Shown here piece after piece: positions 1 to 35,119 of a DNA stretch of 35,119 nucleotides. How positions within the stretch are numbered: position 1 is the stretch's first letter; every line of letters begins with the position of its first letter. Under the pieces are notes generated by a model that saw only the letters and a program-made list of their open reading frames with translations, searched no databases and was not told the origin of the DNA. The DNA is from Halomonas chromatireducens (lineage in GTDB: Bacteria; Pseudomonadota; Gammaproteobacteria; Pseudomonadales; Halomonadaceae), in NCBI RefSeq assembly GCF_001545155.1, contig NZ_CP014226.1, forward strand, positions 2,675,267 to 2,710,385. The letters run 5' to 3'. The translations under genes and the position numbers were made by a program.

Positions 1-197
1 GCGTCCTCGCAGCCGGCCTGGCGCAGCACCACGGGGTAGGAGCCGGGGCCCACCACGGTGCGGATGTCGAGCCGGGTATGCAGCTCGCGCAGCCGCTCGC
101 CGTCGGTGTCCACCACGGTGATGTCGTTTTCCTCGCGGGCCAGATGCTCGGCCAGTGTACCGCCGACCTGGCCGGCGCCAAGAATGATGATCTTCAT
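1..197 (-). CDS. trkA: Trk potassium uptake protein TrkA, N-terminal part (cut by window edge)
   Basis: The minus strand from 197 begins [19 protein letters not shown], the Rossmann nucleotide-binding start (GAGQVG) of TrkA, the cytoplasmic NAD(H)-binding RCK subunit that gates the TrkH/TrkI potassium channel. The frame stays open to the window edge, giving about 65 residues, including the acidic end of the second strand (ITVVDTD) expected of a dinucleotide-binding fold. Its start lies 2 nt after the stop of the response regulator gene upstream, so it is the distal gene of an operon trkH-kdpD-kdpE-trkA in this window. The remaining RCK repeats lie outside the window. Identification is firm for the fold and strong for TrkA because of the trkH gene in the same operon. 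Confidence 0.9.
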
Positions 198-199
198 TG

Positions 200-919
200 C
201 TATTGCTCCCTAGCCGTTTCGGGCTCTACCAGCAGCCGATAGCCAATACCCGCCTCGGTCTGGAGAAGATGCGGTGACTGGGGGTCATCGCCGAGCTTAT
301 GGCGCAATTTGCTGATGACGATGCGCAGGTAGTGGGTGTCGTGAGCGTGGGTCGGCCCCCAGACATCACGCAATAACTGGGTCTGGGTCACCACCCGGCC
401 GGCATGGCGTGCCAGGCGATCCAGCACGGCGTACTCTTTGGGCGTGAGGTGAACCGGCGAATCACCATGTGTGACCCGCCGAGCCGCGAGGTCGATGACC
501 AGATCGGCGCGGCGGTAACGCGTCAACCCAGGGCCTTCGCCTGGCTCCCCATGGCGCCGCAACAGCGAGCGTATCCGTGCCAGCAGCTCCTGGATACCGA
601 AGGGCTTGGTGACATAATCATTGGCCCCCCGGTCCAGGGCACGAACCTTTTCGGCCTCGTGCCCGCGCACCGACACCACGATGACCGGGACCGCGCTGCC
701 TGACCGCAGCTCATCGAGTACCGCTTGGCCGTCCATGTCGGGTAGCCCAAGATCCAGCAACACGAGGTCGGGCACTTCGTTCAGGGCACGAGCGAGCCCT
801 TCGCCACCGGTAGCCGCTTCGCTCACCCTGAAACCCTGCGACACAAGGCTGATACGCAGGAAACGACGAATCTGGGGCTCGTCGTCGATGATCAGCACAT
901 GCCGATTCTCAGCCATCAT
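200..919 (-). CDS. kdpE: KdpE-like OmpR-family response regulator
   Basis: A 239-residue two-domain regulator. The receiver domain (about 7-120) has the acidic pair in LIIDDEPQ, the phospho-acceptor Asp in [13 protein letters not shown] and the Lys of VTKPFG. The C-terminal winged helix (about 135-230) has the OmpR/PhoB pattern [17 protein letters not shown] followed by a recognition-helix region ending KLRHKLGDD. It resembles KdpE, which activates K+ transport genes after phosphorylation by KdpD. The start overlaps the end of the kinase gene by 11 bp and has GAGGA 8 nt upstream; a second ATG follows directly. No kdpFABC genes are visible; instead trkH is the first gene of the operon and trkA the last, so the likely output is Trk expression (inference). 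Confidence 0.88.
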
Positions 920-2972
920 CCTGCGCGTCCTCTTCTCTCTCGCTGAGCGGCAGGCGCATCACGATACTGGTGCCGCTGCCCGCCGGCCCCGGCTCTGCCG
1001 CAATGCTGCCCCCGTGGGCGCCGAGCATGCCACGGCAAATGGCCAGGCCGAGGCCACTGCCGTAGCGGCTACGGTCGCCTTCGCCCCCCGTGAAGAACAT
1101 GTCGAATACCGCCTGGCGCTGTGCCGGGGGAATGCCCGGCCCCTCGTCGGTCACCCGGACCTCCAACTGCCGGTCGGTCTCGTCCAGACGGCCGGCAATG
1201 ATGACCCTGCCCCCTGACGGCGAAAAGCGGGCGGCGTTGTCGATGACATTGACCAGTGCCTGTTCAATCAGTGCAGGGTGAACAAAGAGCAGCGGCAACT
1301 CACCGATCCCTCTGCGCTCGATTTTCACGTGCTCCAGGGAGGGCCCCAGGCGCTTGATGGCCGATTCGATCAGGTCCTCCAGGGAAATCCAGTCACGCTC
1401 GATCTTCAGGCTGCCATGCCCCAATCGCGTCATGTCCAGCAGGTTCTGGATATAGCGATTGAGCCGCTCGCTCTCGGACAGGATGCCATCCAGCAGCTCA
1501 TGCTTGTCCTCGTCGCTGAGCTGAGCCTCCAGCTCACGCAGCGTACTGGCCGATCCGATGATCGATGCCAAAGGAGTGCGCAAGTCGTGGGAAACCGACG
1601 AAAGCAGCGCCGATCGCAGCCGCTCGTTCTCCTCTGACAGCCGTGCAGTCCCCAGGTCGCTGACCAGCCGGGTCCGCTCCAGGGCCATGGTGAGCTGGCT
1701 GGACAGCGCCTCGATCAACGCCTCCTGATCAGGACCCGGGGGCGTCTCGCGAACCGCCAGCTTGAGGCCCACGATACCCAGCACTCGCCCTTGTTCCACC
1801 AGGGGCAGCAGTCGCCACTGCTGGTCGGGCAGGTTCTCGGTGCCGCGGCCGCTGGGCTGCCGATGCTGCCAGCTCCAGCCCGCCGCCGTGAGGGCTCCCG
1901 CGTCCAGGGTCATGCCGGGCGGGGCCGCGTGGCGGATCGTCAGGTCGACGCCCTTCTCATCCCGGTCGAGCAGCACCACGGGAACGCCCAGCCAGCGCTC
2001 CAGCGACGTGACACCGATATCGCCCACCTGGTCCCGGTCGGTGGCGGCCGACAAGGCCCGGGCATAGGTCAGCAGCCGATAAGTCTGTTCACGGCTGGAG
2101 CGCAACGCCAGCAACCGGCGTCGCCCGCTGCCGGCCAGTTGGCCGACCACCACCGCCACCAGCAGGAAGAAGACCACGGTGAGCAGCTGTCCGTGCTCAA
2201 CGATGGCGAGGGAGAAGCGCGGCTGGGTGAAGAAGAAATTGAAGGCCAGGAAGCCGAGCCCGGCACTGAGCATCGCCGCCCGGGTACCGGCCAGGGTGGC
2301 ACTGGCCAGCACCGCGGCGAGGAACACCAGCGACAGGTTGGCCAGCTCCAACCAGGACTCCAGCCCCCAGGCCACCACCAGGGCACCCAGGACACTGAGC
2401 AGAGCCACCACCGGCTCGCGCAATCGCAGCGGCTGCCAGACGTGCCGCGGCCGGAAGCGTGAGCGCTGCCGGGCCTCCGCCACCACCATCAGGTCGAAGG
2501 TCCCACCGCGGCGCAGCAGCTGCTCGGCGAGGGTGCGGCGCCAGACACGCCAACCGGAAGGCCGGGAACAGCCCACCAGCAGGGTGGCAATGCGATGCTC
2601 GCGGGCATAGTCGTGCAGCTCCGCGGCCCGGTCCTGCCCCTGGAGCACTCGGGTCTCGCCGCCCAGCCGGTGCACCATGGCGAAGTCCTTTTCCAGCACC
2701 AGCCGACGTTCGGCGTCGTCACGGCCGTTGTCCACGTGTATCGCGCGCCAGCGCACGTCATCGCGCTCGGCCAGGCGATGGGCGGTGCGTACCAGGGCCG
2801 CGTCCTCGCTGCCGCCACTGAGCGCCACCAGCAGACGCACACTTTTCGCCGCCCCTCGGCGAACTTGCTCGACATCGCCTGGCGCCGCTGCCGGCGGCGG
2901 ATCACTGGCGTGGCGTGAATCGGGAGTGGCGTTCATCGATCCGGTCGTCCTCGGGGTTGGGGAGTTCTTCAA
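909..2972 (-). CDS. kdpD: KdpD-like sensor histidine kinase lacking the N-terminal KdpD domain
   Basis: A 687-residue kinase from a TTG start 2 nt after the trkH stop; an ATG at 2936 is an alternative. Domains in order: a universal-stress-protein-like domain (about 45-170, LVALSGGSEDAALVRTA), a DUF4118-type four-helix membrane segment (about 185-290), a GAF-like region, the dimerisation/phospho-acceptor helix with His near 461 (SVSHDLRTPLAS), and an ATPase domain with N box NVIDNAARFSP, G1 box DEGPGIPP and G2 box GSGLGLAICRG. This is the order of the C-terminal part of KdpD. Classical KdpD is near 900 residues and opens with a domain carrying a Walker A motif (GxGKT); none is present here and the frame starts straight into the USP part. 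It is probably a membrane sensor of K+ or osmotic state that phosphorylates the adjacent regulator. Confidence 0.88.
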   Translation of the reverse strand: MKNSPTPRTTGSMNATPDSRHASDPPPAAAPGDVEQVRRGAAKSVRLLVALSGGSEDAALVRTAHRLAERDDVRWRAIHVDNGRDDAERRLVLEKDFAMVHRLGGETRVLQGQDRAAELHDYAREHRIATLLVGCSRPSGWRVWRRTLAEQLLRRGGTFDLMVVAEARQRSRFRPRHVWQPLRLREPVVALLSVLGALVVAWGLESWLELANLSLVFLAAVLASATLAGTRAAMLSAGLGFLAFNFFFTQPRFSLAIVEHGQLLTVVFFLLVAVVVGQLAGSGRRRLLALRSSREQTYRLLTYARALSAATDRDQVGDIGVTSLERWLGVPVVLLDRDEKGVDLTIRHAAPPGMTLDAGALTAAGWSWQHRQPSGRGTENLPDQQWRLLPLVEQGRVLGIVGLKLAVRETPPGPDQEALIEALSSQLTMALERTRLVSDLGTARLSEENERLRSALLSSVSHDLRTPLASIIGSASTLRELEAQLSDEDKHELLDGILSESERLNRYIQNLLDMTRLGHGSLKIERDWISLEDLIESAIKRLGPSLEHVKIERRGIGELPLLFVHPALIEQALVNVIDNAARFSPSGGRVIIAGRLDETDRQLEVRVTDEGPGIPPAQRQAVFDMFFTGGEGDRSRYGSGLGLAICRGMLGAHGGSIAAEPGPAGSGTSIVMRLPLSEREEDAQDDG

Positions 2973-2973
2973 A

Positions 2974-4464
2974 CTACCTGCGCCAGAACATTGGCGTGAG
3001 CAGTACCAGCACGGTGAGTATCTCGAGCCGTCCCATCAGCATACCCACACATAACAGCCATTTGGCCGCATCCGGTAGCGGTGCAAAGTTACCGGACGGG
3101 CCAATGGTGTCACCCAGCCCCGGCCCGACGTTGGCCACGGCGGTGGCCGCACCGGAAAGCGCGGTGACCAAATCGAGGCCCAGCAAGGAGAGCCCCAGGG
3201 CCAACCCGGCAATGGTGAGAAAGAAGAAGAAAGAGAAGGCCACCACGCCGCGAGTGACTTCATCGGTCAGCGGTTGATTATTGTAGCGTGAGGCAAACAC
3301 ACCGCTGGAGTGGGTCAGGTAACGCAGCTGGTTGCGCAGCAGAATGGTCGACACCTGGAAGCGGAAGATCTTCATGCCGCCACTGGTGGAGCCGCTGCAG
3401 CCGCCGACGAAGGTCAGGTAGAAGAACGCGACGAAGGCCAGCGGTCCCCAGACGCTATAGTCATCCGAGGCGTAGCCGGTGGTCGTAACGACGGATATCA
3501 CATTGAAGGCGACATGGGTGAGCGCCTCGAAGGGCGGCGTACCCAGCCACACTCTCCATAGGGTAAGGCTCAGGATGACGATCAGCAGAAGCAGCAGCAG
3601 CCCCTGCACCTGTTGGTCGCGCCACAGTGCCAGCCGGGAACCGCGCAACACACGGATATAGAGCACGAAGGGTAGCGCACCTGCCAGCATGAAGAGGCTG
3701 GCCGCCCAGAGCAGGAAGGGGCGATCGCCATACGCCCCGAACGAGGCATCCGAATTGGCAAAGCCCCCCGTAGCCACCGTGGTCATGCCATGCACTACCG
3801 CATCGAGCAGCGCCATGCCACCCAGCCAGTAGGTCAGCATGGCGATCAGGGTGAAGCCGCAATAGACGCCCAGGGTGGCCTTGGCGATACCACCGGTGCG
3901 AGGCATCACCTTGTCGGACCAGTCCGAGGACTCGGTGTGGAAGAGTCGCATGCCGCCGACCTTGAGGAACGGCAGGATGGCGATTCCCATCACGATGATA
4001 CCGATGCCCCCCAGCCACTGCATGATCCCCCGCCACAGCTTGAGGCCATCGGAGAGGAACTCGATGCCCTCGAGAATCGTCGAGCCGGTGGTGGTAATCG
4101 CAGACACCGACTCGAAGACGGCATTGGTGAAAGAAAGCTGGGGAGCACCCAACACCAGGGGCAAGCTGGCAAAACCACTGATGCTGACCCAACTGAAGGT
4201 CGTCAGTACGAACATCTGCCAGGGCTTGAGTTCTATCGCCACCTTCAGCGTGGCGAGCCAGCTCAGCGCCACCGCACTCAGCACGATGAACATCGATAGG
4301 CCGAATGCCGTGGCGTCGGGCTCCCCCTCGATCAACAACACCACCCAGGGTAACGCCATGAACAAGGCCAGGACCATCCAGAGGACCGACAACACCTTGA
4401 GGACCGGTGCCCAGCTCCGCCATTGATAACCGAGCCGCTGATGCAGCCTTCGCTGTTCGAACAT
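2974..4464 (-). CDS. trkH: Trk-type potassium uptake channel, TrkH/TrkI family
   Basis: A polytopic inner-membrane protein of about 496 residues belonging to the TrkH/KtrB superfamily of K+ translocating subunits, which work with TrkA. The four selectivity-filter loops are visible as TTTGSTILEG, TTVATGGFANSD, VTTTGYASDD and ANVGPGLGD, each followed by a transmembrane helix, and the family signature GGCSGSTSGGMKIFR is present. I chose the ATG giving MFEQRRLHQRLGYQ at 4464; an ATG at 4479 and a TTG at 4515 are also in frame, and none has a strong ribosome-binding site. Halophiles such as Halomonas elongata carry both TrkH and TrkI; linkage to trkA here favours TrkH, but I cannot separate the two by eye. 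It is the first gene of the operon. Confidence 0.92.
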   Translation of the reverse strand: MFEQRRLHQRLGYQWRSWAPVLKVLSVLWMVLALFMALPWVVLLIEGEPDATAFGLSMFIVLSAVALSWLATLKVAIELKPWQMFVLTTFSWVSISGFASLPLVLGAPQLSFTNAVFESVSAITTTGSTILEGIEFLSDGLKLWRGIMQWLGGIGIIVMGIAILPFLKVGGMRLFHTESSDWSDKVMPRTGGIAKATLGVYCGFTLIAMLTYWLGGMALLDAVVHGMTTVATGGFANSDASFGAYGDRPFLLWAASLFMLAGALPFVLYIRVLRGSRLALWRDQQVQGLLLLLLIVILSLTLWRVWLGTPPFEALTHVAFNVISVVTTTGYASDDYSVWGPLAFVAFFYLTFVGGCSGSTSGGMKIFRFQVSTILLRNQLRYLTHSSGVFASRYNNQPLTDEVTRGVVAFSFFFFLTIAGLALGLSLLGLDLVTALSGAATAVANVGPGLGDTIGPSGNFAPLPDAAKWLLCVGMLMGRLEILTVLVLLTPMFWRR

Positions 4465-4551
4465 GCCGTCTTCGCCCATGACAATCCGAGTAAAACCCGA
4501 GCCCACCACTCGCAAGCCGACATGACATCACGCCATCGTCTAAAAAATCCG

Positions 4552-4592
4552 AAAAAAAGCCTGCCCGCCAGTCAGGTCGACTGCATGGCAGG
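4552..4592 (-). terminator. Intrinsic terminator of the EAL gene
   Basis: On the minus strand CCTGCC (4592-4587) pairs with GGCAGG (4565-4560) around a loop that can fold further, followed by C and seven T residues (4558-4552). It lies about 50 nt past the stop of the EAL-domain gene and before the trkH start, so it separates the two transcription units. Confidence 0.7.
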
Positions 4593-4642
4593 AAAGAGAG
4601 GGGTTGGTCTCGTTCAACAAACGGGAGCGCGTTCCATCTACC

Positions 4643-6399
4643 TCAGTGACAATCGTTCTTTAGCCAGGTCTCGAAGGCATCCGCTCTCATCGGCCTGGCG
4701 ATGTAGTAGCCCTGAATCTCATCGCACGCCATTGAGCCAAGCAGCTGATGAGCACGCGCATTCTCCACGCCCTCAGCAACGACGCTGTAGCCCAGGTCGT
4801 GCGCCATCGTAATCATGGACTTGACCAACGTTTCGGTGCGGGGATTCACGCCTAGCTCACTGATGAAACAGCGGTCGATCTTGACCACATGGGCCGGGAT
4901 TTCATGCAGGTACGAGAGGCTGCTGTAGCCGGTACCGAAGTCATCGATGGCAATTCGGATGCCTGCCGCGATGAGTGTTTCAAGCTGAGACGCAGCCGCC
5001 CTACCCTGGCCGATCAATGCACTTTCGGTCAGCTCCAGTTCAATGGCATCGCTCGTCAGGTTGGCATGTGCCATCTCCGAGAGCAGACGCTCGGCAAAGT
5101 CATCCGCCTCCAGATTGGTCGCCGAGACGTTGATCGAGAGACGCAGGGCCAGCCCTTGCCGCTGCCAGGCAGCCGCCTGGTGGACCGCATGGCGTACGAC
5201 CCAACCGGTCAATGGCCGAACCATGGGTGTATTTTCTACTAGAGGGGGATGAATTCAGCAGGCGATACATCGCCAAGCGTCGGATGGTGCCAGCGCAGCA
5301 GCGCCTCGGCTCCCAGGCACGTACCGTTTGCCTGGGAAACCCTGGGCTGGAAAACCAGGTGAAGCTGGTCATCGGAACTCAAGGCTTGCCTGATATCGGT
5401 CAGCAGCGTAAAGCGACGCTGGAAGCTATCGTCCAGGGCTTCCGAAAACAGCCCGACACCTGATTCGGCCTGGCGTGCATCGAGACAGGCGCCATGGGCG
5501 CTACGCAGGATTTCATCTATGGTCGACTCACCCAGACGAAAGGGAGCGATGCCAATAGCCGGATGCACCAGAACCGGCACGGCCCCTGCCGACTCCTGCC
5601 CTATCAGGGCACGGCGCAGGCGCAGCGCTTCCTTCAGCAGCTTCGCCCCGTCGTCAAGCTCGGTCAGATGGGCGAATTGGCATCCACCAAGATGATAGAG
5701 GGTGCTCTGCATACCAAGCGTGGCCTGCAGGCAGCGAGCAGAAACCCGACACAGCTCATCCAGAAAGGCGGGACCCATGGTACGGTGCAGCGCACTCAAT
5801 TCGCCGGCCTCGACGACCTCCGTAAATAGCACAGCCCGAAGAGAGCCCGGATCATCCCGCTCAAGGTCCAGCAAGTCCTCAGCCAGCTGATGCCTGTTCG
5901 ACAAACCGGTCAGCGGGTCGACTCTCCCAAAGGCATGCTGCAGCTCTATCTGGGCCATGACCATGGCGGCAAGGTCACGCAGCGTGGCCTGTTCCTTCTC
6001 GGTGACCGCGCGCGGCTCATGACCCAGCACGCACATGGCACCCAGCGTGTGGCCATCACGCGTCAACAGCGGTGCACCAGCGTAAAAGCGTATCCCCGAC
6101 TGAGCCAGTGGGCTATCTCGGTAGCAGCTGGATTTCAGAAGATCGGGGATGACGAGAACCTGCGAAGAGTCCGACACTTCGGCGCAGGGTGCCTTGTGAC
6201 GCGGGATTTCGCGGTGTTCGACACCCACCCTCGACTTGAACCATTGGCGGTTCTCATCGGTAAGCGACACGGCCGCAATCGGGAGGTCGAACAGCTGACT
6301 TGCCATACGAGTAAGCCGATCGAAACTCTCGCAGGGTGGTGTATCCAGCAGGTTGAGCTGATGAAGCGCGTACAGACGTTCCTGTTCCTGTGTAGACAT
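4643..6399 (-). pseudogene. GAF-GGDEF(degenerate)-EAL cyclic-di-GMP phosphodiesterase, split by a frameshift
   Basis: The first frame (6399 to 5239, 386 residues) holds a GAF domain (about 20-155, ending GAMCVLGHEPRAV), a diguanylate-cyclase-like domain whose signature is changed to LGGCQF and so looks inactive, and the beginning of an EAL domain with its EAL motif intact (GAEALLRWHHP). It stops right after SPAEFIPL. The EAL domain resumes in another frame (about 5242 to 4643) as LVENTPMVRPLTG and runs through IDDFGTGYSSLSYLH, VVKIDRCFI and VVAEGVEN to a normal C-terminus. Removing one CT dinucleotide from the CCCCCTCTAG tract near 5230-5240 restores EFIPLVENTPMV exactly. Intact, it would be a soluble c-di-GMP phosphodiesterase with a GAF sensor. 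Whether this is a true mutation, a slippage switch or a sequencing error cannot be told here. Confidence 0.85.
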
Positions 6400-6657
6400 C
6401 GTTGGAAACAGACTCGGTAATGAAAGACGAGGGCAAAATAGCAGCCTGCAATAACCAGCCCCAATGAATGAATTCTATGGAGTCCAGTAAATTTAGGCTC
6501 TCATCCACCCTAGCCCTGCCTTCGGCTGATTACCAATTGGTGACCAGGTATCGGCTGAAGGCGAGCACCGCCAGCAGATAGAAGAAGGCCTGGTGCTAGT
6601 CGATTCGCTCACGAAGTGACATGGCCCGCTCACGCCTGAGACAGGCTAGACCAGGAG

Positions 6658-7098
6658 TCAGGCCTTGGTGACGTAGCGCAGAATCTCGACGACCTGGTCG
6701 GTAGTAGTAGCCCATGCCATGGCCTGTGCATCGACTTCCTTGAGCGGATGGATGATCTCCTCGCCATGCAGGGTGACATAGGGCTTGCCCAGTGCCGCAC
6801 AGTAGCCGGCATCGAAAGCGGCATTCCACTGCTTGTACTTGTCACCGAAACGAACCACCACCAGGTCGCTCTGTTCGATCAGCGTCTTGGTGCGGATGGC
6901 ATTGACCTTGGATGATTTGTGATCGCGCCAGAACGGATTGCTCTCCTCTCCGAGGTGGTCTCCGGCGGCATCGCTGGCCGCATGGTCGGTCACCGCCGAG
7001 GTGAAGACAATGTCCAGGCCGGCCGCCTCGGCGCCGCGCTGAATCTCGTCGCGCCAGTCGGTGTGAATTTCACCCGAAAGATAGACGTAAAAGCTCAT
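6658..7098 (-). CDS. YtoQ family protein
   Basis: A 146-residue protein starting MSFYVYLSGEIHTDWR, chosen because GGAGGAAT lies just upstream of the ATG at 7098; the frame extends further up only through A+T-mixed non-coding sequence. The early SGEIHTDWRDEI, the central FWRDHKSSKVNAIRTKTLIE and the late FDAGYCAALGKPYVTLHGEE match my memory of the YtoQ family (PF11071), which has a nucleoside 2-deoxyribosyltransferase-like fold. The late block FDAGYCAALGKP is the type of nucleotide-binding loop seen in that fold. The reaction is unknown. It appears to be a single-gene unit; the neighbours on both sides are minus-strand genes separated by roughly 250 bp. Confidence 0.8.
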   Translation of the reverse strand: MSFYVYLSGEIHTDWRDEIQRGAEAAGLDIVFTSAVTDHAASDAAGDHLGEESNPFWRDHKSSKVNAIRTKTLIEQSDLVVVRFGDKYKQWNAAFDAGYCAALGKPYVTLHGEEIIHPLKEVDAQAMAWATTTDQVVEILRYVTKA

Positions 7099-7191
7099 GA
7101 TTCCTCCAGCAGAGTTGAATTTTGGGCGACCATCATAGCCTAGGTAACCGCTCTTGACTTCCAGTCGGTGCATTCCCAAGGCGTAAGCCAT

Positions 7192-7325
7192 AGCCTACAG
7201 AAAGAGAATCCGTAGGCTGACAGGCGAACCGCAAACAGCCAGCTACACTAGCCACGACTCACAGTCCCCTGCACAGCAGTCGTGAGTTCCCTTGCATTTA
7301 GGCCCGCTCCCTGCGGGCTTTTTTT
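7192..7325 (+). ncRNA. Possible small RNA ending in an intrinsic terminator
   Basis: The gap between the YtoQ and MOSC genes holds three successive inverted repeats read on the plus strand: AGCCTAC/GTAGGCT (7192-7198/7212-7218), ACTCAC/GTGAGT (7257-7262/7282-7287) and the terminator GCCCGC/GCGGGC with seven T residues (7302-7325). Both flanking genes are on the minus strand, so a plus-strand terminator has no protein gene to serve. A short structured RNA would explain it. I do not see a convincing -10/-35 pair, which keeps confidence low. Confidence 0.3.
7302..7325 (+). terminator. Strong plus-strand intrinsic terminator with no upstream gene
   Basis: GCCCGC, loop TCCCT, GCGGGC, then seven T residues. 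On the minus strand the hairpin lacks a T tail, so it is not a good terminator for the MOSC gene that ends 21 nt away. Confidence 0.75.
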
Positions 7326-7346
7326 CGAATTCAGGACTGTACCGTT

Positions 7347-8180
7347 TCAATCAAGCAGGCTGTCACCGACGGCGATGAACTGGCCCCGGCCTTCGAGCAG
7401 GGTGGCATTCTGGCCGAAGTATGCCCCTGGGCGAAACGGCTGGGTCTTCATTTCCATCAGGGTCTTGAGCGGCTCGCCGGGGATCGCGATGTTTCCGGTC
7501 GCCTGGTCCACCGTGGTGATCTTGCAGCGCTGGCAGGGCTTGCGTATGCCGAAGCGGTAGCCCTCGGGAGAACCAAGCTCACTCCACCCGTCCTCGGCAA
7601 AGGGGGCGGCTCCCTCCACCACGATATTGGGGCGAAAGCGGTTCATCGGCAGTGGCGAAAGCCCCTTGCGCTGCAGCGTCTGGTTGAGCGCTGCCAGCGA
7701 CGCCTCCGAGGCAATCAGGAAGGGGTAGCCATCGGCGAAGGCGGTGTGGGCGTTCTCGCCCTGCTGGTAGAAGGGCTCGACGGCACGACGCTCGTCCGGT
7801 GCAAAGCGCACCAGACGCAACCCGCTGCCTTTCCAGTCGCCCAGCACGGTTTTCAACCACTGCGCCGCCTCGGGGCCTTCGTCCAGCGCCCGGCAGGCAT
7901 CTTCCCAGACATAGGCCGTCAGCGACGGCTGGCCGCTGCGTGCCAGCTCGATGGCCAGCGGCGCCACCTCGGGATGTTCCAGCAGCAGCCGGTCGCTTTC
8001 CAGGCGGACTGCGATCCGAGCCATGGCCGGCATCTGCCGCTGGGTCACGAAACGCCCCACATCGTCCACCACCATCCAGTTTCGATCATGGGCGATACCT
8101 CGTTCACCGAGTTCCGCCCGCTCCAGGGTAATTCCACTCAGCGACTTGACCGGATACAGATGGATTCCCGAAATCTTCAC
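7347..8180 (-). CDS. MOSC domain protein, YcbX-like without the ferredoxin domain
   Basis: A 277-residue protein that opens with the MOSC N-terminal beta-barrel pattern ISGIHLYPVKSLSGITL and has a C-terminal MOSC domain with the conserved cysteine region GIRKPCQRCKITTVD and NRFRPNIVV. MOSC domains bind the molybdenum cofactor through that cysteine; E. coli YcbX reduces N-hydroxylated compounds and carries an added C-terminal 2Fe-2S domain, which is absent here as the protein ends at GDSLLD. Probably a cytoplasmic reductase or Moco-binding protein of N-hydroxyl detoxification type, acting with a separate electron donor (inference). Expressed alone on the minus strand. Confidence 0.85.
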   Translation of the reverse strand: MKISGIHLYPVKSLSGITLERAELGERGIAHDRNWMVVDDVGRFVTQRQMPAMARIAVRLESDRLLLEHPEVAPLAIELARSGQPSLTAYVWEDACRALDEGPEAAQWLKTVLGDWKGSGLRLVRFAPDERRAVEPFYQQGENAHTAFADGYPFLIASEASLAALNQTLQRKGLSPLPMNRFRPNIVVEGAAPFAEDGWSELGSPEGYRFGIRKPCQRCKITTVDQATGNIAIPGEPLKTLMEMKTQPFRPGAYFGQNATLLEGRGQFIAVGDSLLD

Positions 8181-8351
8181 GTCGACCTCCCCATGTCCTT
8201 TACCCCAGTCGTTTACCAGCGTAGCGGCTAGGCGACAGCATACACCTGCCCGTCGTTGAGCCCACTCGCTGTCGCCTGTCCATGCCTCATGCGGCTTCCA
8301 CCTCGCTGCTACACTGCGTTGGTAACAACCTCAATCATGCGAGGGACAAGC

Positions 8352-9716
8352 ATGTCCGATGTCGTGAAACACCGCCTGGCCCTGCACCTGTCGTGCTCCT
8401 CTCTTCGACAAACGGCCCTGCTGGCGACCGCTTCACTGCTGCTGACACTAGCTGCCCCCAGTATCGCCGATGAAGGCCCCATTACCTGGCAGCCGGCCCT
8501 GCAGATCGCCAGCGGTGAAGCCCATGTGGGGCCCTGGCGCATGAACAAGTCGGACTTTCGCTACGTGGACGACCCAACGGTTGCCCTGCACCAGGACGGC
8601 ACCGCAGCGGTACTCTGGGTCGACCAGGCGCAACAGGACGTTTTCTTCCAGGCTATCGATCGTAACGGCGAACCACAGCACGACGAGCCCACCAACGTAT
8701 CACGCAGCGGCGATACCTTCTCCTGGCTGCCCCGGTTGGTGATCGCTGGCGACGATCCCGACACCCTCTACGTACTCTGGCAGGAGATTATCTTTTCCGG
8801 CGGAAGCCATGGCGGCGACATCCTGTTCGCCCGTTCGCAGGATGGCGGCATGACGTTCAGCGAACCACTGAACCTCTCCCGGTCACGGGAAGGCGCCGGC
8901 AAGGGGCGGCTGACCGAGCAGCGCTGGGACAATGGCAGCCTGGATCTGGCCGAAGGCCCGGATGGCACCATCTGGGCCGCCTGGACGACCTATGAAGGCG
9001 ACCTGTACATCAGCCATTCGCAGGATGGCGGCAACACCTTCGCTCAACCCCAGCCGGTCGCCAGGGACGACGCCCGCCCCGCCCGAGCTCCTAGCCTTGC
9101 CGTGGATGACGAAGGACGGGTACATCTGGCCTGGAGCGTTGGCGAAGACCCGGCCGCCAACATTCACTACACACTGTCAGACAGCAGCGGGGCCATCCTG
9201 GCAGAGCCTGCCGTCGTCGCTACCTCTCGGGGGCACTCGGACGCCCCCTCCCTGGCGGTAGATGCAAACGGTACCTTGCACCTGGCCTATGCCGAGGCCG
9301 CCGACGGACCCGGCCAGCCTTCCCGCCTTTACTATACCCGTGCCGACCATGGCGAACGTTTTGCCACCCCTCGGCCATTGGTCGAGGAGCAGAGCGAAGA
9401 CGCTGCCGGGCATGGGTATCCATCGATTGCAGTGGCCGGAAGTCATGTCCACCTGACCTGGGAGCGCTTCCCCGACCCACGCCAGCGGCCTCGCGGGCTG
9501 GGCATCATGCACTCATGGGATAGCGGCGAGACATTTTCGTCCCCCAGCATCGTGCCGGAAAGCGTGGTGGACATCGGCTTCAACGGCAACCTTCAGGGGC
9601 TGTTGACCCGCAAGCTCGCGGTGAACCACAACGGCGACATCGCCGTGGTAAACAGCACCTTTCAACCTGACGAGGCCAGCCATGCCTGGTTGATCCGGGG
9701 ACGGTATGAGCGCTGA
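8352..9716 (+). CDS. Exported Asp-box (BNR) beta-propeller protein, sialidase-fold
   Basis: About 454 residues from the ATG at 8352, chosen for GAGGGA seven nt upstream and because it gives a signal peptide (positive MSDVVKHRL, then the hydrophobic LLATASLLLTLAAPSIA and a likely cleavage before DEG). The mature part contains repeated Asp-box motifs SQDGGMTFSEP, SQDGGNTFAQP and SWDSGETFSSP plus recurring DDEGRVHLAWS-like strands, as in six-bladed sialidase propellers. I see no assured arginine triad or Tyr/Glu catalytic pair, so it may be a non-catalytic or unknown periplasmic or secreted propeller rather than a sialidase. The small Rieske gene follows by 56 nt on the same strand. Confidence 0.75.
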   Translation: MSDVVKHRLALHLSCSSLRQTALLATASLLLTLAAPSIADEGPITWQPALQIASGEAHVGPWRMNKSDFRYVDDPTVALHQDGTAAVLWVDQAQQDVFFQAIDRNGEPQHDEPTNVSRSGDTFSWLPRLVIAGDDPDTLYVLWQEIIFSGGSHGGDILFARSQDGGMTFSEPLNLSRSREGAGKGRLTEQRWDNGSLDLAEGPDGTIWAAWTTYEGDLYISHSQDGGNTFAQPQPVARDDARPARAPSLAVDDEGRVHLAWSVGEDPAANIHYTLSDSSGAILAEPAVVATSRGHSDAPSLAVDANGTLHLAYAEAADGPGQPSRLYYTRADHGERFATPRPLVEEQSEDAAGHGYPSIAVAGSHVHLTWERFPDPRQRPRGLGIMHSWDSGETFSSPSIVPESVVDIGFNGNLQGLLTRKLAVNHNGDIAVVNSTFQPDEASHAWLIRGRYER

Positions 9717-9772
9717 CAAGCGGGCCGGGATCCGCGACAATGCGGCCCCCCGATGGCAATAGGAGAATCGGC

Positions 9773-10153
9773 ATGTCACAGGCATGGAAGCAGTATCGTA
9801 GCGCTCCACAGCCGGGAACGCGCCTCATGCGATTCGAGGAGCTACCGCCCGGAGATACTCGCTCGTTGACCCTTCAGAGCGAGAATGGCAGCTTTCCGCT
9901 GCTGCTCTTGCGCCTGGACGAGATCCCTCTCGCATATGTCAACGCCTGCCCTCACCAGTACCTGCCCCTGGACCAACGAGGCAAGCGCGTTCTCAGCCAG
10001 GATGGTGAAGCACTTCGCTGCACCAATCACGACGCCACTTTCTCCGCCCGTACCGGTGAGGGGCTTAGCGGCCACGGCGAGGGCTGCGCCCTGGACCCGG
10101 TACCGCTGAGCGTCGATGACGACGGTTGGCTGGTGATCGGCAACGCTGAATAG
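9773..10153 (+). CDS. Rieske 2Fe-2S domain protein
   Basis: A 126-residue single-domain Rieske protein from the ATG at 9773, preceded by AGGAGA. Both cluster-ligand boxes are present: NACPHQYLPLD (Cys-Pro-His) and LRCTNHDATFSARTGEG (Cys-x2-His). Proteins of this size act as ferredoxin-like electron carriers or small subunits of oxygenases and nitrite reductases; no oxygenase partner lies nearby. There is no signal peptide or membrane anchor, so it should be cytoplasmic. The partner and pathway are unknown. Confidence 0.87.
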   Translation: MSQAWKQYRSAPQPGTRLMRFEELPPGDTRSLTLQSENGSFPLLLLRLDEIPLAYVNACPHQYLPLDQRGKRVLSQDGEALRCTNHDATFSARTGEGLSGHGEGCALDPVPLSVDDDGWLVIGNAE

Positions 10154-10277
10154 CGCTGGTCTCGCCTGCAAGGCCCTGATGAAAACTATCAGAAAATTTG
10201 ATGGGCCTTCCCACTTCCCATAGGCCAAATTCATACGTAACCTTTGCTGCTTAGCCTTTTCTTGCCAAGGATGACGC

Positions 10278-11159
10278 ATGTCGCCGGCCGATACGCTCCG
10301 CCTGATTCTGCTCTCGTCGCTGTGGGGCATGTCATTCATCTTCATGCGGGTGGCGGTCCCCGAGTTCGGCCCCGTACCGCTGATCCTGGTGCGGATGGGC
10401 GTGGGCGCTCTGCTGCTGATTCCGCTGCTGCTCAGCCTGCGCTACCTGAAGCTGGTCTGGGAAAACAAGGGCGGGCTGCTGCTGCTGGGCCTGGTCAATC
10501 ACGTGCTGCCATTCGTCCTGCTGGCACTGGCCACGGTGCGCCTGGAGGCTGGCTTCACCTCGCTGATCAACGCCACCACCCCGATCTTCACCGCGCTGCT
10601 GGGGGCTCTGTTCTTCACGACACCGGTGCAACGCCAGCAGTACCTGGGACTCGCCCTCGCCTTCGCCGGGGTCTATGTGCTCTCTGCCAACCGGCTGGAT
10701 TTTGCGCTGGGTGGTGACGGCTGGTTCATTCTGTCGGCGCTGGGGGCCACCTTCTGCTATGGCGTCGCCAGCAATTATTCCAAGACCTATCTCTCGCATC
10801 TTCCGGTTCGCGTCCTGGCGGCGGGCAGCACGGCGATGTCGGCACTGATCCTGCTCATCCCCGGCCTGCTGCTGTGGCCAACCGAACCCATCAGCGGACT
10901 GGCCTGGGCCAACGGCCTGAGCCTTGCGGTGTTCAGTACCACCGTGGCATTCCTGCTCTATTTCGGGCTGATCTCCAGCGCCGGGGCGACAGCCACCTCG
11001 ACGGTCACCTTCCTGGTACCGGTCAGCGCGCTGCTCTGGGGCTATCTGCTGCTTGGGGAAGTGCTCAGCCTGCAGATACTGGTCGGCATGGCGATTACCT
11101 TGGTGGGTACCGCCGTCGCCACTGGCATCCTGCGGCTGCGTCGCCGGACGTTGACCTGA
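10278..11159 (+). CDS. DMT-superfamily transporter (EamA family)
   Basis: 293 residues with about ten hydrophobic helices arranged as two EamA repeats: the first opens LILLSSLWGMSFIFMRVAV and contains the typical INATTPIFTALLGALFF, the second opens after VYVLSANRLDF and contains TSTVTFLVPVSALLWGYLL. These are inner-membrane exporters of amino acids and other metabolites; the substrate cannot be read from sequence. AAGGA precedes the ATG by about seven nt. The protein ends in an arginine-rich cytoplasmic tail (LRLRRRTLT). Its start is 124 nt after the Rieske gene, so it likely has its own promoter. Confidence 0.9.
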   Translation: MSPADTLRLILLSSLWGMSFIFMRVAVPEFGPVPLILVRMGVGALLLIPLLLSLRYLKLVWENKGGLLLLGLVNHVLPFVLLALATVRLEAGFTSLINATTPIFTALLGALFFTTPVQRQQYLGLALAFAGVYVLSANRLDFALGGDGWFILSALGATFCYGVASNYSKTYLSHLPVRVLAAGSTAMSALILLIPGLLLWPTEPISGLAWANGLSLAVFSTTVAFLLYFGLISSAGATATSTVTFLVPVSALLWGYLLLGEVLSLQILVGMAITLVGTAVATGILRLRRRTLT

Positions 11160-11356
11160 CGACCATCCGGGGCTTATTCACCACGCTGTCAGCCAGCGTT
11201 GCAGACTGCAAAAAGCCCATAGCAGATGGCATCCCGCTTGCTATGCTCAGGAAGATGCCGGGCATAGTCGCGTCCGCGTTTCACCCACGACGAGCCCCAT
11301 GGACCATGACGCTTGTCCATGAACCCGGCAGGTCTACTCTGCATGGGGACAAAACC

Positions 11357-11986
11357 ATGAAAAAAACAAACGCAGTGGGCATTGCATTGGCGGGCCTGGT
11401 GGTCACTGGCAGCCTGACCTCCACTCTTGCCCTGGCACATTCGTCTGACGCCCTGAAGGGGGAAGATGTCGCCGCACTGGTCGAGTCGATTCGAATTGCC
11501 ACCCAGCGATTCGAGGACGTCGACGTGGCCTTGGCCGAGGGCTACATTCCTGACCCCACCGGTCAGTGCGTCAGCGCGGCTGCAGAGGGGTTGCCCGCCG
11601 AACTCGGAGACATGGGTATCCATTACCTGCGCCCCGACCTGCTAGGAATAACGGCAACCGAGCCGCGGATCGACGGCACCGGAACCCATACCGACTTTCT
11701 CAATCCCTCCATCCTGCTCTACGAACCGCAGCAAGACGGCTCACTGGTGCTGGTGGGAGTCGAGAACCTGGTGTTCCAGAAGGCCTGGGAGGAGGCGGGC
11801 AATACCGAGCCGCCCACCTTCGCTGGCCGCGCCTGGGACTACATGGCCAACGATCCCGAGACCGCCATCGACGAAGCACACGGCTTCGCTCCTCACTACG
11901 ACCAGCACGTGTGGTTTCGGGACAATGCTGTCACCCATCTCGAGCCCTTCAACCCACTGGTGAGCTGCGCCCATCACACCCTGTGA
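11357..11986 (+). CDS. Exported protein of unknown function with conserved His motifs
   Basis: 209 residues from the ATG at 11357, preceded by GGGGA. The open frame continues far upstream but there it only shadows the transporter gene; the chosen start gives a signal peptide (MKKTNAVGIALAGLVV, cleavage likely after ALA). The mature protein has a helical start (EDVAALVESIRIATQRFED), then QCVSAAAEG, DMGIHYLRPDLLG, TGTHTDFLNPSILLYEP and a His-rich end HYDQHVWFRDN...CAHHTL. I recall similar unnamed proteins in other proteobacteria, but no function. The spaced His and two Cys suggest metal binding (inference). A 7-bp inverted repeat CATAGCA/TGCTATG lies about 110 nt upstream. Confidence 0.75.
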   Translation: MKKTNAVGIALAGLVVTGSLTSTLALAHSSDALKGEDVAALVESIRIATQRFEDVDVALAEGYIPDPTGQCVSAAAEGLPAELGDMGIHYLRPDLLGITATEPRIDGTGTHTDFLNPSILLYEPQQDGSLVLVGVENLVFQKAWEEAGNTEPPTFAGRAWDYMANDPETAIDEAHGFAPHYDQHVWFRDNAVTHLEPFNPLVSCAHHTL

Positions 11987-12032
11987 AGCGATAGGCTACC
12001 GTAGCAGCACTCGGCGGTAACACCAGAGCTCG

Positions 12033-12068
12033 AAAAAAGGCGGCAGTGGCCAATTCGCCACTGCCGCC
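12033..12068 (-). terminator. Intrinsic terminator with a 12-bp perfect stem
   Basis: GGCGGCAGTGGC (12039-12050) pairs perfectly with GCCACTGCCGCC (12057-12068) around CAATTC. On the minus strand it is followed by six T residues (12038-12033), so it terminates the enoyl-CoA hydratase operon; the plus-strand tail TCTTCG makes it a weaker plus-strand terminator for the exported-protein gene. Confidence 0.85.
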
Positions 12069-12088
12069 TCTTCGCACTCCGGAGAGCC

Positions 12089-12862
12089 TCAGAAGTTAGG
12101 CTTGCGCTTCTCGACGAAGGCGCTCATGCCTTCGCTCTGCTCCTCACCGGCGAAGCAGCAGGCGAACAGGGCCGTTTCCAGGGCCAGGGCGCTGTCCAGG
12201 TCCTGGTCCATGCCGTCGTGAACCGCCTGCTTGGCACCGCGCACCGCCAGGGGGCCGTTGCCGGACAGCTGCTTGGTCAGCTCATCGGCATAGGCTTCGA
12301 GCTCGGCCTGGGGCATGACGCGGTTGACCAGTCCGATGCGCAGGGCTTCCTGAGCATCGATCTTGCGGCCGGTGGTGACCAGGTCCAGCGCCATGGCCGG
12401 ACCGACCCGGCGCGGCAGGCGCTGGGTGCCGCCGAAGCCGGGAATGACCCCCAGCAGCACTTCCGGCTGACCGAAGACGGCATTATCGCTGGCTACCGCC
12501 CAGTCGCAGGCCAGCGCCAGTTCGCAGCCGCCGCCAAGACAAAAGCCATTCACCAGGGCGACCACCGGCACCGGGAGCGTTTCCAGTCGCTTGATGGTAC
12601 GCAGTGCCTGGCCGGCGAAGGCCCGCGCCTCCTCCGGCGTCTTCTCGCGCATCTCGGTGATATCGGCACCGGCGACGAAGGACTTCTCGCCGGCGCCGGT
12701 AATCAGCACGCCGCGCAGGTCGTCGCGCTTCTCCAGGTCCGTCAAAACCGCTTCCAGCTCGGCGAGCACGGCACTGTTCAGCGCGTTCAATGCCTTGGGC
12801 CGGGTGATGGTCAGGCGTACGATGCCATCGCGATCATCAATCTCGATCAGCTTCTCGCTCAT
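12089..12862 (-). CDS. Enoyl-CoA hydratase (crotonase family)
   Basis: A 257-residue crotonase. The oxyanion-hole elements SFVAGADI (62-68) and GFCLGGGCE (106-114) and both catalytic glutamates, Glu114 in [10 protein letters not shown] and Glu134 in [17 protein letters not shown], are present, so it should hydrate short-chain 2-enoyl-CoA to 3-hydroxyacyl-CoA. AGGAG precedes the ATG. It is the last gene of a run encoding acyl-CoA dehydrogenase, ligase and 3-hydroxyacyl-CoA dehydrogenase, separated from the last of these by a 290-bp gap with a structured element, so it may be separately transcribed. Alternative family roles include crotonyl-CoA hydratase, PaaF-like or DmdD-like hydratase. Confidence 0.9.
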
Positions 12863-12906
12863 GTGGGGCTCCTGATCAATGCAAACGCATTCGTGTTGAA
12901 GGGATA

Positions 12907-12939
12907 CCGACCTACCCTAGCGAACGCTTGGTAGGTCGG
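12907..12939. repeat. Long inverted repeat upstream of the enoyl-CoA hydratase gene
   Basis: CCGACCTACC (12907-12916) pairs perfectly with GGTAGGTCGG (12930-12939), and inside it AGC/GCT closes a GAAC tetraloop. It is followed on the plus strand by CAATCCTTTCTTTC. It lies 45-77 bp before the hydratase start and could be a transcription attenuator, a terminator or an operator. Confidence 0.6.
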
Positions 12940-13011
12940 CAATCCTTTCTTTCGTCGGGGAAACGCTATCGCAGTTGGAGTCACGGCACTCAAATAACGG
13001 GGCTGATCCGC

Positions 13012-13098
13012 GGGCAGGCCTACGCGGAGGCGCTGTAAACCCATCCCTGGGCGCTACTTTTTCCTTCCCTGGAAAAAGACCTCCGCTTCGACCTGCCC
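13012..13098. repeat. Branched palindromic intergenic element
   Basis: An 87-bp element whose ends pair in two blocks, GGGCAGG/CCTGCCC (13012-13018/13092-13098) and GCGGAGG/CCTCCGC (13024-13030/13080-13086), and which encloses two hairpins: CCCA-TCCC-TGGG (about 13040-13051) and CTTTTTCC/GGAAAAAG (13057-13064/13071-13078). It lies between hbd-like and hydratase genes. The form resembles a REP/BIME-like or MITE-like repeat unit; only one copy was noticed in this window. Confidence 0.6.
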
Positions 13099-13152
13099 AC
13101 GGCGCCCCTCGAGGTGCCCTGGTAACCCTTACTCTGTTTGACGAGAGCGAAT

Positions 13153-14001
13153 TCAGTTGTATACGTGGAAGCCTCGCCCACTCTTCCGCCCCAGGTAGCC
13201 GGCGGCCACCATGCGCCGGAGCAACGGGCAGGGCCGGTACTTGGGATCGCCGAAGCCCTCCTGCAGCACCTCCATGATCGCCAGGCAGACATCCAGGCCG
13301 ATCAGGTCTCCCAGCGCCAGCGGCCCCATGGGGTGGGCGGCACCGAGCTTCATCGACTGGTCGATGTCCTCGGCGGTCGCAGCCCCTTCCTGCAGCAGGA
13401 AAGCGGCTTCGTTGATCATGGGCACCAGCAGGCGGTTGACGGCGAAGCCCGGCGAGTCGGCGATGGCTACTGCGGTCTTGCCCAGGGCCTCGGCCAACGC
13501 CTCGATCTGCGCCACGGTGGCATCAGAGGTCTGCTCGGCGCGAATCACCTCGACCAGCTTGAGTACCGGTACCGGGTTGAAGAAGTGCATGCCCACCACA
13601 CGCTCGGGACGCTCGCACACCGCGGCAAGCCGGGTCAGCGACAGCGATGAGGTGTTGGAGGCAAGGATTGCCTCATGGCTCAGGCGGCTGAGGTCGCGGA
13701 ACAGTTTTTCCTTCAGCGCCGGCTGCTCCGGTGCTGCTTCGATGATCACGGCACAGTCGCGCAGGGCGTCCAGGGCCGTGGTCACCGCCAACCGCTCCAG
13801 AGCCGACCCCTTGTCGGCCTCGGAGAGCTTCTCCTTGGCCACCAGCTTGCCCAGCCCCTTGTCGATAGCCGCCTGGGCACGGGTAAGCTGTTCGTCGGCC
13901 ACGTCATAGAGCTGAACCGAGAAGCCGCTTGTCGCCAGAACCTGTGCAATGCCCTGCCCCATGGTCCCCGCGCCGACCACACCAATCTGCTGTGAGTTCA
14001 T
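13153..14001 (-). CDS. 3-hydroxybutyryl-CoA dehydrogenase (3-hydroxyacyl-CoA dehydrogenase)
   Basis: 282 residues, the usual length for stand-alone Hbd/PaaH-type enzymes. The N-terminal Rossmann domain has GVVGAGTMGQGIAQ (NAD binding); the catalytic His is His139 in VGMHFFNPVPVLKLVE, with the partner Ser in ASNTSSLSLT and Asn in GFAVNRLLVP. The C-terminal dimerisation domain ends GRKSGRGFHVYN. It oxidises (S)-3-hydroxyacyl-CoA to 3-ketoacyl-CoA with NAD+. AGGAGAG lies 8 nt before the ATG, and the gene follows the acyl-CoA ligase by 21 nt, so they are co-transcribed. No thiolase gene lies in the window. Confidence 0.92.
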   Translation of the reverse strand: MNSQQIGVVGAGTMGQGIAQVLATSGFSVQLYDVADEQLTRAQAAIDKGLGKLVAKEKLSEADKGSALERLAVTTALDALRDCAVIIEAAPEQPALKEKLFRDLSRLSHEAILASNTSSLSLTRLAAVCERPERVVGMHFFNPVPVLKLVEVIRAEQTSDATVAQIEALAEALGKTAVAIADSPGFAVNRLLVPMINEAAFLLQEGAATAEDIDQSMKLGAAHPMGPLALGDLIGLDVCLAIMEVLQEGFGDPKYRPCPLLRRMVAAGYLGRKSGRGFHVYN

Positions 14002-14022
14002 CTATTCACTCTCCTGTAGGCG

Positions 14023-15654
14023 TTATGACTTGCGCGCTTCTTCACGCAGCACGAACTTCTGGATCTTGCCGGTGGAGGTCTTGGGCAGTTCGCTGAAGAT
14101 CACCGTCTTGGGCACCTTGAAGCGGGCCAGGTGCTCCCGGCAGTGCGCGATGATGTCCGCTTCGGTGACCTCGCCGTAGCCCACCTTGAGCTTGACGAAG
14201 GCGCAGGGGGTCTCACCCCACTTCTCGTCGGGCTTGGCCACCACCGCGGCCTCTTCCACGGCCGGGTGCGAATAGATGGCGTTTTCCACCTCGATGGTGG
14301 AGATGTTCTCGCCACCGGAGATGATGATGTCCTTGGAGCGGTCCTTGATCTCGATGTAGCCGTCCGCATGCCAGACCGCCAGGTCGCCGGTGTGATACCA
14401 GCCGCCCTCCAGAGCCTGCTCGGTTGCCGCCTCGTTCTTGAGGTAGCCCTTCATCACGTTGTTGCCACGCATCAGGATCTCGCCAACGGTCTCGCCGTCC
14501 TTGGGTACGGGCTCCAGGGTATTGGGATCGGCGACACAAAGCGCTTCGAGCATGTGGTAGCGCACGCCCTGGCGCGACTTGATCTTCGCCCGCTCCTCCA
14601 TCGGCAGTTCATCCCACGCCTCACGCCAGGCACAGACGGTCACCGGGCCATAGACCTCGGTGAGGCCGTAGACGTGGGTCACCTCGATGCCCATCTTCTC
14701 CACACCGGAGATCACCGAGGCGGGAGGCGCGGCACCGGCGGTGGTGACCTTCACCGGATGGTCGAAGTCGCGCTTGTCCTCATCGGGGAGATTGACCAGG
14801 CCGTTGAGCACGATGGGCGCGCCGCTGAAATGGGTCACACCCTCGTCGGCGATAAGCGCCATGATCTTCCTGGGATCGACCCTGCGTAGGCACACGCTGG
14901 TACCGGCATTGGCAGCGATGGTCCAGGGGAAGCACCAGCCGTTGCAGTGGAACATCGGCAGCGTCCAGAGATAGATCGGGTGGTGTGGCATGGCCCACTC
15001 GAGGATATTGCTTACCGCATTCAGGTAGGCGCCGCGGTGATGGTAGACCACCCCCTTGGGCTTGCCGGTGGTGCCGGAGGTGTAGTTGAGCGAGATCGCC
15101 TGCCACTCATCCTCGGGCAGCCGGTAGGCGTAGTCCGGGTCGCCTTCGGCCAGCAGCGCCTCGTACTCCAGCCCACCGATATGGCGGACTTCGCCCTCGA
15201 AGAGGGCATCGTCGACGTCGATCACCAGCGGCTTGATGGCCAGCTGTGAGACAGCTTCCTCGACGACGTCGGCAAACTCCGGGTCCACCAGCACCACCTG
15301 GGCCTCACCGTGCTCGAGCATGTAGGCGATGGCCTCGGCATCGAGGCGGATGTTCAGCGTATTGAGCACGCAGCCGGCCAGCGGCACGCCGAAGTGCGCC
15401 TCGAACATGGCGGGCACATTGGGCAGCATGGCGGCTACCGTCTCGCCTGGCTTGATGCCGCGTTTTTCCAGCGCCGAGGCGAGCCGGCGACAGCGCGTCC
15501 AGGTCTCGCTCCAACTGCGGCGGACGTCACCATGCACCACCGCCGGATAATCCGGGTAGATGGAAGCGCTGCGCTCGATGAAGGTCAGCGGCGACAGTGG
15601 TACGTGGTTGGCCTGCGTCTTGGGCAGGCCCTGTTCGAAGATGCTGTTGTTCAT
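14023..15654 (-). CDS. Acyl-CoA ligase (AMP-binding), DmdB-like
   Basis: 543 residues from the ATG at 15654 with GGAG upstream; the frame extends further but that part is non-coding. Adenylation motifs are intact: P-loop NYTSGTTGKPKGV, the A5-type THVYGLTEVYGP, the hinge region YHTGDLAVWHADGYIEIKDR followed by SKDIIISGGENIS, and the C-terminal lysine in KTSTGKIQKFVLRE. It activates a carboxylic acid to acyl-AMP then acyl-CoA. The length and the motifs resemble medium-chain acyl-CoA and 3-methylmercaptopropionyl-CoA ligases (DmdB). Its place right after a DmdC-like dehydrogenase supports a short, branched or sulphur-containing acid substrate, but the exact substrate is not readable. Confidence 0.9.
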   Translation of the reverse strand: MNNSIFEQGLPKTQANHVPLSPLTFIERSASIYPDYPAVVHGDVRRSWSETWTRCRRLASALEKRGIKPGETVAAMLPNVPAMFEAHFGVPLAGCVLNTLNIRLDAEAIAYMLEHGEAQVVLVDPEFADVVEEAVSQLAIKPLVIDVDDALFEGEVRHIGGLEYEALLAEGDPDYAYRLPEDEWQAISLNYTSGTTGKPKGVVYHHRGAYLNAVSNILEWAMPHHPIYLWTLPMFHCNGWCFPWTIAANAGTSVCLRRVDPRKIMALIADEGVTHFSGAPIVLNGLVNLPDEDKRDFDHPVKVTTAGAAPPASVISGVEKMGIEVTHVYGLTEVYGPVTVCAWREAWDELPMEERAKIKSRQGVRYHMLEALCVADPNTLEPVPKDGETVGEILMRGNNVMKGYLKNEAATEQALEGGWYHTGDLAVWHADGYIEIKDRSKDIIISGGENISTIEVENAIYSHPAVEEAAVVAKPDEKWGETPCAFVKLKVGYGEVTEADIIAHCREHLARFKVPKTVIFSELPKTSTGKIQKFVLREEARKS

Positions 15655-15731
15655 GGTGGGCTCCGGGTGAGTATCTTTTGTATTGGTGCTGAATTCACCG
15701 GCTGCCGGTAAGGCAACCGGAGGTAAGCTGC

Positions 15732-17522
15732 TCAGGGAAGCGTGACCTCGTAGTCGGCCAGGCATGCCATTCCTGCTTCGATCACGCTGCGGTTGGCTCG
15801 GCCGACCGGCAGCCACTGGCGCAGGGCGAAATCGGCCGCGGCCAGCTTGGCCTGGTAGAACGGCTCGTTGCTGCCTGCCGCTTGAGCGGCACGGGCCTTG
15901 AGTGCGGCCCGCCCCATCTGCCAGGCGCACAGCACGTGACCTGCCAGGCTAAGGAACGGTGTGGCGTAGGCCTGAATGGCATCCGGCCCTAGCTCGGAAT
16001 CAGAGCCCTGCTCGAGCACGCGCTGCATGGCAGCCTCCAGATCGGCGGCCCCGGCGGCCAGGCTCTCGCCGAGGGCGGCGAGCTCGCCGTCCTCACGCAG
16101 TTCGCTGGCGGTGGCCTCGACCTCCTCGATCAGCCCGGCCAGGGCGGCACCACCATCGCGCTGAAGCTTGCGGCCGGCCAGGTCGAGTGCCTGGATGCCG
16201 TTGGTGCCCTCGTAGATGGGCGCAATGCGAGCATCGCGCAGCAGCTGTGCGGCGCCGGTCTCCTCAATGAAGCCCATGCCACCGTGAACCTGTACGCCCA
16301 TGGAGGCGATGTCCACGGCCTGGTCAGTGGAGAATGCCTTGACTACGGGAATCAACACGTCGGCACGGGCCTGGGCAACCTCACGCTCGCCATCGCCACC
16401 ATGTCGCGCCACGTCGAGCTGGGCCGCACAGTAGAGCGCCAGGGCACGCAGGGCGTCGGTGCGAGCGCGCATGGAAAGCAGCATGCGCCGCACGTCGAGG
16501 TGCTCGCTGATGGTGGCTTCCCTACCGCGGACCTTGCCCTGCACCCGATCCAGCGCATAGGCGAAGGCATGCTGGCAGGCGCGCTCGGCCACGCCGATAC
16601 CCTGAATGCCAACCTTGTGACGCGCTTCGTTCATCATGGTGAACATGTGGTTGAGGCCGCGCCCCTCCTCGCCCACCAGGTAGCCAATGGCACCGTCGCC
16701 ATCGCCGAAGCTCAGGGTGCAGGTGGGCGAGCCGTGGATGCCGAGCTTGTGCTCGATGGAGGCACAGGTCACGTCGTTGCGCTCACCCAACGAGCCGTCG
16801 GCATTGACCAGGAACTTGGGCACCAGGAACAGCGAAATGCCCTTGTTGCCTTCCGGCGCATCCGGTTTGCGTGCCAGCACCAGGTGAACGATGTTCTCGG
16901 CGGCATCGTGCTCGCCCCAGGTAATGAATATCTTCTGGCCGAACAATCGGAAATGATCGCCCTCTTCATCAGGGCATGGAACAGCCCGGGTGCGCACCTT
17001 GGAAAGATCGGAGCCGGCCTGGGGCTCGGTGAGGTTCATCGTACCGGTCCAACTCCCCTCCACCAGCTTGGGCAGGTAGGACGCCTTGAGCGCGTCGCTG
17101 CCATGGTGTGCCAGTGCCTCGATGGCGCCGGCGGTGAGCATTGGACAGAGTCCCAGTGCCATGTTCGCGCCGTGAAGCATCTCCTGTACCGAACTTGCCA
17201 CCACTTCGGGCAGACCCTGGCCGCCCAGCGCCTCGGAGACGCCGATGCCGTTCCAACCGCCCTCGGCATAAGCCTGATAGGCCTCGATGAAGCCATCGGG
17301 CAGTGTCACGCCGCCATCACTACGGCGGGTGCAGCCCTGCTGGTCGCCGCTGGCATTCAGCGGCCCCCATACCTCGCCCGCCAGCCTGGCTGCCTCCTCC
17401 AGCACCGCTTCAACCAGGTCGGGGCTGGCCTCTTCGAAACCAGGCAGGGCGAGCGAACGGTGCTCGAGCAGTTCCTCGAGCACGAAGCGAAGATCGCGAA
17501 CAGGAGCAACAAAGGGGAACAT
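15732..17522 (-). CDS. Acyl-CoA dehydrogenase of the long, DmdC-like type
   Basis: 596 residues, longer than the usual 380-400 of short-chain enzymes, as in DmdC and the related group with extra N- and C-terminal parts. Seen are the FAD/substrate region MNLTEPQAGSDLSKVRTRA, the strand FGQKIFITWGEHD, the C-terminal helical domain and the active-site base Glu438 in IAPIYEGTNGIQALDLAGRK. It makes the 2,3-double bond in an acyl-CoA and passes electrons to ETF. GAGGT precedes the ATG. It heads the operon with the ligase 77 nt downstream. Candidates are 3-methylmercaptopropionyl-CoA dehydrogenase or a general acyl-CoA dehydrogenase; the two cannot be separated without phylogeny. Confidence 0.9.
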   Translation of the reverse strand: MFPFVAPVRDLRFVLEELLEHRSLALPGFEEASPDLVEAVLEEAARLAGEVWGPLNASGDQQGCTRRSDGGVTLPDGFIEAYQAYAEGGWNGIGVSEALGGQGLPEVVASSVQEMLHGANMALGLCPMLTAGAIEALAHHGSDALKASYLPKLVEGSWTGTMNLTEPQAGSDLSKVRTRAVPCPDEEGDHFRLFGQKIFITWGEHDAAENIVHLVLARKPDAPEGNKGISLFLVPKFLVNADGSLGERNDVTCASIEHKLGIHGSPTCTLSFGDGDGAIGYLVGEEGRGLNHMFTMMNEARHKVGIQGIGVAERACQHAFAYALDRVQGKVRGREATISEHLDVRRMLLSMRARTDALRALALYCAAQLDVARHGGDGEREVAQARADVLIPVVKAFSTDQAVDIASMGVQVHGGMGFIEETGAAQLLRDARIAPIYEGTNGIQALDLAGRKLQRDGGAALAGLIEEVEATASELREDGELAALGESLAAGAADLEAAMQRVLEQGSDSELGPDAIQAYATPFLSLAGHVLCAWQMGRAALKARAAQAAGSNEPFYQAKLAAADFALRQWLPVGRANRSVIEAGMACLADYEVTLP

Positions 17523-17637
17523 GGCGACACCTCAAAAAAATGATAGCAGAAATAGTAGATTCACTACTTTTCGTTAACCATTATCCCTAGGTCGCAGGCA
17601 ATTAACCAGTCAAAGGCAACTCACCCGACAAAGGCAG

Positions 17638-17665
17638 TGCGCCCGATACACAGGTATCGGGCGCA
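17638..17665 (-). terminator. 12-bp perfect hairpin downstream of the MFS gene
   Basis: TGCGCCCGATAC (17638-17649), loop ACAG, GTATCGGGCGCA (17654-17665). It lies 32 nt past the MFS stop on the minus strand with the tail CTGCCTTTGTC, so it is a probable but T-poor terminator. Confidence 0.5.
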
Positions 17666-17696
17666 GAAAAATGACGGGGCGGACTATTCAATCGCT

Positions 17697-19118
17697 TCAG
17701 TCGCGGGAGGAGCTCGTCGTCTCGTCAACCAGCTGCTCATGATCGGGCGCTTCCGCGTGACGCGGTTCCTCATCTTCATAGTAAGCGATATGCGCCTCAT
17801 CGGGAGGCGGCGGGCCAACCAGTGGCTCGACCGTCTCCACATCCGGCACTGCGTCGGACAGGTCCTCGACATGCTCATGCTCGGTTGCGCCTTGCATCAG
17901 CTCCTCGGTTACCGCCAGCTCGGCGCCGGCCGAGGACATTGGCGTCGTTGGCGTGAACGGTGCCACCGGCAACGGCGCCGGACGCACGCTACGCCGCCAG
18001 GCGAAGAAGGCCACCATGCCGATGCTCATGGCTCCGAAGGCCCAGAACAGGCCCGCATCGCCCACCGCCGCCATGACCGGCGAAATCAGCGGCGGACTCA
18101 CGGTGGAGCCGATGGCATTGATCAGCAGCAGGCCCTGGCTCATGCGCACCAGGGCACCTGCCGGGGCACGGTCTGCGGCATGGCCGACCGCGACCGGATA
18201 AAGCGCGAAGACGCCGCCACCGAGCAGGAAAAGCAGCCCCGCCATCACCCAGATATTCGGCGGCAACAGCAGCATGCCAGCCGATATCAGCGTACAGAAG
18301 GTGCCGATCAGGATCAGCACCATCTGGCGATCGTGGCGATCGGACCAGCGGCCGATGGGATACTGCAGAAGCATCGCCCCAAGGATCACCACCGCCATCA
18401 TCTGGCCGATCTGATTGACCGTCAGGCCGATACGCTGCAGATAGAGCGGCAGCAGCGAATAGACGGCGGCCACCGCCAGCCCGGAGCCGAAGCTGCCCAT
18501 GACCCCGGTAGGCGTCAGGGTGATCAGGCGTATCGGCGAGAGCGGCTCAGCATGCTCGATAAGGGGGGACACCCGCGGGATCATCGCCATGGGCAGCACC
18601 GACAGCGACGCCAGCATGCCGATCACCATGAAGGGAGCGGTGACACCCATGGCATCGGTCACACCCAGCAGCAGTTGGCCGAGGACACCGGCGGCATACA
18701 GCGAGATCATGTAGAGCGCCAGCAGCCGGCCACGAACCTTCTGGTCACCGGACGTGAGCAGCCAGCTCTCGATGACCAGGTAGACCCCCACGGTGGCCCA
18801 GCCGCCAATCAGGCGCAGCCCGAACCAGGAGATGGGGTCGAGCCACAGCCCCTGCAGCAGCACGGTGACCGCAACCAGCGAAGCAAAGGTGCCATAGGCG
18901 CGGATATGGCCAATTCGCAGCAGCAGCCGGTCGTTGAACATCGCCCCCAGCGCCAGGCCGATGAAATAGGCCGACGAGACCCAGCCGATGACCACCGGCG
19001 ACTCGCCTGCGGCATCCAGGCGCAAGGTGATCAGCGTGGCCAGGAAGCCATTGCCGATCCCCAGAATGAAAAGCCCCAGCAGGGGCGCCAGGGCCATGGC
19101 CAGCAGTTGCCGCGACAT
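17697..19118 (-). CDS. MFS transporter, YcaD-like
   Basis: About 473 residues from the ATG at 19118 (MSRQLLAMALAPLL), preceded by GAGAGG; the upstream extension looks non-coding. Twelve hydrophobic segments fill residues 1-375, with the family loops GMFN-type FNDRLLLRIGHIRAYG after helix 2 and GRWSDRHDRQMV after helix 8. The last 90 or so residues are a soluble, proline- and acid-rich tail (EHEHVEDLSDAVPDVETVE) in the cytoplasm, not expected in the standard family. The substrate is unknown; YcaD relatives are also of unknown substrate. It stands alone on the minus strand with its own start region. Confidence 0.87.
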   Translation of the reverse strand: MSRQLLAMALAPLLGLFILGIGNGFLATLITLRLDAAGESPVVIGWVSSAYFIGLALGAMFNDRLLLRIGHIRAYGTFASLVAVTVLLQGLWLDPISWFGLRLIGGWATVGVYLVIESWLLTSGDQKVRGRLLALYMISLYAAGVLGQLLLGVTDAMGVTAPFMVIGMLASLSVLPMAMIPRVSPLIEHAEPLSPIRLITLTPTGVMGSFGSGLAVAAVYSLLPLYLQRIGLTVNQIGQMMAVVILGAMLLQYPIGRWSDRHDRQMVLILIGTFCTLISAGMLLLPPNIWVMAGLLFLLGGGVFALYPVAVGHAADRAPAGALVRMSQGLLLINAIGSTVSPPLISPVMAAVGDAGLFWAFGAMSIGMVAFFAWRRSVRPAPLPVAPFTPTTPMSSAGAELAVTEELMQGATEHEHVEDLSDAVPDVETVEPLVGPPPPDEAHIAYYEDEEPRHAEAPDHEQLVDETTSSSRD

Positions 19119-19373
19119 GAAGGGCCTCTCGACAGCGGTGGAAGAAACAGGAATTAAGGCAACGATGGGAAACAGTGTGGCAGGACCTGCCGAGATTGCC
19201 CGCCACGCCTGGGTGCCACACAGAAGAAGCACCGCTGAGGCGGGATGACGCGGCGCAAATCATACGCCGCCGACACCATAAGTCAACGCCGAAATAGCCC
19301 CTGCAGGGCTGTATAACGGCGGCTTATCGAAACGTGACTACAGCCTCCATGAATCGTTGGGTCGGGAGTGCAT

Positions 19374-20018
19374 TCACCATGGCTTGCGCTGCAACAGGGC
19401 CACATCCGAAGCAGGCAGCTCGAGGCGCATATCGAGATGATGGGCCAGCCATTCAAAGGTGGCGTCGCTGAAGAAAATCACATGGGTTGGGTCGAGAATA
19501 TAGTGCCAACGGGGGAAGGTCTCCCACCTGGTGACCCGCTTGGTCATCAACCCCAACCAGCCAGCGGGCCGCAACATGCCAGCCAGCCGCTCGAGTTCAA
19601 GCCCCGGCTCGAAGAGGTGTTCCGCCACTTCAGTGGCAGTAATAAAATCGTACTGCCGCTCGAGCACCACCCTGTCAGCGGCATAGAAAGGATCGTAGAT
19701 CGCCATGGGATGCCCCGCCTCCTCGAACATGACCGACAGCGTCGGGCCAGGGCCGGCACCGAAGTCGAGGCCTTGGGCAGCCGGTGCCAGCCGTTCGCGC
19801 AGCGGCGTGTAAAGCCGTGACAGGAACTGCCGGTAACCAGCGTCGTCGGGGCTGTTGCAATGCTGGTCATAGACTGCTTTCTCTGCCTCAGGAGCAAGGC
19901 GCTGATCAGGAGGCACGAAGACCAGCCAACAGTTGGTGCAACGGTGATAGTCACGCCGTGCATCCCGATGAAAATATGGCGTTTCGGCGGATGCACATAG
20001 CGGGCAGGTCAGCATCAT
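19374..20018 (-). CDS. Zinc-ribbon class I SAM-dependent methyltransferase
   Basis: 214 residues. The N-terminus has a Cys4 zinc ribbon (CPLCASAETPYFHRD then RCTNCWLVFV). The methyltransferase core shows the SAM-binding motif GLDFGAGPGPTLSVMFEE, the acidic loop IYDPFYAADR and the motif II stretch YDFITATEVAEHLFEP. Such proteins methylate small molecules, sugars or other substrates; which one is unknown. AAGGA precedes the tandem ATG codons. It is transcribed divergently from the VOC gene across a 63-bp gap. A weak inverted repeat AGCCC/GGGCT (19296-19310) lies past the stop, with a poor T tail. Confidence 0.88.
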   Translation of the reverse strand: MMLTCPLCASAETPYFHRDARRDYHRCTNCWLVFVPPDQRLAPEAEKAVYDQHCNSPDDAGYRQFLSRLYTPLRERLAPAAQGLDFGAGPGPTLSVMFEEAGHPMAIYDPFYAADRVVLERQYDFITATEVAEHLFEPGLELERLAGMLRPAGWLGLMTKRVTRWETFPRWHYILDPTHVIFFSDATFEWLAHHLDMRLELPASDVALLQRKPW

Positions 20019-20081
20019 CGTATCCTTCTGAGCTTGACGACTTGAGCATATAAAAAAACGATCACAACGAGGAGGCCGGCA

Positions 20082-20474
20082 ATGCTGTCAGGTCTGGACC
20101 ACCTGGTCATCACCGTGACCGATATTTCCCGCGCCGTGGACTTCTATTCCCGGGTTTTGGGGCTGGAGGTGCGCTACCGCGACCGTGAGCGCGTCGACCT
20201 GCTGCTCGGCGACGTTGCCCTGCGCCTGCACTGGACCGCCACCGACATCGAGCCCCGGGCCGCCACCCCAACGCCGGGGAGCCTCGACCTCTGCTTGCGC
20301 AGCCTGCTGCCGCTGGACGAAGTACAGCGACACCTGGAGGCACTGGATGTCGAGGTGGAGCTCGGCCCGGTCGACCGTCAGGGCGCCACCGGCCCCATCG
20401 AGTCGCTCTACCTGCGCGACCCGGACGGCAACCTGCTGGAGATCAGCCGTCCGCTGAAGACGGCCAGCGAATAG
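20082..20474 (+). CDS. VOC family (glyoxalase/bleomycin-resistance fold) protein
   Basis: 130 residues, a single vicinal-oxygen-chelate domain: the opening GLDHLVITVTDISRAVDFY and the closing YLRDPDGNLLEISRPL give the paired beta-alpha-beta-beta-beta modules with potential metal ligands His7 and the late Glu. AGGAGG precedes the ATG. Related proteins include fosfomycin/glutathione transferases and dioxygenase-like enzymes; the substrate is not readable. Short, cytoplasmic, likely monocistronic from the shared divergent promoter region. Confidence 0.85.
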   Translation: MLSGLDHLVITVTDISRAVDFYSRVLGLEVRYRDRERVDLLLGDVALRLHWTATDIEPRAATPTPGSLDLCLRSLLPLDEVQRHLEALDVEVELGPVDRQGATGPIESLYLRDPDGNLLEISRPLKTASE

Positions 20475-20566
20475 CCGCTCCACTGGTATTGTCTCATCTG
20501 GCCGGTATCATTGGTGTGACTGGCCAAGTCAGCAACACACCTCGCCATTCACTTGCTGGACGTTAC

Positions 20567-20956
20567 ATGACCGATAACCTGCAACCTGATGATAACCGTG
20601 ACCACCGGGCCGTGACCGACCCGGGGTCGCCCGACACCACCATACCCATAGTCATCTATGCGCTGTTTCTTGCCGGCATCATCAGCGGCGGGCTGACGCA
20701 GCTGGTCGGTGTGGTGATCGCCTATGTCTACCGCGGCAAGGGGCCTCACTGGCTCGATGAGCATTATCGCTACCATATCCGCACCTTCTGGATGGCGATG
20801 CTCTACTTTGCGGTCTCCGGCCTGCTGACGCTGATCATGATCGGCTTCGTCACCTGGCTACTGGCGGTGATCTGGCTGGTGATTCGCTGCGTGAAAGGGC
20901 TCAAGAGCCTGCAGGAAAAGCGCGCGCCCGATAATGTGGATACCTGGCTGTTCTGA
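20567..20956 (+). CDS. Small membrane protein, DUF4870-like
   Basis: 129 residues from the ATG at 20567. After a polar N-terminus come three hydrophobic segments: IPIVIYALFLAGIISGGLTQ, the region around FWMAMLYFAVSGLLTLIMIG, and FVTWLLAVIWLVIRCVKG. Between them is the short basic loop YVYRGKGPHWLDEHYRYHIR. This is the arrangement of DUF4870-type proteins, whose function is unknown. The acyltransferase gene follows after only 5 nt, so the two are co-transcribed. No clear ribosome-binding site is seen. Confidence 0.8.
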   Translation: MTDNLQPDDNRDHRAVTDPGSPDTTIPIVIYALFLAGIISGGLTQLVGVVIAYVYRGKGPHWLDEHYRYHIRTFWMAMLYFAVSGLLTLIMIGFVTWLLAVIWLVIRCVKGLKSLQEKRAPDNVDTWLF

Positions 20957-20961
20957 CGCTC

Positions 20962-21891
20962 ATGAGCGCATCACGACCCCGTTCCAGCGCCATCCAGGCG
21001 CGTCTTGCCACCACGCTGTGGCGCACCCTCGCCGGCCGTCGTCTCGCCAGCCTGTGGCGCCTTTCCCGGCTGATCGGTCCGCTGGTGTATCGCCTGAGCC
21101 GACGCGAGCGCGACGTCACCGAAATCAATCTCGCCCAGGTCTATCCCGACCAGAGCGCGGCAGCACGTCGTTGCCTGGCCCGGGACAGCCTGACGCACTC
21201 CACCGCCACCATGCTGGAGCTGGGCTTCGCCTGGATGGCCGACCCGAACCGGGTCGAGACCTCCATCGTCGAAGTCCATGGCCGGGAGCTGCTCGATGAC
21301 GCCCGCGCCCAGGGGCGGGGCGTTATCGTGCTGGCGCCGCACTTCGGCAACTGGGAGGTGCTCAACTTCTGGCTCTCCAGCCACTTCCCCTTCACTGCCA
21401 TGTACGAGCCACCCAAGGTCGAGGGACTCGACCCCGTGACGCGAGAGGGTCGTGAGCGCATGGGCGCCAAGCTGGTACCCACCAACCCACGCGGCGTGGC
21501 GGCATTGCTTAAGGCGCTCAAGCGCTGCGAAGCCATCGGCATCCTGCCCGACCAGGAGCCCAACTGGGGCAGCGGCGTCTTCGCCCCCTTCTACGGCCGC
21601 CTGGCCTATACCGCTACCCTGCTGCCCAAGCTGGTGGCCCGCACCGACGCGCGTGTCGTTACCGGCGTGGCGCGGCGCATTCCCGGCCGCGGCTTCGCCA
21701 TCCACTTTCTGGCCGCCGACGAGCAGGTCTACTCTCCTGATGAAGAGCAATCGGCGACCGGTGTGAACGCCTGCGTCGAGGATGCCATCGCCCTGGACCC
21801 GGCCCAGTACCAGTGGGAGTACAAGCGCTACCGCAAGGTGATCGAGGAGCAGGAGGGGCATCCGGACCATGGCTCCTTCCGGCTTTACTGA
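20962..21891 (+). CDS. Lysophospholipid/lipid A acyltransferase, LpxL (HtrB) family
   Basis: 309 residues with the LpxL-type acyltransferase signature: the HxxxxE catalytic pair in LAPHFGNWEVLNFW, a substrate-binding YEPPKVEG region, and LPDQEPNWGSGVFAPFYGR. It ends KRYRKVIEEQEGHPDHGSFRLY. The family acylates Kdo2-lipid IVA in lipid A assembly at the inner membrane, but divergent members acylate other lipids. The N-terminus is basic and amphipathic, with one likely membrane helix in residues 35-50. It directly follows the small membrane protein gene. After it come 146 bp containing GC-rich inverted repeats but no clear terminator, then the A+T-rich island. Confidence 0.88.
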   Translation: MSASRPRSSAIQARLATTLWRTLAGRRLASLWRLSRLIGPLVYRLSRRERDVTEINLAQVYPDQSAAARRCLARDSLTHSTATMLELGFAWMADPNRVETSIVEVHGRELLDDARAQGRGVIVLAPHFGNWEVLNFWLSSHFPFTAMYEPPKVEGLDPVTREGRERMGAKLVPTNPRGVAALLKALKRCEAIGILPDQEPNWGSGVFAPFYGRLAYTATLLPKLVARTDARVVTGVARRIPGRGFAIHFLAADEQVYSPDEEQSATGVNACVEDAIALDPAQYQWEYKRYRKVIEEQEGHPDHGSFRLY

Positions 21892-22037
21892 GAGCTGCTG
21901 TCTTACCCTACCTGTGGTGCATAAGCCGCGCGGATATCGAGATCTGGGCCGTAAAAGATCCCGGCCACGCGGGCGGCTGACCGGCAGCTGCAGAGGAATT
22001 TTAGCATTCCCCCTTTCGCACAACTATTTTCCACCGA

Positions 22038-22814
22038 CTAATAACTCATCAAAATACCATTCTTCACACAGTCCTTCATAATTCCACGCGTTGTAGCAGC
22101 AACGTCATTTGACAAGAACAGCTTCTTGCGCTCATTTTCAAGAAAGTCAGCCCCAAAATCTTTCGTCAAGTGGATAGAAGCATAAGTAAGCCCATCAAAA
22201 TCTTCTCTACTAAAATACCACCCACCTACATAACCGCCTACTTCATAGTAACGAGAGAAAGCCCACTCCATTTTTTTAGAAATCTCGTGCATTTCATTTT
22301 CGCACTCGGCTGGAATATAATAACTTATCGCCACCTCCCCCACGTTAACTTGCAACCGCATAACAATCGACTCACCACTCTCACGAGATATATGATAGTA
22401 CGCATCTATTTGGCCAGGGATATGATTGACCCGTATAGTAGTCTTGCTATTCCTCAATGCCTGCTCAATATCATTGCCATTTACCTTCTTGCTTTCCCAC
22501 AGCTTAAACTCGCCTTCTGGAAAATCAATAAGCAAACAAGCCCTAGGAAAGGTTTCTAAAAAAAGCCGCTCCGCACGTTTCTGAAGATTTATCACATTGA
22601 CATCTTTTTCAGAAAAGAAAACCACAATTGCTATCACAATACCTGAGGCCGCGACTTGACCAAGCGACATAGCAACCAATATCCAGTCTTGCCGATTTTC
22701 TTTACCAAGAAAATAGACAGAAACTCCTACAGCACTTATAAGAGCAAAAGCAAGAACACTTAAAGCAACAACCTTGACCCAGCTGGGGGCATAAATAAAA
22801 TTCTTACTCTCCAT
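22038..22814 (-). CDS. Unknown A+T-rich two-helix membrane protein
   Basis: 258 residues from the ATG at 22814 (MESKNFIYAPSW), preceded by a G-rich stretch about 10 nt away; an alternative start at 22880 is possible. Two transmembrane helices lie near 12-34 (VVALSVLAFALISAVGVSV) and 46-68 (ILVAMSLGQVAASGIVIAIV), followed by a soluble domain of about 180 residues with YYIPAECENEMHEISKKM and VGGYVGGWYFSREDF. I do not recognise the family. Base composition and codon use (many AAA, ATA, TTA) differ sharply from the flanking G+C-rich genes, a sign of recent transfer. It is on the opposite strand to the other island genes. Confidence 0.65.
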   Translation of the reverse strand: MESKNFIYAPSWVKVVALSVLAFALISAVGVSVYFLGKENRQDWILVAMSLGQVAASGIVIAIVVFFSEKDVNVINLQKRAERLFLETFPRACLLIDFPEGEFKLWESKKVNGNDIEQALRNSKTTIRVNHIPGQIDAYYHISRESGESIVMRLQVNVGEVAISYYIPAECENEMHEISKKMEWAFSRYYEVGGYVGGWYFSREDFDGLTYASIHLTKDFGADFLENERKKLFLSNDVAATTRGIMKDCVKNGILMSY

Positions 22815-22856
22815 GAACAAAAACCCCCTAATCAATATGTAAAAAAGCAATAATAA

Positions 22857-22880
22857 ATGAGAAGACAAACAACTTCTCAT
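22857..22880. repeat. Inverted repeat upstream of the membrane-protein gene
   Basis: ATGAGAAG (22857-22864) and CTTCTCAT (22873-22880) form a perfect 8-bp inverted repeat with an 8-nt spacer, 43 bp upstream of the chosen start of the membrane-protein gene. It could be an operator site. Confidence 0.4.
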
Positions 22881-22969
22881 CTCAAGGATTAACTATCACC
22901 ACACAAACCAATTATATGCGAGAACAATTATAGAATAACGGATAGCATAATTTTTTACAAAACCATTAG

Positions 22970-23105
22970 CCAGATAATGGCGGCCTTCACTACCAGCTCC
23001 GGCAAATCCCACCATCGCCCACAGCGACTGGGGATGATACAGGGTCGGCATCGGCGACGACGAGGTGGACCTGATCTTTGAGCTGGATGCGTTCAGACAA
23101 TAGCC
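22970..23105 (+). other. G+C-rich remnant, possibly the 3' end of a lost gene
   Basis: Composition switches back to the host type near 22975. In one plus frame the end reads VGIGDDEVDLIFELDAFRQ and stop at 23100-23102, which looks like a coding end, but no start or longer frame precedes it. I cannot name the gene. Confidence 0.3.
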
Positions 23106-23160
23106 GGTCCCAGACATTGGCGGACTGGCATCTTCGCCCTACCCTGCTAGACTGCCTGGA

Positions 23161-23296
23161 CGCTTGACGGGGTGCCGGTGATTCCGGCTGAGATGGCGCA
23201 GGGAGCCCAAGGGTGACCTCAGCGCCGATCCCGTGGAACCTGATCCGGGTGAGCAGGGCCGCTGGCCCCGCATGAACCGGCGTAGGGAATCAGGCG
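23161..23296 (+). promoter_or_regulatory. TPP riboswitch (THI element) aptamer
   Basis: The conserved THI-box blocks are present in order: GGGGTGCCGG, CCGGCTGAGATGG, GGAACCTGATCCGGGT and CCGGCGTAGGGAATCAGG. P1 is formed by CGCTTGA (23161-23167) and TCAGGCG (23290-23296). The element binds thiamine pyrophosphate and normally shuts off thiamine genes. The hairpin loop between CCGGGT and ACCGG, short in the textbook form, is enlarged by an added GGGCC-GCT-GGCCC-type stem (about 23256-23268). The expression platform follows in the next 100 nt. Confidence 0.93.
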
Positions 23297-23359
23297 AAGG
23301 GGTTTGATGACACGTCTCTCTGCGCTCCCCTTCTCTCACGATCTCCCCTGCCCGACTTC

Positions 23360-23393
23360 AGCCTCGCTCCGGATCCTCGATCACCCGGAGGCT
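23360..23393 (+). promoter_or_regulatory. Putative ribosome-site sequestering hairpin of the TPP riboswitch
   Basis: AGCCTC (23360-23365) can pair with GAGGCT (23388-23393), and CTCCGG (23367-23372) with CCGGAG (23385-23390). Either pairing hides the ribosome-binding site GGAGG (23387-23391) of the tenA start at 23396, which suggests control at translation initiation. Confidence 0.55.
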
Positions 23394-23395
23394 AG

Positions 23396-23790
23396 ATGGG
23401 CTACCGCTTTACCGACCTCACCGCCGCCTGCCAGGACGACTGGCGCGCCTATACCGAGCACGACTTCGTGCGCAGCCTCGGGGCCGGTACCCTGGCCGAA
23501 GACGCTTTCCGCCACTACCTGCAGCAGGACTACCTGTTCCTGATCCACTTCGCCCGGGCCTATGCCCTGGCCGCCTACAAGAGCCGCACCCTGGCCGACC
23601 TGCGTCAGGCCCATGAAGGCTTGAAGGCCATCGTCGACGTGGAGCTGGGCCTGCACGTGGGCTACTGCCGCGAGTGGAACATCAGCGAGGAGGCGCTCGC
23701 CAGCCTGCCCGAGGCCCGGGCCACCATGGCCTATACCCGCTATGTGCTGGATACCGGCAATCGCGGCGACCTGCTCGACCTGCACGCCTT
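23396..23790 (+). pseudogene. tenA: Thiaminase II tenA, 3'-truncated
   Basis: From the ATG at 23396 (GGAGG upstream) the product matches TenA for about 130 residues: WRAYTEHDFVRSLGAG, FRHYLQQDYLFLIHFARAY with the substrate-binding Asp, and the end ATMAYTRYVLDTGNRGDLLDLH. TenA is normally near 220 residues; here similarity stops just where the family has its active-site Cys (in an APC-G-Y context), and the late Glu is lost as well. The frame runs on to 24064 through unrelated fragments, so any product would be an inactive chimera. Intact TenA hydrolyses aminopyrimidines for thiamine salvage. The riboswitch upstream has thus lost its functional target. Confidence 0.85.
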
Positions 23791-23827
23791 ACCCATGGCG
23801 CCCTGCCCCTGCCCGAAGCGAGCAACG

Positions 23828-23908
23828 CATGACTCTATCGATGGGAGCAGCCTCCGGCCCCGCCCAGCGCGCCCGACGCACCTGGAACATCGACCAGTGG
23901 GGCAGCCC
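23828..23908 (+). pseudogene. Possible 5' fragment of a PLP-dependent arginine decarboxylase-type gene
   Basis: In a frame different from tenA, ATG at 23828 begins MTLSMGAASGPAQRARRTWN and continues IDQWGSP, then similarity ends near 23908. The W-x-I-D-x-W-G-S-P pattern recalls the N-terminus of biosynthetic arginine decarboxylase (SpeA-type) proteins. Only about 27 codons remain, so this is tentative. It lies between the tenA fragment and a channel-protein fragment. Confidence 0.35.
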
Positions 23909-24030
23909 TTTATTGGCCTGACAATTGGTTTGAGAGGCCTTCAGGTCGATGCTGATGATGTCGATACCCTCAGGGTGGGTATTGCGAGCATGATAAACGG
24001 CGCCGCTATTGCCTTTTTGACATCAGTATG
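23906..24030 (+). pseudogene. MotA/TolQ/ExbB-like channel gene fragment
   Basis: About 40 codons in the frame that continues the tenA fragment read FIGLTIGLRGLQVDADDVD then TLRVGIASMINGAAIAFLTSVWG. The order G-(T)FIGLTIGL, a gap, then L-x-x-GI-x-x-(x)-I-x-GAx-xAFxTSxWG is the signature of the last helices of MotA/TolQ/ExbB proton-channel proteins, a group that includes ZorA of the Zorya anti-phage system. Both ends of the gene are missing. Too short to say which member it is. Confidence 0.4.
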
Positions 24031-24831
24031 GGGATTACGAAACAAGGGGCGCTTGACCGGTTAAGTGAGCTACGCTCGCGAATTCCGTCTATTATACAGG
24101 AGGGACAGGAATCGACTGATTACTTCCGTTGGCGGAAGGATGCGGAAGCCGCACTAGTTAACTTCTTTTCCCTGTCTGAGGGCAAGCGACACCTGACCGA
24201 ATTCAAAGACATTCATTCGCAACTGCCCCCGCGGCACGTACAGTCGCTTGATCTCGGCGTCGGGTGGAAGACCTTCGATAAGGCGATGGAGCTGTCCTCG
24301 GAGTACTTTAAGTCGGTCGAGCAAGAAATCCAGGATTACTATGAAGACGAGGCAGGCACGCCTCGTGCTAGTGTCGAGGAGTCAGCTCCTGGCAACGTGT
24401 TCATTGTGCACGGCCGCGATCAAGCGCTCAAAGAGGCTGTGGCGCGCTTTGTCGCGAAAATAGGCCTGAATCCCATCATCCTGCATGAGCAAACCAACGA
24501 GGGGCGAACCCTTATCGAGAAATTCGAGGCGAATGCCTCAGCCGATTTTGCGATCGCTTTGTTCACGCCCGATGACGTAGGCGGGCTGAAGAGCGACACG
24601 CCGAGCCTCTCTAACCGCGCTCGTCAGAATGTTCTGTTCGAATTTGGCTACTTCCTTGGCCGACTGGGGCGGAGGCATGCCTGCGCACTAGTGCAAGGAG
24701 AAATAGAGCTGCCTTCAGACTATTCGGGAGTCGTGTTCATTCCAGTCGACTCCGCCGGCCATTGGAAGTTCGAGCTTCTTCGCGAGCTAAAGGCGGCTGG
24801 GTTTTCCATAGATGCTAACCGGGCTTTGTAG
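24028..24831 (+). CDS. TIR-like nucleotide-binding effector (PF10137 type), integron cassette gene
   Basis: 267 residues. An N-terminal helical part (1-115, with DRLSELRSRIPSIIQEG and YFRWRKDAEAALVNFF) precedes a TIR-like domain (about 123-245): NVFIVHGRDQALKEAVARFV, EGRTLIEKFEANASADFAI, LFTPDDVG, and RARQNVLFEFGYFLGRLGR with its conserved acidic residue Glu205. This is the predicted nucleotide-binding/TIR domain of the CAP12/Pycsar effector group, where such domains degrade NAD+ during anti-phage defence. No cyclase gene is adjacent, and the N-terminal part may be the sensor. No ribosome site is evident before ATG 24028; the first codons overlap the fragment upstream. An attC site follows 6 nt after the stop. 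Confidence 0.82.
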   Translation: MGITKQGALDRLSELRSRIPSIIQEGQESTDYFRWRKDAEAALVNFFSLSEGKRHLTEFKDIHSQLPPRHVQSLDLGVGWKTFDKAMELSSEYFKSVEQEIQDYYEDEAGTPRASVEESAPGNVFIVHGRDQALKEAVARFVAKIGLNPIILHEQTNEGRTLIEKFEANASADFAIALFTPDDVGGLKSDTPSLSNRARQNVLFEFGYFLGRLGRRHACALVQGEIELPSDYSGVVFIPVDSAGHWKFELLRELKAAGFSIDANRAL

Positions 24832-24837
24832 GCGTTT

Positions 24838-24905
24838 GCCTAACTCAAAGTTGGAGTCGACGGCTCCGTCTTTGGCGAAACCGCGGCTCAACCCGAGCGT
24901 TATGT
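24838..24905 (+). other. Integron attC recombination site
   Basis: The sequence starts GCCTAAC (24838-24844), fitting RYYYAAC, and ends GCGTTATGT (24897-24905), whose GTTATGT fits GTTRRRY at 6 of 7 positions. Between them GTTGGAGTCG (left, about 24850) can pair with CGGCTCAAC (right, about 24884) with one unpaired G, the R/L asymmetry of attC. The right arm GCGGCTCAACCCGAGCGTTA is very like the aadA-type attC arm. Length is 68 bp. It lies just after the TIR gene and 16 nt before the next start, exactly as in a cassette array. Confidence 0.85.
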
Positions 24906-24921
24906 AGATATGGAGTTTTAA

Positions 24922-25815
24922 ATGAACGTCATAGATGTAAGGGCCTTCGAAAGCGATTTTGTAATCTACTTTGGCGGAGAGCCGAAGCGGATTAATGCCT
25001 ATACGCTAGCCTCATCTTTGGTCTCGATCGCTGACGCCGTTAAAGCGGCTAATACCCTGATTAATCCAGGGTATGATGTTGAAGTCGTTGTCGAGGCATT
25101 TGGGGAAGGGAGTTTTAAAGCAAAGGTTCGAACACTATATAGCGGCGCGTCGAACCTTTTTTCAGCTGAAAATCTAAAGACTATAACTCTTAGCGTAGTA
25201 GCCGCTTACGTATATCAGCAAACCTTGTCCCCGGACCAAGAAATTAACGTCGTCGTCAATACTGCCGAAGTGATTGTTGAGCAGGGAGACAACAAGATCA
25301 TCGTGCCCCGTGATGTCCATGATTGTGTTAAGGAAGTCGAAAAGTCCGAAAAATTTACTCAGAGTATTGGCAAGACTTTTGAGGCGGTAGAGAAAGATAA
25401 AAATATCGAGAGCATGGGATTCATGCCTAGCTTCGATGATGAGATACCGATTATATTGATACCCAGAGCTCGGTTTGGGCTCATTTCAGCCCCCCCAGAG
25501 GTCGAAGACAATCAGCGAGAAGTGCTGGAAGTTGCAGACTTGCATATTTTACGAGCAATTTTGGAGCGTGGGAAGAGAAAGTGGGAGTTCGTTTGGAGAG
25601 GGATAAAAATATCCGCACCTGTTCTAGATCAGCAATTCTTCGATGATTTCTTTGCGCATAAGATAATGATCGCTCCTGGTGACTCGATCGAAGTTAGATT
25701 AAGAATATATCAGTCGCGCGACCAAGATACCGGCATCTTTACAAATAACAGATATGAGGTCGTCGAGGTATTGCGCCACATCCCGCGGATGAAGCAGGTT
25801 GCCTTGCATGATTAG
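24922..25815 (+). CDS. Unknown cassette protein
   Basis: 297 residues with GGAG seven nt before the ATG, which lies 16 nt after the attC site, so this is the next gene cassette. No family is recognised. The first 95 residues look like an alpha/beta domain (FVIYFGGEPKRINAYTLASS, IADAVKAANTLINPGYDVEV) ending in a hydrophobic segment (LKTITLSVVAAYVYQQTL). The rest is a beta-rich region with EVADLHILRAILERGKRKW and the basic-acidic ending HIPRMKQVALHD. No signal peptide and no catalytic motif is seen. Its A+T content is higher than the host genes. Function unknown; a defence or phage-related role would be inference from the TIR gene next to it. Confidence 0.75.
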   Translation: MNVIDVRAFESDFVIYFGGEPKRINAYTLASSLVSIADAVKAANTLINPGYDVEVVVEAFGEGSFKAKVRTLYSGASNLFSAENLKTITLSVVAAYVYQQTLSPDQEINVVVNTAEVIVEQGDNKIIVPRDVHDCVKEVEKSEKFTQSIGKTFEAVEKDKNIESMGFMPSFDDEIPIILIPRARFGLISAPPEVEDNQREVLEVADLHILRAILERGKRKWEFVWRGIKISAPVLDQQFFDDFFAHKIMIAPGDSIEVRLRIYQSRDQDTGIFTNNRYEVVEVLRHIPRMKQVALHD

Positions 25816-25817
25816 CC

Positions 25818-25872
25818 ACATAACACGGCGCTCCACCCGACCGAGTGCCGCCTAGCGGCCCGCGTCGCATCT
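25818..25872 (+). other. Possible truncated attC (left half only)
   Basis: Right after the cassette gene stop comes ACATAACACGGCGCTCCACC, with a good left-arm look (RYYYAAC-like ACATAAC, 6 of 7), then CCGACCGAGTG and a central hairpin GCCGC-CTA-GCGGC. The matching right arm and a GCGTTA core are not found; A+T-rich sequence begins near 25872. This would be a cassette 3' end broken by the next insertion. Confidence 0.35.
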
Positions 25873-25913
25873 TTTGGAATTTAAGTTAATAAAACCTTTC
25901 AGAATTTAGGGCT

Positions 25914-28442
25914 ATGATGAATATCGATTATGACTTAACTGAAATAAACAGAACTATTTTCAATTGTATATCTAGGGCTTGTATAGGGGCTGAGCCGTTA
26001 GAAGCCCTAATTGTTGAGGGTTCTTTTATTCCAAAAGAAAGCTTGCTATGGGACTACAAAGAAAGTATTAGCTCAGAATCACTTGCTTTAGCCAAGACAG
26101 TGCTGCAAATTGTAAGCTTTCATAATACCTGTGGAGGATATCTTGTCTACGGCGTTAAAGAAATTGAGAAAGATAAGGAATTTTCTCCAGCGAATTTAGA
26201 CTTTTCACAAGTTGATCCAGCCCAATTAAGAAACAAGATAAAGCACTTTACGGGCCGATCGATTGATATCACTTTTAAAGAAGTTAATTACTCTCTGAAG
26301 GGGGAGGGGTATAATGCAGGTGTAATATTTATTCCCAAGAGAGAGAAAACATCAAGCCCCGTCTCTTTTATAAAAAATGGACCTGAGAAGAGGCCAGGAA
26401 AGCCTCTGTTTTGTCCCGATGAAACTTATTTTAGGCATTTGGATGAGTGCGTTAAGGCTACAACAGCTAGCGATTGGCAAACACTTTTTTCTTCAAGAGA
26501 ATTCAATCCATCCTATGGCCTAAATAATAAATTAGAGGAAAGCGACCTACTCCAAGTAACACACAACTTGCCGGATAAGAATTTAATTTGTGCAACCTTT
26601 GTAGGTCGTGATAGTTTGCTTTCGAGATTGTGGGAATGGCTTTCTGATGATTTGGAATATACAAAAATTCTTTCTGGAGATGGAGGAAAAGGAAAGACAT
26701 CAATAGCATACCAGTTTTGTCGAACCTTCATCCAATCTTCACCTTCGGGGTATGAAAGGGTCGTTTGGTTATCTGCAAAAGAAAAACAGTTTTCTGGTAT
26801 TCATAATGAATATTTTGAGTTACAAGAGTCTGATTTTAACAGTTGCCATAGTTTCTTGCTTCTTTTAATAGAAAACTGTGCGATGGCTGTGGAAGAGTAC
26901 GAAGATGTTTCCACAAAGCAACTAAAGAGAGATTTAAAAGATTCGTTACCGCTATTTCCTTCTATTTACGTAGTGGATGATATTGATTCCTTGGAAGAGG
27001 ATGAGCAAAGAAAAGTAGTTGATGCTTGTCGTCAGTTAGGATCTAGCAATACGAGATACCTTATAACAACAAGAAAAAAATTGGCATATTCTTCGGATCT
27101 ATGTATAGATGTTCCTGGGTTTCCAATAGATGATTTTACCTTATATGTAGATTCTCTAGTTAGTAGATACTCGCTAGCAAGTATCAAGAAGGGTGATGTC
27201 GCTAGTCTTCATAAAACCTGCGACGGCTCCCCCCTCTTGGCGGCCTCAATACTTCGTCTATACAAACAAGGAGTGCCATTTTCTCAAGCTATAAGGGAGT
27301 GGAAAGGAGAAGCTGGTGAAGATGCTCGTAGCGCGGCTTTAAAAAGAGAAATAACTTCGCTGACGCCTGAATCTAAAAGAGTTCTATTGGCAATATTTTA
27401 TTTTGTAAACTGCTCTTTTACCGAGCTTAAGCAATCTGTGGGAATCGAGAGGATTAAACTAATCGACTGCCTTGAGGAATTACAGTCATTATTTTTGGTT
27501 AACGAGCCAAAGTTGATTGATAGTGAGGATCGATATTCTATTTCCAATACGACAGCGCTGATAATATCTGAAATACAGAAAGAGATGGCATTCGATCATA
27601 GAAAGTTGAGTACAACTATAAAATCTATGAAAGAAGGACCATCTGTCAAAAAGATTGGAAACACTCGAAAAGTTGGCATAGCTATAAATCAGTCCCTAGC
27701 CTTGATAAGGGATGGAAGAATTCCTGAGGCCATTGAGACCGTAGATCAACAGTTGCGATTCTTAAGCGAAAATCCTGATCTCCTCCTTATGAAAGCTCGG
27801 TGTATTTCAAGGCTTGACAGTCCAGACTATACAAAAGTAAGAGAATTGTTGCGCCGATCTTATGGCAAGGGACAACGAAAAGAGTTGTTGTTTGATTTAT
27901 GGTTCAAAACCGAATCTAGCTTGAATTCATCTAATGGAATAATCGAAGTTTCCCAGTTGGCGATTAAAATACAAGATTTTGACAAAACAAAATGGCTTGA
28001 AAGGCTAGCTACAGGGCTTGTCTTAAGGTCGAAACATAGAGATGTGATTTCAGGGCTGCAAGACTTAATGGATGCGAGTCTTGCATTAACAAAGTCACTA
28101 AACTATCTGGATCGAACATCGAAGGAAATTAGAATTGAGGAGCTAAATAGCTTGCACAACATAATATGGAATAAGCTAGAATTATCTAATAATCACAGTT
28201 GGCTAACTTGTTTCGACATGATTCTCGACCTGTTAAAGCGGGGAGATGTTCGAACGAAAATGTTTATTAATGCGAGCAGGTGCTTGGCTGAGACTAGAGC
28301 CGAAGGAATACAAACTGAGAAAAAGAAAAATGCATACAACCGCTGCGTTGATAGATTTCTTGAGCTATTAGATGATAGGCCAGAGAAAGATAAGCATGAC
28401 AGACCGTTTTCTAATATTAGGGATGAGCTTTGTGAAATTTAA
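25914..28442 (+). CDS. Schlafen/AlbA_2-STAND NTPase fusion, likely anti-phage sensor-effector
   Basis: 842 residues, starkly A+T-rich. Residues about 35-190 resemble the Schlafen AlbA_2 fold: LLWDYKESISSES, then AKTVLQIVSFHNTCGGYLVYGVKE (written in two parts of the same helix-strand unit) and VIFIPKREKTSSPVSFIKNG. A STAND/NB-ARC NTPase follows: FVGRDSLLSRLWEWL, P-loop GDGGKGKTS (255-263), Walker B IYVVDDIDSLEE (351-362), sensor RYLITTRKKLA and GSPLLAAS (438-445). Winged-helix and helical-repeat parts fill 470-842. In STAND proteins the repeat end senses a ligand and the N-terminal domain acts; Schlafen-type domains are often nucleases. The gene stands alone. The start lacks a clear ribosome site; ATG 25917 is an alternative. 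Confidence 0.85.
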   Translation: MMNIDYDLTEINRTIFNCISRACIGAEPLEALIVEGSFIPKESLLWDYKESISSESLALAKTVLQIVSFHNTCGGYLVYGVKEIEKDKEFSPANLDFSQVDPAQLRNKIKHFTGRSIDITFKEVNYSLKGEGYNAGVIFIPKREKTSSPVSFIKNGPEKRPGKPLFCPDETYFRHLDECVKATTASDWQTLFSSREFNPSYGLNNKLEESDLLQVTHNLPDKNLICATFVGRDSLLSRLWEWLSDDLEYTKILSGDGGKGKTSIAYQFCRTFIQSSPSGYERVVWLSAKEKQFSGIHNEYFELQESDFNSCHSFLLLLIENCAMAVEEYEDVSTKQLKRDLKDSLPLFPSIYVVDDIDSLEEDEQRKVVDACRQLGSSNTRYLITTRKKLAYSSDLCIDVPGFPIDDFTLYVDSLVSRYSLASIKKGDVASLHKTCDGSPLLAASILRLYKQGVPFSQAIREWKGEAGEDARSAALKREITSLTPESKRVLLAIFYFVNCSFTELKQSVGIERIKLIDCLEELQSLFLVNEPKLIDSEDRYSISNTTALIISEIQKEMAFDHRKLSTTIKSMKEGPSVKKIGNTRKVGIAINQSLALIRDGRIPEAIETVDQQLRFLSENPDLLLMKARCISRLDSPDYTKVRELLRRSYGKGQRKELLFDLWFKTESSLNSSNGIIEVSQLAIKIQDFDKTKWLERLATGLVLRSKHRDVISGLQDLMDASLALTKSLNYLDRTSKEIRIEELNSLHNIIWNKLELSNNHSWLTCFDMILDLLKRGDVRTKMFINASRCLAETRAEGIQTEKKKNAYNRCVDRFLELLDDRPEKDKHDRPFSNIRDELCEI

Positions 28443-28563
28443 TTTCGTGCCCCCCCTTTCTCATAACAAACCAAAGCACTCGGACACAGCATACCTGTGC
28501 CAGTGTTTGAGGCATTAGTCTCAACCCAGCGAACGCCATGTCCACCAGACGCTTTGCAAAGAT

Positions 28564-28582
28564 ATTACATTTTTAATGTGAT
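28564..28582 (+). promoter_or_regulatory. Imperfect palindrome and possible promoter of the large regulator
   Basis: ATTACAT (28564-28570) and ATGTGAT (28576-28582) form an imperfect inverted repeat (one mismatch), overlapping a TTGCAA (28553-28558 region) and TGTGAT pair with about 17 nt between, usable as a sigma-70 promoter. It lies 20 nt before the likely start of the XRE-AAA gene, so auto-regulation is possible. Confidence 0.35.
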
Positions 28583-28601
28583 ACCGCCAAGGACCCCACC
28601 A

Positions 28602-31600
28602 GTGATCATCCCCCAAGACGGGCGCTTGCGGCTGGATCGTGAGCGCTTGAAGCAGCATCGCAAGCGGTTGGGCCTGAGTCAGGAGGCGCTGGCCGAGTAC
28701 TGTTTTGATCGGCGTTTGTGCCTCTCCATCGCTTCCATCAAGCGGGCGGAGAGTGGCAAGGCGGTGCTGTATCGTACCGCGCGCCATCTTGCTGAGATCT
28801 ACGGCGTTGAGGTCGAGGCGCTGTCGGTGGAGGCCGAGGAGGCTTCCTCCGTGTCCGCCGCCGATGTGGAGGAGATGGAGAGCGCCCGCGTGCTGATCCA
28901 GCTCCATGCCATGGGGGCCGATCCGTCGGCGCTGGCGAGCTGTGTTCAGCATTTCGGCGGTAGCCTGGCGGAAGAGGGAACAGCCCTGTTCGGGCTGCCC
29001 CGGGCGTACCGAAGCGATGCGCAGCGTGGCTTGTTGTGCGCCGCTACCCTGATGGAGCAGGGCGTGGCCCGCAGCGTTTACCTTCAGGCCGGGCACTGGC
29101 CGACGACGACTCCTCCTGCGATAGCGAACGATGCGAGCGGCGTCTGGGTCGAGCGCGGCGTGGCGGTGCAGTTGGCGGAGCGCTTCGTCTTCGACGATGA
29201 AGGCGGGGAGTGGCTGCGCTATCGCCATCTCCGGGACGAGGCACATGAGGCCCGCTTCGATCTGGTGGGGCGCCGGGTGGAGCTGGGGCAGCTGCAGGCC
29301 ATCCTGGAGAGTACCCGGGCCTACCAGGCTGGCCATCTGGTCTATATCCGCGGCGTGGCCGGCATCGGCAAGACGCGCCTCAGCGCCGAGTTTGCCGAAA
29401 TGGCCGCGGCCCATGCCGATCACCACCAGGCCGAGGTGCTGGACTTCGGTACCCGCGCCGATGAAGGCCCGCTGATGCAGCTCACGCGCTCGCTGCTGCA
29501 AACCTCCGGCGAGGGGCAGGGTGAGGTGAAAGGGGAGGGATTTGACGAGGCACAACTGCTCGCCCGCCTCTCCGCACTTCGCCTGCCGGTGGATCATGCC
29601 ATGCTGCTGCGTCCGCTGCTGGGGTTGCCCCAGCCGGAGGAGGCGCAGTCTCTCTATGCGGCCATGACTCCCGCGACTCGCAGCCAGCGCCTGGTACAGG
29701 CGCTGCGCGACGTGCTCCTGGCGCGCTCCATCCATCGCCCCCAACTGCTGGTGGTGGAGGACCTGCACTGGGCCGACGAGGCGCTGTTGGCCACTCTCAC
29801 CGGGCTGCTGCAGAAGACCCAGGATGCACCGGTGATCTGGCTGTTTACCTCGCGTCTGGAGCAGGACCCGCTGGAGAGCCGACTGCGGCCGCAGCTGCCC
29901 GAGCTGCCCCTCACCCTGATCGAGCTGCCGCCGCTTCGCGCCCAGGAGGCCGAGGCTCTGGTAGCCAGCTTCGGCACGGTACCCGCCGAGCATGCTGCCC
30001 GCTGCGTGACACAGGCTCAGGGCAACCCGCTGTTCCTGACCCAACTGCTGCTGTTTCACCCCCACCGCAGCCTGCCGGCCAGCCTCGCCAATCTGGTACA
30101 GACCAAGCTGGACCAGCTCACCGACCTGGATCGCCGGGCCATGTGCATCGCCGCCGTGATGGGGCAGCGCTTCTCCCTGGCGTCGCTGCAGGAGGTGCTG
30201 GGCCAGGCCGATTACCAGCCCGAACTGCCCCAGCGCTACAGCCTGGTTCGCCCGCTGGAAGAGGGCAGCTACCGCTTCGTGCACGACCTGATCCTGCAAG
30301 GGATCTACGAAGGCATTCCCAAGATTCAGCGCGACCGCCTGCACCTGCGCTTGGCCGAACTCTACGGCGACGCGGAGCCGGGGCTGCGGGCGCGCCACCT
30401 TCATCGCGCGCGCTCCCTGGAAGCGCCAAGTGCCTTCCTGCAGGCGGTAGCGGCGGAAATGGCCCGCTACCGGCACGAGGAAGCCCTGGCCCTGCTGAAG
30501 CAGTGCCGCTCCATCGATTATGCGCCGAAGGATGAGTACCGCCTGATGCTGTTGCAGGGCCAGGTGGCGATGGCCACCGGGCACATCCAGGCGGCGCGGG
30601 AGCACTTCGAGGCGGCCCGTGTGTTCGCCCGGGAGGAGCGTCAGCGCATTACCGCCGATCTCTGGCTGGCCCGGGTGCTGAATATGCTGGATGCGTTGGA
30701 GGCGGAGGAGGCGATACTGGATGGCCTGCTGCCCCTGGCCGAGGCGCTGGAGAACCCCTTGCCCCTGGCCGAGGCGCTCTATCTCAAGGGCAACCTCTAT
30801 TTCCCCCGGGGCGATTTCGCCACCAGCCGGGCCTACCACACCCGCGCCCTGGAGCAGGCCCGCAGTGGCGGCGACGTGCGCACCGAGATCCAGGCCCTGA
30901 GCGGGCTTGGCGATGCGCACTATGCCGAGGGGCAGATGCGAAGCACCCTCGAGATGTTCGACCACTGCGTAACGCTCTGCCGTACCCATGGCCACGCCGA
31001 CCTTGAAGCCTCCAACCTGTTCATGCTGGGTACGGCACGGATCTATGCCAACGAGACCGACCAGGCCCTCGCCGACTGCTTCGATGCCGCTGAGCTGGGC
31101 AAGCGGGTCGGCAATCGGCGCGCCGAGGTGGTGGCAAGGCTCACGGCGGGGTGGATTCTAATTTCCCAGGGCGATCCCCAGGCGGCCGACGAGCAAGTCG
31201 AACAGGCGCTGACGGTGGCACGCGGCCTGGGTTCGGGGCGCTTCGAGGCCTTCCTGCTGGAGAGCCGTGCCCGGGTCGAGCTGATGACCGGGCGGCTGGT
31301 CGAGGCCCGAGCCAGCATCGAGCGGGCCTGGCAGCTGGTGGAACAGCATGGGCTGAAGGCTTTTATCGGCCCTTGGGTGCTGGGCACCCGGGCGCTGCTG
31401 GAAGAGGCGCCCGAGACACGCCTGGCGACTCTGAAACAAGGCGAAGCGCTGCTGGATGCCGGCTGCGTGGGGCACAACGGCTATCGCTTTCTGATTGCCG
31501 CGGCGGAGGTCAGTCTGCTCGACCGGCGGCCCGACGCGGCGCGCCACTATGCCCAGCGCCTTACACGGCTGATGGCGGCTGAACCCTGCGCCTGGGGTGA

Positions 31601-31772
31601 GTACCACCGGGCCCTGATCGAGGCACATGCCGACTGGCTGGAAAGCGGCCGCGGGCAGGAAAAGAAGAGCGACGAGGCGAGCGCCCTGGAAGCCCTACGG
31701 GTGTGCTGGCACCGGGGCGAAGCCGCTGGCCTGCTGATGACTCTGCCTTGCCTTGCTGCCAGGCGGTGCTAG
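28602..31772 (+). CDS. Large XRE-HTH / AAA ATPase / TPR regulator
   Basis: 1056 residues from GTG 28602, chosen because AAGGA lies 8 nt upstream and the product starts VIIPQDGRLRLDRERLKQHR; earlier in-frame GTGs read through non-coding sequence. Domains: an XRE-type helix-turn-helix (about 5-75, RKRLGLSQEALAEYCFDRR); a region near 90-225 resembling a degenerate nucleotide-cyclase fold (VQHFGGSLAEEGTALFGLP); an AAA_16 ATPase with FDLVGRRVELGQL, P-loop GVAGIGKTR (about 250) and Walker B LLVVEDLHWADEALL (about 382); and a long TPR array (about 600-1040). This is the build of STAND-like signalling regulators. It overlaps the FAD gene tail to tail and is likely the regulator of that locus (inference). 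Confidence 0.85.
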   Translation: MIIPQDGRLRLDRERLKQHRKRLGLSQEALAEYCFDRRLCLSIASIKRAESGKAVLYRTARHLAEIYGVEVEALSVEAEEASSVSAADVEEMESARVLIQLHAMGADPSALASCVQHFGGSLAEEGTALFGLPRAYRSDAQRGLLCAATLMEQGVARSVYLQAGHWPTTTPPAIANDASGVWVERGVAVQLAERFVFDDEGGEWLRYRHLRDEAHEARFDLVGRRVELGQLQAILESTRAYQAGHLVYIRGVAGIGKTRLSAEFAEMAAAHADHHQAEVLDFGTRADEGPLMQLTRSLLQTSGEGQGEVKGEGFDEAQLLARLSALRLPVDHAMLLRPLLGLPQPEEAQSLYAAMTPATRSQRLVQALRDVLLARSIHRPQLLVVEDLHWADEALLATLTGLLQKTQDAPVIWLFTSRLEQDPLESRLRPQLPELPLTLIELPPLRAQEAEALVASFGTVPAEHAARCVTQAQGNPLFLTQLLLFHPHRSLPASLANLVQTKLDQLTDLDRRAMCIAAVMGQRFSLASLQEVLGQADYQPELPQRYSLVRPLEEGSYRFVHDLILQGIYEGIPKIQRDRLHLRLAELYGDAEPGLRARHLHRARSLEAPSAFLQAVAAEMARYRHEEALALLKQCRSIDYAPKDEYRLMLLQGQVAMATGHIQAAREHFEAARVFAREERQRITADLWLARVLNMLDALEAEEAILDGLLPLAEALENPLPLAEALYLKGNLYFPRGDFATSRAYHTRALEQARSGGDVRTEIQALSGLGDAHYAEGQMRSTLEMFDHCVTLCRTHGHADLEASNLFMLGTARIYANETDQALADCFDAAELGKRVGNRRAEVVARLTAGWILISQGDPQAADEQVEQALTVARGLGSGRFEAFLLESRARVELMTGRLVEARASIERAWQLVEQHGLKAFIGPWVLGTRALLEEAPETRLATLKQGEALLDAGCVGHNGYRFLIAAAEVSLLDRRPDAARHYAQRLTRLMAAEPCAWGEYHRALIEAHADWLESGRGQEKKSDEASALEALRVCWHRGEAAGLLMTLPCLAARRC

Positions 31773-33437
31773 CCGCAAGGGGTTAGTACGACGCTCAGGT
31801 GCCGCCAGCAGCAGGGCGACGAGGTGCGCCGATTGCTCCAGGCACTGCTCCTGCAGGCCGGCACCGCGTGTCCAGCCCCCGGCAAACAGCAATGGGCAAC
31901 CATCCTGATGACCCTCGAAGCGCCGCCGGGTGGTGGTCTGGTTATAGTGCTCGATCTCCGCTTGCGCCTCCAGGCAGTTGGCATCCAGCACGTTGTGCTT
32001 GAACAGGGTCCAGGCCTTGGCCTCCAGGGTGGGGTCCAGCGGCGGCAGCCGGTCTCGGTAGCCGGCCTCGCCGGGGTCGGTGGCCGCCAGCGTTGCGGGT
32101 GCGTCCAGCGGAGAGGACTGCCGCTCGAGCATCTCGCTGCGGGGAATCCGGTTGAGATCGTCCACCAGGGAGACGAAGAACTGCGGCAGGCCGGCCTGAT
32201 TGTAGGCAGGGTTCTCGGCATCGTTTTGGTGGCGGTTCGCCACGTAGTCGATACGGTAGGGGAAGAAGGTGTCTTCCGGGTTGCGCACCTCGATGTTGTA
32301 GGTCCGCCACAGGTTGCGATTGGCCGGCAGTCGGCCGGCGGCGGTGTGGCAGACGCTGAAGCTGCGGGTGTAGCGCACCTTGCCGAGGATGTGCTGCAGC
32401 GCCCGCTGGGTGTCGCTCAGGCTGTCGCCGAACGTCAGCAGCGGCAGGGCGTCTTCGGCATGGGTGGCCATGATCAGCAGGTCGGCTTCCCAGCGGCGTT
32501 CACCGGGATCACGCTCCGTCAGCGTCACGCCCTGGGTCGAGAGGCTTGCCTCTACCTCGATGCCGCGCAGGATCTCAACGCGGGGACCCGGCGTATTCGG
32601 GCTGGTGATGTGCGCGGCCAGGGCCTCCAGCCAGTGCTGGGCACCGTGCTCGAAGTAGCGGCGGTCCGGGGGCGAGCCGCCCTCCTGAATGCGGTAATAC
32701 TCGAAGGGGGCCTGGAGCGGCATACCGCCTGGGCCGCGGTCGTCGGCAAAATACATGGCCGAGATGCGGGGGTAGTAGATGGTCTGTCGGATACGCTCCA
32801 GCCGCACCGGAAGCTCGGGGTCCTGCCAGTCGATGGTAACGCTCAAACGCTCGGCCGCCGCGGCCAGCATATCGGCGGGGACGGCGATACAGGCGTCGAA
32901 GAAGTCATCCACCGTATAACGCGGCGTAATGCGGCGATTCTCCACCAGGTCGATGGCGCTTTGGTGGACCACAGGGATCAGCAGCGCCAGCTGGCCTCCA
33001 TCGACCTTGCTCAACTCGTGGTTCGGGTCGCTGACGCCGCGGAACAGGTCCTTGTCATCGGTCAGGGCGATGCTCCCGTCACGGCTGAAATAGCTCTCGG
33101 TGTTCTCCAGGGGCTTCATGCGCTCCAGCTCGCCGATCTCGCTGAGTATCGTGCGCAGCCGGTGGTAGGTGGCCAGGTTGACGTCATTGACCCCCAGGTC
33201 GGCCCAGCGGCGATAGGGCGAGTCGGGCTTTCCGGGATGGCGCCGACAGCCCAGGTCGACCCACACCGTCTCGGCGTTGCCGCCCAGGGTGGTCTTGCGC
33301 TCGAAGATGGTGACCTCGAGCTGCCGAGCCGCCTCGCTGCCGAACGTTTCCCTGCCGAACCTTTGCAGGTAGTAGGCCAGCGACAGGCCGGAGACCCCGC
33401 CGCCGATGATGGCGACTCGCAGCGGTGCATGGTCCAT
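31695..33437 (-). CDS. FAD-dependent amine-oxidase-like oxidoreductase
   Basis: 580 residues from ATG 33437 (MDHAPLRVAIIGGG), with GGGG upstream; the longer frame is non-coding. The N-terminus is a Rossmann FAD-binding site (VAIIGGGVSGLSLAYYLQR, then FERKTTLGGNAETV), and the C-terminal GGWTRGAGLQEQCLEQSAH is the second FAD motif. It belongs to the flavin amine oxidase/phytoene desaturase-like group; the substrate is unknown. Its last 26 codons overlap the convergent regulator gene by 78 bp and read PPGSKARQSHQQASGFAPV, which looks like an added tail. It is divergent from the VapA-like gene across 240 bp. Confidence 0.85.
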   Translation of the reverse strand: MDHAPLRVAIIGGGVSGLSLAYYLQRFGRETFGSEAARQLEVTIFERKTTLGGNAETVWVDLGCRRHPGKPDSPYRRWADLGVNDVNLATYHRLRTILSEIGELERMKPLENTESYFSRDGSIALTDDKDLFRGVSDPNHELSKVDGGQLALLIPVVHQSAIDLVENRRITPRYTVDDFFDACIAVPADMLAAAAERLSVTIDWQDPELPVRLERIRQTIYYPRISAMYFADDRGPGGMPLQAPFEYYRIQEGGSPPDRRYFEHGAQHWLEALAAHITSPNTPGPRVEILRGIEVEASLSTQGVTLTERDPGERRWEADLLIMATHAEDALPLLTFGDSLSDTQRALQHILGKVRYTRSFSVCHTAAGRLPANRNLWRTYNIEVRNPEDTFFPYRIDYVANRHQNDAENPAYNQAGLPQFFVSLVDDLNRIPRSEMLERQSSPLDAPATLAATDPGEAGYRDRLPPLDPTLEAKAWTLFKHNVLDANCLEAQAEIEHYNQTTTRRRFEGHQDGCPLLFAGGWTRGAGLQEQCLEQSAHLVALLLAAPERRTNPLRLAPPGSKARQSHQQASGFAPVPAHP

Positions 33438-33510
33438 GGTGGTGCCCCCAGGAAATTGTTTCCCCAAGAATCCATCAAGAGCACGTCGCAACCAAGGGCC
33501 TAAGGTGAGC

Positions 33511-33580
33511 TGATACCGAAGTGATCCGTTGCGCTTCGAGCGGCCCTTTGCAGCGCTTGTGGTGATACCGAGGTGATGCG
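33511..33580. promoter_or_regulatory. Two near-identical 18-bp direct repeats in a divergent promoter
   Basis: TGATACCGAAGTGATCCG (33511-33528) and TGATACCGAGGTGATGCG (33563-33580) differ at two positions and are spaced 52 bp start to start, about five helical turns. They lie between the divergent FAD-oxidoreductase and VapA-like genes, a natural place for a regulator site. Confidence 0.6.
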
Positions 33581-33677
33581 GTCGGCATGAGGTATCTGGG
33601 TTGAAATGCTTAGGACAGGTAAGCCGCGGTCGGTTTCCGACCGTCGATATCCACGATATCCGCACAGGTAACTACCG

Positions 33678-34115
33678 ATGAACGCTCCTCTGATCATCGA
33701 CAAGCAGCTGATTGCCCATGACTTCCGTGTCGCTATGCATGGCAAGCTCGAACCGGAGAAGATCTATGATGTCACCAAGACATTGGTCGCCTCCCGGAAG
33801 TCCTATCCCGCCAAGGGCAGCCTGGCCAGCCTGATCTTCTATCTCAAGTTCCAGCTCAACATCACCGATGGCAAGAGCTTCGACGGCCATGCCGGCAGCG
33901 CCTCCTCACCGGGCGGCGGTACCTTCTTCGGGCACGTCTACACCGACGATCTCGAGCGGCTCTATCGCGATACCGTGAGCTTCGAGTTTCAGGCCACGCC
34001 GGTCTACCTGAGCATCCTGTACTTCGACAGCCACAGCAAACTGCTGGGCCACTTTCAGACGGGGGCCGTCTCCATCGTCACCGGCGTTGGTGGTGGCAAG
34101 GGTAAGTGGCACTGA
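33678..34115 (+). CDS. VapA-like (Rhodococcus virulence-associated protein family) protein
   Basis: 145 residues. After about 60 mixed residues (EPEKIYDVTKTLVASRKSYP) comes a glycine- and aromatic-rich beta region: SSPGGGTFFGHVYTDDLERL, YRDTVSFEFQATPVYLSILY, FDSHSKLLGHFQTGAVSIVT and the end GVGGGKGKWH. This sequence of motifs closely recalls the eight-stranded barrel of the Rhodococcus equi VapA family (PF05526). VapA itself is secreted and acts in macrophage lysosomes; here there is no signal peptide, and the role is unknown. It is divergent from the FAD oxidoreductase and has AGGT before the start. Alternative readings: a small lipid-binding or surface barrel protein. Confidence 0.7.
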   Translation: MNAPLIIDKQLIAHDFRVAMHGKLEPEKIYDVTKTLVASRKSYPAKGSLASLIFYLKFQLNITDGKSFDGHAGSASSPGGGTFFGHVYTDDLERLYRDTVSFEFQATPVYLSILYFDSHSKLLGHFQTGAVSIVTGVGGGKGKWH

Positions 34116-34146
34116 GTTACTCACCTGGGCTTCACTTGGTTCACAC

Positions 34147-34171
34147 CCGGGAGCGCCCTGGCCGCTCCCGG
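34147..34171 (+). terminator. Hairpin after the VapA-like gene
   Basis: CCGGGAGCG (34147-34155), loop CCCTGGC, CGCTCCCGG (34163-34171): a perfect 9-bp stem 32 nt past the stop. No T run follows, so termination is uncertain. The rest of the gap to 34318 shows no gene. Confidence 0.45.
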
Positions 34172-34318
34172 AGCCATGCGAAACGGCAAAATCGCATCAT
34201 GTTCTTATTAGCGCGCTATGGGCCAGATAACACATGCCGCCGACGCGATTACCGCCTTCGTCCACCAGGGGATCACTTGATGACAGTTTCTCCTCCCCCC
34301 ATCCCACCCGGCATCAGG

Positions 34319-35119
34319 TTACTTGCGGCGGCCGGTGATCAGCAGGTATTCCCGACGGATATGAATACCGGCGTCCGCGGTGTATTTCCCGTGGTAGCTG
34401 TCGATATCCTTCCGGAAGGCTTCCTGCTCACTGGCGGAGAGGTTGTCCATCACTTGGCGGATGGGCCCGAAACCGCGTGCATACCAGTCCCAGGCATCGT
34501 TCACGTTGTCGAAATAGTGGTTGTTGATCCCAGGCTCGAACCACAGCTCAAAGTCCTCTCCCAATAGGGCCCTGGCGTGATCCGGGTCGCCCCAGGCCAG
34601 CGGCGAGGGTTCGGGAGGCGGGTCCCCGCTGTGCTTGCCGATCACTCCGAAAAAATCCAGCACCGCACCTTCGGCGGCCCATACGGCCAGCGACAGGCGC
34701 CCGCCCGAGCGGCAGACCCGTGCCAGTTCGCGGGCTGCCTGTGCCTGGTCGGCGGCAAACATCACCCCGAAGGTGGAGATCACACCGTCGAAACTGCCAT
34801 CCTCGAACGGCAGCTGTTCGGCATCCGCCTGCTGGAAACGGATCGGTGGCTGCATGTGGGCGGACAAGTCCTTGGCGGCGTCCAGCAGCCTTGAGGCAAT
34901 ATCCACTCCTGTTACATGCGCTCCGTATCGGGCTGCATTGCGGGCGCTCCAGCCCGTGCCGGTTGCGACATCGAGAACATGCTGTCCGGGTTGTGGGTTG
35001 AGCCTCTGCGCCGCATGGGCGAGGGCATCCGACACGCCGAAGCTGATGTTGTCATAGTGCTGCCCGCCAAGGTCCCAGGTACGGGCCGCGGCCTCATGGT
35101 GAGGCCGGACCGCAACCCC
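34319..35119 (-). CDS. Class I SAM-dependent methyltransferase, 5' end beyond the window
   Basis: The frame is open from the window end to the stop at 34319, about 266 residues. The visible part starts GVAVRPHHEAAARTWDLGG and continues through the SAM motif HVLDVATGTGWSARNAARYG, the acidic VTGVDIASRLLDAAK, the adenine-binding FQQADAEQLPFEDGSFDGV and the post-motif FGVMFAADQAQAARELARVC. It ends HIRREYLLITGRRK. This is a UbiE/Methyltransf_11-type methyltransferase for a small molecule; the substrate is unknown. A shorter start at GTG 35035 is possible, but the upstream residues read like genuine protein, so the real start probably lies outside. Confidence 0.87.
   Translation of the reverse strand, partial: GVAVRPHHEAAARTWDLGGQHYDNISFGVSDALAHAAQRLNPQPGQHVLDVATGTGWSARNAARYGAHVTGVDIASRLLDAAKDLSAHMQPPIRFQQADAEQLPFEDGSFDGVISTFGVMFAADQAQAARELARVCRSGGRLSLAVWAAEGAVLDFFGVIGKHSGDPPPEPSPLAWGDPDHARALLGEDFELWFEPGINNHYFDNVNDAWDWYARGFGPIRQVMDNLSASEQEAFRKDIDSYHGKYTADAGIHIRREYLLITGRRK

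Follow-up and report, generated by a model that had tools for sequence, protein, structure and literature searches.

Gene content of the locus

The window, meaning the whole stretch of 35,119 nucleotides that was analysed, carries on its forward strand three consecutive genes that look like gene cassettes, followed by a flanking gene found in many relatives. The first cassette seen (24034–24831, +) codes for a protein with a CAP12/PCTIR-type TIR domain, matched by PF10137 (E 3.7e-38; 130.6 bits against a cut-off of 24.7 bits) and by the PADLOC profile PDC-S35 (E 2.6e-74). This TIR protein retains the NV-FEFG stretch of Cap12, whose Glu we take to be the predicted catalytic residue, and its N-terminal half had no Pfam family match. 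Membership of the CBASS systems that include Cap12 was not supported, as NF050172 gave 43 bits, its cut-off being 450, and the neighbouring genes that were scanned included no cyclase. The first codons of the gene are probably missing from the window; in two homologues (L010 and L011), the start lies no more than about 3 codons from 24034. Comparison of the TIR protein with plasmids returned 1154 records, none covering at least 80% and none exceeding 60% identity, and no homologues were found in viral contigs. The TIR gene is likely to be an anti-phage gene.

The second gene (24922–25815, +) is a PDC-S42/'LAPAL motif' gene of 297 residues (NF053583, 201 bits; PDC-S42, 66.7 bits), the latter profile marking it as a defence candidate in PADLOC. 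It had 683 homologues at E≤0.001, and the named ones among the 120 listed were often from marine bacteria; one homologue bears an Mrr_cat nuclease domain. Two full-length relatives (48% and 38%) occurred in viral contigs, one weak phage match (22%) was obtained, and the gene also matched a PHROG of unknown function. Among 369 genomes of the class, the gene was found in one, the window's own, and a profile search against solved structures returned nothing at E 0.5 or better. The possibility that it codes for a phage structural protein, as its NCBIfam name implies, was considered and is weakened by its place between attC sites and by the homologue with Mrr_cat. The third gene (25914–28442, +) combines SLFN_AlbA_2 (PF04326) and NB-ARC (PF00931) domains, and a near full-length homologue (33%) lies at the same locus in G083. 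These two are probably defence genes too. To the right follows an AAA_16/TPR gene with an N-terminal HTH (28584–31772, +), which forms the conserved right flank.

The attC sites

A 68-bp site, attC1 (24838–24905, +), lies in gene orientation at the 3′ side of the TIR gene, and the spacing that the first-pass annotation had described was borne out: the TIR stop codon (24829–24831) is followed by 6 nt, attC1, 16 nt and the ATG at 24922. The R″ and R′ core boxes stand at the conserved spacing. The annotation had claimed RYYYAAC and GTTRRRY cores, and the first of these holds (R″, GCCTAAC), whereas R′ (GTTATGT) departs from the strict consensus by a T at its fifth base, although GTTATGT is the second commonest R′ box of the family, present in 18 of 150 attC from integrase-bearing arrays. 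The paired arms with an unpaired base, likewise claimed, were recovered in the sequence itself as well as in the model alignment, in which L″ and L′ pair and L″ has one extrahelical extra base. Cores and arms of this quality are not rare, and an equal-scoring site under a hand-made score was held by 15 of 100 Markov-simulated windows (13 of 400 simulations for the surrounding 6.5 kb by the same score); a search by consensus only was therefore rejected as weak evidence.

Covariance models were built from attC of other genomes. An intI search over 275 genomes of the same family gave 84 with a match at E≤1e-40, and these were the source of the array attC. The model R1 was made from 33 hand-picked attC in arrays beside integron-integrase genes and gave 187 matches at E≤0.1 in 33 of 40 fetched integrase loci, training sites included; R2 was made from 150 of those 187, and neither contains the window's own sites. 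It was found that attC1 scored 16.6 bits (E 0.012) under R1 and 25.5 bits (E 1e-4) under R2, being the top R2 match in the window, ahead of 28461–28520 (24.5 bits) and of a site inside coding DNA (17.2 bits). Across 27 other loci (363 kb), only three attC exceeded 17.8 bits under R2, all in two loci fetched for their TIR homologues. When R2 was run on the genome, the matches listed included six strong attC at 1860306–1865699, the 28461–28520 site at 24.5 bits and a next match at 19.3 bits; attC1 was absent from that listing, for which 150 of 3121 candidates were scored. Thus the covariance-model check that had been proposed returned attC1 as the best match in the window and further attC elsewhere in the genome. 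By sequence and model, attC1 is a real attC. Rfam at its gathering threshold reported no attC family, its sole match being a TPP riboswitch, and the search of plasmids for a DNA relative of attC1 gave a single match, at E 0.9 and covering 42% of the query.

The folding of attC1 was also assessed. Its bottom strand, left unconstrained, folds in an ordinary manner (37 of 200 shuffles fold equally well), and the R/L-paired form is not the free-energy optimum. With the R and L arms forced, the fold probability was 0.9%, within the middle half of the 150 array attC (about 0.06%–16%, median about 2%). The support for attC1 comes from its 3′ half (profile score 12.8) and from the pairing, as its 5′ half is a poor fit to the usual attC of the genus, with a profile score of 1.0 that ranks 87th among 70,190 window positions. 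Its type is unlike the genus's usual attC, with a TC spacer where 139 of the 150 training attC have AA or CA, which suggests another lineage as the source of the TIR cassette.

The two following genes end in attC as well. Directly 3′ of the stop codon of the 297-residue gene, a half attC (25818–25842, +) begins with ACATAAC and keeps R″, spacer and L″, with no matching L′ or R′ seen; its 5′-half profile score of 19.3 bits was reached at none of 433,974 control positions. The decayed terminal site attC3 (28461–28520, +; R2 24.5 bits, E 1.9e-4; fold probability 4.2%) lies 3′ of the SLFN/NB-ARC gene and has ATTAGTC as its R′, where GTT would be expected. Thus, three consecutive genes end in an intact, a truncated and a decayed attC, respectively, and the cluster of attC that the first-pass annotation had reported stands in this form. 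An ATTA R′ instead of GTTA in the terminal attC was seen in three genomes (window 28514–28520, L153 and L161), and the array end could be locked by this change. Another stretch resembling an attC 5′ half was observed at 7665–7689 (−), inside an open reading frame at 7347–8180 (−), and its score of 16.8 bits also exceeds all 433,974 control positions.

A variable locus shared by relatives

From about 28584, within the AAA_16/TPR gene, the window is again similar to relatives. A set of 18 relatives' loci with this gene or its 5′ part, chosen from a longer listing of matches, was compared, and attC were found beside the gene in 16 of them, the loci of G051 and G014 giving no attC match. Left of the AAA/TPR gene extends a variable stretch of about 2.7–12.4 kb in the 13 loci with a left limit set, the content of which differs among genomes with only some pieces in common; the genes beyond it are presumably katG and a cold-shock/DUF1294-type gene. 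All 54 attC matches at E<0.05 in the 18 loci point in the same direction as the flanking AAA/TPR gene, as do the 7 weaker ones left uncounted (61 in total), and 43 of the 44 matches in the 13 delimited loci fall inside the variable stretch. No intI was detected by tblastn (E≤0.1) in the 18 stretches, and an intI further left would escape detection in the five loci whose left limit was not reached. At its left end in L144 and L145, the variable stretch is similar to the DNA that precedes an integrase remnant in G006, and this end is therefore regarded as attI-like. Separately, in L146, L147, L154 and L155 a stretch similar to the AAA/TPR gene is confined to its first ~510 bp (window 28586–29098) and stops at the same point (29097/29098) in all four, which hints at another insertion point within this gene.

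Several of these loci hold cassettes with genes of known defence families. For example, two attC enclose Hachiman HamAB in G048, and Lamassu LmuA/LmuB is enclosed in the same way in G040; other relatives' loci carry dGTPase, Old/Gabija-like, Septu-like and TIR genes. PADLOC matches at E≤1e-10 were obtained for 15 of the 40 proteins scanned individually, in 9 of the 16 loci represented; the 40 were drawn from 98 of 155 open reading frames, picked mainly by size, and some matches were partial or weak, such as those of 45–59 bits in L146 and L153. Four other TIR homologues were found in the genus (G056, G057, G073 and G079). An attC follows the G056 homologue after 1 nt and the G079 homologue after 12 nt, and the latter also has an attC upstream, so that it stands between two; no attC match was obtained in 19 kb for those of G057 and G073. 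The claim that the TIR and 297-residue genes are cassettes is strengthened both by the attC cluster and by the two of four TIR homologues that also end in an attC.

The genus as a whole is rich in such sites, with attC at E≤1e-3 in 82 of 90 genomes, while an intI match at E≤1e-40 was recorded for 37 among the matches listed; comparing the two lists, 47 of the 82 attC-bearing genomes have no such match, provided that the family search covered all 90.

An ordinary defence island in which attC-like sequences arose by chance would have to account for this recurrence. It is true that core matches alone are frequent in simulations and that a site inside coding DNA reached 17.2 bits. Nevertheless, the three sites of the window are in register with three gene ends and all gene-oriented, the score of the half attC has no equal among the control positions, and 16 of the 18 relatives compared have attC at this locus, so that this explanation is hardly credible.

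A probably composite assembly to the left of the TIR gene

The sequence left of 24034 looks chimeric, and whatever preceded the TIR cassette is consequently not visible. The gene tenA, coding for a TPP-riboswitch-linked thiaminase II, is represented by its 5′ part only (23396–23781, +), cut at a probable contig end: TENA_THI-4 and TIGR04306 match it only to residue ~130–138, and its similarity to G006, G048 and G059 ends at 23807. The remainder of tenA lies at ~628.2 kb of the same genome, beside a gene that we take to be thiC, and is joined to the C-terminal part of purL, whose N-terminal part is at 1618 kb; both parts of purL include the same 63 bp, at 98% identity. Between tenA and the TIR gene stand two short patches. 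A 125-bp patch (23782–23906, +) is 100% identical to 588675–588799 (−) in the genome, the start region of what is presumably speA, and is probably a small misplaced contig. A 127-bp patch (23907–24033, +) is 100% identical to zorA at 2638284–2638410 (−) and supplies the apparent ATG of the TIR open reading frame. The source of this ZorA-like patch is a set of Zorya-like genes at 2634–2639 kb (L139 6212–10853), with a zorA of 680 aa and a second gene that we assume to be zorB. At the right end of the window, a 139-bp patch (34981–35119, +) is 100% identical to 2130574–2130712 (−) and marks a probable contig junction. Left of tenA, an open reading frame of 280 residues in AT-rich DNA (22038–22880, −) was matched by no family of Pfam, PADLOC, NCBIfam or PHROGs.

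Further short copies without a mismatch (82, 98 and 139 bp) are present in the genome, along with single Ns, and exact or near-exact copies of 63–139 bp were observed at gene-splitting junctions at 588, 628, 1618, 2130, 2638 and 3445 kb. These copies suggest that short contigs were concatenated into this single-contig genome, and the patch length is consistent with contigs placed end to end (2 × 63 − 1 = 125). The sequence thus looks like contigs strung together, with a real rearrangement as the alternative. One contig seems to begin at 24034, at the TIR gene. From 24034 to 33680 no copy was reported, with 40 of the 104 candidate stretches scored, and a less deep search extending to 34980 gave none either, so that 24034 to about 34980 is probably a single contig, with a hidden join possible between 25842 and 25914.

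The truncated tenA that precedes the TIR gene could also be read as the target of a lone TIR cassette, inserted in trans at a secondary (attG-like) site and breaking the gene. Against this, short patches shared with other parts of the genome fall at the very point where tenA breaks off, the missing part of tenA is found at 628 kb, joined to purL, which is itself split into parts that overlap by 63 bp, and a half attC and a third attC come after the TIR cassette. An insertion into tenA is accordingly most improbable, and it was rejected on the patches and on the splitting of both tenA and purL.

Integrase remnant and the origin of the array

The search for intI and for further attC, proposed in the first-pass annotation, had a mixed outcome: no intI was detected in the window by tblastn, and both an intI remnant and other attC were found elsewhere in the genome. 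The remnant is the only strong IntI match genome-wide (2035065–2035676; a 203-residue open reading frame, 211 bits) and has an internal deletion of about 120 residues, lacking residues 174–294, which is common to this genome and G006. A second array of six attC, carrying an AAA_13/PDC-S06 gene (737 aa), was observed at 1860306–1865699 (L173). The gene at its left boundary is presumably a transposase, and 67 bp of that gene are found again near the intI remnant. This array may represent the left part that the TIR array lacks. A second attI-like stretch was found at 2.2 Mb, and it could belong, together with the six-attC array, to the same integron as the TIR array. A complete sedentary chromosomal integron, with intact intI, attI and array, was not recovered, the only integrase sequence being the distant remnant. 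The window holds one full, one half and one decayed attC with no neighbouring intI, against the two or more attC by which a CALIN is recognized, and the true left neighbour is hidden by the contig start. The earlier remark that no integrase was in view carries little weight in this setting, because the window looks chimeric left of 24034, which makes the integrase-less appearance partly an assembly effect, and because the genome does have the remnant and six more attC.

It might be argued that the strain has a complete and active integron whose integrase is merely hidden by the assembly. The contig with the TIR gene apparently begins with that gene, the contig of the six-attC array borders the putative transposase with its 67 bp recurring near the remnant, and draft assemblies are described, in the available part of PMC9024848, as splitting integrons into apparently integrase-less clusters and thereby inflating their counts. 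The sole strong IntI match is, however, a remnant with the same deletion as in G006, other matches in the genome are at most 80 bits, with 14 control genomes also giving matches below the cut-off, the completeness of the genome is 99.99%, and the 18 relatives' stretches yielded no intI. A hidden active integron is thus unlikely, though less so than an insertion into tenA or a chance resemblance.

The reading that we favour, with a probability of about 0.83, is that attC1 is the 3′ attC of the TIR cassette, at the right-hand end of a chromosomal array of the sedentary-integron kind with a decayed integrase. An integron integrase would have inserted the cassettes via the folded bottom strand of their attC, and the array may once have been joined to the attI-like stretch and the integrase remnant of the genome, a link now hidden by the assembly. 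The cassettes would since have been kept beside the AAA/TPR gene, a place common to many species of the genus. The TIR protein would most likely cleave NAD+ and so stop phage growth. We infer this past integrase action and defence function, and with them the movement of defence genes by integrons at this locus, from sequence comparison. A more far-reaching proposal, that the locus is a fixed-site 'defence port' for cassettes, with content varying among the 18 species compared, apart from some shared stretches, and no integrase gene found at the site, is put forward tentatively and is rather doubtful; the turnover would proceed by some route such as trans-acting integrases or homologous recombination, and cassettes with attC of other types, for instance attC1, would still enter.

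Differing sets of defence genes are placed at one chromosomal locus, in a genus where attC are near-universal. It becomes testable whether cassette arrays still supply defence genes after the loss of the integrase. The locus also warns that 'integrase-less' calls on joined contigs can be artefacts.

Comparison with known systems

The TIR protein resembles the TIR NADases Cap12 and PycTIR in its PF10137 domain and NV-FEFG stretch, and differs from them in the N-terminal half with no Pfam match and in the lack of a cyclase among the neighbours scanned. The defence cassettes of Vibrio and of mobile integrons have reportedly been tested for function and are said to lie in integrons with working integrases, whereas those described here are predicted from sequence. 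Anti-phage genes as cassettes are reported for Vibrio chromosomal integrons and mobile integrons (doi 10.1126/science.ads0768, Science 2025; doi 10.1038/s41564-025-01927-7, Nat Microbiol 2025; both as cited in PMC12444791).

The locus resembles CALIN in having several attC next to which no integrase gene was found (as defined in the accessible parts of PMC9024848 and PMC7923331), and differs from them in that its integrase-less look derives partly from probable contig breaks and in that the left end of some relatives' loci still has an attI-like stretch. CALIN are known in halophiles such as Halorhodospira, according to the excerpt available of PMC7923331, and one, apparently of Halomonas sulfidaeris, stands in a table of PMC10295459, likewise available in part. 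Among the papers listed on integrons in Halomonas, none was seen to be devoted to such arrays.

A close parallel is with the chromosomal integrons of Xanthomonas, which, in the available part of PMC12444791, are likewise arrays in a fixed place with some phage-defence cassettes (20 of 1,087 orthologous genes), and whose integrase is inactivated or deleted in many lineages. The place of the array differs, being flanked by the AAA/TPR gene here and by ilvD in Xanthomonas (same source), and no intI was found here in the 18 stretches examined. The higher share of defence matches found here is not comparable with the Xanthomonas rate, since selection and method differ. Chromosomal cassette arrays with defence genes are already known elsewhere, as are arrays that the loss of the integrase has frozen, and what this locus contributes is a well-supported further example rather than a new type of system.
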